Source: Dokdonella sp. (GTDB taxonomy: Bacteria; Pseudomonadota; Gammaproteobacteria; Xanthomonadales; Rhodanobacteraceae). From it: DNA of 64,000 nucleotides. Positions 1-64,000 of this stretch are shown in pieces; the first letter of the stretch is position 1; the number at the start of each line of letters is the position of its first letter. The stretch is from assembly GCA_023228465.1 (NCBI GenBank), contig JALOBC010000013.1:21234-85233 (forward strand). Direction: 5' to 3'. The notes below the pieces were generated by a model. It had not been told where the DNA came from. It saw only the letters and a list, made by a program, of their open reading frames with translations, and made no database searches. Both the position numbers and the translations under genes were made by a program.

Positions 1-467
1 CCGCTGGGCGCATCGTCCACGCGGGTGTTGCTGGCCAGGCGCACGACCGCGCTGCCGAGGTGCTGGAGCTTCTTCTTCAGCCAGGAAAAGTGTTCGGTGG
101 CGGCAATCGGGCGCGCGCCGATCACCATCTCGGCGCGACCCTCGAGGATGGGGCGCACGAGGGCTTCGATGTCGCGTGCGTCGTACTGGTTGTCCGCGTC
201 GGTGTTGACGATGATGTCCGCACCGCGCGCGAGTGACGCCTCCAGACCGGTCATGAAGGCGGCGGCAAGACCGCGGTTGACCGGGTGCCTGATCACGTGA
301 TCGACGCCATGGGCACGCGCCACCTGCGCCGTGCCATCGCTGGAGCCATCGTCGATGACCAGCCACTCGACGGTGGCGCAGCCCTCCAGCGCGCGCGGCA
401 GCTGGGCCAGTGCGTGCGGCAGGGATTGCGCCTCATCGAGGCAGGGAATCTGGATGATGAGCTTCAT
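1..467 (-). CDS. Family 2 glycosyltransferase (partial, 3' end outside window)
   Basis: The minus-strand frame starts at ATG 467 and stays open to the window edge, giving about 155 residues. The N-terminus reads [20 protein letters not shown], followed by a [10 protein letters not shown] motif and then NTDADNQYD, the DxD-type nucleotide-sugar and metal site of GT-A fold family 2 transferases. Such enzymes transfer a sugar from UDP-, GDP- or dolichol/undecaprenyl-linked donors, usually at the membrane for surface polysaccharide or lipid glycosylation. A methyltransferase gene ends 50 bp upstream in the same direction, so the two may form a small surface-glycan operon. The C-terminus, and any membrane segments that would separate soluble from DPMS-like enzymes, lie outside the window. 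Family assignment is firm; substrate is unknown. Confidence 0.85.
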
Positions 468-516
468 GACGCTGCTCCACTCCGGAGATGGGCCGGCGCC
501 GCGCACAGGCTGCCCC

Positions 517-1065
517 TCAGGTCCTTTGCAGTACGCACAGCTGGTTGGCCCCGAACAGGAAGCGCCGGTAATGGGTCATGGCCAGCCCCGCCGCATCTGC
601 CAGCGCCTGCAGGGCGCCACGGTCGAGCAGTACCTCATGCTCCTCGCTGGCATCATGGCTGAACAGGCCGATGCGCGCACCCGCGTCGTGGAAGATCTCG
701 TAGGCCGGATGCGGCGTGGTCAGGACGATGCGCCCGCCCTCTCGCGCCAGGGCCGCCAGGCGGCTCAGGAACGCGGCCGGCTCGGCGCAGTGTTCGATCA
801 CGGCAAGGCAGGCCACCGTGTCCCAGTCGCCGCTCGCCGGCACCTCGGCAACGAACCGGTGTTGCGGGTGGCGCGCCTGCGCCAGGCCCAGCACGGCCGG
901 ATCGGCATCGTGGCCACAGTAGGCGCCTGGCGGGAGTCCCGCGGCCAGTGCGCCGGAACCGCAGCCGAAATCGAACACGCTTCCCTGCAGCCACGGCCGC
1001 GCCGCCGCCATGCGCTGGCGGCGCAGGAAGGGCGACAGCAAGCCTTGTGCACCTTGATCGGCCAT
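517..1065 (-). CDS. Class I SAM-dependent methyltransferase
   Basis: This 182-residue protein has the Rossmann-type SAM site: motif [17 protein letters not shown] at about residues 30-45, an acidic residue at the end of strand 2 (GHDADP), motif II/III around [12 protein letters not shown], and a post-strand-5 segment [12 protein letters not shown]. The IEHC segment is characteristic of the Methyltransf_11/23 clan that includes UbiG-like enzymes. No target-specific domain is visible. It precedes the glycosyltransferase gene by 50 bp on the same strand, so a role in modifying a glycan or lipid precursor is plausible, but this is inference from context only. The ATG at 1065 gives a normal full-length core domain. 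Confidence 0.8.
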
Positions 1066-1150
1066 GGCAATCCCGCAGCGGAAAACCGCCGCAGTCTAGC
1101 AGGCAGGCGCGGCGGCGGTCGCGGTGAACGTCCGGCCCTGCAGACCGGGC

Positions 1151-2113
1151 TTATGCGGGTAGCGTGCCAGGCCACAACCCGCGCGTGGCCGCCACACCCT
1201 GTGCTCCGGCCATGCGCGCGGCGTCGATGTCATCCGCCTCGAGGCCGCCACCGGCATACACCGGCAGACTCGCCCGCGCCACCAGCGCCTCGAAGCCCTC
1301 CCAGCCCAGGGCCGCGGACTGGCCAGCGCCGGGGTCTGCGAACAGCGGGGCAAGAACGGCGAAATCCGCACCGATGGCGGCGGCGTGCGCGAGTGCGCTG
1401 GCGTCGGCGCAGGCCACGCCGACCAGCTTCCCATGCGGCAGGGGCCGCTGCAGGAGCGTGGCCGCAGGCGCGGCCGGCAGATACACGCCATCGAGCCCGA
1501 GAATGGCCGCCAACTGCCAGTCGGACTCCAGCAGCACGACCGTGGCGTGAACACGGCAGAGGTCGCGCACGGCGCGCGCGATGTCTGCCTGTCGCTCGCG
1601 CGGCCAGCCCGGCAGGCGCAAGCCCAGCATCCCCACGCCCATCCGACAGGCCCGCTCGATCCCGTGCATGAGGACATCCGCTTCACCGGGTGGCAGCGCG
1701 GGCGTGATCAGGAACCGATCCGGCAGGCGCAGCGCGCCGATCACCGGATGGTCGGCGGCCGGCATGTGGGCAGGATCGAGGGCCGCGGGATCAAGCCACG
1801 CCAGACGCTGGCCCTCGTGCGCGCGGGGCCTGCCCGACCAGGCGGTCACCTGCCAGGCATGCAGCACCAGTTGCAGGTCCGGGTAACGGTGCGGCACGGA
1901 AATCAGCGGCCGCGCCGATTCCACGACCAGGCCCACTTCTTCGCGCAGTTCGCGCGCCAGCGCATCCACCGGCAGCTCACCCGGCTCGATCTTGCCACCC
2001 GGAAACTCCCACAGGCCGGCCAGGTGCCGGCCCGGCGGGCGCTCGGCCAGCAACACGCGCCCATGCGCGTCGCGCAGCACGCCGGCGACGACCTGCAGCG
2101 GCGGGGCGCTCAA
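1151..2113 (-). CDS. Nudix (MutT-like) hydrolase fused to ThiE/TenI-like domain
   Basis: The N-terminal half is a Nudix hydrolase with the complete box (GKIEPGE then RELREEVGL), expected to hydrolyse oxidised nucleoside triphosphates such as 8-oxo-dGTP. The C-terminal half is a thiamine phosphate synthase-like TIM barrel, ending in VYAGGGLEADD and GVAATRGLW. Such MutT-ThiE fusions are known in Proteobacteria and often sit beside secA, as here (19 bp downstream). In the barrel domain the usual pyrophosphate-binding and substrate positions are changed (GLRLP where ThiE has an R-K motif), so I doubt it makes thiamine phosphate. The open frame continues upstream into secA; I chose TTG 2113 because the conserved domain begins about 8 residues later. 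No clear ribosome site supports any start, so the start is uncertain. Confidence 0.85.
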   Translation of the reverse strand: MSAPPLQVVAGVLRDAHGRVLLAERPPGRHLAGLWEFPGGKIEPGELPVDALARELREEVGLVVESARPLISVPHRYPDLQLVLHAWQVTAWSGRPRAHEGQRLAWLDPAALDPAHMPAADHPVIGALRLPDRFLITPALPPGEADVLMHGIERACRMGVGMLGLRLPGWPRERQADIARAVRDLCRVHATVVLLESDWQLAAILGLDGVYLPAAPAATLLQRPLPHGKLVGVACADASALAHAAAIGADFAVLAPLFADPGAGQSAALGWEGFEALVARASLPVYAGGGLEADDIDAARMAGAQGVAATRGLWPGTLPA

Positions 2114-2132
2114 GGCGGCGCGGCGCGCGGCC

Positions 2133-4892
<2,760 letters not shown>

Positions 4893-5249
4893 GGGAAGGT
4901 CTTCGATCTGGGAACAGGGAATCGCGTCGCCATGGCGGGCGCCGGCACGTCCGGCACAGCGGACGGAACCCGTCATCATACGGCTGCGCTGGAACAATAA
5001 AAACCCAGTTTGTGCTGGGCAAGGCGCGTTTCAAGGTGGCGCCGGCAGGCCGCGGGGCGGCCGATGCGGCCCAGGGCCGACGTCGATCGAGCGCCCCGGC
5101 GCCCGATTCGGGCGGGCAGCAACGCGCGCTCGGCCGGCCGGTGACGCCTCGTTGCGCAGGACCGGCAGGTTTTCGCGGACTGGCGGCCGGGCGCCGCGCC
5201 GTCGGTGCCGGACGCGCGGCACCTGCGTCGCCGGGTGGGCCCTCAACCT
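4893..5249. other. Intergenic region between M23 peptidase gene and secA
   Basis: These 357 bp hold no convincing gene on either strand. A weak intrinsic terminator for the M23 gene lies at 4996-5020. The rest, which must include the secA promoter and leader on the minus strand, shows no clear -35/-10 pair. I see no secM-like upstream arrest gene. Confidence 0.5.
4996..5020 (-). terminator. Candidate intrinsic terminator after M23 peptidase gene
   Basis: On the minus strand the sequence reads GCCCAG, a six-base loop, CTGGGT and then a run TTTTATTG. The stem is only 5 pairs plus a G-U, so it is weak, but the T tract follows immediately. It lies about 230 bp after the M23 stop codon and about 100 bp before the secA start, consistent with separating the two units. 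Confidence 0.45.
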
Positions 5250-6194
5250 TCATCCATGCGCGGAAACGCGACTCGTCCGCACATAGGTCATCGGGTTGAC
5301 CGGGCGCCCATTGCGCCAGACTTCGAAGTGGCAATGCGGGCCCGTGGAACGTCCGGTCGAACCGACCTTGGCGATGGTCTCGCCGGCGTGCACCCGCTGC
5401 CCGGGCCGCGCCACGAACGCGGAGGCATGCGCGTAACGGGTCATGTAGCCGTTGCCGTGATCGATCTCGATCACCTTGCCATAGCCGGTGCGCTTGCCGG
5501 CAAAGGTCACCAGGCCGTCGGCGACGGCGAGGATCGGGCTGCCCGCAGGGGCACCGAAATCAACGCCCAGGTGCACGCCCGCGTGGCCGTTGAGGGGATC
5601 GGTACGCCCGCCGTAGCCGGAGGAAATGTAGCCTTGCGCCACCGGCATGCCGGTGGGCAACAGCGCCTTGTCGATCTGGCGATCGCGCAGCAGGCCATCG
5701 AGCACATCCAGCTGCGCCGCCTGGCGGTCGAACTCCGCGCGCAGGTCGTCCAGACCCTGCTGGAACGGCAGCGGCGCGCCCGTTTCCGTGCCGGCGACCT
5801 CCGGGCCGCCCACGGCGGGCGGGGAGGCGAAGTCGAATTCGCCGTCATCGAGCTTGCCGGCCTGGGTCAGGCGCTCGCCGAGCGCGTTCAGGCGCGTTGC
5901 CTGCGCCTGCAACTGACCCAGCTGCAGGGCAAGCGCATCGAGGTTGCGATGTGCGTCGCGCTCGAAGGACGCCAGTTCGGCCCGCTGGGCGGCCAGCGTA
6001 CTGCGCAGCTCGGCGACCTGGCGCAGCTCGCGCTGTTGCGGACTGGCCACGAGCAGGGTCATTGCCACGCCGATGGCGACGAAGAAGAGTGCCGCAGCGC
6101 CGGCGATGCCGGCGATGGCGAGACGCACACGCGCACTGCCCAGATCGATGCTGCGTGGCAATGTATGTGCGTCGGGGACGATAATGATGTTCAT
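5250..6194 (-). CDS. M23-family peptidoglycan endopeptidase with coiled coil, inner-membrane anchored
   Basis: The 314-residue protein has a short cytoplasmic N-terminus, one membrane segment at about 25-50 (rich in AGAAALFFVAIG), a coiled-coil region at about 55-100, and a C-terminal LytM/M23 domain. The zinc site is visible as HLGVDFGAP and HCHFEVW, with FAGKRTGYGKVIEIDHGNG between them, all characteristic of active M23 DD-endopeptidases rather than degenerate EnvC/NlpD-type activators. It should cut peptidoglycan cross-links in the periplasm or activate other hydrolases. The position between lpxC/dciA and secA is conserved in related gammaproteobacteria. It is divergent from dciA, with only about 30 bp between start codons. 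Confidence 0.9.
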   Translation of the reverse strand: MNIIIVPDAHTLPRSIDLGSARVRLAIAGIAGAAALFFVAIGVAMTLLVASPQQRELRQVAELRSTLAAQRAELASFERDAHRNLDALALQLGQLQAQATRLNALGERLTQAGKLDDGEFDFASPPAVGGPEVAGTETGAPLPFQQGLDDLRAEFDRQAAQLDVLDGLLRDRQIDKALLPTGMPVAQGYISSGYGGRTDPLNGHAGVHLGVDFGAPAGSPILAVADGLVTFAGKRTGYGKVIEIDHGNGYMTRYAHASAFVARPGQRVHAGETIAKVGSTGRSTGPHCHFEVWRNGRPVNPMTYVRTSRVSAHG

Positions 6195-6223
6195 GCTTCA
6201 ACAACACCGGGTTCGTGTTCGTC

Positions 6224-6679
6224 ATGCCGCCAAGCCGCAATCCGCTCCAGCAACCCATCCGCGGCATGCGCCCCGCGGCGGAGTGTCTCCAGCTCGCCGC
6301 GCTCGCCGAGCGGGCACGCGCGCTGGATATCCTGGATGACCGACTGCGCCATCTCTTGCCCGCAGCGGTCGCGCGCGAGACCAGGCTCGCGGACGTCCGC
6401 AACGGACGGATCGTCTTCCTGGCGTCCAGTCCGACCTGGGCTGGCAGCCTGCGGCGCTATCAAGCGGCGCTGCTGGCCGAAGCCCGCACCGCCCTGGGCG
6501 GTGGCGTCGAACGATTTGCCGTGAAAGTGGCGCCCCTACCGACCGTTCCCCCGGAACCGGCAAAGCCAAACCCTCTTTCCAAAGCCACTGCGCGCCATCT
6601 GCGCGGAGCAGCAACTACCGTCAAGGACCCTGAACTCAGGGCCCTGTTCCTCGATCTGGCGTCCATCGCCGAGCGTTGA
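6224..6679 (+). CDS. dciA: DciA (DUF721) replicative helicase loader
   Basis: The 151-residue protein matches the DUF721 family: LAERARALDILDDRLRHLLP, then a strand-rich core with LADVRNGRIVFLASSPTWAG and a helix LLRYQAALLAEAR-like segment (actual LRRYQAALLAEAR), followed by a flexible proline/lysine tail. DciA is the ancestral loader and partner of DnaB in bacteria that lack DnaC/DnaI, and in Pseudomonas and Xanthomonas it sits next to lpxC. The plus-strand gene is isolated, between two minus-strand neighbours. An in-frame GTG lies at 6215; I prefer ATG 6224. No clear ribosome site is visible for either. The promoter must lie inside the M23 coding region because the divergent starts are only about 30 bp apart. 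Confidence 0.85.
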   Translation: MPPSRNPLQQPIRGMRPAAECLQLAALAERARALDILDDRLRHLLPAAVARETRLADVRNGRIVFLASSPTWAGSLRRYQAALLAEARTALGGGVERFAVKVAPLPTVPPEPAKPNPLSKATARHLRGAATTVKDPELRALFLDLASIAER

Positions 6680-6687
6680 CTTCCATC

Positions 6688-6707
6688 CGGGAGCGGAGCG
6701 GCTCCCG
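6688..6707. terminator. Hairpin between convergent dciA and lpxC
   Basis: A perfect 7-bp inverted repeat (CGGGAGC / GCTCCCG, 6-base loop) lies 8 bp after the dciA stop and about 75 bp after the lpxC stop on the other strand. It could serve both transcripts, but neither side has a T tract, so it may only protect 3' ends. Confidence 0.4.
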
Positions 6708-6781
6708 ATTCCCCGCGGCGGCGATACTGCAGTCAGCCACCCGCCGCGCATTGCCTGTTTCTTGTAATCGTTCTGGTGCCG

Positions 6782-7693
6782 CTACACCGCCTGCGCCGGA
6801 TGGACGTAGGAAATCGGTGCCGAATGCTCGTCCTCGAAGCTGACTTCTTCCCAGGCCGAGGCATCGGCGAGCAGCGTGCGCAACAGGGTGTTGTTGAGCT
6901 CGTGCCCGGACTTGTAACCATAGAACGCGCCGATCAGGCTGTGCCCAAGCAGGTACAGATCGCCGATCGCATCGAGGATCTTGTGCTTGACGAACTCGTC
7001 CTCGTAGCGCAGGCCGTCCTCGTTCAGCACGCGATAGTCATCGAGCACGATGGCGTTGTCCATCGAGGCGCCGAAGGCAAGATTGCGTTCGCGCAGCATC
7101 TCGATGTCGCGCATGAAGCCGAAGGTGCGCGCGCGGCTGACTTCCTTGACGAAGGACGTGGTCGAGAAGTCGATCTCGGCGGTCGAGGTGCGCTTGGTGA
7201 ACATCGGGTGGTTGAAGTCGATCGAGAAGCCGACCTTGAACCCGTCGAACGGCTCGAAGCGCGCCCACTTGTCGCCATTGCGCACCGTGATCGTCTTCCT
7301 GATGCGGATGAAGCGCTTGGCCTTGGGCTGTTCCTCGATGCCTGCGGACTGCAGCAGGAACACGAAGGGCCCGGCGCTGCCATCCATGATGGGCACTTCC
7401 GGCGCGGAAAGATCCACATAGGCATTGTCGATGCCCAGCCCGGCCATGGCCGAAAGCAGATGCTCGACCGTGGCAATGCGCACATCGCCCTTGACCAGCG
7501 TGGTGGAAAGGCGGGTATCGCCGACGTTTTCGCAACAGGAGCGGATATCCACCGGGTTCGGCAGGTCGACACGGCGGAACACGATGCCGGTATCGACCGC
7601 GGCCGGCCGCAAGGTCATGTACACCTTGTCACCCGTGTGGAGACCCACGCCCGTCGCCCTGATGACGTTCTTGAGCGTGCGCTGTCTGATCAT
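6782..7693 (-). CDS. lpxC: UDP-3-O-acyl-N-acetylglucosamine deacetylase LpxC
   Basis: This 303-residue zinc amidase catalyses the committed step of lipid A synthesis in the cytoplasm. The N-terminus [20 protein letters not shown] is canonical. Zinc ligands are visible in [10 protein letters not shown] (His about 79) and [14 protein letters not shown] (His and Asp about 238 and 242). Full length for the family. ATG 7693 is chosen over the longer open frame from 7900 because homologues begin at MIRQRT and AAGAA lies just upstream. The gene is separated from ftsZ by 368 bp containing its own promoter, as in other gammaproteobacteria where lpxC ends the dcw cluster. Confidence 0.97.
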
Positions 7694-7775
7694 TTCTTGT
7701 GCGGTTCCCCTGGGGCAGGGCTGACAAAACGCCGGCGAGCGTAGCACAGCAGTTTTGTTGAGAAAAGTTAAACGA

Positions 7776-7804
7776 TGTATGGAACCGACATCGTGTTGCG
7801 TCAA
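7776..7804 (-). promoter_or_regulatory. Candidate sigma-70 promoter of lpxC
   Basis: Minus strand TTGACG (7804-7799), a 17-bp spacer, then CATACA (7781-7776). An inverted repeat GTTGC-N6-GCAAC (7795-7810) is centred on the -35 box and could be an operator. The spacing is ideal, and lpxC starts about 80 bp downstream. Confidence 0.6.
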
Positions 7805-7982
7805 TGCAACACTCGTCGGGCCCGGAAACGCGGACCGAAGCCGTGCACGGGGCCGATTTCGGGCATCGTGCAGCCGCCGGGCCAGGTTCGCGACCGCCAC
7901 GCCGCAGACGCCACAATCCGGGCTGGCACCGCCTTGCGCAGACGTGCCGCAGCCCGTTCCGCTCCGGGAACCTGCATCGCGT

Positions 7983-8010
7983 CCGCCGTCCTGACGCCAC
8001 AGGACGGCGG
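7983..8010 (-). terminator. Hairpin downstream of ftsZ
   Basis: A perfect 10-bp GC-rich inverted repeat (CCGCCGTCCT / AGGACGGCGG with 8-base loop) lies 52 bp after the ftsZ stop. No T tract follows, so it is either a U-less terminator or an mRNA 3'-end stabiliser that partly insulates lpxC. Confidence 0.45.
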
Positions 8011-8061
8011 GTGCGACGGCATGCCGCAGCCGGCACGCCGTTGCGGGGATGGCGACCCGGA

Positions 8062-9246
8062 TCAGTCGGCCTGGCGACGCAGGAAGGCCGGGATATCCAG
8101 GTAGTCCCCCGTGGCTTCGGCCACCGGCGCCGCAGCGACACGCTCGGCCGGCTCGGCGCGCATGCCCTGCCCGGGAATGCCGAGATAGTCGGCTTCGCCG
8201 GTGGTGGCATTGCGCACGATGCGGATGGGCGGACGCTGGGGAGCGGAGGCCGGTTCCTGCTCGCGCTCGCGCACCACCCCACGCGGCGCGGCGCGGTTGA
8301 GCCCGGTCGCCACCACGGTGACGCGCACCTCGTCCTTGAGGTCGGGATCGAGCGCGGTGCCGATCACCACGGTCGCATCCTCGCTGGCGAATTCGTGCAC
8401 CACCTGGCCGATTTCGGCGAACTCGCGCATGGTCAGGTTGTTGCCGGCCGTGACGTTGACCAGGATGCCGCAGGCACCGGCCAGGTTGACGTCGTCGAGC
8501 AGCGGATTGTTGATCGCCGCCTCGGCCGCCGCCACCGCACGATCGTCGCCCTTGGCGGAGCCCGAACCCATCATCGCCATGCCCATTTCACTCATCACCG
8601 TGCGCACGTCGGCAAAGTCCACGTTGATCTGCCCCGGTCGGGTGATGAGGTCGGCAATGCCCTGTACCGCGCCCAGCAGCACGTCGTTGGCCGACTTGAA
8701 CGCACTCAGCAAGGTCACGTCGCGACCGAGCACGGTGAGGAGCTTCTCGTTGGGCACGGTGATCAGCGAATCGCAATACTGGCCGAGATCCTCGATGCCC
8801 TTGAGCGCCACCTGCATGCGCCGGCGGCCTTCGAACGGGAACGGCTTGGTCACCACCGCCACCGTGAGCACGCCCATTTCCTTGGCCAGCTGCGCCACCA
8901 CCGGCGCCGCGCCAGTGCCGGTGCCACCGCCCATGCCGGCGGTGATGAAGGCCATGTCCGCGCCCTGCAGCAGTTCGACGATGCGCTCGCGGTCCTCGAG
9001 TGCCGCCTGGCGGCCCACTTCGGGGTTGGCGCCGGCACCCAGGCCCTTGGTGACATTGCCCCCCAACTGCAATGCCGTCTTGGCACCGCTGCTCTTGAGT
9101 GCCTGCGCATCGGTGTTGGCGCAGATGAAATCCACGCCGGCCACGCCGGCCTGCAGCATGTGCCCGACGGCATTGCCGCCGCCGCCGCCGATGCCGATCA
9201 CCTTGATGACCGCATTGGGTGCCAGTTTTTCGACGAGTTCGAACAT
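8062..9246 (-). CDS. ftsZ: Cell division protein FtsZ
   Basis: The 394-residue tubulin homologue polymerises with GTP into the division ring. The GTP-binding domain shows [15 protein letters not shown] near the N-terminus and the tubulin signature [10 protein letters not shown] at about residues 105-114. The T7 loop [11 protein letters not shown] carries the catalytic aspartate. After a variable linker the protein ends [14 protein letters not shown], the conserved C-terminal peptide that binds FtsA and ZipA. GGAGG lies 9 bases before ATG 9246. It is the last gene of the dcw run, 182 bp after ftsA; that gap probably contains an extra ftsZ promoter, though none is obvious. Confidence 0.98.
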
Positions 9247-9428
9247 TTTTCCATCCTCCGCAAATGTGATTGGCGCGTCTGCTTATCGTTCCGGCATCGT
9301 GGTGCTCCGCACCCGATCCTCGTACACCGGCTGGCGTGCCGATGGTTGGCGTCCATTGCGGACGCCCGGCCGCGCATCCCGCGCAACCCTGCGTGCTTCC
9401 TGGCACCTTCCGCGCAAGCTCCTGGACA

Positions 9429-10661
9429 TCAGAATTCGCCCTTGAACCAGTTGGCAATCCGGCCCCACAGGCCGCCGACCGCACCCGCGCCGACCGGCGC
9501 ACGGTGCAGGCCATCGCGACGGCTGCCATAGAGCAGCAGGCCCACCCCGGTTGCCTGCATCGGATTGGCGACCACGTCGGCCAGGCCGCTGACGTGCTGC
9601 GGCACGCCCAGGCGTACCGGCATGTGGAACATCTCCTCGGCGAGGTCGAGGGCGCCTTCCATGCGCGCCGCGCCGCCAGTCAGCACGACGCCGGCACGCA
9701 CCAGTTCCTCGCGCCCGCTGCGACGCAGGTCGGCCTGGACCATCTCGAAGATTTCCTCGTAGCGTGGCTGCACGGCCTCGGCCAGGTTCTGCCGCGCCAG
9801 CCGTCGCGGCGGCCGATCGCCCACGCTTGGCACCTGGATGGTTTCCTCGGCATGCGCAAGCTGGGCCAGCGCACAGGCGTAGCGCACCTTGAGTTCTTCG
9901 GCGTGGGCGGTCGGCGTGCGCATCAGGTGCGCGATGTCGGCGGTCACCTGGTCGCCACCGATGGCCAGCGAGGCGGTATGGCGCAGTGCCCCGCCGGTGA
10001 AGATGGCGATGTCGGTGGTGCCGGCACCGACATCGACCAGGCACACGCCCAGCTCGCGTTCATCGGCGGTCAGCACGGCGCGCGCCGAGGCCACCGCGGC
10101 CGGCAGCAGCTCGTCGACCACCAGGCCGCAGCGGTTGATGCACTTGGTGATGTTCTGGATGGCACTGGCGGCGCCGGTGACCAGGTGCACGCTGGCCTCC
10201 AGGCGCACCCCGGACATGCCGATCGGATGGCGGATGCCTTCCTGGCCATCGACGAGATACTCCTGCGGCTCGCGGTAGAGCACGCTGCGGTCGGCGGGGA
10301 TGGCGATGGCGCAGGCGGAGTTCAGCACGGCATCCAGGTCGCCGGCGCTCACCTCGCGGTCGCGGATGGGCGCGGTACCGTGCGAGTTCTCGTCCTTGAT
10401 GTGACTGCCGGCGATCGAGGCATACACCGAGCGGATCTGGCAGCCGGCCATCAGCTCGGCTTCTTCCACCGCGCGCTGGATCGAGTGCACGGTGGATTCG
10501 ATATCCACCACCACGCCGCGCTTGAGCCCATGCGCCGGGTGCGAGCCGATACCGATGATTTCCAGCGCCTCGCCCGGCGCATGCTCGCCGACGATGGCGA
10601 CGATCTTGGAAGTGCCGACGTCGAGGCCGACGATGAGGTTCTTGTCGGGCTTGGTTTTCAT
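9429..10661 (-). CDS. ftsA: Cell division protein FtsA
   Basis: The 410-residue actin-like protein tethers FtsZ to the inner membrane and recruits late division proteins. It has the ATPase phosphate motif NLIVGLDVGTSKIVAIVGE at the N-terminus, the second phosphate loop CLVDVGAGTTDIAIF, and an adenosine motif VLTGGAARMEGA. The C-terminus GLWGRIANWFKGEF is the amphipathic membrane-targeting helix. It starts at ATG 10661, overlapping the ftsQ stop by ATGA, so translation is probably coupled. Confidence 0.97.
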   Translation of the reverse strand: MKTKPDKNLIVGLDVGTSKIVAIVGEHAPGEALEIIGIGSHPAHGLKRGVVVDIESTVHSIQRAVEEAELMAGCQIRSVYASIAGSHIKDENSHGTAPIRDREVSAGDLDAVLNSACAIAIPADRSVLYREPQEYLVDGQEGIRHPIGMSGVRLEASVHLVTGAASAIQNITKCINRCGLVVDELLPAAVASARAVLTADERELGVCLVDVGAGTTDIAIFTGGALRHTASLAIGGDQVTADIAHLMRTPTAHAEELKVRYACALAQLAHAEETIQVPSVGDRPPRRLARQNLAEAVQPRYEEIFEMVQADLRRSGREELVRAGVVLTGGAARMEGALDLAEEMFHMPVRLGVPQHVSGLADVVANPMQATGVGLLLYGSRRDGLHRAPVGAGAVGGLWGRIANWFKGEF

Positions 10662-11548
10662 GGCAGGTGCGGAATAGGGGGCATCGGGAACCGGGCGTCG
10701 GCAGGCAGGGAATCGGGCGTCGGGAATCGCGCACCGGCAAGCCGGTCGCGCGTTTCGTGCGCGCGCCACGCAACATCGGGCGGGGCGGCGCTGGCGGGTC
10801 GTGCGCGCGTCTCGGCGTTCCCGATTGGCGCTGCCCCGGCTGCGGCGCTGGGCGCCCAGCGCACGGCAAAGCCGTTCTCGTAGCGCAGGTCGATGGACAG
10901 CGGCGGCTCGGCGTGGCTCGGCGCCAGGCGCGGCCACACGTCGAGGAAGCGCTCCAGGCGCGCGTCGCGGTGTTCGCGGCCGATTTCCAGCACCGTGCCG
11001 GTATCCAGCACCAGGCGCCAGCCACCGCGCGCGGAGAGGCTGACGGCGCCCACGCCCAATCCGGTGCCGGCAAAGCGCTGGCGGCACTGGGCGAGGAAGA
11101 GCAGCACGTCATGCACGCGGGCGTCGGGCCCGTCCAGTTGCGGCAGGCCCTCCAGCATCGAGGCATCGGCCACGGCAAAGATCTCGCCGGCGCGGTTGAC
11201 CAGCCGATCGGCGCCCCAGTGCGCCACCGGCTGCTGCTCGTGGATGGTCAGCTCGATGGTGTCCGGCCAGCGCTTGCGCACTTCCGCGCGCGCCACCCAC
11301 GGCAACGCGGCCACCGCCGCGCGCACCGCGTCCGGGCGTACCGCGAAGAAGCCGGCGCCCAGCAGCGGCTGCACGGCGGCCCGCACGCGCGCCGCATCGA
11401 CATGCTCGAAGCCCGCATGCACGACCAGCTGGCGCACCGGCCAGCGACCGCTGGCCAGCCAGCCGTTGAGCACCGCCACCACCGGCAGCAGCAGCAGGCC
11501 GAGCGCCAGCACCCAGGCGGCCACCTTGATGAAGGCGTCAGCGTTCAC
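10658..11548 (-). CDS. ftsQ: Cell division protein FtsQ with repeat-derived C-terminal tail
   Basis: The 296-residue bitopic protein has one membrane segment at about 8-29 and a periplasmic POTRA domain ([20 protein letters not shown]) followed by the FtsQ beta domain with [18 protein letters not shown]. It links FtsB/FtsL to the early divisome. After the conserved domain ends near residue 235, about 60 residues follow that are rich in Ala, Arg, Pro and low in complexity; the last 40 are encoded by a GGGAATCG-type repeat (10671-10735). This tail is longer than in typical FtsQ and looks like read-through into a repeat. ATGA overlaps join it to ddlB upstream and ftsA downstream. Confidence 0.93.
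10671..10735. repeat. GGGAATCG-type degenerate repeat within the ftsQ 3' end
   Basis: Several near copies of TCGGGAA(T/C)CGGG occur here within 65 bp, inside the last codons of ftsQ. The same core recurs at the gene borders between 53.9 and 59.0 kb. Confidence 0.65.
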
Positions 11549-12549
11549 GTGTGGACCTGCGCCGTCTGCGGCAGGCTGGTTTCAAGCACGCGCCAGCACA
11601 GCTCCTCGAAGCCGATGCCGGCCTGCGCTGCGGCCTTGGGCACCAGCGAGTGGCTGGTCATGCCGGGCGCGGTGTTGACCTCGAGCAGGAAGTTGCGCCC
11701 TTGGCGGTCGCGCATGATGTCCACCCGGCCCCAGCCGGCGCAGCCGAGCGCATCGAACGCGGCCACGGCGAGCGCGGCGATGTCCGCCTCGGCCTGTCCT
11801 TCCAGGCCGGGACACAGGTATTGCGTGTCGTCGGCCTGGTACTTGGCGTGGTAATCGTAGAAGTCGCCGCGTGGCACGATGCGGATGGACGGCAGGGCCA
11901 CGCCACCCAGCACGGCGACCGTGAGCTCGTCGCCCTCGATCAGCTCTTCCATGAGCAGGTCACCGGGATAGCGCGTGGCGAGCGCAATCGCCGCGTCCAG
12001 GTCCGCCTCGCGCAGCACGCGCGTGACGCCCACGCTGGAGCCTTCACAGGCGGGCTTGACGATGACCGGCAGGCCCAGGCGCGCGACTGCGCCATGCACG
12101 TCGAGGGCGCGACGGGCGCGGCGCAGGGCCGCGAAGCGCGGCGTCGGCAGGCCCTCGGCAATCCACACCTGCTTGCTGCGCACCTTGTCCATCGACAGCG
12201 CCGAGCCGAGCACGCCCGAGCCGGTGTAGGGCACGTGCAGCGATTCCAGGGCGCCCTGCAGCACGCCGTCTTCGCCGCCACCACGCTGGCCATGCAGGAT
12301 GTTGAACACGCGCGCGTAGTGGCCGGCGCGCAGCGCATCGAGCAGGGCCGGAATGCCGTCCACGGCGTGGGCATCGACGCCGCGCGCGAGCAATGCGGCG
12401 AGCACGTTGCGGCCCGAATCCAGCGACACCTCGCGCTCGGTGGACTGCCCGCCCATGACCACGGCGACGCGCCCGAAGGCCGCGGGTTCAGCGACACGCA
12501 GCGCGCCAATCGCGGGTGCCGAAGTGGCCAATGCGGGCGTGACCATCAT
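11545..12549 (-). CDS. ddlB: D-alanine--D-alanine ligase
   Basis: The 334-residue ATP-grasp enzyme joins two D-alanines for the peptidoglycan stem peptide. Visible motifs are [19 protein letters not shown], the ATP-binding lysine region [19 protein letters not shown], the omega-loop [17 protein letters not shown], and the metal site [18 protein letters not shown]. An extra 25-residue N-terminal extension precedes the first strand, longer than in E. coli DdlB. ATG 12549 overlaps the murC stop by ATGA, and its own stop overlaps the ftsQ start. Confidence 0.97.
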
Positions 12550-14003
12550 GCGCCACCTCCGCAGCCGAGCCGGCCCTCGACAGCGAGTTCGGCGGCCGTG
12601 GCGCCGATGTCGCCGGCACCCAGCAGAAGCAGCAGGTCGCCATCCTCGAGCAGCGGTGCCAGGGCAGCGGCAAGGTCGCGTGGATGCTCGACCAGCACCG
12701 GATCGACCTTGCCGCGCGCACGCACCGCGCGGGCCAGGGCACGCCCGTCGGCATTGGCGATCGGCGCCTCGCCGGCCGGATAGACCTCGGTCAGGACCAG
12801 CACATCCACTTCGGCCAGCACGTTGGCGAAGTCATCGAGCAGGTCGCGCGTACGCGTGTAGCGGTGCGGCTGGAAGGCGACCACCAGGCGCCGCTGCGGC
12901 CAGCCTGTGCGGGCGGCCTCGAACACCGCGGCAATCTCGCGCGGGTGGTGACCATAGTCATCCACCAGCAGGGCGCGCCCGTGCGGGTGGGTGAGCTCGC
13001 CACGCAGCTGGAAGCGCCGGCCGACGCCCTGGAACTGCGCCAGCGCGCGCTGCAGCGCGTCGGCTTCCACGCCCAGCTGCCAGCCGACTGCACAGGCGGC
13101 CAGTGCATTGAGGACGTTGTGGCGCCCGGGCAGGTTCAGGCGCACTTCGCAGGGCGCAGCGCCGCCGGGCAAGTGCAGGGTGAAAGCGGTGGCAGCGCCG
13201 TCGCGGCGCAGGTCCGTGGCACGCACATCGGCGGGCGCGTCGATGGCGTAGGTCAGGACGCGCCGGTTGGTGTCGTTGGCCAGCGCGGCCACCTCCGGAT
13301 CATCCACGCACAGCACCGCCACGCCGTAGAAGGGCAGGCGGTGCAGGAAGTCGCGGAAGGCCTTCTTGACCCGTTCGAAATCGCCGTCGTAGTTCTCCAG
13401 GTGATCGACGTCGATGTTGGTGACGATGGCGACCACCGGCGAGAGCAGCAGGAAGGAGCCATCCGACTCGTCGGCTTCGGCCACCAGATAGTCGCCCGAC
13501 CCCAGGCGGGCATTGGCGTCGGCAGCGATCAGTTGTCCGCCGATGACGAAGGTGGGGTCCAGACCCGCTTCGGCCAGCACGCTCGCAGTGAGGCTGGTGG
13601 TGGTGGTCTTGCCATGCGTGCCGGCCACGGCGATGCCGCGACGGAAGCGCATCAGCTCGCCGAGCATCTCCGCGCGCGGCACCACCGGGATGCGTCGCTC
13701 GCGCGCGGCCAGCAGTTCGGGGTTGTCGGCACGGATGGCACTGGACACGACCAGCACGTCCGCATCGGCCACGTGCGCCGCGTCGTGGCCGCGCTCGATA
13801 TGCGCGCCAAGCGCGGTGAGCCGGCGCGTGGCGGCATTCTCGACCTTGTCCGAACCCGACACGGCATAGCCCAGCGTGCACAGCACCTCGGCGATGCCGC
13901 TCATGCCCACGCCGCCGATGCCGACGAAATGCACGCGCCGGAACTGGCGGAACAGGCCGGTCGGACCGTAGTCGCGGCGACGCTTCAGGCGGGTCGGGGT
14001 CAT
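12546..14003 (-). CDS. murC: UDP-N-acetylmuramate--L-alanine ligase
   Basis: The 485-residue Mur ligase adds L-alanine to UDP-MurNAc. It begins with a Rossmann-like UDP site ([18 protein letters not shown]), then the ATP-binding P-loop [14 protein letters not shown] at about 115-130, the carbamylated-lysine/metal region [18 protein letters not shown], and the C-terminal domain with [13 protein letters not shown] 14003 (MTPTRLKRR) overlaps the murG stop by ATGA and is preferred over the longer frame from 14297, which runs through murG. Confidence 0.97.
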
Positions 14004-15082
14004 CGCGCCACCTCCAGGCAGGCATCGGCAATGCGCTGCGTCGCATCCGGCCGCGCCAGCGCACGCGCCGCGACAGCCATCGGCGCCAGCACCTCGCGCG
14101 CGGTCAGGCGCGTCAGGGCCGCGCCCAGGCGATCCACGAAACCCTCGCCCTCGGCCACCAGGCGCGCTGCACCGGCGGCCACCAGCGCCTCGGCGTTGCG
14201 CGTCTGGTGATCGTCGACCGCATGCGGATAGGGCACCAGCAGGGCCGGCAGGCCGGCTGCCGCCAGTTCCGCCAGCGTCAGCGCGCCGGCGCGGCACAGG
14301 GCGAGATCCGCCCAGCCATAGGCGCCTGCCATGTCGTCGATGAAGGGCGTGACCTGCGCGTCAATCCCGGCCGCCCGGTAGGCTGCGCTGACCGCCTGAT
14401 GATCGCTGGCGCCACACTGGTGGCGTACCTCGAAGCCGGCACCCGGCGCGTTGCGCCCGAGCAGCGCGGGCACGGTGAGGTTGAGGCTGCGCGCACCCTG
14501 GCTGCCGCCCAGCACCAGCAGGCGGAGTGGCCCCGTGCGCCCGGCCAGGCGCAACTCCGGCGCAGGCAGGGCGTGGATCGCGGCGCGCACCGGATTGCCT
14601 ACCCATTCCGCACCGGGCAGGGCCTGGTCGAACCCCGCCAGCACGCGCCGTGCCAGGCGCGCCAGCAGGCGGTTGGTTGCGCCGGCGACGGCATTCTGCT
14701 CATGCACCACCAGCGGCACGCCGAGCATGCGCGCGGCAATGCCCCCGGGGCCGGCGGCATACCCTCCCATGGACAGCACGCTGCGCGGCGCCATGCGCAG
14801 CATCAGGCGGCGTGCGGCCATGACGGCGCGGGCAACGCGCCAGGGTGCGCGCACGAGGGTGGCCAGGCCCTGGCCGCGCAGGCCGGCAATGTCCAGCGCA
14901 TCGATCGGGATGCCATGCGGTGGCACCAGCCGCGTCTCCAGTCCGCCGCTGGCGCCCAGCCACTGCACGGGCACCTGACGACGGGCGAGTTCGGCGGCCA
15001 CCGCCAGGCCCGGGAAGATGTGCCCACCGGTACCGCCCGCCATCACCAGCACCGGGTTGCGGCCGTCACGTGGCGCGATCAT
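14000..15082 (-). CDS. murG: Lipid II synthase MurG
   Basis: The 360-residue peripheral membrane GT-B glycosyltransferase adds GlcNAc to lipid I on the inner face of the membrane. It shows the two glycine-rich loops, [19 protein letters not shown] at the N-terminus and [14 protein letters not shown] in the C-terminal domain, plus the UDP-GlcNAc site [20 protein letters not shown]. The start ATG 15082 overlaps the ftsW stop by four bases, and the stop overlaps murC. Confidence 0.97.
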
Positions 15083-16287
15083 GGCTGCACCTGTGCCAGC
15101 TGGCGTTCGGTGATGGTGCGCAGGATCGCCTCCTCGCAGCGTGACACCTCGTAGCCGACCCGCAACAGCAGGCCGATCATGACGGCGGTCATGACCACGC
15201 TGGAGCCGCCGGAACTGATCAGCGGCAGGGTCAGGCCCTTGGTCGGCAGCACGCCCAGGTTCACGCCGACCGACACCAGCGCCTGCAGGGCCAGCATCAG
15301 CCCCACGCCAATGGCGACGAAACCGACGAAGTGCTGATTCTGGTCGAGGGCGCGCAGGCCGAGCACGAACCCGCGGCCGACCAGCCAGGCGAACAGGCCA
15401 AGCACCAGCACGATGCCGGCCAGCCCGAGCTCCTCGGCGATGACGGCAAGGATGAAGTCGGTATGCGCTTCGGGCAGGTAGAAGAGCTTCTGCACCGAGG
15501 CGCCCAGGCCCACGCCGAACCATTCGCCACGGCCGATGGCGATCAGCGCCTGGGTGAGCTGGAAGCCGTCGTTGAAGGGGTCCGCCCAGGGATCGAGGAA
15601 GGAGGTGAGCCGCTTGACCCGGTAGTCCTGGCTGAGGGCCAGCCAGGCCAGCAGCGGCAGCGCCGCCGAGCCGAGCAGCAGCAGGTTGCGCAGGCGCGCC
15701 CCGCCCAGCCACACCATGCACACGGTGACCGCCATGAGCAGCATGGCCGAGCCGAAGTCCGGCTGCAGCAGCAGCAGGCCCATCAGCAGCAGCGCCACGC
15801 CCAGCGGCTTGAGGATGTCGAAGAAGCGCCGCTGCAGCGATTGGCCGTGGCGTACCAGGTAGCTGGCCATGAACACGATGAGTATGGGCTTGACCGCCTC
15901 GACCGACTGGAAGCCGACGCCGGCGAAGCGGATCCAGCGCCGCGCACCGTTGATGCGCGTACCGATCACCGGAACGAACACCAGCAACAGGAGCAGGATC
16001 GCCAGCCACATGAGCAGGCCCGAGTGGCGCTCCAGCCAGGCCAGTTCCAGGCGCGCAACGACCACGCAGGCAATCAGGCCGGTCACCACGAAGGCCAGGT
16101 GCTTGTTGAAGTAGTAGAAGGCGCCGACGTGCTTGCCCTCGGCGATGGCGATGGAGCTGGACGCCACCATCACCAGGCCAAGGCTGGCCAGGGCCAGCGC
16201 CGCCAGCACGAGCTGCAGGTCATAGTGGCCCCTGGCTCCGCCCCGCCCCTGGGTCTGCGTCTCGCTGGAGTAGTCGAACAGCAGCAT
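15079..16287 (-). CDS. ftsW: Septal peptidoglycan glycosyltransferase FtsW
   Basis: The 402-residue SEDS-family protein polymerises lipid II at the septum together with FtsI. About ten hydrophobic segments are visible. The SEDS signature is present (GRGEWFGVGLGASVQKLFYL, then FILAVIAEELGLAG and LPLISSGGSSVVM near the end). ATG 16287 (MLLFDYSSE) leaves 2 bp after the mraY stop. In the usual dcw order murD would lie between mraY and ftsW; here the two are adjacent. Confidence 0.97.
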   Translation of the reverse strand: MLLFDYSSETQTQGRGGARGHYDLQLVLAALALASLGLVMVASSSIAIAEGKHVGAFYYFNKHLAFVVTGLIACVVVARLELAWLERHSGLLMWLAILLLLLVFVPVIGTRINGARRWIRFAGVGFQSVEAVKPILIVFMASYLVRHGQSLQRRFFDILKPLGVALLLMGLLLLQPDFGSAMLLMAVTVCMVWLGGARLRNLLLLGSAALPLLAWLALSQDYRVKRLTSFLDPWADPFNDGFQLTQALIAIGRGEWFGVGLGASVQKLFYLPEAHTDFILAVIAEELGLAGIVLVLGLFAWLVGRGFVLGLRALDQNQHFVGFVAIGVGLMLALQALVSVGVNLGVLPTKGLTLPLISSGGSSVVMTAVMIGLLLRVGYEVSRCEEAILRTITERQLAQVQP

Positions 16288-16289
16288 CG

Positions 16290-17411
16290 TCAGCGCACCT
16301 TGAGCGTTGCCAGGCCCACCAGCACGAGCACCACGGAGATGATCCAGAAGCGCACGATGACGCGCGGTTCGGGCCAGCCCTTGAGCTCGAAGTGGTGGTG
16401 GATGGGGGCCATGCGGAAGATGCGCCGACCGGTCAGCTTGAAGCTGGCGACCTGCAGCATCACCGAGGCGGTTTCGACCACGAACACGCCACCCATGATC
16501 AGCAGCACGACTTCCTGGCGCACGATCACCGCCACGCAGCCCAGCGCCGCGCCGATGGCCAGCGCGCCGATGTCGCCCATGAAGACCTGCGCCGGATAGG
16601 TGTTGAACCACAGGAAGCCCAGCCCGGCGCCGGCCAGCGAGCTGCAGAACACGGCCAGTTCGCCGGCACCGGGAATGGCCGGGATGCCGAGGTACTCGGA
16701 GAACACGCGATTGCCGGCGAGGTAGGCAAACACGCCCAGCGCACCGCCGACCAGCACGCTCGGCATGATGGCCAGGCCATCGAGGCCATCGGTCAGGTTC
16801 ACCGCGTTGGAGAAGCCCACCACGATGAAGCAGCTCACGGCAATGAAGAAGGCCGCGCCCAGGCCCACCAGCCACGGCGAGGATCCGGTGGGCGCCAGGG
16901 CGAACTGCGCCTGCTTGAGGAGCGGCAGATAGAAGGTCGTGGCGGCCGGCGTATCGGCCGTGAAGTACAGCGTCAGCGCCAGCGCCAGGGCGAACAGCGA
17001 TTGCCAGAAGAACTTCCAGCGCGCGGCCAGGCCACGGCTGTCCCTGAGCACCAGCTTCTTGTAGTCATCATAGAAACCGATCGTGCCGAAGGCGACCAGG
17101 GTGCCGAGCACCAGCCACACGTAGCGGTTGCGCAGGTCCGCCCAGAGCAGGGTGGAAACGACGATCGAGGCGATGATGAGCACGCCGCCCATGGTCGGCG
17201 TGCCGGCCTTGGCCAGGTGCGACTGGGGCCCGTCATTGCGCACCACCTGCCCGGCCTTCACGTCGGCCAGCTTGCGGATGATCGAAGGTCCGGCCAGCAG
17301 CGATACCGCCAGTGCCGTGAGCGTGCCCATGATGGCGCGGAAGGTCAGGTACTGGAACAGGTGGAAGCCGCTGATCCAGGCCTTCAGGATTTCGGCGAGT
17401 TCAAGCAGCAT
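16290..17411 (-). CDS. mraY: Phospho-N-acetylmuramoyl-pentapeptide transferase MraY
   Basis: The 373-residue multi-spanning enzyme transfers phospho-MurNAc-pentapeptide to undecaprenyl phosphate, forming lipid I. Conserved loops are [21 protein letters not shown] with the catalytic aspartates, [10 protein letters not shown], and [14 protein letters not shown], and the [15 protein letters not shown] signature lies near the C-terminus. GGGGGA lies 5 bases before ATG 17411. The start overlaps the end of murF by 11 bp. It is followed directly by ftsW instead of murD. Confidence 0.98.
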
Positions 17412-18777
17412 GGGTATCCCCCGGGTGGTCCGGATTGCCGGTGAGGGCGTGCACGACGCGCTCCATGGCCGAGGAGCGCGAACCCTTGACGAGCACGGTC
17501 AGCCCCTCGCACAGCGCCTCGCGCAGCGCCGCGACCAGGGCCGCCTGGTCGGGGAAATGCCGCGCGCCGGCACCGAAGGCGCGTACCGCGGCCGCACTCA
17601 GCTCCCCCACCGCATAGAGGCGCGCAATGCCGCTGCGGCGTGCCAGCGCGCCGGTTTCCGCATGCAGGCGCTCGCCCTCGCAGCCCAGTTCCTTCATGTC
17701 GCCCATCACCAGCAGCGCCTCGCCCGGCGTGGCGGCCAGCGTGGCGATGGCGGCCGCAAAGGAACCGGGGTTGGCGTTGTAGCTGTCGTCGATGACGACG
17801 GCCCCGCAAGCGAGCACGTGGCGGCTGAGGCGACCGGACACGACCGGCGCGGCTTCCAGGCCGGCGTGGATGGCAGCCAGCGGCACGCCCAGGGCAAGCG
17901 CCAGGCCGCTGGCGGCCAGGGCATTCATCACGTTGTGGCGCCCGACCAGTGGCAGGGCGATGTCGGCGTGGCCTGCCGGCGTCAGCAGGCGGAAATGGCC
18001 GTCGGCCCCGGCCCGGGCGTCGAAGCTCGCGCTCACCTCGGCCGGGTGCATCAGTCCAAAGCCGATCACGCGGCGCGGACTGGCCAAGCGCGCGAAGTAG
18101 CCGGCAAAGGGATCATCCACATTGATGACCGCCACGCCGTCCGCCGGCAGGGCGCGGTACAGCGCGCCCTTGGTCTCGGCCACGCCCTGCAAGGAGCCCA
18201 TGCGTTCCAGGTGCGCCGCCGCGACGTTGTTCACGAGGCCGGCGTCAGGGCCGGCGATGCGCGCCAGGTAGGCGATGTCGCCCGGCTTGCCGGCGCCCAT
18301 CTCGAACACGGCGAACTCGCAGTCCGCCGGCATGGCCAGGACGGCCAGCGGCAGTCCGACCTCGTTGTTGAAATTCCCCGGGTTGACGTGGGTGCGCCCG
18401 TGGCGCGCGAGGATCGACCCGAGCAGGGTCTTGACGGTGGTCTTGCCGTTGGAGCCGGTAATGCCGACGACGCGTGCCCGGCACTGCCCGCGCCAGCCGC
18501 GGGCGAGCTCACCGAGCGCACGCCGGGTGTCGGCCACGACCACTTGCGGTGCATCGAGCGGCAGCGCCTGCGCCACCAGCAGGGCCGCACTGCCCTGCGC
18601 CAGCGCCGCCGCGGCAAAGGCGTGGCCGTCGAAGCGCTCGCCCTCGAGCGCCACGAACAGCGCCCCCGGCCCGGCCGCGCGGCTGTCGGTGACCACCGAC
18701 TCGACGACGCAGTCGGCGCCGTGCAGGCGCCCGCCCGTCCAGCGTGCGATGTCGGCCAGGTGCAGGGCCGATTTCAT
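17401..18777 (-). CDS. murF: UDP-MurNAc-tripeptide--D-alanyl-D-alanine ligase
   Basis: The 458-residue Mur ligase adds D-Ala-D-Ala to complete the pentapeptide. The central domain carries the P-loop [16 protein letters not shown] at about 105-120 and the metal region [15 protein letters not shown]; the C-terminal domain has [13 protein letters not shown], typical of MurF. ATG 18777 overlaps the murE stop by ATGA. Length is normal. Confidence 0.97.
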
Positions 18778-20264
18778 CGGCGCAGCTCCAGCACGCGCCG
18801 GGCCACGGCAAGGTCATCGAAGGGTTGCCGCCGGCCAGCGATCTCCTGGTAGGGCTCGTGCCCCTTGCCGGCGATCAGCACGATGTCGCCCGGCTGCGCT
18901 GCGGCGATGGCCAGCGCGATGGCGCCGGCACGGTCGCGCTCGATCAGGGCCGCGGCCGGCCGCGCCAGGCCTGCCACGACCTGCGCCACGATGGCACTGC
19001 CATCCTCGCCGCGCGGATTGTCGTCGGTGACGATGATGCGGTCGGCCAACCCCTCGGCGATCGCCCCCATCTGCGGACGCTTGCCGGCATCGCGTTCGCC
19101 GCCACAGCCGAATACGCAGACGAGCTGGCCGGTGCAGTGCGCGCGCAGGGTCTTGAGCGCCTGTTCCAGCGCGTCGGGGGTGTGCGCGTAATCGACCACC
19201 ACCAGCGGCTGGCCGGGCGTGCCGCCGAGGCGGCTCATGCGCCCGGCCACGGGCTGCAGCGCCGCCAGCGCGGCGCGCGTGGCGTCGATGCCGAGCCCGA
19301 GCTGGCCGAGGCAGGCCGCCACCGCCAGCAGGTTGGATACGTTGAAGCGACCGAGCAGGGCGCTCTCGACCGGACCCTCGCCCCACGGTGTGCGCAGCTG
19401 GAAGGCAAGCCCGGCCGCGCCGGCTTCGACCGCCGTGGCCACCACCTCGGCATCGGTGCGCTCGATGCCATAGCGCAGCAGCGCAGGCGCCTGGCGCTGG
19501 GCGAGCTGCCGCGCCAGGCCATGACCGAAGGCATCGTCGCTATTGATGATGGCCGCAGCCAGGCCGGGCCAGTCGAACAGGCGCTGCTTGGCGGCAGCGT
19601 AGGCTTCCATGCTGCCGTGGTAATCCAGGTGATCGCGGCTGAGGTTGGTAAACACCGCCAGGCTGAAATGGACGGCGTTGACGCGCCCCTGCACGAGCGC
19701 GTGCGAAGACACCTCCATCGCCACGTGGCTGGCACCGGCGGCGCGGAAATCCGCCAGCAGCTGCTGCAGGCTGAGGGCATCGGGCGTGGTGCGCTCGCCG
19801 GCAACGAGTTCGCCATGCAGGCCCGCGCCCAGGGTGCCGATGCTCGCCGCGCGCCGACCGGTGTGCGCCAGCGCCTGCGCCAGCAGTTGCACGGTCGAGG
19901 TCTTGCCGTTGGTACCGGTGACGCCGATGACCGACAGCGCCGCGGAGGGATCGCCGTGAAAGCGCGCGGCAAGCGCACCCAGGTGCTCCCGCAGGTTCGC
20001 GACCTCGATCAGCGGCACGCCGTCGACCTGCGGCGCGGCCGACCCGCCCGGCTCGGCCAGGATGGCCACCGCGCCACGCCGGACGGCCTCGCCGGCGTGC
20101 TTCAGGCCATGCGTGCTTGCCCCCGCCAGGGCGACGAAGGCCACACCGGGGACGATCTGGCGCGAATCCAGTTGCAGGCCGCTGATCTGGCAGTCGCCGG
20201 CCGCGCCGGGGTCGGCAAAGCCGCGCAGCAGCTCGGCGAGGCGCATGCAAGGCTGCGGCGTCAT
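18774..20264 (-). CDS. murE: UDP-MurNAc-L-Ala-D-Glu--meso-DAP ligase
   Basis: The 496-residue Mur ligase adds the third stem-peptide residue. The P-loop is GVTGTNGKTSTVQLL and the metal site THEVSSHAL-like (actual AMEVSSHALVQGR). The substrate-specificity motif is TDDNPRGED, and DNPR is diagnostic for meso-diaminopimelate rather than lysine. ATG 20264 overlaps the ftsI stop by ATGA; a second in-frame ATG lies at 20246. The same frame stays open far upstream across ftsI, but that part is a shadow. Confidence 0.97.
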   Translation of the reverse strand: MTPQPCMRLAELLRGFADPGAAGDCQISGLQLDSRQIVPGVAFVALAGASTHGLKHAGEAVRRGAVAILAEPGGSAAPQVDGVPLIEVANLREHLGALAARFHGDPSAALSVIGVTGTNGKTSTVQLLAQALAHTGRRAASIGTLGAGLHGELVAGERTTPDALSLQQLLADFRAAGASHVAMEVSSHALVQGRVNAVHFSLAVFTNLSRDHLDYHGSMEAYAAAKQRLFDWPGLAAAIINSDDAFGHGLARQLAQRQAPALLRYGIERTDAEVVATAVEAGAAGLAFQLRTPWGEGPVESALLGRFNVSNLLAVAACLGQLGLGIDATRAALAALQPVAGRMSRLGGTPGQPLVVVDYAHTPDALEQALKTLRAHCTGQLVCVFGCGGERDAGKRPQMGAIAEGLADRIIVTDDNPRGEDGSAIVAQVVAGLARPAAALIERDRAGAIALAIAAAQPGDIVLIAGKGHEPYQEIAGRRQPFDDLAVARRVLELRR

Positions 20265-22030
20265 TCCGGCACGCCCTCCTCGTAGCTGGCCGGCGCGATC
20301 GGCGCGCTCGCCCGCGTCCAGCGCGTGGCGCCGGCCGGTTGTGCCTCCGGATCGCCCACGTACCAGTTGCGCACGTCGTCGGGCGGCACGTCGAGCAGGC
20401 GCAACGCGCCGTCCATCACCCGGCCGAATACCGGCGCCGCCACCAGGGCGCCGTAGAACACGCCCTGCGGATCGTGGATCACCACCACGCCGACCAGGCG
20501 CGGCGCGCTGGCCGGCACCATGCCGGCGAACAGCGAGATGTACTTCTTCTCGTAGCCGCCACCGATCGCGGTGCGCGAGGTGCCGGTCTTGCCCGCCACG
20601 CGGTAGTTGCGCACGCCCGCACGCACGCCGCCGCCCGGCGGCACGATCACCGTTTCCAGCATGCCGCGCAGGGTGGCCGCGATGGCCGGATCGACCACAT
20701 GGCGCGGCGGGTTGCGCGCGCCCTTGACGAAGGTCGGTGCATGCAGCACGCCGCCGTCGGCAAGCACGGCGTAACCCTGCGCGAGCTGCAGCGGGGTGAC
20801 GCTCAGGCCATAACCGTAGGCGATGGTGGCCTGCTCGACCGGGCCCCAGTCGCGCGCGATCGGCAGATAGCCGCTCGCCTCGCCCGGGAAGCCCGAGGCG
20901 GTCGGCTCGCCGAAGCCGAAGCGGTGGAACAGGTTGTACATGTCCTCGCGCGACAGCGTGGCGGCGATCTTGGCGGCACCGACGTTGCTGGAATAGGTAA
21001 TCACGCCGGTGACGTCGATCAGGCCCTTGTTGTGCACGTCGCTGATGGTGTGGCCATACAGCGAATAGGTGCCGGGGTTGGTGTCGATGGGCGTGTGCGG
21101 CTGCCACTTGCCGCTTTCCAGCGCGGCCGAAATGGTGAACGCCTTCATGGTCGAACCCGGTTCCACCACGTCGGTGACGGCGCGGTTGCGGCGCCAGGCC
21201 GGGTCGATCACGTTGCGCGCGTTGGGGTTGAACGAGGGCTGGTTGACCATGGCCAGGATCTCGCCGGTGGGCACGTCGAGGATCACCATGGAGCCGGAGC
21301 TGGCGTGGTGCTCGGCCAGCGCCGCCTTGAGCTCGCGGTAGGCGAGGTACTGGATGCGCCGGTCGAGCGAAATGGTCAGGTCGCGACCGGGCTGCGCCTC
21401 GGCGATGAGATCGACGTTCTCGACCTGGTGGCCGCGCCGGTCGCGGATCACGCGCTTGATGCCGCGCTTGCCGGCCAACCAATCCTCGAAGGCCAGTTCC
21501 AGCCCTTCCTGACCGCGGTCGTCGATATTGGTGTAGCCGAGCACATGGGCCATCACCTCGCCGCTCGGGTAGTAGCGCTTGAACTCGCGCTGGCTGGCGA
21601 CGCCGGGAATGCCGAGCTCGAGCACCGCGCGCGCCGCATCCGGGTTGAGGTGGCGCTTGATGAAATAGAACTCGCGGTCGGCGCGCTCGTCGAGCTTCTG
21701 GCGCAGCGAGTTTGCATCGAGGCCGGTGGCCCGGGCCAGTTCGGGGATGCGCTCGGCATGCTTGAGGAGTTCGCCGGGATTGACCCAGATCGATTCGACC
21801 GGAGTCGATACGGCGAGCGGTTCGCCGTTCCGGTCGAAGATGGTGCCACGCGAAACCGGGATGGCAATGTCGCGCAGGAAGCGTGCATCGCCCTGCTCCT
21901 GGTAGAACTCCTTGCTGACCACCTGCAGATCCACCGCGCGCACCACCAGCGCACTGCCGGCCAGGCCCAGCAGGATCGCCACCACCGCCAGCCGCGCACG
22001 CGGGTTGAACGGACGCAGGCGCTGGTTCAC
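20261..22030 (-). CDS. ftsI: Septal transpeptidase FtsI (PBP3)
   Basis: The 589-residue class B penicillin-binding protein cross-links septal peptidoglycan. It has a cytoplasmic N-terminus, one membrane segment at about 13-31, a pedestal domain (RGTIFDRNGEPLAVST) and a transpeptidase domain with SxxK at Ser293-Lys296 (EPGSTMKAF), SSN at 347-349, and KTGT at 481-484. The start is GTG 22030, preceded by a GGGGGT ribosome site. It partners FtsW and FtsQLB. It lies 58 bp after ftsL and overlaps murE by four bases. Confidence 0.97.
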   Translation of the reverse strand: MNQRLRPFNPRARLAVVAILLGLAGSALVVRAVDLQVVSKEFYQEQGDARFLRDIAIPVSRGTIFDRNGEPLAVSTPVESIWVNPGELLKHAERIPELARATGLDANSLRQKLDERADREFYFIKRHLNPDAARAVLELGIPGVASQREFKRYYPSGEVMAHVLGYTNIDDRGQEGLELAFEDWLAGKRGIKRVIRDRRGHQVENVDLIAEAQPGRDLTISLDRRIQYLAYRELKAALAEHHASSGSMVILDVPTGEILAMVNQPSFNPNARNVIDPAWRRNRAVTDVVEPGSTMKAFTISAALESGKWQPHTPIDTNPGTYSLYGHTISDVHNKGLIDVTGVITYSSNVGAAKIAATLSREDMYNLFHRFGFGEPTASGFPGEASGYLPIARDWGPVEQATIAYGYGLSVTPLQLAQGYAVLADGGVLHAPTFVKGARNPPRHVVDPAIAATLRGMLETVIVPPGGGVRAGVRNYRVAGKTGTSRTAIGGGYEKKYISLFAGMVPASAPRLVGVVVIHDPQGVFYGALVAAPVFGRVMDGALRLLDVPPDDVRNWYVGDPEAQPAGATRWTRASAPIAPASYEEGVPE

Positions 22031-22088
22031 GGCGCACCCCCGCGTGGCCGGTGCCGGCCGCCGGCGTTGTCCATGGCGCGCGCGCCGC

Positions 22089-22355
22089 TCATCGACGGAT
22101 CACCACGCTGTCGGCCGGCGTGGGCGTGACCAGGCCGAAGGCGCCGCGGGCGATCTGTTCGATGCGGTTGTTTTCGGCCCAGGTCGCCTGTTCGAGCTGG
22201 AGCCGGCCAAACTCGATGTTGAGCTCGTCGCGCTCGATGCCGACGCGGGTGAGCTCGCCGAACTCGAGGCGGCTCTGCTGGCGCATGTACACCACCGCGA
22301 GGGCGCTGGCGATGACCGCCAGCAGCAGGGCGAGCGCGAGGGCGCGCGTGATCAT
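22089..22355 (-). CDS. ftsL: Cell division protein FtsL
   Basis: The 88-residue bitopic protein has a membrane segment at residues 4-22 followed by a coiled coil ([20 protein letters not shown] onward) and ends [11 protein letters not shown]. FtsL joins FtsB and FtsQ to activate FtsWI. Sequence is poorly conserved in general, but size, topology and the position between rsmH and ftsI are decisive. ATG 22355 overlaps the rsmH stop by ATGA. Confidence 0.93.
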
Positions 22356-23275
22356 GCGCGCTTCTCCGCAATGCGCAGCACGGCGCTGCGCGCGCGCGGA
22401 TTGGCGGCCAGCTCATCGGCGCCGGCAAACCGCGGCTTGCCGATGGCCTGCAGCGGCGGCGGCGCCACCGGTGGTGGCGGCGGCAGGCCGCGGCGTACCG
22501 GGGACGCCGGTTCGCCGCGCACGAACTGCTTGACGATGCGGTCTTCCAGGGAATGGAAGCTGATGACGACCAGGCGCCCGCCGACCTTTAGCGCGCCGAG
22601 CGCGGCCTCCAGCCCGGCGCGCAGCGCGCCGAGCTCGTCGTTGACGTGGATGCGGATGGCCTGGAAGCTGCGCGTGGCCGGGTGCTTGTTGCGCTCGCGG
22701 TAGCCGAGCGTGGCGGCGACCAGCTCGGCCAGTTCGCGCGTGGTGGCCAGCGGGCGCTCGCGCCGGCGCGTCACGATCGCGCGTGCAATGCGTCGGCTCA
22801 TCCGTTCCTCGCCATATCGCCACAGCACGTCGGCGATCTCCGTTTCTTCTGCATTGGCCAGCCATTCCGCCGCGCCGGTTCCCGAAGTCGGATCCATGCG
22901 CATGTCCAGCGGTCCGTCACCCTGGAAGCCCAGGCCCCGGCGTGCGTCGTCGAGCTGGGGCGATGACACGCCCAGGTCGAGCAGGATGCCGTCGAGGTCG
23001 GTGGCCTCCTGCCACAGGCCCATGTCCGCGAAGTTGGCGTGGCGGATGGCCACGCGCGGGTCGCCTGCGAACGCCTCGCGCGCCACCGCGATCGCCTCCG
23101 GGTCGCGGTCCATCAGCAGCAGGCGCCCGCTCGTGCCCAGCTTCGCGAGCACTGCGCGCGCATGCCCGCCGCGTCCGAACGTACCGTCGAGGTAGCGCCC
23201 ATCCGGCTGCACCTTGAGTCCGTCCAGCACCTCGGCCAGCATCACCGGCAGGTGCCCTGGTCGCACTGCGTTCAC
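22352..23275 (-). CDS. rsmH: 16S rRNA (cytosine(1402)-N(4))-methyltransferase RsmH
   Basis: The 307-residue enzyme (MraW) methylates N4 of C1402 in the ribosomal P site. The SAM-binding loop is [16 protein letters not shown], followed by [28 protein letters not shown] and [14 protein letters not shown] near the end. The start is GTG 23275, chosen because GGGAGG lies 7 bases upstream and the domain begins at once ([13 protein letters not shown]). It follows mraZ by 14 bp and overlaps ftsL. Confidence 0.96.
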
Positions 23276-23289
23276 GCACGCGCCTCCCG

Positions 23290-23736
23290 TTACAACTTCA
23301 GGTCGAGCATGTCCTCCGTGATCTGGTCCTCGGTGATCGTCTCGTTGATCTTCTCGAGGTGCGCCTGTTCGCTCCAGAGCTCGAACTTGTCGCCCATGCC
23401 CAGCAGCACGGCGTGCTTCTCCAGCCCGGCCGCGGCCCGCTGGCTGGCCGGTACCGGGATGCGCCAGTTGCCATCCGGTTCGACCAGGGCGGCGGCGCCG
23501 ACCAGTTTCATCTGCAGGTTGCGGTGCACTGCCTTGGCGCGCGGCAGGGCGTTGATCTCGTCGCGCAGGCGTTCCCATTCTCGTTCCGGAAAAATCCACA
23601 GGCAGCCGCGCTCGAACGGGTTGTAGGCGATGACCAGGCGGTTGGCGCATACCTTGGTGACCTGTTCACGATGAACCGACGGAATCGCGATGCGCCCCTT
23701 GTCGTCCAGCGTGACGGTTGACGCGCCCTGGAACAT
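23290..23736 (-). CDS. mraZ: Transcriptional regulator MraZ
   Basis: The 148-residue protein consists of two SpoVT-AbrB-like half-domains: [20 protein letters not shown] at the N-terminus, and a second with DxxGR replaced by [15 protein letters not shown]. MraZ forms ring-shaped oligomers and represses its own operon by binding short direct repeats. ATG 23736 is the usual family start (MFQG) and has GGGGA about 9 bases upstream; an in-frame GTG at 23751 is less likely. It is the first gene of the dcw cluster, with a strong promoter and phased GTGG boxes directly upstream. Confidence 0.96.
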
Positions 23737-23747
23737 GACACCCGTCC

Positions 23748-23781
23748 CCACGAAAAACCACTAAATGCCACCTTATGACCC
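23748..23781 (-). promoter_or_regulatory. Phased GTGG direct repeats, probable MraZ operator
   Basis: On the minus strand GTGG begins at 23771, 23761 and 23751, exactly 10 bp apart, with a partial copy GGGT at 23781 in the same phase. MraZ in E. coli and in Mollicutes is known to bind three or four G-rich direct repeats with about 10-bp phasing upstream of mraZ. The first box overlaps the -10 element, so binding would block transcription. Confidence 0.8.
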
Positions 23782-23798
23782 AAGTCACGGGCTGTCAA
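23770..23798 (-). promoter_or_regulatory. mraZ (dcw cluster) sigma-70 promoter
   Basis: Minus strand TTGACA (23798-23793), a 17-bp spacer, then TAAGGT (23775-23770). Transcription should start near 23763, giving a leader of about 27 nt that contains the MraZ boxes and the ribosome site. This is one of the best promoter matches in the window. Confidence 0.8.
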
Positions 23799-23955
23799 GG
23801 AAAATCCGGGGCCGCCTGACGAAAATTGTCAGTCTCGGCCACGGCCGCGCGCTGGCCGGTGCGGGCCATGTTTCGAGTGACTTGAAAGGAACATCGGGCA
23901 ACGCGTTGAAATGCCGGAAACACACGGCAGCGATTGCGCACATCGATGGGAAAGT

Positions 23956-24324
23956 GGGAGTCGGCCGATAAGCCGGGTTCTGTCGTGGGCAGCCATTCCT
24001 CTAGATCCTGCGTCGCCGCAGGATTCGAGCAACCAACCCGGGAACGACGCGGGCCACGTCATGGTTCCCCTATTCGGTCTTGCTCCAGGTGGGGTTTGCC
24101 GTGCCGGTCTGTTGCCAGACTCGCGGTGCGCTCTTACCGCACCGTTTCACCCTTGCCTGATCCGCCGCATCCGCTTGCGCGGCGCAGGACGGCCATCGGC
24201 GGTCTGCTCTCTGTTGCACTTTCCGTCGGCTCGCGCCGCCCAGGCGTTACCTGGCACCTTGCCCTGTGGAGCCCGGACTTTCCTCGGCACCCTTGCGGGT
24301 GACGCGGCTGCCTGGCCGACTCCC
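23956..24324 (-). ncRNA. rnpB: RNase P RNA (bacterial type A)
   Basis: The 5' and 3' ends (GGGAGTCGGCC and GGCCGACTCCC) pair perfectly as an 11-bp P1 helix. Conserved core segments follow: GAGGAAAGTCCGGGCTCC near the 5' end (P3-P4 region), ACAGAGAGCAGACCGCC-type CR II, GGTAAGAGCGCACCG, and near the 3' end CAGAACCCGGCTTAT. Total length of about 369 nt fits type A. The RNA is the catalytic subunit that trims tRNA 5' leaders. Its position upstream of mraZ on the same strand is also seen in Pseudomonas relatives. Confidence 0.97.
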
Positions 24325-24330
24325 ATGCGC

Positions 24331-24336
24331 ATTCTA
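24331..24336 (-). promoter_or_regulatory. -10 element of the rnpB promoter
   Basis: Minus strand TAGAAT ends 7 bp before the first base of the P1 helix, the expected distance to the start of transcription. The matching -35 region is poor (CAGGTG at 17-bp spacing), so only the -10 is certain. Confidence 0.6.
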
Positions 24337-24506
24337 GCAGCTTGTGCGACTGCCACCTGTGCGCGCGCCGCCCCTGCGGCAGGCGCGCGGCGCGATGCGT
24401 CCGCCTCCGCGCGCCGGAACGGGCGGTTATGATGCAGCGCCGTGGTCGCCCATCCATCGCGCCACCCTGCGGCACGCGGCCTGCCTACCGTCCGGGAGCC
24501 CTGCCC

Positions 24507-26081
24507 ATGGTATTTCGCATCTCGATCACCCTGGTCCTTGCCCTGGTCCTGCTGGCCGGCATTGCGCCTGGCCCGTTCAACGACCTGGTGCAGGCCATCC
24601 TGCACGTGGTGGTGCGCAGCGTGGGCTGGCTGTACCTGCTGATCGTGTTCCTCACCCTGGTGTTCCTGCTCTACCTGGCATTCGGGCGCTTCGGCAACCT
24701 GCGCATCGGCGGTGAGGACGCCGAGCCCGCGTTCACACGCACCAGCTGGCTGTCGATGCTGTTCGCCGCCGGCATGGGCATTGGCCTGGTGTTCTGGGGC
24801 GCGGCCGAGCCGCTGTCGCACTTCCTTACGCCACCCGAGGGCCTCGACCCGCAGAGCCTGCCGGCGGCGCGCGCGGCCATGCGCTATGCCTTCTTCCACT
24901 GGGGCCTGCACCCCTGGGCGATCTACGCCCTGATCGGGCTGGCGATGGCCTGGTTCCAGTACAACCGCAAGGGCCGCGGCCTGATCAGCGACATGCTGGC
25001 CCCGGTGATCGGGCGCCACCATCGCGGCTGGATCGGGCATGCGGTGAACATCACCGCGGTGGTGGTGACCGCGATCGGCGTGGCCACCACGCTCGGCTTC
25101 GGCACCCTGCAGATCGCCGCCGGCCTCGAGCGCGTCTTCGGCATCGCGGACACCACGACCTCGCGCATGGGCATCATCGCGGTCGCCTTCGTGCTCTACA
25201 TGTCATCGAGCGGCAGCGGCGTGGAACGCGGCATCAAGTGGCTGTCCAACTTCAACCTCGGCCTGGCCGCGGCCCTGCTCCTCACCGTGCTGGCGCTCGG
25301 GCCGACCGGTTTCATCTTCGACACCTTCACCACCACGCTCGGCGCCTACCTCAACCAGCTGGTGACGATGAGCCTGCGCATGTCGCCCTTCACCGGCGCC
25401 ACCTGGGTGGCCGACTGGACGATCTTCTACTGGGCCTGGTGGATCGCCTGGGCACCCTTCGTGGGCGCCTTCATCGCGCGCGTGTCGCGCGGACGCAGCG
25501 TGCGCGAGTTCGTCGTCGGCGTCGTGCTGACTCCGGCACTGCTCAGCTTCGCCTGGTTCGCGGTGTTCGGCGGCAGCGCCCTGTGGGCCCAGATCACCGG
25601 GCAGGCGGATCTGCTCGCGGCGCTCGCCAATGGCCATGAGACCGTCCTGTTCGCCCTGTTCGACATCCTGCCTGGCTCGATCGTGCTCGCGATCATGGCC
25701 GTGCTGCTGCTGGTCATCTTCTTCGTCACCTCGGCCGATTCGGCGGTCCTGGTGCTGTCGAGCATGTCCACCGAGGAAGCCGGCGATCCGCCGCTGGCGC
25801 GCAAGCTGGCCTGGGGTGTGGCGGTGGCGCTGATCGCCGCCGCGCTGCTGCTGGCCGGCGGCCTGGATGCGCTGCAGGGCATGATCATCATTGCCGCCCT
25901 GCCGTTCGCACTGCTGATGCTGCTGGTGATGTGGGCGCTGTACCGCGTGTTCGATGCCGAGTACCTGCGCCAGCGGCGCAAGGCACAGCGTGTGCGGCAC
26001 ATGGTCGAAGCCTGGATGCAACGCGAACTGGGCACGGCACGCGCGGATGCCGCGCCGCCGGCCAGCCGCCCGCCGCAGTGA
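24507..26081 (+). CDS. BCCT-family betaine/carnitine/choline transporter
   Basis: The 524-residue inner-membrane protein has about 12 hydrophobic segments and the BCCT signature in its eighth region (DWTIFYWAWWIAWAPF, with the tryptophan box that binds trimethylammonium groups), plus GMGIGLVFWGAAEPLSHF near the second segment and TSADSAVLVLSSM late in the chain. Such carriers take up glycine betaine, choline, carnitine or ectoine with Na+ or H+, usually for osmoprotection. The cytoplasmic tail is short, so osmotic sensing of the BetP type is not evident. GGGAG lies 8 bases before ATG 24507. The gene stands alone, divergent from rnpB. The substrate cannot be told from sequence. Confidence 0.9.
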   Translation: MVFRISITLVLALVLLAGIAPGPFNDLVQAILHVVVRSVGWLYLLIVFLTLVFLLYLAFGRFGNLRIGGEDAEPAFTRTSWLSMLFAAGMGIGLVFWGAAEPLSHFLTPPEGLDPQSLPAARAAMRYAFFHWGLHPWAIYALIGLAMAWFQYNRKGRGLISDMLAPVIGRHHRGWIGHAVNITAVVVTAIGVATTLGFGTLQIAAGLERVFGIADTTTSRMGIIAVAFVLYMSSSGSGVERGIKWLSNFNLGLAAALLLTVLALGPTGFIFDTFTTTLGAYLNQLVTMSLRMSPFTGATWVADWTIFYWAWWIAWAPFVGAFIARVSRGRSVREFVVGVVLTPALLSFAWFAVFGGSALWAQITGQADLLAALANGHETVLFALFDILPGSIVLAIMAVLLLVIFFVTSADSAVLVLSSMSTEEAGDPPLARKLAWGVAVALIAAALLLAGGLDALQGMIIIAALPFALLMLLVMWALYRVFDAEYLRQRRKAQRVRHMVEAWMQRELGTARADAAPPASRPPQ

Positions 26082-26112
26082 ACCCGGGCGTCCCGCATCG
26101 GGGCAGGAGCCG

Positions 26113-26361
26113 TCAGCGACGCAGCCAGCTCCAGGCCTGCAGCGCGGCCGTCACCGCCACCAGGCCCGCCACGAAGCGGCCGATGAGGGCCCAGGTCGCT
26201 GCCTGGTCGGGCGTGGGATACAGCGTCGCGGCCAGCCAGCCGGCGAGCCAGGCAAGCAGCGCGAAGACCAGCACGAGCACCAGCAACGTACCTGCCGCCG
26301 CCACGCGTCGCGAGTGACCGCCGCCGCGTTGGCGGCCGGGGTGCCTGACATAGCGTTCCAT
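26113..26361 (-). CDS. Small two-helix membrane protein
   Basis: This 82-residue frame has a basic N-terminus (MERYVRHPGRQRGG), two hydrophobic segments at about 25-47 and 58-78, and a C-terminus ending SWLRR. An AGGA motif lies 8 bases before ATG 26361, and codon use matches its neighbours. It fits between the end of the convergent BCCT gene and rsmI. I do not recognise a family. The topology with both ends positive suggests cytoplasmic termini. It could be a spurious frame, but the ribosome site and hydrophobic pattern argue for a real gene. Confidence 0.6.
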   Translation of the reverse strand: MERYVRHPGRQRGGGHSRRVAAAGTLLVLVLVFALLAWLAGWLAATLYPTPDQAATWALIGRFVAGLVAVTAALQAWSWLRR

Positions 26362-26458
26362 CTTTGCGGTCCTGAATTCCGGGCGCGGCGCCCACGGCCG
26401 CCTAACGTGGCGGGAAACGGCCACGAGTTCAAGCCGACCCGCACCGGCGGCCCGCCGC

Positions 26459-27304
26459 TCAGCCCTGCCCTGCGGCATACAGCAGGCGCCGCGGCGCGCC
26501 GCTGATCGCCGCGGCCAGCCGCGCCGCGCGGGCCGGCGGCAATTCCTCACGCAGCAGGGCAAACACGCGTCGGCCTTCGGCCAGCCGAGCGGCATCCGCT
26601 TCGGCATCGGCGGCGGCGCCGGCCACCAGCAGCACGAATTCGCCGCGCCGCTGGTCGGCATCGCTGGCCACCCGCGCGGACAGCTCGCCAAGCGATCCGG
26701 CCAGCACGGTCTCGAACAGCTTGGTGAGCTCGCGCGCCAGCACGCCCTCGCGTTCGGCGCCAAACACGGCCACGAAATCCGCCAGCGACTCGACGATGCG
26801 GTGGCTGGCCTCGTAGAAGATCAGCGTGCGCGTCTCGGCCACCAGCGCCTGCAGGCGTTCACGCCGCGCGCCGGCGCGGGCCGGCAGGAAGCCCTCGAAC
26901 ACGAAACGGTCGCTTGGCAGGCCCGCCACCGACAGCGCCGCGATGGCCGCGCACGGCCCGGGCACCGGCGACACCCGGCAGTCGGCAGCGCGCGCCGCGC
27001 GTACCAGCCGGTAGCCGGGATCACTGATCAATGGCGTGCCGGCATCGGACACCAGCGCCACGTCCTCGCCGGCCTGCAGGTGCGCCACCAGGCGGGCAGC
27101 CTGTTCGGCCTCGTTGTGCTCGTGCAGCGCGAACATGCGCGCACGGCTGCCGGCCAGGGCCAGCAGCGGTGCGCTGTGACGGGTGTCCTCGGCAGCGACG
27201 ATGGCGACGCTGGCCAGCACCTGGCGCGCGCGCGCGGACATGTCATCCAGGTTGCCGATCGGCGTGGCCACCACCCACAGCGTCCCGCGTTGCGCTTCCA
27301 TCAC
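26459..27304 (-). CDS. rsmI: 16S rRNA (cytidine(1402)-2'-O)-methyltransferase RsmI
   Basis: The 281-residue tetrapyrrole-methylase-fold enzyme methylates the ribose of C1402, the same nucleotide modified by RsmH from the nearby dcw cluster. It opens GTLWVVATPIGNLDDMS, then AAEDTRHSAPLL, ALVSDAGTPLISDPGY and the SAM-binding PGPCAAIAALSVAGLPSDRF. FYEASHRIVESL and ELTKLFET are also typical. The C-terminal part is divergent, as usual. The start may be either of two adjacent ATGs (27304 or 27301). It is divergent from lpoA, as in E. coli. Confidence 0.95.
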   Translation of the reverse strand: MMEAQRGTLWVVATPIGNLDDMSARARQVLASVAIVAAEDTRHSAPLLALAGSRARMFALHEHNEAEQAARLVAHLQAGEDVALVSDAGTPLISDPGYRLVRAARAADCRVSPVPGPCAAIAALSVAGLPSDRFVFEGFLPARAGARRERLQALVAETRTLIFYEASHRIVESLADFVAVFGAEREGVLARELTKLFETVLAGSLGELSARVASDADQRRGEFVLLVAGAAADAEADAARLAEGRRVFALLREELPPARAARLAAAISGAPRRLLYAAGQG

Positions 27305-27391
27305 CGCCCTCCAGCTGCCAGGCGCGGTCAGGCGCCGCGCAGCGATCGGCTATCATCGCAGCCTTGCAGCCAGACGCATACGGACCACGCG

Positions 27392-29200
27392 ATGCCCGGC
27401 AAGCCTTTGCGAAATGCCCACCCCATCCGCGGCACGCAGCTGCGCATGTTGCTGGCCGGCCTGCTCTGCCTGCTGCTGGCCGCCTGCGCGACGCTGAGCG
27501 CGCCCAGTCCCGAAACGCGTGCGGCGGCCGTGCAGGCGGACCAGCTCTACCGCCAGGGCGAGTTCGAGCGCGCCGCCGCGGCCTTTCTCGCACTCGCCGA
27601 AGCCAACCGCGGCAACCTGGCGGCAGGTTACCAGTTGCGTGCGGCCGAAGCCTGGCGCCAGGCCGGCAACCTGCCCGCGGCGGAACGGGTGCTGGAGGAT
27701 ATCCGGCGCCGCCGCCTGCGGGGCGACGAGGTGGTCCGTTACGACCTGCTCGGCGCCGAGGTCGCCTTGCACGAGGGCGATCCCGAGCGCGCCCGTGCCT
27801 ACCTGCATGACCTGCCGCCGGACCTGCCGACCGACCTGCAGGTGCGCGCGCTGGAACTGGCCGCACGTGCCGACCTCGCCAGCGGCGATGCCGTCGCCTC
27901 GGCGCGCCAGCGCGCCCTGCTGGACGCCTACCTGCACGACCCGGACCGCAGCTACAACCGGCGCGAGCTGATCACCACCCTGGAAGGCGTGGATAGCGCC
28001 ACCCTGACGGCGCGCGCACAGGCCCTGCCGGATACCGACCCGCTGCTGCCCTGGATCGAACAGGTGTTGCGCCTGCGCGGCCAGCCACTCGCGCGCAGCC
28101 TGGCGCGACCCGAGCGACCGGTCGGCACACTGGAGCCGGACGCGCGCGGTGACCTGCACGCCGAAAGCTACCGGCCCGTGCACCATGTCGCCCTGCTGCT
28201 GCCGCTGGACACGTCCCTGGCCGCGGTGGCGCAATCGATCCGCGACGGCTTCCTCACGCTGTATTTCAACACCCCACCCGAGCAGCGTCCGGAATTGCGC
28301 ATCCACGCCGTCGGCAGCACGCCGGCGAGCGCGCTCGAGGGTTACCAGCGCGCCGTGGCGGCGGGCGCCGACCACGTGGTCGGCCCGCTGCAGCGCGAAT
28401 CGGTCGGTGCGCTGTTCCACCAGCCGCTGAGCGTGCCGGTGCTGGCCCTCAACCACCCCGAAACCGGCGAGGCGCCACCGCCGGGGAGCCTGGAATTCGG
28501 CCTGCTGCCCGAGGCAGAAGGCGCGCAGGCCGCCGGCCACATGCTGGAACGCGGCATCCGCCAGGCGGCCGTGATCATTGCCGAGGCCGACTGGGCGCAG
28601 CGCGCCGCTGGCGCCTTCCGTGCCCAGTTCGAAGCCGGTGGCGGGCGCATCGCCGGCGAAGCGCGCCTGCCCGCCGATGAAGTCAATTTCTCCACCGCCA
28701 TCAACGTGGCCACTGCCGGGCTCGGCAGCGGCGCGGACGCCGGCATCTTCATCAGCATGCGCCCGCAACAGGGGCGCCTGCTGTTGCCGCAACTGCGCAT
28801 CGCCGGTTTGCGCGTGCCGGTACTGTCCACTTCGCACATCTATTCCGGCGAAAGCAACGCGACCCTCGATCGGGATCTCGACGGCGTGGAGTTCTGCGAT
28901 GCGCCGTGGCTGTTCGGACCCCTGCCCGGCCGCCCCGATCGCCTGCGCGTCAGCAGCCAGCTCACCAGTGCCAACGGCGTCGGCGCGCGCCTGTATGCCT
29001 TCGGCATGGATGCCTGGGCGCTGCTGCCGTACATGGACTGGCTGCTCATCCACCCGGATGCCTACCTCGAGGGGGCCACCGGCGACCTCAGCGCCGATGC
29101 CTTTGGTCGCATTCATCGCACTCTGGCCTGGGCGCGCTTCGAGAACGGCATCGCACGCCCGATCGAGGGTGCGCTGCACATGCAGCCGGTCGGTCCATGA
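27392..29200 (+). CDS. lpoA: Outer-membrane lipoprotein LpoA, activator of PBP1A
   Basis: The 602-residue lipoprotein has a signal peptide with lipobox LLAAC (Cys32), an N-terminal TPR-like helical domain (about 40-260; QADQLYRQGEFERAAAAFLA) and a C-terminal periplasmic-binding-protein fold (about 270-600; VHHVALLLPLDTSLAAVAQS, VVGPLQRESV, VLALNHPE). LpoA reaches from the outer membrane to stimulate the class A synthase PBP1A. ATG 27392 is chosen because it begins directly before the signal peptide; the upstream open frame overlaps rsmI. The gene overlaps yraN by ATGA, matching the yraM-yraN order in enterics. Confidence 0.93.
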   Translation: MPGKPLRNAHPIRGTQLRMLLAGLLCLLLAACATLSAPSPETRAAAVQADQLYRQGEFERAAAAFLALAEANRGNLAAGYQLRAAEAWRQAGNLPAAERVLEDIRRRRLRGDEVVRYDLLGAEVALHEGDPERARAYLHDLPPDLPTDLQVRALELAARADLASGDAVASARQRALLDAYLHDPDRSYNRRELITTLEGVDSATLTARAQALPDTDPLLPWIEQVLRLRGQPLARSLARPERPVGTLEPDARGDLHAESYRPVHHVALLLPLDTSLAAVAQSIRDGFLTLYFNTPPEQRPELRIHAVGSTPASALEGYQRAVAAGADHVVGPLQRESVGALFHQPLSVPVLALNHPETGEAPPPGSLEFGLLPEAEGAQAAGHMLERGIRQAAVIIAEADWAQRAAGAFRAQFEAGGGRIAGEARLPADEVNFSTAINVATAGLGSGADAGIFISMRPQQGRLLLPQLRIAGLRVPVLSTSHIYSGESNATLDRDLDGVEFCDAPWLFGPLPGRPDRLRVSSQLTSANGVGARLYAFGMDAWALLPYMDWLLIHPDAYLEGATGDLSADAFGRIHRTLAWARFENGIARPIEGALHMQPVGP

Positions 29201-29589
29201 GCTCGGCGGCGCCACGCAGCACGCCGCGCCGCGCCGGCACGCACTACGAAGATCTCGCGCTGGCCCACCTGCAGCGCGCCGGCCTGACCCTGGTCGCGCG
29301 CAACTACAGCTGCCGGCTGGGCGAGCTCGACCTCATCATGCAGGACGGCGCCACGCTCGCCTTCGTCGAGGTACGCTACCGGCGCAGCGGCGACACGCAC
29401 GGATTCGGCGACGGCATCGATTCCATCAGTGCCGCCAAGCGCAGCCGCCTGGTGCGCGCTGCCAGCCTGTTCCTTGCCGCCCAGCCACGCCTGGCGCGCC
29501 GCGCCTGCCGCTTCGACGTGGTTGCCATCGCCGGACCGACCGGTGCCGAGTCGCTCACCTGGTGCCGCAACGCCTTCGAGGCGTGCTGA
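29197..29589 (+). CDS. yraN: UPF0102 (YraN) nuclease-fold protein
   Basis: The 130-residue protein shows the restriction-endonuclease-like core: GTHYEDLALAHLQRAGLTLV, NYSCRLGELDLIM with the ExD catalytic pair, FVEVRYRR with the second acidic residue, and SISAAKRSRLVRAASLFL. YraN is nearly universal in bacteria, but its cellular role is still unclear; a Holliday-junction-resolvase-like fold is known. It lies in the lpoA-yraN-BON lipoprotein operon with an ATGA overlap. The enteric operon has diaA next; here it is absent. Confidence 0.92.
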   Translation: MSSAAPRSTPRRAGTHYEDLALAHLQRAGLTLVARNYSCRLGELDLIMQDGATLAFVEVRYRRSGDTHGFGDGIDSISAAKRSRLVRAASLFLAAQPRLARRACRFDVVAIAGPTGAESLTWCRNAFEAC

Positions 29590-29630
29590 GCAGGGCGCCG
29601 CCCTTTCGACTGCAATTTCGAGGATCCACC

Positions 29631-30224
29631 ATGCATTTCCGCCCGTTCTTCGCCTGGCTCTCCCTGTTGCTGGTGCTGCCCCTGCTCGGCGGCTGCCTTG
29701 CCGCGGTCGCCGGTGGCGCCGTGGTGGGCGCCAGCGCCATGCATGACCGGCGCAGCACGGGCATCTACATCGACGACAAGCGGCTGTACCTGGCGGCCTA
29801 CGATGCCATCAACAAGGACAAGGAACTGGCGCTCGACAACAACGTGATCATCGTCGTCTACGACGGCGTGATGCTGCTGGCCGGGGAAGTGCGCACGGCC
29901 GAGCTCAAGCAGCGCGCCGAACGGCTGGTGACGGGCTTCCAGGGCACGCGCCGCATCGTCAACGAACTGGAGGTGCGCGAGCCGGAAGGCTTCTGGTCAC
30001 GCCGTCGCGACGGCACCATCACCGCCCACGCCAAGACCGCCCTGCTGGACATCACCAGCCTGCCCGGCTTCGATCCAACCCGCATCAATGTCAGCACCGC
30101 CCATCGCGTCGTGTACCTGATGGGCCGGGTCACCAGCGAGGAAGCGGACGCCGCCGTGGAGATCGTGCGCAACGTGTCCGGCGTCGAGCGGGTGGTGAAG
30201 CTGTTCGACTACATCGAGCGGTGA
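29631..30224 (+). CDS. dolP: Dual-BON-domain outer-membrane lipoprotein (DolP/YraP-like)
   Basis: The 197-residue protein has a signal peptide with lipobox LLGGC (Cys22), a short linker, then two BON domains: about 50-115 (VIIVVYDGVMLLAGEVRTAE) and about 125-195 (INVSTAHRVVYLMGRVTSEE). DolP protects outer-membrane integrity and supports BamA and envelope stress control in E. coli, and binds anionic phospholipid near the division site. GAGG lies 7 bases before ATG 29631. It follows yraN by 41 bp and is likely cotranscribed with lpoA. Confidence 0.9.
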   Translation: MHFRPFFAWLSLLLVLPLLGGCLAAVAGGAVVGASAMHDRRSTGIYIDDKRLYLAAYDAINKDKELALDNNVIIVVYDGVMLLAGEVRTAELKQRAERLVTGFQGTRRIVNELEVREPEGFWSRRRDGTITAHAKTALLDITSLPGFDPTRINVSTAHRVVYLMGRVTSEEADAAVEIVRNVSGVERVVKLFDYIER

Positions 30225-30348
30225 AGCCCCCCGGCGCACCGCCGCACCCCACACCGCAGCGCCGCGCGGCAAGGCGATGTGCGGGCCGAATGCCGGACCA
30301 TCGCCCCGGCGCGCAGCCGAATCCTTCGCCCTTGCATGAGACAGACCG

Positions 30349-30690
30349 ATGACCGACCTCCCGCCCTGCCCTGCCTGTGGTTCGTCCCTCACCTATGCGG
30401 ACGGCGCGCTTCTGGTCTGCCCGGAATGCGCCCACGAATGGGCCCCTGCAGAGGCGCGTGCGCCCGAACGGCGCGTGCACCGGGACGCGGTCGGCAATGT
30501 CCTGGCCGACGGCGACTCGGTGACCCTCATCAAGGACCTGAAGGTGAAGGGCGCGCGCTCCGCGCTCAAGCTGGGCACCAAGGTACGCAACATCCGGCTG
30601 GTCGACGAGGATCACGACATCGACTGCAAAATCGAGGGCTTTGGCGCGATGAAGCTGAAGTCGGAGTTCGTGCGCAAGATCCAGGGCTGA
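30349..30690 (+). CDS. yjdM: Zinc ribbon protein YjdM/PhnA
   Basis: The 113-residue protein has an N-terminal zinc ribbon with CPAC (7-10) and CPEC (24-27) and the PhnA C-terminal domain, [20 protein letters not shown] and a [17 protein letters not shown] segment. Despite the historic name phnA (phosphonate utilisation), the function is not settled and there are no phn genes here. Its 124-bp upstream gap contains no clear promoter. It converges on the ClC gene. Confidence 0.9.
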
Positions 30691-30751
30691 CCCCGGACGA
30701 GCACGGCGGCGCCGGCCCGCCCTGCACCATCCCGCGCACGACCCGAGCCGG

Positions 30752-32095
30752 CTATTTCCGCGCTCGCCGCCGGCTCCACCAGCGCAGCAGGCCGCGCGAC
30801 AGGCGCACCTTCTCCTGCCCCACGGGCAGGTCGGCACGGGCGAAGATCCACGAGGACTTGCTGTAGGCGATCTGCTGCTCCGGGTACACGCTGCGGTGCC
30901 CGATGATCAGGTAGGCGCTGACACAGGCACCCGCCACGTAGAGCAGCGAATCGGCGCCGAACAGCTCCACGCCCATCAGGATCGCCGCCATCGGCGCGTT
31001 CGAGGCTGCGGCAACCACCGCCGTGAAGCCGACCGCGGCGCCCAGCGCGGGGGCGATGCCGAACAGGTGCGCGACGGCGCCGCCGAATACCGCGCCGATC
31101 ACGAACTGCGGGGTGACGATGCCGCCGTAGAAGCCCGAGCCCAGGGTGATGGCCACCAGCAGCGTCTTCCACAGGAAGCCGGCGTAGCTCATGGTTTCGC
31201 CGTGCAGGGCACGATCCATCACCGGCAGGCTGAGGCCGAGGAAATCACTGGGTGCGACCAGCAGCACCAGGGACAGCACCACGCCGCCGAGCACCGGCAG
31301 CAACGGTGGCCACAGCCGCAGACGCCGCTCCACGCCGCTGAACAGGCGGTGGCTGAGCTCCAGCAGTGCCACGAACAACCACGCCGCCACCCCGCACAGG
31401 ACGCCGACCAGCACCGTCTTCAGGAACAGCCATTCGGTGAAGGCGCCGGTGAAGTCGATGTGATACTCGGGATAGGGCACGCCCAGGTGCTTGCTGACCT
31501 GGAACGCGGTCACCCCGGAGACGATGCCGGGAAACAGGAAGTCGTGGCGGATGCGGCCGATCGCCAGCATTTCCACGCCGTAGATGGCGCCGGCGATGGG
31601 CGTCCCGAACACGCTGGCAAAACCGGCACTGACACCACAGGCGAGCAGGCGCTTGCGCAGTTCCGAATTGAGCCGCAGGCTGCGCCCGATGCCGGCGGCC
31701 AGGCTGGCGCCCAGGTGCGAGCAGGGCCCTTCCTTGCCGGCCGAGCCACCACAGGCCAGCGTGACCAACGCCGCCACCGGCTTTACCCACAGGGTGCGAA
31801 ACGGCATGCGCCCGCGCTGTTCATTGACGGCGATGATGGGCGAATCCCGGTAGCCGCTGCGACTGAGCCGATAGCCGTAATGCAGGATCAGGCCGTTGGC
31901 CAGGCCGCCGCTGACGAGCAGGCCGGCCTGCAGCCACCAGGGCAGGGCATAGACGTGACCTTCGCTGGCAAACAGGATGCGCAGGAACAGCGTGCAGCCC
32001 AGGCCGACCACGGCGCCGGTGAAGATCGACAGCACCAGCCACTGGATCACGGTGGCCAGCATGACCAGCGGTTCGGCAAATGACTGGCGAAGCAT
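30752..32095 (-). CDS. ClC-family voltage-gated chloride channel/antiporter
   Basis: The 447-residue integral membrane protein carries the ClC selectivity sequences: GGSAGKEGP (the GKxGP motif with the gating glutamate), SAGFASVFGTPIAGAIYGVE, and GSGFYGGIVTPQFVIGAVFG where EcClcA has GGIFAP. About ten hydrophobic helices are visible. It could act as a Cl-/H+ antiporter for acid resistance, or as a fluoride or chloride channel. In the third motif the usual Phe-x-Pro is Val-Thr-Pro, so selectivity may differ. No CBS domains follow. ATG 32095 (MLRQSF) is chosen; a longer frame from 32203 overlaps the upstream region without support. Confidence 0.9.
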   Translation of the reverse strand: MLRQSFAEPLVMLATVIQWLVLSIFTGAVVGLGCTLFLRILFASEGHVYALPWWLQAGLLVSGGLANGLILHYGYRLSRSGYRDSPIIAVNEQRGRMPFRTLWVKPVAALVTLACGGSAGKEGPCSHLGASLAAGIGRSLRLNSELRKRLLACGVSAGFASVFGTPIAGAIYGVEMLAIGRIRHDFLFPGIVSGVTAFQVSKHLGVPYPEYHIDFTGAFTEWLFLKTVLVGVLCGVAAWLFVALLELSHRLFSGVERRLRLWPPLLPVLGGVVLSLVLLVAPSDFLGLSLPVMDRALHGETMSYAGFLWKTLLVAITLGSGFYGGIVTPQFVIGAVFGGAVAHLFGIAPALGAAVGFTAVVAAASNAPMAAILMGVELFGADSLLYVAGACVSAYLIIGHRSVYPEQQIAYSKSSWIFARADLPVGQEKVRLSRGLLRWWSRRRARK

Positions 32096-32232
32096 GGTGG
32101 GTGGCCTGCGGCATGCGGCGACGCGCCATTGTAGCCATGCGACGCACGGCCCCGCGTCCGGCCACGCGCGTGGGCCGATGGCATACTCGGGCCTTGCGGC
32201 CATGGCGGCCGCCAGCCAGCGACGTGCGGCGC

Positions 32233-33156
32233 ATGCAGGGCATCCATGTCATCGATACCGGCTTCGTGCGGCCGCGCTTCGACGCGGCCTACCTCATCGT
32301 CGGGCAGGCGCATGCCGCCTTCATCGACTGCGGCACCGGCCACTCCGTACCGCGCCTGCTGGCCGCGCTCGCCGAGGCCGATCTGCAACCCCGGCAGGTG
32401 GACTGGCTGATCCTCACCCACGTGCACCTGGACCATGCCGGCGGGGCGGGCGCGCTGCTGGCGGAGCTGCCCAGGGCCCGGCTGCTGGTGCATCCGCGCG
32501 GCGCGCGCCACATGATCGACCCCACGCGCCTGTGGGCCAGCGCCAGCGCCGTGTACGGCGAGGCCGTGATGCTGCAAAGCTACGGCCGCCTGCGCCCGGT
32601 GCCCGCCGAGCGTGTGGTGATCGCCGAAGACGGCCACGTGGTCGATGTCGGTGGGCGCCCGCTGACCTGCATCCACACGCCAGGCCATGCCCGCCACCAC
32701 ATGGCCCTGCACGATCCGCGCGCAGCCCTGTGCTTCACCGGCGACACCTTCGGCCTGTCCTACCGCGAGTTCGACACTGCCCGCGGCGTGTTCATCCTGC
32801 CCACCACTTCACCGGTCGAGTTCGACCCGCAGGCCCTGCATGCATCCATCGACCGCCTGCTGGCCCTGGCACCCAGGACGATGTACCTGACGCATTTCGG
32901 CCCGGTCGCGCCACCGGGGCGCCTGGCAGCCGACCTGCACACGCAGATCGACGCCATGGTGGCACTGGCGCAGGCGGCCGATGCCGGCGTGGATCGTCAC
33001 GAAACGCTGGTGACCGGGTTGACCGAACTCTACGCCAGTCGCGCGGCCGAGCACGGCTGGCGCGGCACGCGTGCGCAACTGGTGGCCTTGCTGGGCATGG
33101 ATATCGAGCTCAACGCGCAGGGCCTGGGCGTGTGGCTGGACCGCCAGCGCCAATGA
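32233..33156 (+). CDS. Metallo-beta-lactamase-fold hydrolase
   Basis: The 307-residue protein has the MBL dinuclear zinc signature HVHLDH at residues 63-68, followed by HTPGHARHHMAL, the bridging aspartate in CFTGDTFGLSYREF, and THFGPV. The closest sub-group seems to be the glyoxalase II-like/lactonase-like branch of unknown substrate. A C-terminal helical region of about 100 residues (HTQIDAMVALAQAADAG) resembles that of MBL hydrolases without known activity. No signal peptide, so cytoplasmic. ATG 32233 gives MQGIHVIDTG, where the fold begins. It is divergent from the ClC gene. Confidence 0.85.
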   Translation: MQGIHVIDTGFVRPRFDAAYLIVGQAHAAFIDCGTGHSVPRLLAALAEADLQPRQVDWLILTHVHLDHAGGAGALLAELPRARLLVHPRGARHMIDPTRLWASASAVYGEAVMLQSYGRLRPVPAERVVIAEDGHVVDVGGRPLTCIHTPGHARHHMALHDPRAALCFTGDTFGLSYREFDTARGVFILPTTSPVEFDPQALHASIDRLLALAPRTMYLTHFGPVAPPGRLAADLHTQIDAMVALAQAADAGVDRHETLVTGLTELYASRAAEHGWRGTRAQLVALLGMDIELNAQGLGVWLDRQRQ

Positions 33157-33206
33157 GGCCGCAGTCCGCCGCGCCACCTCGATGCGCTGCGGACGAACCG
33201 CCCGCC

Positions 33207-33698
33207 TCACCACCAGGCCAGCACGCCGGCCAGCACCAGGGCCGCCCACAGTCCGGCAAGGACGTCATCGAGCATGACGCCCAGGCCGCCCGATACGCGG
33301 CGATCGGCCCAGGATACCGGCCAGGGCTTGGCCACATCGAACAGGCGGAACAGGGCAAAGCCGACCAGCACCCAGGGCCAGCCGCCGGTGAACCACAGCA
33401 AGGGTGCAAGCGCGATCCATTGGCCGACGAACTCGTCCCAGACGATGGCGCCCGGGTCGGCCAGGCGCAGGCGGGCGACGCTGACCGCGGCCGCCCACAC
33501 ACCCACGGCAAAGCCCACCAGCAGCGCCAGTGCGTACCACGGCCAGGGCAGTTCGCGCAGCACCAGCCAAGGCAGCAGCGCGGCGAGCGATCCCGCCGTG
33601 CCCGGCGCGACCGGGCTCAGGCCCGCGCCGAAGCCACTGGCGATCCAGCCGGCCGGGTGGCTGAGCAGGGCGCGCCGCTGCATGCGATCGAGGCTCAC
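33207..33698 (-). CDS. pgpA: Phosphatidylglycerophosphatase A
   Basis: The 163-residue membrane enzyme removes phosphate from phosphatidylglycerol phosphate to give phosphatidylglycerol. Conserved motifs are GFGAGLSPVAPGTAGSLAA, IVWDEFVGQWIAL, LFRLFDVAKPWPV and GGLGVMLDDVLAG with catalytic aspartates. Four hydrophobic segments are visible. It starts with GTG 33698 in a GTGA overlap with thiL, with GGGAG about 8 bases upstream. The thiL-pgpA pair is conserved in gammaproteobacteria. Confidence 0.95.
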   Translation of the reverse strand: MSLDRMQRRALLSHPAGWIASGFGAGLSPVAPGTAGSLAALLPWLVLRELPWPWYALALLVGFAVGVWAAAVSVARLRLADPGAIVWDEFVGQWIALAPLLWFTGGWPWVLVGFALFRLFDVAKPWPVSWADRRVSGGLGVMLDDVLAGLWAALVLAGVLAWW

Positions 33699-34669
33699 GT
33701 GAAATGCTCCCAGCCGCGCAGGGACGGGATGATCCGGGCGCCATCCTCGCCCAGCAGGCGCACGCCCTGCCCCGCCACCACGCGGCCGATGCAGGCCACG
33801 TCACAGCCCACGCCATCGAGCGCACGCAGGACGTCCGCCTCGCGCGCGGCCGGCGCGGTGAAGGCGAGCTGGTAGTCGTCGCCGCCCGCGACCTGCACCG
33901 CGAGGCGCTCTTCGCCCGCGAACAGGGTGCGCACGGCCTGCGACAGCGGCAGCCGGGCGGCCTCCAGTTCGATACCGACCGCGCTGCGTCGGGCGATGTG
34001 GCCGAGGTCGGCCATGAGACCGTCGGAGGTGTCGATGCAGGCGCTGGCCAGGCCGCGCAGCGCCAGGCCCGCGGCAAGCTGGGGTAGCGGCCGGTTGACG
34101 CGTGTCAGCACGGCGGCACGCGCCCACTCGGGCGCGCGCGCGAGCGGCGATCCCTCGGGCGCAAGCTGGCAGCGCAATCCGGCCAGGCCATCGCCCAGCG
34201 TGCCGGTGACGAACACCCGGTCATCGACGCGGGCGCCATCGCGGCGCAGGGCGGTCCCGCTCGGGGCGAAGCCATGCACCGTCACGCCGATCGCCAGCGG
34301 ACCGCGCGTGGTATCGCCGCCGACCAGGGCGACCTCATGGCGCTGCGCGAGCTCGGCAAAACCATCGGCAAACGCGGCCACGAAGCCGGCGTCCGCGCCG
34401 GGCAGGGTCAGCGTGAGCAAAGCCCACGCCGGTGTCGCGCCCATGGCCGCAAGGTCGGAAAGATTGACCGCCAGCGCCTTCCAGCCCAGCTCGCGCGCAT
34501 CCACGCCGGGCAGGAAATGCACCCCCTCGACCAGCACGTCGGTGCTGACCAGCAGGTCGTGACCGGACGGCGGTACCAGGATCGCGCAATCGTCGCCCAT
34601 GCCCAGGCGCACATCGGCGCGGGTATGCGCGCAGCGCTCGCGGATCAGTTCGACGAGGTCGAATTCCAT
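33695..34669 (-). CDS. thiL: Thiamine-monophosphate kinase
   Basis: The 324-residue ATP-dependent kinase makes thiamine diphosphate from thiamine monophosphate. It shows the PurM-like fold motifs MEFDLVELIRER, GMGDDCAILVPPSG, STDVLVEGVHFLPG, NLSDLAAMGATPAW, VGGDTTRGPL and IDTSDGLMADLGH, with GGDDYQLAFTAP near the end. ATG 34669 is the family start. It follows nusB by 84 bp and overlaps pgpA. Confidence 0.96.
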   Translation of the reverse strand: MEFDLVELIRERCAHTRADVRLGMGDDCAILVPPSGHDLLVSTDVLVEGVHFLPGVDARELGWKALAVNLSDLAAMGATPAWALLTLTLPGADAGFVAAFADGFAELAQRHEVALVGGDTTRGPLAIGVTVHGFAPSGTALRRDGARVDDRVFVTGTLGDGLAGLRCQLAPEGSPLARAPEWARAAVLTRVNRPLPQLAAGLALRGLASACIDTSDGLMADLGHIARRSAVGIELEAARLPLSQAVRTLFAGEERLAVQVAGGDDYQLAFTAPAAREADVLRALDGVGCDVACIGRVVAGQGVRLLGEDGARIIPSLRGWEHFT

Positions 34670-34753
34670 TGCAGGGAGGGATTCACGGATCAATGAAGGA
34701 AAGACGCGACACCATCGCCACCAGCACGAATGGGCGCCGGAATCCGGCCGCAT

Positions 34754-35215
34754 TCAGCGGCGCCCGGCGCCGTACTCGGCGGCGCGCAGTTCGGCGGCGA
34801 GCTTGTCCAGTACCCCGTTCACGTAGGCATGGCCATGCTCGGCGCCGAAGCGCTTGGTCGATTCGACCGCTTCGTTCAGCACCACGCGGTAGGGCACGTC
34901 GATGCGCTCGCGCAGTTCCCAGGCGGCGATGCGCAACGCGGAGAGCTCGATCGGGTCCACGCGCGTGATGTCCCGGTCGAGGAACGGCGAGATCGCGGCA
35001 TCGAGTTCATCGCGCTGGCGCGCGACCCCACGCACCAGGATTTCGAAGTATTCCTGATCGGCCACGCGCATGTCCTGCTCGTTGCAGAACTGCTCGATCA
35101 CCGATTCGATGCGGTTGCCGCCAAGCTGCCAGGCATAGAGCGCCTGCAGGGCGCGTCGCCGCGCCCGCGAGCGCGCGGCCGGATCGATCGCGCCGGCCAT
35201 GCCAGGCGCACTCAC
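34754..35215 (-). CDS. nusB: Transcription antitermination factor NusB
   Basis: The 153-residue all-helical protein binds boxA RNA with NusE (S10) for rRNA antitermination. Motifs are [36 protein letters not shown] and [18 protein letters not shown] with the final [10 protein letters not shown]. Two starts are possible. GTG 35215 has TGGAGG 6 bases upstream and makes a GTGA overlap with the ribH stop; ATG 35200 has no ribosome site at proper distance. I choose the GTG. Confidence 0.94.
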
Positions 35216-35676
35216 AGTTGCCTCCACAGGTCGGCCATCTCGAGTGCCGCCAGGGCCACGTCCGCACCCTTGTTGCCGCGCGCGCCGCCCGCGCGCGCCG
35301 CCGCGTCGGCATGCTGCTCCACTGCCAGCACGCCGTTGAGCACCGGCAAACGCCAGTCCAGCGCCACCCGCATGAGGCCCTGCGCGCAGCCATCGGCCAC
35401 GTGCTCGTAGTGACGGGTGTCGCCGCGCACCACGCAGCCGAGCGCGATGATCGCCGCACATTCGCCGCGCTCGGCGATGCGCGCAGCGGCGGACGGAATC
35501 TCCCACGCGCCCGGCACGCGCAGGATCTCGATGAGGTTTTCCGGCACGCCGTGCTCGCGCAGCGTGCGCAGCGCGCCCTCGACCAGCGCATCGACGATGC
35601 GCGGATTCCAGCGGCTGGCGATGATCGCATAGGAGGCATCGGCGACGGGCCGCGCTTCTCCGGAATAAAGGGCCAT
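35212..35676 (-). CDS. ribH: 6,7-dimethyl-8-ribityllumazine synthase
   Basis: The 154-residue enzyme condenses the pyrimidine intermediate with dihydroxybutanone phosphate in riboflavin synthesis. It shows [59 protein letters not shown] (catalytic His in the HYE segment) and [18 protein letters not shown]. Other rib genes (ribD, ribE, ribBA), which often precede ribH in relatives, are absent here. I see no FMN riboswitch in the 101 bp upstream. Confidence 0.96.
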
Positions 35677-35777
35677 GCTCGAACCGGCGGGGTCAATGGG
35701 GCAGGTTGCAGTTTAGCCGACGCCAGCGATGGCGCGGCAGGTCAGGCTGCCGGCGCGAACCGGCGTGTCGCGCGGGT

Positions 35778-36854
35778 TCAGACGGCTGCGTGGCGCCGCA
35801 GGGCGAGGATGTCGCCGAGCAGGGCCTGCGCGGTCAGCTCGCGGCCGGCGCCCGGACCCTGGATCACCAGCGGCCGGGGCTGGTAGCGCAGGGTATGCAA
35901 CGCGAACAGGTTGTCGGTGTCGGCCAGGCGGGCGGCGGGATGGGCGGCCGACAGTGCGCGCAGGCCGACGCTGGCGCGCCCATCCGGTGCCAGCGCGGCG
36001 ACGTGGCGCAGCACCCGCCCACCTGCCGCAGCCGCGGCACGGCGGCGTTCCAGGCGCGCGTCGAGCTCGCTGGCGCGCGCGAGGAAGGCGTCGGCCGACA
36101 GGGCTCCCAGATGCACTGGCACCAGGCTTTCGACGCTCACCGCGGCGGGATCGATGCATTGGCCCGCGCTGCGTGCCAGGATCAAGAGCTTGCGCGCCAC
36201 GTCGGCGCCGCCCAGATCGATGCGCGGATCGGGTTCGGTGTAGCCGGCCGCCACCGCCTCGCGCAGCAGCGCGGAGAACGGACGGCTGCCATCGAAGTGG
36301 TTGAACAACCACGACAGCGAGCCGGACAGCACGCCCTCGAAAGCCAGCAGGCGATCACCGCAGGCGCGCAGGCGGCGCAGCGTTTCCAGCACCGGCAGGC
36401 CGGCACCGACCGTGGCGGCGTCGCCATAGCCGATGCCATCACGCGCCGCGTCGCGCACCGCGCTCCAGTCGGCCTCGCTTTCGCCGATCGCCGCCTTGTT
36501 AGCGCTGACCACGTGGTAGCCGGCACGCAGCCAGCGCGCATGGCGGCCCGCCAGCGCGACCGAGGCGGTGGCATCCACCACGACGCGCTGGCTGGCGCCG
36601 CTGGCATCCAGCGCCGCCAGCAGCGCGGCATCGTCGCGCGCCGTGCCGGCGGCCAGGCGCAACGGCGCCTGCGCCGGCGCCAGGCCCCGTGGCTGGACGC
36701 TCTGGCGCTGCGAATTGGCCACCCCGACCAGTTGCAGGCCGGCCGCCGCCGGCGTGCCGAACAGGCGCAGCAGGGCGCCGCCCACCCCACCGGTGCCGAG
36801 CAGGACCAGGGCCACGCCGGCCGTGCGGGCGTGCTGGTGGAGTTGCGCGCTCAT
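35778..36854 (-). CDS. hom: Homoserine dehydrogenase (monofunctional)
   Basis: The 358-residue enzyme reduces aspartate semialdehyde to homoserine. It shows the Rossmann loop LVLLGTGGVGGALLRL, VVDATASVALAGRHARWLRA, HVVSANKAAIGESE, and the catalytic region FEGVLSGSLSWLFNHFDGS with GYTEPDPRIDLGGADVARKL. It resembles the C-terminal half of E. coli ThrA without an aspartokinase domain and without an ACT domain, so threonine feedback is not evident. ATG 36854 overlaps the metB stop by ATGA. It is the third gene of metX-metB-hom, pointing to homoserine supply for methionine. Confidence 0.94.
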   Translation of the reverse strand: MSAQLHQHARTAGVALVLLGTGGVGGALLRLFGTPAAAGLQLVGVANSQRQSVQPRGLAPAQAPLRLAAGTARDDAALLAALDASGASQRVVVDATASVALAGRHARWLRAGYHVVSANKAAIGESEADWSAVRDAARDGIGYGDAATVGAGLPVLETLRRLRACGDRLLAFEGVLSGSLSWLFNHFDGSRPFSALLREAVAAGYTEPDPRIDLGGADVARKLLILARSAGQCIDPAAVSVESLVPVHLGALSADAFLARASELDARLERRRAAAAAGGRVLRHVAALAPDGRASVGLRALSAAHPAARLADTDNLFALHTLRYQPRPLVIQGPGAGRELTAQALLGDILALRRHAAV

Positions 36855-38029
36855 GCGCAACTGCGCACGCGGCTGCAACGCTCGGCGCGTGCCAGCGCGG
36901 CGCCGAGGTCGGCGACGAGATCATCGCCATCCTCGATGCCGACCGACACGCGCAGCAGCGCCTCGCCGATGCCGGCCTGACGGCGCGCCGCGGCGTTCAT
37001 GGCAGCATGCGTCATGCTCGCCGGATGCGCGATCAGGCTCTCCACGCCGCCCAGCGACTCGGCCAGCGAGAAGTGCTGCAGGCCATCGAGAAAGGCGCCC
37101 ACCGCGGCCACGCCGCCGGCCAGCTCGAAGCTCAACATGGCGCCGAAGCCATCCTGCTGGGCCAGCGCCAGCGTGTGGCCCGGATGCGTTGCCAGGCCCG
37201 GCCAGTGCACGGCACAGACGGCCGGGTGGCCGGCGAGCAGCGCGGCGATCCGCGCCGCATTGGATTCGTGCGCGCGCAGGCGCGGCACCAGGGTGCGTAG
37301 CCCGCGCAGGGTAAGGAAACTGTCGAACGGGGCGCCGGCCAGGCCCAGGCAGTTGGCCCACCAGGCAAGCTGATCGAACACACCGGCTTCCCTGGCCACC
37401 ACGGCGCCGCCGACCACGTCGCTGTGGCCGTTGATGTACTTGGTGGTGGAATGCACGACCAGGTCGGCGCCGAGCGTCAGCGGGCGCTGCAGGGCTGGCG
37501 AGAGGAAGGTGTTGTCCACCACGCACAGCGCGCCGACGGCTTGCGCGCCGGCGGCCACTGCGCGCACGTCGGTGATGCGCAGCAGCGGATTGGATGGCGT
37601 TTCCACCCACACCAGATCCGGCGCGTCGGCCAGGCCCGCGGCCAGGCAGCGCGGGTCGGTGAGATCGCCAAACCGGACACGGAAGCGGGCCTTCCTGGCC
37701 CAGCCGTCGAGCAGGCGCCAGGTGCCGCCATAGCAGTCGTGCGCGGCCAGCACCAGACCGCCAGGCGGCACCTGTTCGAGGACCAGCGCGACAGCGGCCA
37801 TGCCGCTGGCGGTGACGACGGCGCCCGCACCCTGCTCGGCGGCGGCCAGGGCGCTGCCAAGCTGGTCGCGGGTCGGGTTGCCACTGCGCGAATAGTCATG
37901 GGTGCGCGGGCGGCCCAGCCCTTCGAAGGTGTAGTTGGTGCTCAGGTGCAGCGGCGGCACGACGGCGCCGTGCTGAAGGTCCGATTCGAGGCCGGCGCGT
38001 ACCGTGCACGTGGCGAGGGCCACGCTCAC
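36851..38029 (-). CDS. metB: Cystathionine gamma-synthase
   Basis: The 392-residue PLP enzyme of the Cys/Met metabolism family joins activated homoserine with cysteine (or sulfide). It shows TNYTFEGLGRPRTHDYSRSG, TASGMAAVALVLEQV, VWVETPSNPLLRITDV, CVVDNTFLSPALQ and the PLP lysine in HSTTKYINGHSDVVGG. By sequence alone it could also be an O-succinyl(acetyl)homoserine sulfhydrylase. It starts with GTG 38029 in a GTGA overlap with metX, supporting a direct link to the product of that gene. Confidence 0.94.
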   Translation of the reverse strand: MSVALATCTVRAGLESDLQHGAVVPPLHLSTNYTFEGLGRPRTHDYSRSGNPTRDQLGSALAAAEQGAGAVVTASGMAAVALVLEQVPPGGLVLAAHDCYGGTWRLLDGWARKARFRVRFGDLTDPRCLAAGLADAPDLVWVETPSNPLLRITDVRAVAAGAQAVGALCVVDNTFLSPALQRPLTLGADLVVHSTTKYINGHSDVVGGAVVAREAGVFDQLAWWANCLGLAGAPFDSFLTLRGLRTLVPRLRAHESNAARIAALLAGHPAVCAVHWPGLATHPGHTLALAQQDGFGAMLSFELAGGVAAVGAFLDGLQHFSLAESLGGVESLIAHPASMTHAAMNAAARRQAGIGEALLRVSVGIEDGDDLVADLGAALARAERCSRVRSCA

Positions 38030-39060
38030 CGGCGGTCTCCGGGCCGATCAAGGATGTCCTGCAGCAGCGCACCCAGGCGCAGCGGCTCCTTGAGGAAGGC
38101 GTCGTGGCCATAGGGGGAATCGATGACGTGCAGCGTGGCGGCGGTACCGCAGCGGCGCTGCAGCTCGCACAGGTCGGCCAGCGGGACGACGCGGTCCGAG
38201 GCGATGCCGATCAGGGTGGTGGGAATGCCGATGGCTTCCGGGCTGACTGCGTGCAGGTCGATCGATTCGGACAGGGCAAGGAAGCGCCCGGCATCGAAGC
38301 GTTCGGCAAAGCGCGCGCCGGCATGCGCCAGCCAGGCTTCCTCGGCGAAACGGAAGCGCCCATCCGCAAAGACCGGTGCGCCCGCACAGCGTTCGGCGAA
38401 TTCGCGCTCGCTGCGGTAGGTGGTCATTGCCAGGCGCCGCGCCAGATCCAGGCCGGCCGCGCCATCGCCGAGCCGCTCGGCGAGGCGTACGATCTCGCGC
38501 TGGAGGTTGCGCAGGGCCGTGCTCAGCGGGTGGGCGCGATGCGCGCCGGCGATGGCGACCAGGTGACGCGCATGCGCCGGATGGCGGGCCGCGAAGGCCA
38601 GCCCGACCATCGCACCGTAGGAGGCACCGACGAAGGCGTGCGCCTGGCGGATGCCGAGGGTGGCGAGCAGGGCCGCCAGCGCGTCGGCCTGGTCGGCGCT
38701 GTCCACGGCCTGCACAGCGCCCAGATCGGCCCGCTCCAGCCAGTCGATGCCGAGCACCGCGTAACGCGTGGTGTCGATGGCGCGTCCGGCACCGACGATG
38801 TCCTCCCACCAGCCGCAGCCGCCCTGCGCGGCGTTGCGGTCGGCGGAGATGCCGCCCTGGACGATGATCACGGGTGCGCCAGGTGCCCCATACAGGGCAA
38901 AGCGCACGCGCACCTGGCGCCAACCGTCGCCGTGGCGCGGGTCGAGGCGCACCAGGCGCTCGCCATGGATGCGGCCCACGCGCGCGAGATCGCTGGCTGC
39001 CACCGGCGAGGCCGGCAGGGTGTCGGGAGGGACTGGGCAGGCTTCGGCGTGCAAGGTCAT
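38026..39060 (-). CDS. metX: Homoserine O-acyltransferase MetX
   Basis: The 344-residue alpha/beta hydrolase activates homoserine at the first dedicated step of methionine synthesis. It shows VQGGISADRNAAQGGCGWWE, VGASYGAMVGLAFAARHPAH with the nucleophile serine (GASYGA), and the His of the triad in SPYGHDAFLKE. Xanthomonadales MetX enzymes of this type have been shown to use succinyl-CoA rather than acetyl-CoA; whether that holds here needs the substrate-pocket residues compared. GGAG lies about 8 bases before ATG 39060. The gene is preceded by a SAM-I riboswitch, so excess SAM should shut the operon. Confidence 0.94.
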   Translation of the reverse strand: MTLHAEACPVPPDTLPASPVAASDLARVGRIHGERLVRLDPRHGDGWRQVRVRFALYGAPGAPVIIVQGGISADRNAAQGGCGWWEDIVGAGRAIDTTRYAVLGIDWLERADLGAVQAVDSADQADALAALLATLGIRQAHAFVGASYGAMVGLAFAARHPAHARHLVAIAGAHRAHPLSTALRNLQREIVRLAERLGDGAAGLDLARRLAMTTYRSEREFAERCAGAPVFADGRFRFAEEAWLAHAGARFAERFDAGRFLALSESIDLHAVSPEAIGIPTTLIGIASDRVVPLADLCELQRRCGTAATLHVIDSPYGHDAFLKEPLRLGALLQDILDRPGDRR

Positions 39061-39147
39061 CGCGATTCTCCGGTGATGCTCGCAAGCCACGGAGAACCGG
39101 AAACGGATTGCCGCGCAGGCACGGCGTGCCGCCGGCCTGCGCAACAA

Positions 39148-39267
39148 CTCATCTCTCGGTGGATCGCGCACCTGCGCGTCCCCGCGGGAGTTGGCACCGT
39201 GGCGCAGCTGGCGCTGCGCTGGTTGCCCCGGCGTCCAAGGGCCTGTCCCTCAGCCGGTCTTGATGAG
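39148..39267 (-). ncRNA. SAM-I (S-box) riboswitch controlling metX-metB-hom
   Basis: The minus-strand RNA begins CUCAUC and ends GAUGAG, forming helix P1. Between them are the S-box conserved blocks: AAGACCGGCUGAGGGA (P2 kink-turn region), GGGGCAACCAGCG (SAM-binding P3 and pseudoknot core), CACGGUGCCAACUCC (J3/4 and P4) and GAGAGAUGAG. It ends 88 nt before the metX start. No strong terminator with a U tract follows, so repression may act on translation or through Rho. SAM-I elements are mainly found in Gram-positive bacteria but are known in Xanthomonadales. Confidence 0.92.
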
Positions 39268-39278
39268 CAGTGGCGCGC

Positions 39279-39307
39279 ACTCTAGCGACCACAAAGTTCC
39301 ACGTCAA
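39279..39307 (-). promoter_or_regulatory. metX operon sigma-70 promoter
   Basis: Minus strand TTGACG (39307-39302), a 17-bp spacer, TAGAGT (39284-39279). Transcription should start near 39272, about 5 nt before the riboswitch P1 helix, which supports both calls. Confidence 0.8.
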
Positions 39308-39327
39308 TGGCCGTCTATATGGCCATT
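39306..39327. promoter_or_regulatory. Inverted repeat abutting the metX -35 box
   Basis: AATGGCC and GGCCATT are perfect 7-bp arms separated by 8 bp (GTCTATAT), and the repeat touches the -35 element of the metX promoter. It looks like an operator or activator site. It does not match the E. coli MetJ box (AGACGTCT tandem) closely. Confidence 0.5.
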
Positions 39328-39452
39328 TGGCATGACACTCCAGGATTTCCGCGCCGCGCGCGCCGCCCGCCTGCGTCTGCCGAGACGGGGACCATCGCCG
39401 CCGCGCCGTCGCATCTTGCTAAAATGGCTGGTTTTCCCCGACCCGCGCAACC

Positions 39453-41057
39453 ATGCCCGACCACCTTCGCGAAACCCGGCGTCGCCGCACCTTTGCCATC
39501 ATTTCCCACCCCGACGCCGGCAAGACCACGCTGACCGAAAAGCTGTTGCTGTTCGGCGGCGCGATCCAGATGGCCGGCTCGGTGAAGTCGCGCAAGACCG
39601 CGCGCCATGCCACCAGTGACTGGATGGCGCTGGAGCAGGAACGCGGCATCTCGGTGACCAGCTCGGTCATGCAGTTCCCCTATGCCGGGCGCATCGTGAA
39701 CCTGCTCGACACGCCCGGCCACGCCGACTTCGGCGAGGACACCTACCGCGTGCTGACCGCGGTGGATTCGGCGCTGATGGTGATCGACTGCGCCAAGGGC
39801 GTGGAGGAACGCACCATAAAACTCATGGAGGTGTGCCGCCTGCGCGACACGCCGATCATGACCTTCATCAACAAGCTCGACCGCGAGGGGCGCGCGCCGA
39901 TCGAGTTGCTCGACGAGGTCGAGTCGGTGCTCGGCATCGCCTGTGCGCCGGTCACCTGGCCGCTTGGCATGGGCTCGCGTCTCAAGGGCGTCTATCACCT
40001 GCTGCTCGACGAGGTCCACCTCTACGAGCCGGGGCGCAACTTCACGCGCCAGGATTCGACCATCTTCAAGGGCCTCGACGACCCGGCGCTCGAGGCGCGC
40101 ATCGGCACGGCGATGCTGGCCGAAGTCCGCGACGAACTGGCGCTGGTGCGCGGGGCTTCCCACCCCTTCGACCAGACCGCCTACCTGGCCGGACAGCAGA
40201 CCCCGGTGTTCTTCGGTTCGGCGGTCAACAATTTCGGCGTGCAGCTGCTGCTCGACTTCTTCGTCGAACACGCGCCGCCGCCGCAGCCGCGCGCGACCAC
40301 CACGCGCGAGGTGTCGCCCGGCGAGGAGGGGTTCTCCGGCTTCGTCTTCAAGATCCAGGCCAACATGGACCCGATGCACCGCGACCGCGTGGCCTTCCTG
40401 CGCGTGTGCTCAGGCCGCTACGACGCCGGCATGAAGATGTTGCATGTACCCAGCGGCAAGGAGATGCGCATTGCCAACGCGCTGACCTTCATGGCCTCGG
40501 ACCGCGAACTGGCAAGCAGCGCCTACCCGGGCGACGTGATCGGCCTGCACAACCACGGCACGATCGCCATCGGCGATACCTTCACCGCGGGCGAGCCCCT
40601 GGCCTTCACCGGCATCCCGAACTTCGCACCCGAGCTGTTCCGCCGCGCGCGCCTCAAGGATCCCTTGAAGATGAAGGCGCTGTCCAAGGGATTGGGCCAG
40701 CTTTCCGAGGAAGGCGCCACGCAGTTCTTCCGCCCGCTGATGTCCAATGACCTCATCCTCGGCGCGATCGGCGTGCTGCAGTTCGAGGTGGCGGCCTACC
40801 GTCTCAAGGACGAATACGGCGTGGAGGCCCTGTTCGAGAACGTCGGCGTGGTCACCGCGCGTTGGGTGCACTGCGATGATGCGAAGAAGCTGGAGGAGTT
40901 CCGCGAGAAGAACGCGCTGCACCTGGCCGTCGATGCCGCCGGTGAGCTGGTCTACCTCGCACCCACGCGCGTCAACCTGCAGCTGACGATGGAACGCTGG
41001 CCGGACGTGCGCTTTGCCGCCACGCGCGAGCACGCGGGCGCGCTGGCGGCGAGCTGA
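39453..41057 (+). CDS. prfC: Peptide chain release factor 3
   Basis: The 534-residue translational GTPase removes RF1/RF2 from the ribosome after termination. G-domain motifs are [15 protein letters not shown] (P-loop), [30 protein letters not shown] and [10 protein letters not shown]; domain II and the RF3-specific C-terminal domain follow ([20 protein letters not shown]). Normal full length. A TAAAAT box lies about 28 bp before ATG 39453 as a possible -10. The gene stands alone, divergent from metX. Confidence 0.97.
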
Positions 41058-41163
41058 GCCGAGGGTCCGCGGGGCGGCGCGAACCTATGCGGACCCATGC
41101 ACGACGCCCGCCTTGCCAGGCCGCCACCCGCTTGCGCGCTTGGCCGCGATCGACGAACGCGGC

Positions 41164-41706
41164 TCAGCCGCCCAGCGCAAAGCTCGCGCTGAACAGGTGA
41201 TCGCCACGCTCCTGCGGATGCGTGGGCGCCGTCTTGCCGGTGCCATCGATCGAGGCAGCGAAGATGACGTCGCGTGCGGCAAGTCCGCCATCCGCCTGCG
41301 GCACGCTCGCCACTCCGGCGTTGACGCCCTGCCAGGACACCGGCGCATGCCCCATGGGTACGCTCAGCGCCAGGCCCAATGCAAGTGCGAAACCGGCGGC
41401 GATGCCGCCCGCCCAGCGCCGCCGCACGGCGTGGCGCCGAGCGCCGGCCGCCGCAGCGCGATGGCCGCCCCGGCCACGCGCCGGATGGGCACGCTGCAAC
41501 TGGTTCACATCCGATGCCAGGCGTGCCGACGCCGGCTCCAGCGCGCGCAGCAGGCCGGCCACATCCGCGCCTGCCGGCGCCGTCGCGAGCAGGGCGGCAA
41601 GGTTCGCATCGGTCGATGCCGTGGCATCGACCTGCGCCTGTGGGCGCGCTGCGCACAGGCGGCGGTACAGGGCGGACAGCGAGTGCTTGTTCATGATTTC
41701 AGTCAT
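41164..41706 (-). CDS. Single-pass membrane protein, probable anti-sigma factor
   Basis: The 180-residue protein has a cytoplasmic N-terminal region of about 95 residues that is rich in Ala and Arg, one membrane segment at about 97-117 (WAGGIAAGFALALGLALS), and a small periplasmic domain of about 60 residues. Its start overlaps the end of the sigma-factor gene (ATGACTGA), and that pairing is the main reason for the call; no zinc-binding anti-sigma motif is seen. GGTGA lies about 5 bases before ATG 41706; ATG 41694 is an alternative start. The function is inferred from topology and coupling only. Confidence 0.65.
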   Translation of the reverse strand: MTEIMNKHSLSALYRRLCAARPQAQVDATASTDANLAALLATAPAGADVAGLLRALEPASARLASDVNQLQRAHPARGRGGHRAAAAGARRHAVRRRWAGGIAAGFALALGLALSVPMGHAPVSWQGVNAGVASVPQADGGLAARDVIFAASIDGTGKTAPTHPQERGDHLFSASFALGG

Positions 41707-42253
41707 CAAAGTCACCGTGACCCAATTCGCGCAGCCGGGTTTTCAGTTCTTCCAGGCCCCGCGACACCAGTTTCCGCGCCGCCTCGGCCGAGGGAATCCC
41801 GGCCAGGTCGGCAATCTCCTGCATGGAAAATCCCTGCAGGTGCAGGGCGATCGGCAAGCGCCGGCGCTCGGGCAGTTCGGCCAGGCAGCGTTCGAGTCCT
41901 TCCATCCGCTCGACATCGCCTGCGCTCTGCTCGGGCGTCTGCGAGGCGACGGAGAGTTCAAACACCCCGTCATCCTCCTCCGGCAGCGGCTCGGCGGCGC
42001 GGACCTGTGCCCGGCGCAACGCATCGATGACCGTGCTTGCCACGACCCTCTGCACATAAGACGCATGGAAGGCACCAAACCGGTCACGCTCGATGGCATG
42101 CCACAGCCGGATGCGCACTTCCTGCTCCACATCGGCCGGGTCGACGCCGTGGCGGTCGAGCCCGTAGGTGGCGAGGATGCTGCGCACGCGGGCGCCGTAG
42201 GTGGAGAACAGCTCCTCGAGGCGGGCGTGGACGGGATCGGTGGGGTTGGTCAT
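41699..42253 (-). CDS. ECF-type RNA polymerase sigma factor
   Basis: The 184-residue protein has sigma region 2 (about 25-75; VDPADVEQEVRIRLWHAIER) and region 4 (about 125-175; LAELPERRRLPIALHLQGFS, then MQEIADLAGIPSAEAARKLV as the helix-turn-helix), with a short linker, as in ECF sigma factors. ATG 42253 gives a normal length; the longer frame upstream is rich in rare patterns and unsupported. It is coupled to the downstream membrane protein, suggesting an envelope-responsive sigma/anti-sigma switch. I could not find a self-regulated -35/-10 promoter of the GGAACT type upstream. Confidence 0.88.
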   Translation of the reverse strand: MTNPTDPVHARLEELFSTYGARVRSILATYGLDRHGVDPADVEQEVRIRLWHAIERDRFGAFHASYVQRVVASTVIDALRRAQVRAAEPLPEEDDGVFELSVASQTPEQSAGDVERMEGLERCLAELPERRRLPIALHLQGFSMQEIADLAGIPSAEAARKLVSRGLEELKTRLRELGHGDFDD

Positions 42254-42395
42254 GCAGCCAGCGGCGCTCCGGGGCCGGGTATGCTCCCCGACTGGAGCGC
42301 ACACCGCAACGCCAGGGCCGGATGCAGCCACCCGCGACAACCTGCCCGGCCCACGCCGGCCCGCGGTTTGCAGCCTGACCCGCGCCGGAGCCGAT

Positions 42396-44342
42396 TCACG
42401 CCGGTCCGTGCAGCAGCGGCGGCAGCGGGCAATGCAGCGCCGCGCAGATGACGCGCAACAGCTCGGCTTCGGCGACATTGACGGCTCCATCGGCGCCGAT
42501 CGTCCGCGTCAGCGCCCGCACCACCAGCTCCTTGCCGGCCGGGGCCAACAGATCGAGCCTGGGCAGGGCACGATCGAGCGCCAGCATCCACTCGTCGGGC
42601 GGCGCATAGTCCACGGATTCCCCTGGCAGGACCTCGCGCAGGCCCAGCGCGTAGGCGTTGCGGGCCGCCGCTTCGCCGTCATGACCGTGGCGCGCCACCA
42701 CCGCAAGCAGATCCTTGAGTTCGCTGGCCACCCGCGGCAACCTGGTGCGCCCCATCACGCGTGCGGCGGCGGGATCGAGCGCCTCGATCACCTGGATGCG
42801 CAGCAGGGCCGCCAGGCAATACTCGTCCAGCGTCACGCAGCGGTCCGCCTCGATCAGCGCCCGCACCGCGATCATGAAGCTCGTCAGCTGGGGACGCGGG
42901 CGGCGCCGCAGGGCCGGGAAGGCCAGCGCGGCCAGGGGCAGGCGCTGCATCGGGTGGAGGTCGGCCAGTTCGCCGTGCAGGGCGAGCACGGCGGCGCGCA
43001 GGCTCGCGCCGAACTGCTGCTCGACATGCTCCAGCTGACGCGCGCGCACCTGGGCCGCGTCGTTCAGCAGCAGCGCGAACACCAGCGCCATCGCCTGTTC
43101 GCCCTGGCCGGCGGCTTCGCGCAGCCTGGTCGGGAGAGCGGCCCGCAGCCCGCGCGCCAGGATGTGATCGTCGTCGCCCGGGTTGCCCACCTGTCGCGAC
43201 ACCCCATCCGGGGTGAGGTGCAGATCGGCATCGGCAGCAGGCAGCCCGGCCGTGGCCGGCGCCACCCCGACGCCCGCCGGCGCGAAACCGGCTGCGGAAA
43301 CGTCCCGGTGCCATTCCCCCTCGGCAGTCTTGGCGGCCGCCACCGGCTGCGCCCAGGCAGCGGCAATGGGCTTGAAGTCCCGCGGCTCGAAGCCCGGGTC
43401 GAGGCGGCGGATGCGCTCCATCAGGGGCGGGTGGGTCGCAAACAACGCGGCAAGACCGAGGCCGTCGGAAAACAGCATGTGCGAAACCTCCTCGGTCCCG
43501 CTGGCCGCCAGCTTCGAGCCTTCCGCCAGGGCGCCGATCTTCTTCAGCGCCCCGCCGATGCCGTCGGTCTGGCGCGTGAACTGCACGGCCGACGCGTCGG
43601 CCAGGAACTCACGCTGGCGCGAGATCGAGGCCTTGATGACGCGCGCCAGGATCACCCCGATGTAGCCGACCGCAAACAGGGCCAGGCCGAACATCACGAC
43701 CCCGCCCGTGCTCGAGCCACGCCCACGGCCGCGGTCGGACATTTCGGCGATCCTGCGCCCGATGGTGGCCATGACGAGGATGCCGAAGGCGACCCCCATC
43801 AGGCGGATGTTGAGACGCATGTCGCCGTTCAGAAGATGGCTGAACTCATGCCCGATCACGCCCTGCAGTTCGGCGCGGGTGAGCTTGTCGAGCGCCCCGC
43901 GAGTGACCGTGATCGCGGCATCGGGTGGCGCATAGCCGGAGGCGAAGGCATTGATGCCCGCTTCCTCCTCCAGGACGAAGACCTCCGGCACCGGCACCCC
44001 TGAAGCAATGGCGATTTCCTCCACCACGTTGCGCAGGCGCCGGTACGCGAAACTCGTGGTGTCCGACGCCACGGCAGTGCCGCCCATGCCGCGTGCCACG
44101 GCAGCGCCGCCGCCACGCAGGGTGGCGATGCGATAGAGCGAGCCCAGTCCGATCACGCCGGCCACGCCCAGGCTGAGCAGCAGCAACGGGCCTGCCTGGA
44201 CACGCAAGGCGTCGGCCCCGGCAAACGCGAACAGCACGACGAAATCGGTGACCAGGACGATGACCAGCACGGCCAGCGTGAACATCGCCAGCATGCGCCG
44301 CGTCTGCCGGCGGGCGCGTTCCTGGTGGGCGAAGAAATTCAT
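42396..44342 (-). CDS. M48-family metalloprotease with TerB-like C-terminal domain
   Basis: The 648-residue protein begins with two membrane segments (about 17-42 and 50-70), then an M48/HtpX-type zinc protease domain with HEFSH at 165-169 and the third ligand in SRQREFLADASAVQF at about 250. After a variable 80-residue linker, the last 300 residues are helical and end in a segment like TerB (TIGADGAVNVAEAELLRVIC). HtpX-type enzymes degrade damaged membrane proteins on the cytoplasmic side. The long C-terminal extension is not part of HtpX. ATG 44342 (MNFFAHQERAR) is chosen. The lemA gene 75 bp upstream is its likely operon partner. Confidence 0.88.
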   Translation of the reverse strand: MNFFAHQERARRQTRRMLAMFTLAVLVIVLVTDFVVLFAFAGADALRVQAGPLLLLSLGVAGVIGLGSLYRIATLRGGGAAVARGMGGTAVASDTTSFAYRRLRNVVEEIAIASGVPVPEVFVLEEEAGINAFASGYAPPDAAITVTRGALDKLTRAELQGVIGHEFSHLLNGDMRLNIRLMGVAFGILVMATIGRRIAEMSDRGRGRGSSTGGVVMFGLALFAVGYIGVILARVIKASISRQREFLADASAVQFTRQTDGIGGALKKIGALAEGSKLAASGTEEVSHMLFSDGLGLAALFATHPPLMERIRRLDPGFEPRDFKPIAAAWAQPVAAAKTAEGEWHRDVSAAGFAPAGVGVAPATAGLPAADADLHLTPDGVSRQVGNPGDDDHILARGLRAALPTRLREAAGQGEQAMALVFALLLNDAAQVRARQLEHVEQQFGASLRAAVLALHGELADLHPMQRLPLAALAFPALRRRPRPQLTSFMIAVRALIEADRCVTLDEYCLAALLRIQVIEALDPAAARVMGRTRLPRVASELKDLLAVVARHGHDGEAAARNAYALGLREVLPGESVDYAPPDEWMLALDRALPRLDLLAPAGKELVVRALTRTIGADGAVNVAEAELLRVICAALHCPLPPLLHGPA

Positions 44343-44417
44343 GCACGCCTTCCAGAGCGGCAAACGGCGTTCAGGGCGGTCTGGTACGAAGCCGCCGGCC
44401 GCGCCTGGGGCGCGTCC

Positions 44418-45005
44418 TCAGCTGAACGCAACCTTGGGCACTTCGCGCTTGGTGTCCGACTCGATCGCCAGCTGTTCGGCGGGCAGGAAGGCAAATTGCT
44501 TGGCGATGATCGAACCCGGGAACTGCTCGCGACGATTGTTGTAGGACATGACCGCATCGTTGTACGCCTGGCGCGCAAACGCGACCTTGTTCTCCGTCGA
44601 AGTCAGCTCCTCGCTGAGCTGCATCATGTTCTGGTTGGCCTTGAGATCCGGATAGGACTCCGACAAGGCGAACAGGCGCCCCAGGGTCTGCGTGAGCATG
44701 TTGTCCGCCGCGGAGAGCTGCTGCATCGCCGCGGCGTCGCCAGGGCTGGCCTTGGCCTGCGACAGGCCGGACAGGGCCTGGTTGCGTGCCTGCACCACGG
44801 CCTCCAGGGTGCTGCGCTCGTGCGCCATGTAGGCCCTGGCGGTTTCCACCAGGTTGGGAATGAGGTCGTAGCGGCGCGTCAGTTGCACGTCGATCTGCGC
44901 GAATGCGTTCCGGTAACCGTTGCGCGCAGCGACCAGACCGTTGTAGAGGGCGACCGCGAACAGCCCGCCGCCGACCAGCAGAACCAGCACGATGACCGAT
45001 ATCAT
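44418..45005 (-). CDS. lemA: LemA family protein
   Basis: The 195-residue protein has a single N-terminal membrane segment (about 2-22) and the LemA helical domain: YNGLVAARNGYRNAFAQIDV, LTRRYDLIPNLVETARAYMA, LGRLFALSESYPDLKANQNM and QAYNDAVMSYNNRREQFPGS. LemA proteins are exposed outside the inner membrane; their function is not established, but the pairing with M48 proteases recurs widely. GAGGG lies about 10 bases before ATG 45005. It is the first gene of lemA-M48, divergent from a serine hydrolase. Confidence 0.95.
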   Translation of the reverse strand: MISVIVLVLLVGGGLFAVALYNGLVAARNGYRNAFAQIDVQLTRRYDLIPNLVETARAYMAHERSTLEAVVQARNQALSGLSQAKASPGDAAAMQQLSAADNMLTQTLGRLFALSESYPDLKANQNMMQLSEELTSTENKVAFARQAYNDAVMSYNNRREQFPGSIIAKQFAFLPAEQLAIESDTKREVPKVAFS

Positions 45006-45097
45006 GAGTTTATTTCCCTCGTCCGATCCGACTAGAATCGATGCGCGGCAACCACGTCCGTGCGAGCATAACACGCGGGTCGGCAGCGACCCCGGAG

Positions 45098-46453
45098 ATG
45101 AACTTGAGCAAGACCCGAGGCGCAATGCTGGCGCTCTGCGCCGCCATCGCGATGGCGCTGGCCAGCGCTTTCACCGCCCATGCAGCGCCCCTGCAGCCGA
45201 TCGGCGAAAGCACCGCACCAGGCGTGTCGGCCAGCGCGCCGATACAGCTCGCGGCGCGCAAATCCACCCGCGCCAGGAAACCACCCGCGCCACTGCCGGT
45301 GCCGGTTGCCGATGACGGCGCGGTGGCAGCCGATCCGGCCGGCGTGTTGCGCGACTTCGATGCCTGGCTGGATGGTGTCGCGGCCGGCAACGGCGTGGCC
45401 GGCCTGGCCGCCGCGATCGTCAAGGACGACCGCGTGCTGTACGAACGCGGCATCGGCTACGCCAATGCATCGACCCGGGAACCGGTCACGCCGACCACCG
45501 TGTTTCGCCTGGCCTCGCTGTCGAAGGCCTTTGCCGCAGCCATGGCCGGCATCCTGGTCGAACGCGGCCGGCTCGGGTGGGACAGCAAGGTCGCCGAGTT
45601 GCTGCCCAGCTTCACCCTGAGCAGCGACGCCGCCACCCGCCGCCTCACCGTGGCCGACATCCTGAGCCATCGCGTCGGCCTGCCGCACAACACCTACGAT
45701 CATCTGCTCGAACAGGCCGAGCCCTACCCGCTGCTCGTGGGCCAGCTTGGCCAGGTGCCGCTCGCCTGTCCGGTCGGCGACTGCTACGGCTACCAGAATG
45801 TCGCCTTCAGCCTGATCGGCGACGTGGCTTACGCGGTCACCGGCGACTTCTTCTACCATCTCGTGGAGAAGCGCATCTTCCATCCGCTCGGCATGGACAG
45901 CGCAACCTACGGACGCGACGCCCTCGAAGGTTCACCCAGCTGGGCGCGGCCGCACCGGCGCAGCGGTTCGGGCTGGACACCGTTCCTGCCCAACGAGAAC
46001 TACTACCGCGTCGCCCCGGCCGCCGGCGTGAATGCCAGCGTGCGCGACATGGAGCAATGGCTGATCGCGCAGATGGGCGGCCGCCCGGATGTACTCGCGC
46101 CCGAACTCCTGGAGGTGCTGCACACTCCGCTGGTGGAAACGGCCGGCGAACTGCGCTCCACCGCCTGGCGCCGTGGCCGTCTGAATGACGCGCGCTATGC
46201 CCTGGGCTGGCGTGTGTATGACTATGCCGGCACCACCCTGCTGTTCCACGCGGGTGCGGTGCAGGGTTACCGCGGCATGATCGCGTTCCTGCCCAGGTAC
46301 CGGTTCGGCGCAGTCATGCTGTGGAACTCCGAATCGGCGCTGCCGGCGGGGCTGATGCCAATGCTGCTCGACCGCTATCTTGGCCTGCCGGACGCGAACT
46401 GGGCCGGGCTTGATCCGGGTGAAATGACCGACCGTGCCGGCGGCGCGGAGTGA
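45098..46453 (+). CDS. Periplasmic serine hydrolase, class C beta-lactamase fold
   Basis: The 451-residue protein has a signal peptide (about 1-29, ending AFTAHA), a basic Pro/Lys-rich linker, then the beta-lactamase/PBP-like domain: SLSK (SxxK nucleophile) in FRLASLSKAFAAAMAG, YGYQN (YxN) in the middle, and HAG (KTG equivalent) in LLFHAGAVQGYRGMIAF. Such proteins include DD-carboxypeptidases, esterases and uncharacterised hydrolases; class C beta-lactamase activity cannot be told from motifs. ATG 45098 is chosen since a TAGAAT box lies at 45032-45037, too close for a start at 45041. ATG 45125 is another option with GAGG upstream. Confidence 0.88.
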   Translation: MNLSKTRGAMLALCAAIAMALASAFTAHAAPLQPIGESTAPGVSASAPIQLAARKSTRARKPPAPLPVPVADDGAVAADPAGVLRDFDAWLDGVAAGNGVAGLAAAIVKDDRVLYERGIGYANASTREPVTPTTVFRLASLSKAFAAAMAGILVERGRLGWDSKVAELLPSFTLSSDAATRRLTVADILSHRVGLPHNTYDHLLEQAEPYPLLVGQLGQVPLACPVGDCYGYQNVAFSLIGDVAYAVTGDFFYHLVEKRIFHPLGMDSATYGRDALEGSPSWARPHRRSGSGWTPFLPNENYYRVAPAAGVNASVRDMEQWLIAQMGGRPDVLAPELLEVLHTPLVETAGELRSTAWRRGRLNDARYALGWRVYDYAGTTLLFHAGAVQGYRGMIAFLPRYRFGAVMLWNSESALPAGLMPMLLDRYLGLPDANWAGLDPGEMTDRAGGAE

Positions 46454-46605
46454 GCAATGGCCGCGCGGACCCATGCGACACGCGGTGTACGATTCTGACC
46501 TTCAGTGCGCGGGACTGACAGCCGCTTGCGGTTGGCAGGCGCCAGCCGCCGATCCGCCACAGGCTGCCGGCTGGCAACCTGCGGCGCCACCGGTGCTGGT
46601 GGCCG

Positions 46606-47649
46606 TCAGTTGAGGTTGAATTCGATTCGCCGGCGCAAGGTGGCCGCCTCCGCCACGCCGTTCAGCAGGCGCGGCTCGAACTTCGCCTTCTGCACCGCCG
46701 ACAGGGCTGCCTGGTCGAACACGCCGCGCGGCTGCGACGCCGTGACCCGGGCGTTCTTGACCGAGCCATCCTCGGCCACCGTGAACTCGACTTCCACCCA
46801 GCCGTTCTGACGGTTGCGCACCGCGGCCGCCGGGTAGCTCGGGCTTGGCGGCACCAGCACACGCACATCGCGCGTCTCGCCAACCGGCGCCGGTGGCGGG
46901 GTGGGCGGCGCGGCTGGCGTGGTGGTCGCCACCGCCGCGGGTGCTTGAGCACTGGCGGGACTGGCGGCCGTTGCGGCCGGTTCCTCGGCGACCGGCTCCG
47001 GCGCCGCCGCGGCGGCCGCTGCTTTGGCGCGCGCCTCGGCCTCGGCCTTGGCGGCCGCCGCCAGGGCGACTTCCTTCTGCGCTTCCTCGCGCTCGACCAG
47101 GCGTCGCTTGGCGTCGAGCTTGCTGCGCAGGATGGTCAGCGCATAGTTGCTCGGATCGGCCTTGGCGAGCAACTCGATGATGCGATTGGCTTCGGCAAAG
47201 TCGCCCTGGTTGATCTGGTCTTCCGCACTGCCGGTGGCGAACGGGAAGATCTCGCGCAGCGCATCCATGGCGGTGGCATCATCCGGCTGCACGGCAAGGA
47301 TGCGCAGGTAGTATTCCAGCGCGTTGTTGCCCGGCGGCGCGACCATGCGGTTCTCGCTCATGGCCGCGCGTGCCTGCTTGTAGAGATCGTTGACGTTGAG
47401 GTTCTCGCGCACCTCGACCGGCTCCAGGGTACCGGTGTTCTCGGCCGTGGCCACGGTCGGCGTTGGCGTTGCCGGTGCCGTCACGGGCGCCTTGCGGCCC
47501 AGGAACCACCATGCCGCCCCTGCGATGACGAGCACGACCAGCACGACCAGCAGCATCGGCACCATGCCCAGGCCGCGCATGCGATGGCTGCCGAAGCTTC
47601 GCTCCCGCCAGCCGGCCGCCCCAATTCTCCCGCCCATCCAATCAATCAT
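46606..47649 (-). CDS. TonB-like energy transducer with TPR-like insert
   Basis: The 347-residue protein has an unusually long cytoplasmic N-terminus, a membrane segment at about 32-52, a periplasmic region with two TPR-like helical stretches (NALEYYLRILAVQPDDATAM and NRIIELLAKADPSNYA), an Ala/Lys/Glu coiled coil, a Pro-rich spacer and a C-terminal TonB domain (PSPSYPAAAVRNRQNGWVEV ... FEPRLLNGVAEAATLRRRIE). TonB proteins couple proton-motive force to outer-membrane receptors. No ExbB/ExbD or receptor gene lies nearby, so its partner and substrate are unknown. ATG 47649 (MIDWMGG) is preferred. Confidence 0.85.
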   Translation of the reverse strand: MIDWMGGRIGAAGWRERSFGSHRMRGLGMVPMLLVVLVVLVIAGAAWWFLGRKAPVTAPATPTPTVATAENTGTLEPVEVRENLNVNDLYKQARAAMSENRMVAPPGNNALEYYLRILAVQPDDATAMDALREIFPFATGSAEDQINQGDFAEANRIIELLAKADPSNYALTILRSKLDAKRRLVEREEAQKEVALAAAAKAEAEARAKAAAAAAAPEPVAEEPAATAASPASAQAPAAVATTTPAAPPTPPPAPVGETRDVRVLVPPSPSYPAAAVRNRQNGWVEVEFTVAEDGSVKNARVTASQPRGVFDQAALSAVQKAKFEPRLLNGVAEAATLRRRIEFNLN

Positions 47650-47799
47650 TTCAGCCCCCGATGTACGTCGTTCCCCGCCATGACCGCTGCGGTGGAGATC
47701 TGGTTGTGGTCCGGCCACGCCTGCGTGTCCGCATGCCCCGCCGGCTGCCGTGCGAAGCCGACCACGGTCAAATGCCCTGCCTGGGTTTCCGCCATTCCA

Positions 47800-47853
47800 A
47801 TTCCGCATGAGCAAGATATTGCCTGTCGCACCGCGGATGCAACCATGCGGAAT
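47800..47853. repeat. Long-spaced inverted repeat
   Basis: ATTCCGCATG (47800-47809) and CATGCGGAAT (47844-47853) are perfect 10-bp arms 34 bp apart, about 150 bp upstream of the TonB-like gene. This is long enough to be significant and may be a regulator site or an RNA stem-loop. Confidence 0.6.
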
Positions 47854-48101
47854 GCAACTTGCGCGCCAGCCTGTGGCAGGCGGACGGTCGCAACGGCCGC
47901 AAGCGCACGCAGACACCGCGCCAGCGCATCCGGCCGACTGGCAATGCGGCCCCCGCGAAGGCGGGTGGGATACACCGGGTGGGGCGCCGCGCGCCGAGCG
48001 CTGCAGGGCGCGCGGTGCCGGGTAGGCCGGGCGAGAGACCCCGCGCGACCCGAGCGCACCGCTCGCGATGGCCGTGGAAACCACAGGCCCGAAAAACGAA
48101 A

Positions 48102-48135
48102 TGCCCTTCCCGCGCTGGGCGTCGCGGGAAGGGCA
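48102..48135 (-). terminator. Intrinsic terminator of the MetJ-H1 fusion gene
   Basis: A perfect 13-bp stem (TGCCCTTCCCGCG / CGCGGGAAGGGCA) with 8-base loop is followed on the minus strand by ATTTCGTTTTTC. It lies 54 bp after the stop codon of the minus-strand gene at 48190, the best intrinsic terminator in the window. Confidence 0.85.
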
Positions 48136-48189
48136 ACATGTCATGTCACGGCGTCGGGACAGCACGCCTTGGGCTTGGTTGGCAGTCGC

Positions 48190-48768
48190 CTACTTCTTCG
48201 CGGCTACCTTGGGCGCGGCCTTCTTCACAGCCGCCTTCTTCACGGCGGCCTTCTTGGCCGCCGGCTTCTTCGCCACGGCCGTCTTGCCCACCGTGGCCGT
48301 CTTGGCCTTCGCCGTCGTCTTCTTCACTGCGGCCTTCTTCACCGCTGTCTTCTTCACCACGGCCTTCTTGGCCGCCGGCTTCTTCGCCGCGGCAGTCTTG
48401 CCCACCGAGGCCGTCTTCGCCTTTGCAGTCGTCTTCTTGACCGCAGCCTTCTTGACCGTCGTCTTCGTTACCGCCTTCTTGGCGGCAGCCTTTTTCGCCG
48501 GCGCCTTCTTTGCAGCAGCCTTCTTAGTAGCCATATCTCGTCTCAGCTCCTCGTCAGTTGGCAATGGTTGCCCAGTGAAAGCATGAAGGAATGCTTCGCA
48601 TAGCAGATCGCTGTTGGTGGCGTGGCGCAGGTTGCCGACCTGGCGGCGGGTCCGTTCATCGGACAAGAGCCTGAGGACGTGGAGGGGAATCGAGACCGTG
48701 ATCTTCTTCACCGACCCGGACTTGCTGCCGTGATCGACGTAGGGAGCGATGAAGCGGGTTGCAGTCAT
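48190..48768 (-). CDS. MetJ methionine-repressor domain fused to histone H1-like Lys/Ala-rich tail
   Basis: Residues 1-78 match E. coli MetJ over almost its whole length: [20 protein letters not shown] with the DNA-contact strand KKITVSIP, then [19 protein letters not shown] and [16 protein letters not shown], the segments that form the ribbon-helix-helix dimer and SAM pocket. MetJ normally ends near residue 105. Here the last helix is replaced by about 113 residues composed almost only of Lys, Ala, Thr and Val, with a 38-residue (114-bp) tandem unit beginning at residues 106 and 144, like bacterial histone H1 homologues. An internal ATG at 48534 (residue 79, [12 protein letters not shown]) could give a free H1-like protein. 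It should bind DNA, with SAM as likely corepressor. ATG 48768 follows a good promoter. Confidence 0.93.
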
Positions 48769-48800
48769 GATTCCTTGGTTGTTTTGTCACGCCGGCGCCG

Positions 48801-48829
48801 AAACTATTACTGTCCATTCGGCGTGTCAA
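48801..48829 (-). promoter_or_regulatory. Promoter and inverted repeat upstream of the MetJ-H1 gene
   Basis: Minus strand TTGACA (48829-48824), 17-bp spacer, TAGTTT (48806-48801). A 7-bp inverted repeat CGCCGAA / TTCGGCG (48796-48802 and 48817-48823) covers the -10 and the spacer up to the -35, the right place for an autoregulatory operator. The -35 is perfect, the -10 weak. Confidence 0.6.
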
Positions 48830-49203
48830 CAGGTTTTTTGAGACGAAACAAGAAGTTCCTCGCCGGGCTGTCAGACGATGTGCGAACCGCAGTCGGCGGA
48901 AAATCCCGTTTGGCCATCCATGCTTCTGGCCTTCCAAAATATTCCGCCGGGCAGCGCGAGCCGAAAAAAGCCAACAGGTACACGATCTTGCAGACAGGTG
49001 CCGTTCCGGTGCGCGGATGCAAGCACACGTGCACACGCGTTTGCGCGACGCGCACGGCGCTGGTTCCGCAGCGGACGAGGACGGATTCCTGCGACGAATG
49101 GCAGGTGAACGAAGTTGCCGGAAACACTGGCCGCTGGCGCAGGGATCCGGCCGCCGCACGCGGGCCGATCAGGGCCGATTGCACGTGCAGGACGCAGCTC
49201 GGC

Positions 49204-49224
49204 ATCGCCCGCAAGGCGGGCGAT
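49204..49224 (-). terminator. Hairpin after gcvH
   Basis: A perfect 9-bp stem (ATCGCCCGC / GCGGGCGAT) with a 3-base loop lies 14 bp after the gcvH stop. No T tract follows, so it may be a weak or U-less terminator or a 3'-end block to exonucleases. Confidence 0.5.
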
Positions 49225-49237
49225 TGCCGCCGGAAGA

Positions 49238-49633
49238 CTACTCGTCTTCCTCGATCGACTCGGCGTAGGCGTCCGGGTCGAGCAGTTCCTCGAGTTCCTC
49301 GGCCAGGTTGTCAGGCTTGATCTGCAGCACCCAGCCATCGCCGAAGGGGTCCTCGTTGATCGTTTCCGGCTTGTCACCCAGGGCCTCGTTCACTGCGAGG
49401 ACTTCGCCGGACACCGGCGCGTAGAGATCGGAGGCCGCCTTGACCGATTCGACCACCGCGCAGGCCATGCCGGCCTGGACATGGTCACCGACACTCGGCA
49501 GCTCCACGTAGACGATGTCTCCGAGCAGGTCCTGTGCATGGTCGGAAATGCCGACCGTCACCGTACCCTGGTCTTCGACGCGCGCCCACTCGTGGGATTT
49601 CATGAACTTCAGATCGCCGGGAATTTCTTGCAT
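49238..49633 (-). CDS. gcvH: Glycine cleavage system H protein
   Basis: The 131-residue lipoyl carrier shuttles the aminomethyl group of glycine between the P, T and L proteins. The lipoylation site is Lys65 in [12 protein letters not shown], with [18 protein letters not shown] and [12 protein letters not shown] around it. Residues 110-131 are very acidic, as usual. AGGA lies 7 bases before ATG 49633. It follows gcvT by 82 bp and is likely in one operon; gcvP is not in this window. Confidence 0.97.
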
Positions 49634-49715
49634 GGCTCGGATCCTGTAGCGGGTGCCGGGGAAGCGGATTCTAGCAACCGTGGCGCAGGTAAGCGACGGA
49701 TGACGACCGCGGAAT

Positions 49716-50816
49716 TCAGATGCCCTCGCGCGGCTGGCCGTCGCGCACGAAGGGATATTTGACGACACGCAGCGGCACCAGCTTGCCGCGGATGTCCACA
49801 TGTACGTCACTGCCCGCATCGACCGGCACGCGCGCGAACGCGATCGCCTTGCCCAGCGTCGGCGCAAAGATGCCGGACAGGATCTCGCCATCGCCCTTCG
49901 GCGTGACCACGCGCTGCCCGTGGCGCAGGACGCCTCGTTCGTCCATCACCACGCCGATCATGGTGCGCGTGACGCCCGCGGCCCTTTGCCGTTCCAGCGC
50001 GGCGCGACCGACGAAGTCACGGCCTGCGTCCAGGGCCACCGTCCAGGCCAGGCCCGCCTCCCAAGGCGTCACCGACTCGTCCATGTCCTGCCCGTACAGG
50101 TTCATGCCGGCTTCCAGGCGCAGCGTGTCACGCGCGCCGAGGCCGGCCGGGTGCACGCCGGCCTCGTGCAGGCGGTTCCACAGGGCGACCGTGGCTTCTT
50201 CCGGCACGATGATCTCGAAGCCATCCTCGCCGGTATAGCCGGTGCGCGCGACGAACAGCGACGCACCATCGGGGCCGGTGACCTCGATGGCGGCAAACCT
50301 GGCCAGCTTGTCGACCCGCGCCGCGTCCTGCGGCGCCAGCAGGCCGAGCACCCTGGCGCGTGCCGCCGGGCCCTGCACGGCGAGCATGCCGAAGTCGCGC
50401 CGCTCGCGCACCTCGACGCCAAACGATCTGGCATGGCGTTCGATCCACGCCAGGTCCTTGTCGCGCGTGGCCGCGTTCACCACCGCGCGATAGAACGTGT
50501 CGCCCAGGTAGTACACGATGAGGTCATCGATGATGCCGCCCTCGTCGTTGAGCATGCACGAGTACAGGGCCCTGCCGGTGAGCTTCAGCTTGTCGATGTC
50601 GTTGGCGAGCAGGTGGCGCAGGAAGTCCCGACAGCGATCCCCGTGCAGATCGACGACGGTCATGTGCGACACGTCGAACATGCCCGCATCGCGGCGCACC
50701 GCGTGATGCTCCTCGATCTGCGAGCCATAGTGGAGCGGCATGTCCCAACCGCCGAAGTCGACCATCTTGGCGCCAAGTGCGCGATGGCTTTCGTTGAGGA
50801 TGGTCTTTCTGCTCAT
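49716..50816 (-). CDS. gcvT: Glycine cleavage system T protein (aminomethyltransferase)
   Basis: The 366-residue tetrahydrofolate-dependent enzyme releases ammonia from the aminomethyl-lipoyl arm and forms 5,10-methylene-THF. It shows [38 protein letters not shown], the THF-binding aspartate region [14 protein letters not shown]-like (actual [16 protein letters not shown]), and [16 protein letters not shown]. Full length for the family. The 194-bp upstream region contains no recognised full glycine riboswitch. The unit feeds one-carbon metabolism, consistent with methionine genes nearby, but no shared regulation is evident. Confidence 0.97.
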
Positions 50817-51010
50817 GGCCGGTCTCGAATGAAGGGATCGCGCATTATCGCAGGCGCAGCGTTGTGGTCATCGGGCGCGGGAACAACGTGAACACGACGC
50901 GTGCAAGGGGAGCCCGGCGCCTTCCGGCTTTCCGGCTGCAGGCAGAAGGCCCGGCGATGCGGCTCGCCAGGGTCCGCTTGCCTGGGCGGTCGCGACAACC
51001 GCACTCCGGA

Positions 51011-51463
51011 TCAATCCGCGCCGCCGACCTCGCGCACCGTGAAGGTCGTGCCCTGCAACGCGACGATCTCCACCTCGGCGCCCAGCGGCAGGTCGGGCCC
51101 CTCGGCCAGCCATTCGCCGTCGCCCACCTTGACCTTGCCGCGCCCATTGACGATCGCCTCGCATACCAGCACGCGCCGGCCGATCATGCGTTGGCCGCGA
51201 CGGTTGAGCAGGGGCTGGTCATCGCGACGCTCGGCCAGCGGACGGATGTATTTCCAGTACACGAGGCAGGTGGCGAGCGAAAGCAGGGCGAACACGATCG
51301 CCTGCACCATCACCGAAAGGCCGGGCAGGACCAGGGTCAGCAGACCCATGAAACCGGCCGCGATCCCGATCCAGAGCATGAAGTAACCCGGCGCCATCAC
51401 TTCCGCGGCAATCAGCACCAGCGACAGCAGCCACCAGCCGTAATGGGTCAGCAGTTCATCCAT
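51011..51463 (-). CDS. NfeD-family membrane protein
   Basis: The 150-residue protein has about four hydrophobic segments in the first 70 residues (WWLLSLVLIAAEVMAPGYFM ...) and a C-terminal OB-fold domain (about 90-150; GRGKVKVGDGEWLAEGPDLP). NfeD proteins of this short type pair with SPFH/stomatin proteins, and in that context are thought to organise membrane microdomains. Its partner gene lies 54 bp upstream in the same direction. The function beyond that is unknown. Confidence 0.92.
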   Translation of the reverse strand: MDELLTHYGWWLLSLVLIAAEVMAPGYFMLWIGIAAGFMGLLTLVLPGLSVMVQAIVFALLSLATCLVYWKYIRPLAERRDDQPLLNRRGQRMIGRRVLVCEAIVNGRGKVKVGDGEWLAEGPDLPLGAEVEIVALQGTTFTVREVGGAD

Positions 51464-51517
51464 CGAAGGCGCTCCAGGCAGGACCCGGCATCCGCTGCCG
51501 GGCTTCGTATCCGATCA

Positions 51518-52483
51518 TCAGGCCGGCGGCGGCACGCGCGGCGGCCGCGGCGGCGCCTGGGGTGCGCGCGAACCCTGGTCGCCAAGTGCACTCCTGGCCA
51601 GTTCGGCAATGCCCGCCATGGAGCCGATGATGCCGCTGGCCTCGATCGGCAGCAGCAGCATCTTCTGGTTCGGCGAGGCAGCCATGGCCTTGAGCGCCTC
51701 GACATACTTGTTGGCGACGAAGTAGTTGAGGGCATTGACGTCGCCGGCGGCAATCGCCTGCGATACGACCGCCGTGGCCTTGGCCTCGGCCACGGCCAGG
51801 CGTTCGCGCGCCTCGGCCTCGCGGAACGCGGCTTCCTTCTCGCCTTCGGCGGCCAGGATGGCCGACTGCTTTTCACCCTCGGCCTTGAGGATGGCCGCCT
51901 GGCGGAAACCTTCCGCCTCGAGGATGTTGGCGCGCTTCTCGCGTTCGGCCTTCATCTGCCGGGCCATCGAGTCCACCAGGTCGCGCGGTGGCTGGATGTC
52001 CTTGAGTTCGATGCGGGTCACCTTGAGGCCCCAGGGATGGGTCGCCTCGTCCACCACGCGCAGCAGCGCGGCATTGATCTGGTCGCGTTTGCTCAATGAT
52101 TCGTCGAGATCCAGCCCGCCGAGCACGGTGCGGATGTTGGTCATCACCAGGTTGATGATGGCGAGTTCCAGGTTCGCCACCTCGTAGGCCGCCTTCGCCG
52201 CATCCAGCACCTGGTAGAAGACGATGCCGTCGACCTTGACCACGGCGTTGTCCTTGGTGATGACGTCCTGGGAAGGCACATCGAGTACCTGCTCCATCAC
52301 GTTCATCTTGCGCCCGATGTTCTGCATGACCGGAATCAGCAGGTGGAACCCCGGTCCGAGCGTGTGCGTGTACTTGCCCCAGCGCTCGACGGTCCACTCG
52401 TAGCCTTGCGGCACGATGCGCACGAGCTTGTACAGGATGACCACCGCGACGGCGATGATGATGATTGGCAGAAGACCCGCCAT
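51518..52483 (-). CDS. SPFH/band 7 (stomatin-like, QmcA-type) protein
   Basis: The 321-residue protein has an N-terminal membrane segment (about 3-20, [15 protein letters not shown]), an SPFH domain (about 21-200; [20 protein letters not shown] ... [20 protein letters not shown]), a long Ala/Glu coiled coil (about 190-250; repeated AEGEK) and a Pro-rich tail. Such proteins form large oligomers at the membrane, similar to E. coli QmcA and to eukaryotic stomatin. The partner NfeD follows. The kinase gene upstream ends 67 bp before. Confidence 0.93.
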
Positions 52484-52550
52484 GGGCTGCGCTCCTCGAC
52501 AGACGAGGCGCGCAGTATAGGTGAGCCCGGGCGGCAGCGGCGCTCAGGGA

Positions 52551-53891
52551 TCAGCGCTTGGCCTCGGGCGGGCCGGGCCGCGGCAGGCCCAGCGTCACCA
52601 TCAGACCGCCACCGGGGCGGTTCGCCAGATGCAGGCGCCCGCCATGCGCTTCGGCGATTTCCCGCGCCAGTGCCAGGCCCAGGCCCGAACCGCTGCGCTT
52701 GGTGGAATAGAACGGCAGCAGGGCGCTGGCCAGCACGATCTCGCTCATGCCGCTGCCGCGATCGGCCACCTCGATGCGCCATTCTTGCGCGCCGGGCCTG
52801 ACGCCCAGTTCGATGGCCTGCGCGTCGCCGCCTGCCTCGTGCGCGTTCTTGAGCAGGTTGATCAGCACCTGCTCGACCTGCGTGCGGTCGAACCAGCCCG
52901 GCTGTGCCGGCAGCGGCTCCACCACACGGAAGGCGTAGTGGCGCGACAGCCCAGCGAGGAACGCTTGCCACGCCACCGGCGCGGGTCGCGGCGCGGGCAG
53001 GCGCGCGAAGCGCGCATAGGCCTGGATGAATCCCTCCAGGTGGCGACTGCGTTCCTCGATGGCGTCGAAGACCGTGGCCAGGCGCGCACCATCGCCCAGG
53101 CGCGCCCACTCGCGTCCGGAGTGCGACAGCGAGCGGATCGGCCCGAGCGAGTTGTTGATCTCGTGGCTGATCACACGGATCACCTTCTTCCACGTCGCCA
53201 CTTCCTGGCGCGCCAGTTCCCGCGTCAGGCGCTTGAACTGGTAGAGCCGGTGCACGCGGCCACGCAGGGTGAAGCGCCGTTGGGAGAGATGGAAGGCTTC
53301 CTCGTTGCCGTCGAGCGCCACGTTGAACAGGCCGTCGGCCGCCTGCGCCACCGCCTGCGCCAGCGGCTCGGGCAGGCGGGCGGCGATGCTGGCAAAGTCC
53401 TGACCGAGGAACGGGCGCCCTCCGTTGAGCAGGCTGCGGGCGGCAATGTTCGCGTACACGACACGCTCACCGTCATCCACCAGCACCAGTGCGGTCGGCG
53501 TATGTTGCACCACCGTGTCCAGCAGCAGTTCGCGCTGGAAGAGATGCTGGCGCTGCTCGCGCAGCACGCGCCCGAGCTCATTGTGGGCGGCGACCAGGTC
53601 GCCCACCTCGTCGCGCCGGCGCGCACTGATCGAGAAGCTGAAGTCGCCGTCGCGGAACGCGCTCACGCTGCCCGCCAGGGCGCGGATCAGGTCGGCCACC
53701 GGCCGCGCGAGGAAATGCGCGAATACCAGCGCCGGCAGCAGCAGCACGCTCAGCGCCAGCGCCGCCCCCAGCAGGGCCGATTCCAGCGCCAGCGTTGCCC
53801 AGGCGGCCAGCGCCCCCGCCGCGACCACGGCGGCACCAAGGGCGGCGGCGAGCTTGCCTTCGAGGGAAAGGAGGCGCATTGGATCGGGCAT
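52551..53891 (-). CDS. NtrY-like sensor histidine kinase
   Basis: The 446-residue inner-membrane kinase has two membrane segments (about 13-34 and 38-60), a HAMP-like region (about 62-115), a PAS-like domain (about 125-200; TPTALVLVDDGERVVYANIA), a DHp domain with the phospho-acceptor in RVISHEINNSLGPIRSLSHS, and a HATPase domain with NLLKNAHEAGG (N box), VADRGSGM (G1) and STKRSGSGLGLALAREI (G2). The short periplasmic loop suggests sensing in the membrane. It lies 56 bp after the sigma-54 response regulator, its likely partner. ATG 53879 is an alternative start. Confidence 0.92.
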   Translation of the reverse strand: MPDPMRLLSLEGKLAAALGAAVVAAGALAAWATLALESALLGAALALSVLLLPALVFAHFLARPVADLIRALAGSVSAFRDGDFSFSISARRRDEVGDLVAAHNELGRVLREQRQHLFQRELLLDTVVQHTPTALVLVDDGERVVYANIAARSLLNGGRPFLGQDFASIAARLPEPLAQAVAQAADGLFNVALDGNEEAFHLSQRRFTLRGRVHRLYQFKRLTRELARQEVATWKKVIRVISHEINNSLGPIRSLSHSGREWARLGDGARLATVFDAIEERSRHLEGFIQAYARFARLPAPRPAPVAWQAFLAGLSRHYAFRVVEPLPAQPGWFDRTQVEQVLINLLKNAHEAGGDAQAIELGVRPGAQEWRIEVADRGSGMSEIVLASALLPFYSTKRSGSGLGLALAREIAEAHGGRLHLANRPGGGLMVTLGLPRPGPPEAKR

Positions 53892-53925
53892 CGGGATGCG
53901 GGAATCGGGAATCGTAAGCGCAGCG
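53882..53925. repeat. GGGAATCG-type degenerate repeat
   Basis: Contains ATCGGGCATCGGGATGCGGG followed by AATCGGGAATCG. It spans the kinase start codon and the short gap to the regulator gene. Confidence 0.65.
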
Positions 53926-53947
53926 CCGTGTGTGACCGCGCGCTGCC

Positions 53948-55309
<1,362 letters not shown>

Positions 55310-55310
55310 T

Positions 55311-55345
55311 GGGGAATCGGGAACCGGGATTGGGGAATCGGAAAG
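55311..55345. repeat. GGGAATCG-type degenerate repeat
   Basis: GGGGAATCGGGAACCGGGAT and further TGGGGAATCGG lie directly upstream of the response regulator start. A second, opposite-sense cluster is at 55429-55462. Confidence 0.65.
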
Positions 55346-55428
55346 GGTGGAAGCCGTGGTCTGCCAGCGTCCGATGTCTGGCGGGCCGGTCGGTACGATG
55401 TTACCTGCTCGGGGGCGGCCGGCTGATG

Positions 55429-55462
55429 CGATTTCCCATTCCAGATTGCCCATTCCCGGCCC
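55429..55462. repeat. GGGAATCG-type degenerate repeat, opposite sense
   Basis: Contains CGATTTCCCATTCC and ATTGCCCATTCCCGG, the reverse-complement sense of the copy at 55311, so the two could pair as a long imperfect stem between the permease and regulator genes. Confidence 0.55.
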
Positions 55463-55467
55463 TTCGA

Positions 55468-56679
55468 CTACACGGTCCGCGTGGCCACCGCGGGCGGCAC
55501 GCGCGAGGCGCGCAGTGCAGGCCCCAGCACCGCCAGCTGACCCAGCGCCCACAGGCAGAGGAATCCCACCGGCACGTAATGCCAGGGCAGCCGCGGCACC
55601 TGGTAGGAGCGCATCAACCAGAGACTGAGGCCATAGGTGAGGATGCCGCCGGCCACGAGGCCGAGCGTCGTGATGATGAAGTTCTCGGTCTGGAAGTAGC
55701 GCAGGATGTCGCCGCGGGTCGCGCCAAGCGCACGCCGCGTGCCGATCTGGCGCGTGCGTTGCGCCACCCAGAAGCTCGCCATGCCGACGATGCCGAGCGC
55801 GGTGATGGCGAGTAGCGCGAAGATCACCGCGCCGAGGATGATGGCCATCGCGCGGTCGCCCGCGTAGCCCTCGGCACGCACCTGAGCAATGGTCTTCATC
55901 TTGCCGATGATGCGGCTCGGGTTGGCGGCGAGCAGCTTCTCCTCGACCGCGCCCATGACCTCGTCGCGCCGGCCAGGTTCGGCGCGCACCAGGTAGCGGC
56001 TGCTGGTGGCATAGGGCAGGTAGGCCGGCACGAAGGTCGAGTTGTCGACGAAGTCGGCGCTGGTCCAGGGCGTCTGCAGGCGTTCGACGATGCCGACGAT
56101 GGTGCTGGTCGGGCCTTCGTTGTTGTAGTAGACCTGCTTGCCCAGGGCATCACCATCCGGGAACAGGCGCTCGGCGAGCGCGCGGGTCACGATCACGGTC
56201 GCGGCCTTGGGCGGGTCGTCCATCGTGTTGAAGGTGACTTCTTCGGCGCGGAAATCCCGTCCGGCGACCAGCTTCGCTCCGTAGGTCGACACGCCGTGCG
56301 CATCGACCATGTACATGGCGGTTTCGGCCGTGGAATTGTTCTGGTTGGGCTGGAGGCTGATGCCCGTCGACCAGCCACCCTCGCTCATCGGCACCGAGAT
56401 CACCGTGGTCGCGTCGGCCACCCCGGGCAGGCTGCGCAACAGGGCGAGGTCCGCCTGCATGGTGCCGCGCACGTCGAAGCCCTGGCCGAAGCCGGTGGAG
56501 ACGAACCAGAAGGTATCGGTCTCGTTCATGCCGCTCGGCCGATGCATGCGCTCGAGTCGTTCGCTGATGATGAACAGGGCATTGCAGACGATGGCGAGCG
56601 TCAGGGCGACCTGCAGCCCGATCAGGATCATCGAGACCTTGCTGCGCATCAGGGCGGAGAGGATGGGGCGGATTTCCAT
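55468..56679 (-). CDS. ABC transporter permease, MacB/FtsX type (second)
   Basis: The 403-residue protein has an N-terminal membrane segment (about 15-38), a large periplasmic domain (about 40-270, MacB PCD fold), then three membrane segments in the C-terminal FtsX domain (ALLAITALGIVGMASFWVAQ and following). The coupling loop RQIGTRRALGATRGDILRYF is characteristic. These Type VII transporters drive periplasmic adaptors by mechanotransmission rather than inner-membrane transport. It lies 31 bp after a partner permease, and ATG 56679 is chosen over longer frames that run through that partner. Confidence 0.93.
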   Translation of the reverse strand: MEIRPILSALMRSKVSMILIGLQVALTLAIVCNALFIISERLERMHRPSGMNETDTFWFVSTGFGQGFDVRGTMQADLALLRSLPGVADATTVISVPMSEGGWSTGISLQPNQNNSTAETAMYMVDAHGVSTYGAKLVAGRDFRAEEVTFNTMDDPPKAATVIVTRALAERLFPDGDALGKQVYYNNEGPTSTIVGIVERLQTPWTSADFVDNSTFVPAYLPYATSSRYLVRAEPGRRDEVMGAVEEKLLAANPSRIIGKMKTIAQVRAEGYAGDRAMAIILGAVIFALLAITALGIVGMASFWVAQRTRQIGTRRALGATRGDILRYFQTENFIITTLGLVAGGILTYGLSLWLMRSYQVPRLPWHYVPVGFLCLWALGQLAVLGPALRASRVPPAVATRTV

Positions 56680-56710
56680 GGCGTCGGTCCGGAAGGCGTT
56701 CGGGTCGGAG

Positions 56711-58015
56711 TCAGATCTTGAGCTGCGCGGCGGGCTGCACGCGGCAGGCCCGCCAGGTGGGATACAGGCCGGCGATGATGGCCGAAGCCACCGCCAGCAC
56801 GACGGTGGCCAGCACCATCGTCCAATCGAGCGCCGCCACCGCCTTGTAGTCGGCATAGAGCGCGCGCACCGCGAGCAGCCCGAGGCCGGTCAGTGCCAGG
56901 CCAAGCACGCCGCCACTCAGGCCGATCACGCCCGACTCGACCAGGTACTGCTGGAACACGTCGCGGCGGCTGGCGCCGAGCGCCCGGCGCAGGCCGATCT
57001 CGCCGGCCTTGCGCGAGAACTTGGCCAGCAGCAGGCCGATGGTGTTGACCAGGCAGACGATGAGGAAGGCAAAACCCAGCCCGGTCTGCACCTGCACGTC
57101 GCGCGACACCACGCGCTGGTCGGCCATCCATTCGTTGACGTCGGGCAGGCGGTTGTTGGGCGGGCGCTGGAAGCGGCCGAGCTTCTTCTGCTCCGACACG
57201 TAGTTGTCGAGGAACGTCCGGTAGTCGGCCAGGCGCGCGGGAGAGTCCAGCTCCACCCACATCTGGATCCACACGCATTCGGAATCGAGGTAGGCGTCCC
57301 AGCCGGTGCCGGGCGCCTTCCAGCAGCTGTTGTTGCCGACCGAACGCTGCTTGAGGTCGATCGCCGTGGTGAAGGGCATGAAGAACTCCTCCCGATCCGC
57401 AAACGCGCCGTTGGTGAGGTCGTAGTAGCGGGCACGCAGCTTCCACGCATCGAGCACGCCGACCACCGTGTAGTCGTTGCCGTTGAGGCGCACCGTGCGC
57501 CCGGTACTGTCCGCGCCGCCGAACAGCTTCTCGTTCATGTCCGGGCCGAGCACGACCACGCGCGAATGTGCATCGTCTTCGGCCTTGCTCCAGCCATGCC
57601 CATAGCGGAACGGCGGCTCGAACATCGGGAAGAAGTCGGCGAAGGTGGCCCGCCCGAGGCTCTGGAAGGGCTTGACCTGCGGGTTCTCCGGCTGCACCGG
57701 CTGCACCACCTTGAACATCGCCACCTGGCGATCGGCGCGCGCGGCGGCCATCAGCGCGGTGGCATCGCGGTAGGTCACCTGGTCGGGTGGACGGCCATCG
57801 TCGCGGTAGGGCGTGTCCGCACTCCAGCTGTCCAGCTGCACGTAATGCAGCTTGTCGCTCTTCCACGGGATGGGGTCGGCGCCCATGAGGTGCATGACCG
57901 TCAGCGTGGTCATGCTGGCGGCGATGCCGAGCGCGATGCCGGCCACCATCAGCGCGGTGAGGATGGGGTTGCGCCTCAGGCTGCGCAGGCCGAGCTGGAG
58001 GTAGTAGGAGAACAT
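56711..58015 (-). CDS. ABC transporter permease, MacB/FtsX type (first)
   Basis: The 434-residue protein has the same layout as its neighbour: membrane segment at about 18-40 (LTALMVAGIALGIAASMTTL), a periplasmic domain of about 240 residues, and three C-terminal membrane segments with the loop GEIGLRRALGASRRDVFQQY. The two permeases differ in length and sequence, so they probably form a heterodimer. It starts 53 bp after the ATPase gene, with repeat sequence in between. Confidence 0.93.
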   Translation of the reverse strand: MFSYYLQLGLRSLRRNPILTALMVAGIALGIAASMTTLTVMHLMGADPIPWKSDKLHYVQLDSWSADTPYRDDGRPPDQVTYRDATALMAAARADRQVAMFKVVQPVQPENPQVKPFQSLGRATFADFFPMFEPPFRYGHGWSKAEDDAHSRVVVLGPDMNEKLFGGADSTGRTVRLNGNDYTVVGVLDAWKLRARYYDLTNGAFADREEFFMPFTTAIDLKQRSVGNNSCWKAPGTGWDAYLDSECVWIQMWVELDSPARLADYRTFLDNYVSEQKKLGRFQRPPNNRLPDVNEWMADQRVVSRDVQVQTGLGFAFLIVCLVNTIGLLLAKFSRKAGEIGLRRALGASRRDVFQQYLVESGVIGLSGGVLGLALTGLGLLAVRALYADYKAVAALDWTMVLATVVLAVASAIIAGLYPTWRACRVQPAAQLKI

Positions 58016-58016
58016 G

Positions 58017-58050
58017 ACCGGGACTCGGGAATGGAGGATGGGGAATCGTT
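58017..58050. repeat. GGGAATCG-type degenerate repeat
   Basis: Contains CGGGACTCGGGAATGGAGGA and GGGGAATCG in the 53-bp gap between ATPase and permease genes. Confidence 0.6.
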
Positions 58051-58068
58051 GCGGCAGCTGCGGGAAGA

Positions 58069-58824
58069 TCAGGAATGGAGGGGGGCGGCTTCGGCCCTCG
58101 GCGATTCCCGTTCCCCGATTCCCGCTTCCCGCGGGCTCTCGCGCAGCGACGGCTCGCCATCGAAATCCGTGACCTGGCCGTCGATCACGTGCACGTTGCG
58201 ATGCGCGCGGGCGGCGAGTTCCGGATCGTGGGTGACCATGACGATGGTGGTGCCCTGCGTGTTGATCTCCTCGAGGAGTTCCAGGACCCCGCGCGCCATC
58301 AGCGAATCCAGGTTGCCGGTGGGCTCGTCGGCGAGCAGCAGGCGCGGCGTGCCGGCCAGCGCCCGCGCGATGGCGACGCGCTGCTGCTGGCCGCCGGAAA
58401 GCTCGGAGGGATAGTGCTTCATGCGCGAAGCCAGGCCGACGCGCCCGAGGACTTCTTCGATGCGCCGCTTGCGCTCGGCGGCGTTGTAGCCGCGATAGCG
58501 CAGCGGCACGTCCACGTTGTCGAAGAGGTTGAGATCCGGGATCAGGTTGAAGCCCTGGAAGATGAAGCCGATCTTCTCGTTGCGCAGGCGCGAGCGCGCG
58601 TTGTCATCGAGCCCGTGCACGTCGATGCCGTCGAGCTGGTACTCGCCGCCGGTGAACTCCTCCAGGAGTCCGGCGATGTTGAGGAACGTGGTCTTGCCCG
58701 AGCCCGAAGGCCCGGTCACCGCCACGAACTCGCCCTCGCGCACATGGATGGAAAAATCGCGCAGCGCCGAGGTTTCGATCAGGTGCGTGCGGTAGACCTT
58801 CTGCAGGTGGGACATGGTGAGCAT
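58069..58824 (-). CDS. ABC transporter ATP-binding protein (MacB/LolD type)
   Basis: The 251-residue ATPase has Walker A GPSGSGKTTFLNI, Q-loop FIFQGFNLIPDLNLFDNV, signature LSGGQQQRVAIARALAG, Walker B LLLADEPTGNLDS and H-loop VTHDPE. The N-terminal MLTMSHLQKVYRTHLIET segment resembles LolD and MacB. The last 25 residues (after FDGEPSL) are encoded by the repeat at 58101-58131 and look like read-through rather than a conserved domain. ATG 58824 is chosen; ATG 58815 is also possible. It works with the two permeases downstream. Confidence 0.95.
   Translation of the reverse strand: MLTMSHLQKVYRTHLIETSALRDFSIHVREGEFVAVTGPSGSGKTTFLNIAGLLEEFTGGEYQLDGIDVHGLDDNARSRLRNEKIGFIFQGFNLIPDLNLFDNVDVPLRYRGYNAAERKRRIEEVLGRVGLASRMKHYPSELSGGQQQRVAIARALAGTPRLLLADEPTGNLDSLMARGVLELLEEINTQGTTIVMVTHDPELAARAHRNVHVIDGQVTDFDGEPSLRESPREAGIGERESPRAEAAPLHS
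58101..58131. repeat. GGGAATCG-type degenerate repeat inside the ATPase 3' end
   Basis: Contains GATTCCCGTTCCCCGATTCC then CGCTTCCCG. Translated on the minus strand it gives the Arg/Glu/Gly/Ser-rich tail of the ATPase. Confidence 0.7.
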
Positions 58825-58840
58825 CGGCGTTCTCTTGTGC

Positions 58841-58866
58841 GGGGGTTGGGAGTGGGGATTGGATAG
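58841..58866. repeat. GGGAATCG-type degenerate repeat, eroded copy
   Basis: Contains GGGGTTGGGAGTGGGGATTG just upstream of the ATPase gene. More distant from the core than the other copies. Confidence 0.4.
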
Positions 58867-58939
58867 GCGGGCGTTCGAGGGCAAACGTTGTCACTGGAGT
58901 GTTGCGGCTGGTTGGGATGGGAAGGCGCGAAAGGCGGGC

Positions 58940-58968
58940 GATTGCGAATCGCGAATCCCCAATCCCGG
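58940..58968. repeat. GGGAATCG-type degenerate repeat
   Basis: Contains GATTGCGAATCGCGAATCCC and CAATCCCGG, directly after the stop codon of the adaptor gene. It includes the palindrome GCGAATCGC. Confidence 0.6.
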
Positions 58969-60237
58969 CTAGTTCAACGCCACCCGCTGCTTGCCGTCGA
59001 ACTGGTCGGTGCCGGAGATGACGATGCGGTCGCCTTCCTTGAGGCCGCTGACGATTTCCACTGCGTTGAGGCTGGTGGCACCGATCTGGATGGCGGTGCG
59101 TTCGGCAACGCCATCCCTGACCACGTAGGCGACGCGACCCGCACCGCTGTCCACGAACGAGCCGCGTTCGACCATCAGCACGTTGGGGTGCTCGTCCATC
59201 AGGATGCGCGTGGTCAGGCGCTGGTTCTGGCGCAGACCCGCGGGCTTTTCGCCGGAGAAGCGCACGCGGCCGATCACCTGCCCGTCTACCACTTCCGGCG
59301 AGATGGCGCTGACCTCGCCGGCATACTTGCCGTTGGCGTCCTGGATCTCGGCCGCCATGCCGGGGCCGAGTTCGCGGGCGAACACCTCCGGCACCTGCAC
59401 CTCGATCTCGTAGGCGCCAAGATCGATCACGGTCAGCACGCCGGCGCCGGCGGCGACATTGGCGCGCTGCTGCACCAGCAGCTGGCCGACCTGCCCGTCC
59501 ACCGGTGAGCGCATCCTGAGCTCGTCGACCTGCCGCGCAAGGTCCTCGACCAGCAGCTTCTGCCGGTCGTGGGCGAAGCGCCTGGCCTTGAGCTCGAAGG
59601 CCAGGGTATCGCGGTCCAGGCCGACATTGCGGCGCGCATCCGTTTCGGCGAGGCGCGCCTTGGCGAGCGCATCCTCGGCGCGCAACACGGGCATTTCCGC
59701 CTGCGCACCCAGTTCATAGGCGCGCCGGTTGCGCTGGACTTCGCGTTCGGCCGTTTCGCGGTCGATCACCGCCTGCTCGTAGGCCGTCTGCGAGGCCGCC
59801 TGGGCCTTGCGGTTGAGGATCGTCGTACGCTCGACCTCGAGCGCGAGCCCATCGAGCGTCGCCTGTTCCTGCTGCAGCCGATTGGCGAGTTCGGGCGAGT
59901 CGATCACCGCCAGCACGTCGCCCTTCTTCACCTTGTCGCCGGCCTGCACATCGAGCGAAACGGTGCCGCCACTGCGCGCATACAGGGTCGGGCTGAATGC
60001 CGCGACCACCCGCCCCTGCACCGAGACATCGCGCACCAGGTTCCCGCGCCTGACCTCGGCGATGCGCAGGCGCGCGCTGCTCGCCGACGAATCGACCGAC
60101 ATCAGCCGCGCCACGCCAGGCACCAGCAGCGCCGCGAGCACGACCACGGCCGCAGCGATGCCGCCCCAGACGATGAGCTTGCTGCGGCTGCGCGGCGCGT
60201 TGACGACCCGGTCCTGGGCGGAAGTATCACGAATCAT
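58969..60237 (-). CDS. Periplasmic adaptor protein (HlyD/MacA family)
   Basis: The 422-residue membrane fusion protein has an N-terminal membrane anchor (about 23-44), a lipoyl/biotinyl-like half (LYARSGGTVSLDVQAGDKVK), a long alpha-hairpin (about 110-240; EQATLDGLALEVERTTILNR and AEREVQRNRRAYELGAQAEM), the second lipoyl half (MRSPVDGQVGQLLVQQRANV) and a beta-barrel domain. Adaptors of this kind join MacB-type transporters to an outer-membrane channel, absent here. It is the first gene of the export operon and is preceded by a sigma-54 promoter. ATG 60237 (MIRDTSAQD) is chosen. Confidence 0.93.
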   Translation of the reverse strand: MIRDTSAQDRVVNAPRSRSKLIVWGGIAAAVVVLAALLVPGVARLMSVDSSASSARLRIAEVRRGNLVRDVSVQGRVVAAFSPTLYARSGGTVSLDVQAGDKVKKGDVLAVIDSPELANRLQQEQATLDGLALEVERTTILNRKAQAASQTAYEQAVIDRETAEREVQRNRRAYELGAQAEMPVLRAEDALAKARLAETDARRNVGLDRDTLAFELKARRFAHDRQKLLVEDLARQVDELRMRSPVDGQVGQLLVQQRANVAAGAGVLTVIDLGAYEIEVQVPEVFARELGPGMAAEIQDANGKYAGEVSAISPEVVDGQVIGRVRFSGEKPAGLRQNQRLTTRILMDEHPNVLMVERGSFVDSGAGRVAYVVRDGVAERTAIQIGATSLNAVEIVSGLKEGDRIVISGTDQFDGKQRVALN

Positions 60238-60271
60238 GCAAGACAGCCCGATGGAGTGACGCAGTCGATTT

Positions 60272-60288
60272 AGCAATGAGCGTGCCAA
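60272..60288 (-). promoter_or_regulatory. Sigma-54 (-24/-12) promoter of the export operon
   Basis: Minus strand TTGGCACG, four bases (CTCA), TTGCT. This matches the sigma-54 consensus TGGCACG-N4-TTGC in every conserved position. Transcription should start near 60262, giving a leader of about 25 nt before the adaptor start. The sigma-54 activator gene lies in the same operon. Confidence 0.88.
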
Positions 60289-60302
60289 ATCGCAGCTCAT
60301 TG

Positions 60303-60316
60303 AAATGCATGCATTT
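60303..60316. promoter_or_regulatory. 14-bp perfect palindrome upstream of the sigma-54 promoter
   Basis: AAATGCATGCATTT is a perfect palindrome, starting 15 bp upstream of the -24 element. It could bind a bending protein or a second regulator. Confidence 0.5.
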
Positions 60317-60336
60317 ATCGTCAACAGGATGGCGGT

Positions 60337-60363
60337 GGACAGTGTCCGCGCCGGCGGCGGACA
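60337..60363. promoter_or_regulatory. GGACA/TGTCC inverted repeats, candidate activator site
   Basis: GGACAGTGTCC (60337-60347) is a perfect palindrome, and its second half also pairs with GCGGACA (60357-60363) as TGTCCGC-N7-GCGGACA. The centre is about 90 bp upstream of the predicted start, the usual distance for an NtrC-type upstream activating sequence. Confidence 0.65.
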
Positions 60364-60554
60364 GGCAGCGGACGCTCGTGCTTGCGGCGCCGGCAACCGC
60401 GATTGCCGGCCGCGCGCGGCCGGCTTGCGGATCACGTTGGATCCGGCGTTCTACCCGGACAGAAAAGTCGCCATGCGGCGGAGTCAGCGCAGCCGGCCAA
60501 CCCTGTACAGACCGAGGTAGCCCCGGTCGGGGCGCCGCGCGCGTGCTGCACGCG

Positions 60555-62453
60555 CTACGGCGAGGCTTCCAGTGCTTCCCAGCGCGCGTAGGCGGCCTCG
60601 AGTTCCGCCTGGAGGGCGGCCAGCGCCTGGTTGGCGGCGGCGATGGCCGCGCCATCCTGGGCATAGAAGGCCGCATCCTGCATCGCTGTACCGAGCTCGC
60701 CGACACGCGCCTCCAGCGCCTCGATCCGTGCCGGCAGGCCTTCGAGCTCGCGCCGCTCCTTGTAGCCAAGCTTGCGCCGCCCCGGCGCCGGTGTCGCCTG
60801 CGCCGCCGGGTCCGGGTCCGAGCTGGCCGGCACGGTCGGCGCAGCGCGCGGAGCGGTCGCCTCCTGCGGCGGGCGCTGGCGCAGCCAGTCGGTGTAGCCG
60901 CCGACATACTCGCCCACCCGGCCCTGGCCTTCCAGCGCCAGCACGCCCGTCACCACGTTGTCCAGGAACTCACGGTCATGGGAAACCAGCAGCAGCGTGC
61001 CGGCGTAGTCGGCGAGCAGTTCTTCGAGCAGCTCCAGCGTCTCGACGTCCAGGTCGTTGGTCGGCTCGTCCATGACCAGCAGGTTCGAGGGTTTGGCGAA
61101 CAGCTTGGCCAGCAGCAGGCGATTGCGTTCGCCGCCGGACAGGGCGGTGATCGGCGCCCGTGCGCGATCGGGCGAGAACAGGAAATCCTGCAGGTAGCCG
61201 AGCGCATGCTTGCGCATGCCCGCCACCTCGATGTATTCGCGCCCCTCGGACACATTGTCCAGGGCCGAAAGATCTTCGCGCAGTTGCGCACGGTGCTGGT
61301 CGAAGTAGGCGATCTCGAGGTTCGTGCCTGGCGTCACCGTACCCGCCTGCGGCACGAGTTCTCCGAGCAGCAGCTTGAGCAGGGTGGTCTTGCCCGAGCC
61401 ATTGGGCCCGATCAGGCCGATGCGGTCGCCGCGCTGGATGGTCGTGGAAAAATCCTTGACGATGGTGTGTCCGGGGAAGCCGAAACGGAGGGCCTCCACC
61501 TCGATCACCCGCTTCCCGGAAGGCACCGCAGCCCCGGTCGCCAGCCTGGCGCGACCGCCCAACTCGCGGCGCCCGGCGCGTTCGCGCCGCATGGCCTCCA
61601 AGGCCCGCACGCGGCCCTCGTTGCGCGTGCGCCGCGCCTTGATGCCCTGGCGAATCCACACTTCTTCCTGCGCCAGCTTGCGGTCGAACAGGGCGTTGGC
61701 CTGGGCTTGGGCATGCAGGCGTTCCTCACGCCGACGCAGATAGTTGCCATAGTCCCCAGGCCAGCTGGTGAGGGCGCCGCGGTCGATCTCGATGATGCGC
61801 GTGGCCAGCGCGCGCAGGAAGCGCCGGTCATGGGTGATGAACACCACGCTGCCATCGAAGCCGAGCAGGAGCTGCTCCAGCCATTCGATCGCCTCGATGT
61901 CGAGGTGATTGGTCGGCTCATCGAGCAGCAGCACGTCCGGCTCCAGCACCAGTGCGCGGGCCAGCAGCACGCGCCGCTTCAGGCCACCGGACAGGGCGGC
62001 GAACTGCGCATCCGCCGGCAGGTCGAGCCGCGTCAGCACGCTGGCCACGCGACGATCCAGTTCCCAGCCGCGAGCCGATTCGATGCGCGCCTGCACGGCC
62101 GCCAGGGCGTGTGCATTGGCCGGCACATCCAGGTGCTGGCTCAGGTGATGGAACTCGGTCACCAGGGCGCCCAGCTCGCCGAGTGCCGCGGCAACGACAT
62201 CGAACACCGATCCGCTCACCTCCCGCGGCACTTCCTGGGCAAGGCGCGCAATGCGCACCCCACCCTGCATCCGCACCTCCCCGTCATCCGGGCGCAGCTC
62301 CCCGGCGATCAGCTTCAGCAGGGTGGACTTGCCGGCGCCGTTGCGACCCACGACCGCGATGCGTTCGCGCGCTTCGATGGCCAGTTCGATCCGCTCCAGC
62401 AGCAGCGGCCCGCCGACCGAGTAATGGACGTTGACGAGGTTGACGAGCGCCAT
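60555..62453 (-). CDS. uup: ABC-F family ATPase Uup
   Basis: The 632-residue soluble protein has two ABC domains: the first with GRNGAGKS, LSGGLKRRVLLARAL and DEPTNHLDIEA, the second with GPNGSGKT, LSGGERNRLLLAKLF and DEPTNDLDVET. A linker (P-site tRNA interaction motif region) lies between them, and a C-terminal coiled coil (about 560-632, EGLPARIEALEARVGELGTA) marks the Uup subfamily, which in E. coli binds branched DNA and ribosomes. It has no membrane domain. It begins 36 bp after dusA, both minus strand. Confidence 0.95.
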   Translation of the reverse strand: MALVNLVNVHYSVGGPLLLERIELAIEARERIAVVGRNGAGKSTLLKLIAGELRPDDGEVRMQGGVRIARLAQEVPREVSGSVFDVVAAALGELGALVTEFHHLSQHLDVPANAHALAAVQARIESARGWELDRRVASVLTRLDLPADAQFAALSGGLKRRVLLARALVLEPDVLLLDEPTNHLDIEAIEWLEQLLLGFDGSVVFITHDRRFLRALATRIIEIDRGALTSWPGDYGNYLRRREERLHAQAQANALFDRKLAQEEVWIRQGIKARRTRNEGRVRALEAMRRERAGRRELGGRARLATGAAVPSGKRVIEVEALRFGFPGHTIVKDFSTTIQRGDRIGLIGPNGSGKTTLLKLLLGELVPQAGTVTPGTNLEIAYFDQHRAQLREDLSALDNVSEGREYIEVAGMRKHALGYLQDFLFSPDRARAPITALSGGERNRLLLAKLFAKPSNLLVMDEPTNDLDVETLELLEELLADYAGTLLLVSHDREFLDNVVTGVLALEGQGRVGEYVGGYTDWLRQRPPQEATAPRAAPTVPASSDPDPAAQATPAPGRRKLGYKERRELEGLPARIEALEARVGELGTAMQDAAFYAQDGAAIAAANQALAALQAELEAAYARWEALEASP

Positions 62454-62489
62454 CAGCGGACCGGAACCGGGACGGGAAAATCGTGCACG

Positions 62490-63482
62490 TCAGGCCGCCT
62501 GGCGCAGTTCGCCGCGGCGTGCCGCCATGGCCCGTTCAACCACGCCCCAGTCCGCCCCCGGACGATGGGCCTGCTCGCTGAGCACGCGCCGGAACGCGCG
62601 CGCGCCGGGCAGGCCCTGGTAAAGACCGAGGATATGGCGGGTGACATGCTGCAGACGATCACCACGCGCAAGATGGGCTTCCACATAGGGCCGCAGTCGC
62701 GCCAGCAGCGCATCGCGCTCCGGCAGCGGCGTGCCATCCAGCGCATGCGCCACCTCGGCCAGGCGAAACGGTTCGTGGTAGGCGACCCGGCCAAGCATCA
62801 CCCCATCCACCCGGCGGAGATGCTCTGCCACGTCCGCGAGGCTGGCAATGCCGCCATTGATGATGACGTTCAGCGCCGGCAGCTCGCGCTTGAGGCGGTA
62901 CACGCGCTCGTAGTTGAGGGGCGGCACCTCGCGGTTCTCCTTCGGCGACAGGCCCTGCAGCCAGGCCTTGCGCGCGTGCACGATGAAGGTCGTGCAACCG
63001 GCCGCGTGCACGGCATCGACGAACTCCGCCAGCGCCGCGTACTCGTCCTGCTCGTCCACGCCGATCCGGCACTTCACGGTCACCGGCACCGATACCGCGG
63101 CCTGCATGGCGGCAAAGCAGCTGGCCACCAGCGCCGGCTCGCGCATCAGGCAGGCACCGAAGCGACCGGACTGGACGCGATCGGAGGGACAACCGACATT
63201 GAGGTTGATCTCGTCGTAGCCAAGGTCCGCTCCGATGCGCGCGGCGTGCGCCAGTTCGGCCGGCTCGGCGCCGCCCAGTTGCAGGGCCAGCGGATGCTCG
63301 GCCGGATCGAAGCCAAGCAGGCGCTCGCGCGCGCCATGCACCACCGCCGCCGCCGTCACCATTTCGGTGTAGAGCAGCGCCGTCGGTGCCAGCAGGCGAT
63401 GAAAGTAGCGGCAATGGCGGTCGGTCCAGTCCATCATCGGGGCGACGGACAGGCGCGCGACCGGCGAGGGCTGGGCGGGCAT
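62490..63482 (-). CDS. dusA: tRNA-dihydrouridine synthase A
   Basis: The 330-residue FMN enzyme reduces uridine at positions 20/20a of tRNA. It shows LSVAPMMDWTDRHCRYFHRL, YTEMVTAAAVVHGARERLLG, NLNVGCPSDRVQSGRFGACL with the catalytic cysteine in FGAC, TVKCRIGVDEQDEYAAL and NVIINGGIASL. The region FIVHARKAWLQGLSPKENRE is typical of DusA rather than DusB or DusC. Full length. uup follows after 36 bp. Confidence 0.97.
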   Translation of the reverse strand: MPAQPSPVARLSVAPMMDWTDRHCRYFHRLLAPTALLYTEMVTAAAVVHGARERLLGFDPAEHPLALQLGGAEPAELAHAARIGADLGYDEINLNVGCPSDRVQSGRFGACLMREPALVASCFAAMQAAVSVPVTVKCRIGVDEQDEYAALAEFVDAVHAAGCTTFIVHARKAWLQGLSPKENREVPPLNYERVYRLKRELPALNVIINGGIASLADVAEHLRRVDGVMLGRVAYHEPFRLAEVAHALDGTPLPERDALLARLRPYVEAHLARGDRLQHVTRHILGLYQGLPGARAFRRVLSEQAHRPGADWGVVERAMAARRGELRQAA

Positions 63483-63865
63483 GGAACTCGATTACACGTC
63501 GCGCGGCCCTGATGGGCCGCCTGACCGCGCATTTTGCCATGTCCGGCGCCTGGCGCGCTCAGCGCGCGTCGAGCAGCTCGGAAAGTGCGCCTGCCGCTTG
63601 CGCCGGTGCAGACGCGCAGGTACATCCGCGCAGGCGCAGCTACCGGGAGGCGGCGTGATGAACCGCCACGGTGGCGACCACGGGCCGGCGCAGTAGCGGC
63701 ACACGGCCATGGATCAGGCCTGCGGAGCCTGTGCCGGCTTGCCCTGCCTTCAGGAAAAAGCTGCCACACTGGCGCCCGTTGCGTTCCATCGAGTGCCATG
63801 AAACCACTGCCCCGCCCGTTCCGGAGCTGCCCGCGCGCGCGCTGCGTGGGGAAGGTGCCACGCGC
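63483..63865. other. Intergenic region between dusA and the ZIP gene
   Basis: These 383 bp separate divergent genes and must hold both promoters. I see no strong -35/-10 pair and no supported gene; a 25-codon frame at 63798-63875 overlapping the ZIP start is probably chance. Confidence 0.5.
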
Positions 63866-64000
63866 ATGGGTCTGAGCGGGATGTCGCCGGTCTGGGCCGC
63901 GCTCGTGGGCGGCTGCATCGCAGCGGGCGCGACGGCCGTGGGCACCCTGCCGGCGCTGTTCCTGCGCACACTGGACAGCCGCGCGCAGGACGCCATGCTC
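63866..64000 (+). CDS. ZIP-family metal transporter (partial, 5' end only)
   Basis: The 45 visible residues start MGLSGMSPVWAALVGGCIAA and continue with TAVGTLPALFLRTLDSRAQD, which matches the first membrane helix and following loop of bacterial ZIP proteins (ZupT-like), where PALFL and the R-x-x-D-A-M/L pattern lead into helix II. GGGGAAG lies about 9 bases before ATG 63866. ZIP carriers import Zn2+, Fe2+ or Mn2+. The metal-binding helices IV and V lie outside the window, so only the family is proposed. Confidence 0.7.
   Translation, partial: MGLSGMSPVWAALVGGCIAAGATAVGTLPALFLRTLDSRAQDAML

Follow-up and report, generated by a model that had tools for sequence, protein, structure and literature searches.

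A MetJ repressor fused to a histone H1-like tail in the Rhodanobacteraceae, with an element conserved at synonymous sites next to the domain junction

The window, a 64,000-nucleotide stretch of a Dokdonella sp. contig, encodes on its minus strand a 192-residue protein in which a MetJ domain runs into a lysine- and alanine-rich tail. The gene, its presumed expression signals and its upstream neighbours are located as follows:

48190..48768, minus strand: MetJ-H1 fusion ORF, 192 residues, ATG start (open reading frame)
48535..48768, minus strand: MetJ domain, residues 1-78, profile match 5-86 (PF01340, NF003622, 1cma)
48193..48534, minus strand: H1-like Lys/Ala tail, residues 79-192, Met79 first (composition; HC2 35 bits, cut-off 40)
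48772..48776, minus strand: AAGGA, Shine-Dalgarno-like, main start (sequence)
48801..48806, minus strand: -10-like TAGTTT, 17-bp spacer to TTGACA (sequence)
48824..48829, minus strand: -35-like TTGACA (sequence)
49238..49891, minus strand: ORF containing gcvH, upstream neighbour of the fusion gene (profile)
49716..50816, minus strand: gcvT (profile)

The fusion ORF contains no stop and no frame break. The sequence-only reading of this stretch had taken the first ~78 residues for MetJ and had proposed comparing residues 1-80 with the Pfam MetJ family; that search returns a match well over the cut-off (PF01340, residues 5-86, 7.1e-39, 132.2 bits, cut-off 25). The curated profile NF003622 reports 138.2 bits (cut-off 110), and the E. 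coli MetJ chains 1cma and 1mj2 align to residues 5-78, which bears the assignment out. The same reading had described a Lys/Ala/Thr/Val tail of H1-like composition, continuous with MetJ in one frame, and this description holds: the tail comprises 114 residues counting Met79 and is rich in these four amino acids. With HC2 (PF07382), hmmscan reports 35 bits over residues 78-192, below the cut-off of 40, while a six-frame search of the genome gives 59.8 bits for the same tail, the best of three hits in this genome, with a match that overruns the stop codon. The histone H1-like model NF038053 remains below its cut-off (31.9 bits vs 80), its position 1 aligning with residue 79. The AlphaFold model of the fusion is poor (mean pLDDT 49, pTM 0.16) and was set aside. 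Upstream of the gene, a TTGACA-N16-18-TA arrangement is found in 93 of the 93 regions compared among relatives. Of 73 relatives examined, 55 have a gcvH motif on the same strand at most 3 kb upstream of metJ-H1, which may point to a link with one-carbon metabolism. Elsewhere in the window, a class A RNase P RNA occupies positions 23953-24323 of the minus strand. The conserved junction methionine, the synonymous-site element, the Met-box operators and the SAM-I riboswitch described below go beyond the sequence-only reading. Among the titles and abstract openings listed by searches of the open-licence PMC literature for MetJ together with Rhodanobacter, Dyella, Xanthomonas or histone H1-like, there was no report of a MetJ with a histone-like tail.

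Rhodanobacteraceae are a family of soil bacteria, and profile search finds MetJ in 227 of 233 of their genomes (226 over the cut-off), covering 26 of 26 genera. For comparison of the gene itself, 128 loci were collected and 13 outgroups set aside; the remaining 115, less three missed by the selection pattern (L092, L109 and L127), two cut before the junction (L024 and L098) and 16 duplicates, leave 94 ORFs, which are best-scoring hits rather than a random sample and are phylogenetically dependent. Whether relatives share the fusion had been left to be checked, and they do: the tail is complete in 89 of the 94 ORFs and all 89 carry it (34-309 residues counting the Met, median 93), while the other five are cut, so that three retain 20-110 residues of tail and two retain 5 and 2. 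The three loci missed by the pattern carry the tail on direct reading, as do L159-L161; L092, from a Luteibacter metagenome-assembled genome, has an in-frame stop inside MetJ. Counted by genome, the tails read cover 13 of the 26 genera; the remaining loci are identified by organism name. The family tails contain 37% Lys and 35% Ala, with 4 Asp and no Glu in 8472 residues, and a tail so nearly free of acidic residues is probably disordered. Since 94 non-redundant ORFs from many assemblies repeat this arrangement in the same frame, a sequencing error is excluded; the possibility that two separate genes were joined by faulty sequencing or assembly, for which nothing was found to speak, is thereby refuted and retains only a vanishing probability, and the fusion is confirmed as real.

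Outside the family the picture changes. A draw of 398 genomes of the order contains MetJ in 145, namely 125 Rhodanobacteraceae and 20 from three other families. The tail is absent from all 17 of the 20 other-family MetJs that were read, and the three unread ones have open frames of 80-88 residues. The search for the fusion across Xanthomonadales thus succeeded within Rhodanobacteraceae and failed for the 17 MetJs of other families. Among 350 genomes drawn from the class, four have MetJ: the window genome and three others, whose matches reach profile position 96-97 and which have no tail. As far as sampled, the Lys/Ala tail appears specific to Rhodanobacteraceae. Lys/Ala-rich extensions are also seen at the N-terminus of two other proteins, the ribosome silencing factor RsfS of the window's own genome (L208:504-1274) and DksA of the relative G148 (L211:398-1639), where the extension is long and DksA itself is matched from residue 295 of 414 onward.

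Sequence comparison indicates that the MetJ core is intact in the window protein, in agreement with the earlier recognition of its DNA-contact part. The protein has K23, T25, R40, N53 and S54, of which we take K23, T25 and S54 to be DNA-contact residues of MetJ, and it has E39, R42, R43 and E59. Among the relatives, K23 is kept in 93/94, T25, R40 and S54 in 94/94 each, N53 in 91/94, and R43, E59, H63 and F65 in 94/94 each. The excerpted text of a study of MetJ assigns DNA contacts to R40 and N53, and SAM contact or a relay function to E39, R42, R43 and E59, and predicts that mutation of E39 or R42 lowers co-repression (PMC2775130). These two residues are replaced jointly in 22 of the 94 relatives, which combine Leu39 with His (13), Tyr (5) or Glu (4) at position 42, while the other 72 have Glu39 with Arg42. 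Because of the predicted effect of such mutations, the Leu39 group may differ in its response to SAM. Locus L127, from a Rhodanobacter thiooxydans, belongs to the Leu39/His42 type.

At its C-terminal end, the PF01340 match of the window protein stops at profile position 86 of 97, and helix C, which we presume to be the last positions of the profile (to 97), is not recognisable. The sequence-only reading had placed the tail where the last MetJ helix should be; a tail does stand there, but the tail-less MetJs of the order likewise lose the match, at position 78-83 of 97. By profile match, helix C is thus not recognisable in the tail-less relatives of the order either, which argues against the tail being a simple replacement of it. 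The domain is filed as MetJ since the curated cut-offs are reached without helix C.

On the same strand as the fusion gene lies a met operon preceded by a riboswitch:

39302..39307, minus strand: -35-like TTGACG of the met operon (sequence)
39146..39269, minus strand: SAM-I riboswitch aptamer, RF00162 (73.6 bits vs gathering 44.4)
38026..39171, minus strand: metX ORF, homoserine O-succinyltransferase model NF006449 (372 bits, cut-off 296)
36851..38029, minus strand: metB, cystathionine gamma-synthase (TIGR02080 over cut-off)
35778..36878, minus strand: homoserine dehydrogenase-like (best models below their cut-offs)

The true start of metX is uncertain, because the 5' end of the ORF overlaps the riboswitch. 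Of 233 family genomes, 215 have the SAM-I riboswitch, and the genes behind it in four relatives (read in L168, L171, L173 and L176) are the same metX, metB and homoserine dehydrogenase-like genes. The window has the layout of its relatives, with riboswitch, operon and TTGACG, and its Met boxes are weak. For the related Xanthomonas, partial text of one paper reports X. campestris 8004 to be without metJ and its met operon to stand under a SAM-I-like leader (PMC6230763); a passage of another also describes this leader and remarks incidentally that MetR/MetJ regulation as in E. coli seems to be conserved in Xanthomonas (PMC7270179). A survey, again in its excerpted portion, found no MetJ regulon in four Xanthomonadales genomes (PMC4239095). 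Rhodanobacteraceae appear to have such a regulon, stacked on the SAM-I riboswitch.

Using a box matrix and threshold of our own (2-box score of at least 10), tandem Met boxes are detected ahead of the fusion gene in 87 of 93 relatives, always from -147 to -193, compared with 14/93 for reversed and 5/93 for shuffled controls. They lie ~100 nt upstream of the -35 of the gene, not over it. At the riboswitch, all 16 loci examined have their best 2-box beginning 50-63 nt ahead of the aptamer (mean score 23.8 vs 4.6), at or next to a TTGAC located at -35 to -38; these 16 loci are not random, as 8 of the 12 best-scoring come from one genus and the other 4 were fetched for their boxes. Release of MetJ from methionine control across the family is contradicted by the Met boxes of the relatives. 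In the window, by comparison, the corresponding sites are faint:

48912..48935, minus strand: weak tandem Met-box-like GGAAGGCC AGAAGCAT GGATGGCC, where the strong boxes of relatives sit (score not above chance)
39309..39324, minus strand: weak tandem Met-box-like GGCCATAT AGACGGCC, beside the met operon -35 (score not above chance)

The first scores 8.0 as three boxes (shuffled maxima 10.6-15.1) and the second 6.7 as two (shuffled maxima 13.3-18.0), so it is position, and only position, that marks them as candidate operators. Counted genome-wide with the consensus AGACGTCTAGACGTCT, allowing up to 3 mismatches, tandem boxes exceed the reversed control in 8 of 10 family genomes and in 1 of 6 tail-less genomes; they do not exceed it in the window's own genome (G000, 2 vs 3) or in G224 (13 vs 21). 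Because the operators of the window organism are degenerate, the repressor role may be relaxed there. A stronger version of this reading holds that in the window species the MetJ part has lost its methionine role, now left to the riboswitch of the met operon, and that the protein persists as a nucleoid protein. The degeneration of both operators and the genome-wide count of two against three in the control speak for it, as does the riboswitch itself; we nevertheless judge it rather improbable, since the checked contact residues are intact and the weak boxes stand at the expected places.

Further tandem boxes were seen between a CysB-like gene and cysG in the family genome G045 (L175, about 2296), and a similar arrangement was noted by eye in the tail-less relative G313 (L183, about 2481), so that this site is perhaps an old MetJ target. 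Others precede a TonB-dependent receptor-like gene in G148 (L172, about 3073), for which all models stay below their cut-offs.

The junction between the two domains carries a third set of features:

48538..48582, minus strand: junction element, with hardly any synonymous variation in the family (codon comparison)
48547..48552, minus strand: GAGGAG, Shine-Dalgarno-like, 12 nt before the internal ATG (sequence)
48532..48534, minus strand: ATG of Met79, proposed internal start codon (kept in relatives)

A methionine stands at the junction in 94 of 94 ORFs read to that codon, followed by Ala in 92; the pattern that selected these ORFs demands the Met, and its only two failures are loci cut by contig ends. 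The element, defined as the 15 codons ending at, or one codon before, the junction Met, has a pairwise synonymous identity of 0.84, compared with 0.49 for the 54 other MetJ codons and 0.61 for the tail, and the best other 15-codon stretch of MetJ reaches 0.59. Several of its codons are fixed (GGG 94/94, CCA 94/94 and 85/85, AGA 89/89, ACT 93/94, GAG-GAG 94/94), whereas elsewhere in these genes they make up a small to middling share of the codons for their amino acid (CCA 6, AGA 3, ACT 10, GGG 13 and GAG 34%). Third-position GC amounts to 0.37 within the element, against 0.69 ahead of it and 0.83 for the tail. The distance from AGGAG to the junction ATG is 12 nt in 85/94 ORFs and 9 nt in 9/94; with a looser set of motifs, GGGG or GGAG is seen 9-11 nt before the main start in many relatives, and 26 give no match. 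The 40-nt folding energy is weakest at the junction ATG (-3.9 kcal/mol). Together, these features are what an internal translation start would look like. Two points weigh against it: the AGGAG-ATG spacing of 12 nt is long, and a plain ribosome-binding site leaves unexplained an invariance that extends up to 48 nt upstream of the ATG, which needs something more than a Shine-Dalgarno site.

Searched as the pattern ACTGGGCAACCANTGCCAACTGANGAGGAGCTNAGA with up to 3 mismatches, the element is found in 222 of 233 family genomes and 25 of 26 genera, and within the order draw in 124 of 125 family genomes, none of the 273 others having it. Eleven family genomes lack it: six without a MetJ match, four of one genus, G213 and G217 among them, and G091. 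Two of these four were read (L027 and L209) and keep the Met and most of the element. G091 has ordinary codons and Val-Val instead of Met while keeping the tail, Met and element being absent together; it shares 5 of the 15 third positions of the element, whereas the 94 ORFs share 9-15. Nearly all genomes with the element have one copy, and the five with two (G008, G048, G129, G184 and G185) each also have two MetJ matches.

Several other origins for the element were considered and dropped. A dispersed repeat or phage site is at odds with the single copies, the absence from 273 other-family genomes and the lack of an exact match in viral contigs. A frameshift or overlapping gene fits poorly with a possible slippery TTTT run in only 77/94 ORFs and a -1 stop in 84/94, and no start codon was seen where the constraint begins. 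A promoter inside metJ was dismissed by eye only. Rfam returns no known RNA family at the junction, with three hits at E up to 5 elsewhere in the stretch. A +1-frame stop at a Leu codon occurs in 92/94 ORFs, for which we found no explanation.

The main competing account is that only the full-length fusion is made and that the element serves as an RNA structure, a site for an sRNA or a protein, or a programmed pause between the domains. An invariance reaching far upstream of any ribosome-binding site would suit it, and RNAalifold (37 sequences) proposes two hairpins, one (GGCA/UGCC) within the element and one preceding it, with L059 folding somewhat better than its shuffles (z -1.6). The covariation term, however, is only -0.7 kcal/mol, with double changes in 2 of 17 pairs, and neither the window (z 0.3 to 1.5) nor L087 (z -0.5) folds better than shuffles, so that a conserved RNA structure at the junction is not supported. 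Moreover, particular codons are kept and not merely rare ones (CCA not CCT, AGA not AGG), and G091 has lost element and Met together. We regard this account as rather unlikely.

The reading we prefer, and consider somewhat probable, is that of a SAM-dependent MetJ repressor with a DNA-binding tail, accompanied by a free H1-like protein made from the same mRNA. The MetJ core, which keeps its DNA- and SAM-contacting residues and carries the Lys/Ala tail at its C-terminus, would recognise the Met boxes before its own gene and before metX-metB-hom, where SAM-dependent transcriptional repression would act in series with the SAM-I riboswitch. Judging from its composition, the tail would contribute non-specific DNA affinity, which should stabilise or spread binding around the operators. 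A second reading of the mRNA from the Met79 ATG, after the conserved GAGGAG, would yield the free H1-like protein, and the methionine-feedback promoter would then determine how much of each protein, fusion and free tail, is made. The sequences directly show the fusion and its conservation, the Met boxes of relatives, the riboswitch and the synonymous constraint at the junction, from which SAM binding, repression, internal initiation and DNA binding by the tail are inferred. Against this reading stand the distance of the Met boxes from the -35 of the fusion gene, the faint operators of the window and the genome-wide box counts, the joint replacement of E39 and R42 in 22 relatives and the way the loci were selected; the synonymous identity of the tail (0.61) also exceeds that of the MetJ part, and G091 is a single case.

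A bolder extension makes metJ-H1 a nested two-protein gene, in which a 45-nt cis element of a new kind, embedded in the MetJ coding sequence and recognised by a factor, an RNA or the ribosome itself, would control internal initiation of a free H1-like nucleoid protein, the SAM level setting the supply of both repressor and chromatin protein. We advance it tentatively, as a somewhat doubtful conjecture.

Protein levels in a family member are in line with the repressor part of the preferred reading. In Rhodanobacter thiooxydans FW510-R12, according to partial text, MetJ increased with nitrate and four methionine enzymes decreased (PMC12146267). This fits the proposed repressor; it is correlational, the passage on MetJ is silent on a tail, and L127, from another R. 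thiooxydans, is of the Leu39/His42 type.

As for the partner of the tail, it could mainly be a polyanion other than DNA (RNA or polyphosphate), in the way suggested for AlgP granules. The excerpted source describes AlgP, with a 154-residue KPAA-rich region, as associating with polyphosphate granules (PMC9239181), and the Lys/Ala stretches on RsfS and DksA in Rhodanobacteraceae would agree with a partner other than DNA. Here, on the other hand, the tail is joined to a sequence-specific DNA-binding domain, and we think such a main partner rather improbable. Since Lys/Ala or lysine-rich tails occur on AlgP, PhaF and PgFur as well as on the RsfS and DksA of the family, the tail is best seen as an add-on that recurs on different proteins. 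The unusual part is that it has stayed joined to a metabolite repressor, with the element lying at the junction.

The locus thus presents a textbook metabolite repressor with a chromatin-like tail throughout a bacterial family. As tail-less relatives exist, the effect of a basic tail on a well-understood repressor is directly testable, and if the internal start is true, a single gene couples methionine feedback to the dose of a nucleoid protein.

Compared with E. coli MetJ (PDB 1cma; PF01340, NF003622), the fusion shares the core with its DNA- and SAM-contact residues and, in relatives of the window organism, Met boxes ahead of its own gene and of met genes. It differs in having no recognisable helix C, in its Lys/Ala tail of 34-309 residues, in acting presumably in series with a SAM-I riboswitch and in its proposed second product. 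Pseudomonas AlgP/AlgR3 and PhaF likewise combine a folded N-terminal part with a Lys/Ala/Pro C-terminal tail, but in the consulted portion of that source their N-terminal parts are not described as metabolite-sensing, sequence-specific repressors (PMC9239181). In Porphyromonas gingivalis PgFur, as far as the excerpt goes, a regulator also has a C-terminal lysine-rich region, needed in vivo and dispensable for promoter binding in vitro; it belongs to another family, its region is short (4- and 13-residue deletions), and the excerpt mentions no internal start (PMC6613475). Bacterial H1-like proteins (HC2 PF07382, NF038053) resemble the tail in composition, with NF038053 position 1 at residue 79, but these models describe whole proteins and the window tail lies below both curated cut-offs in hmmscan. 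Finally, the SAM-I riboswitch of X. campestris belongs to the same RNA family and likewise precedes the met operon; while strain 8004 is reported, in the partial text, to lack metJ (PMC6230763), the family of the window combines operator and riboswitch.
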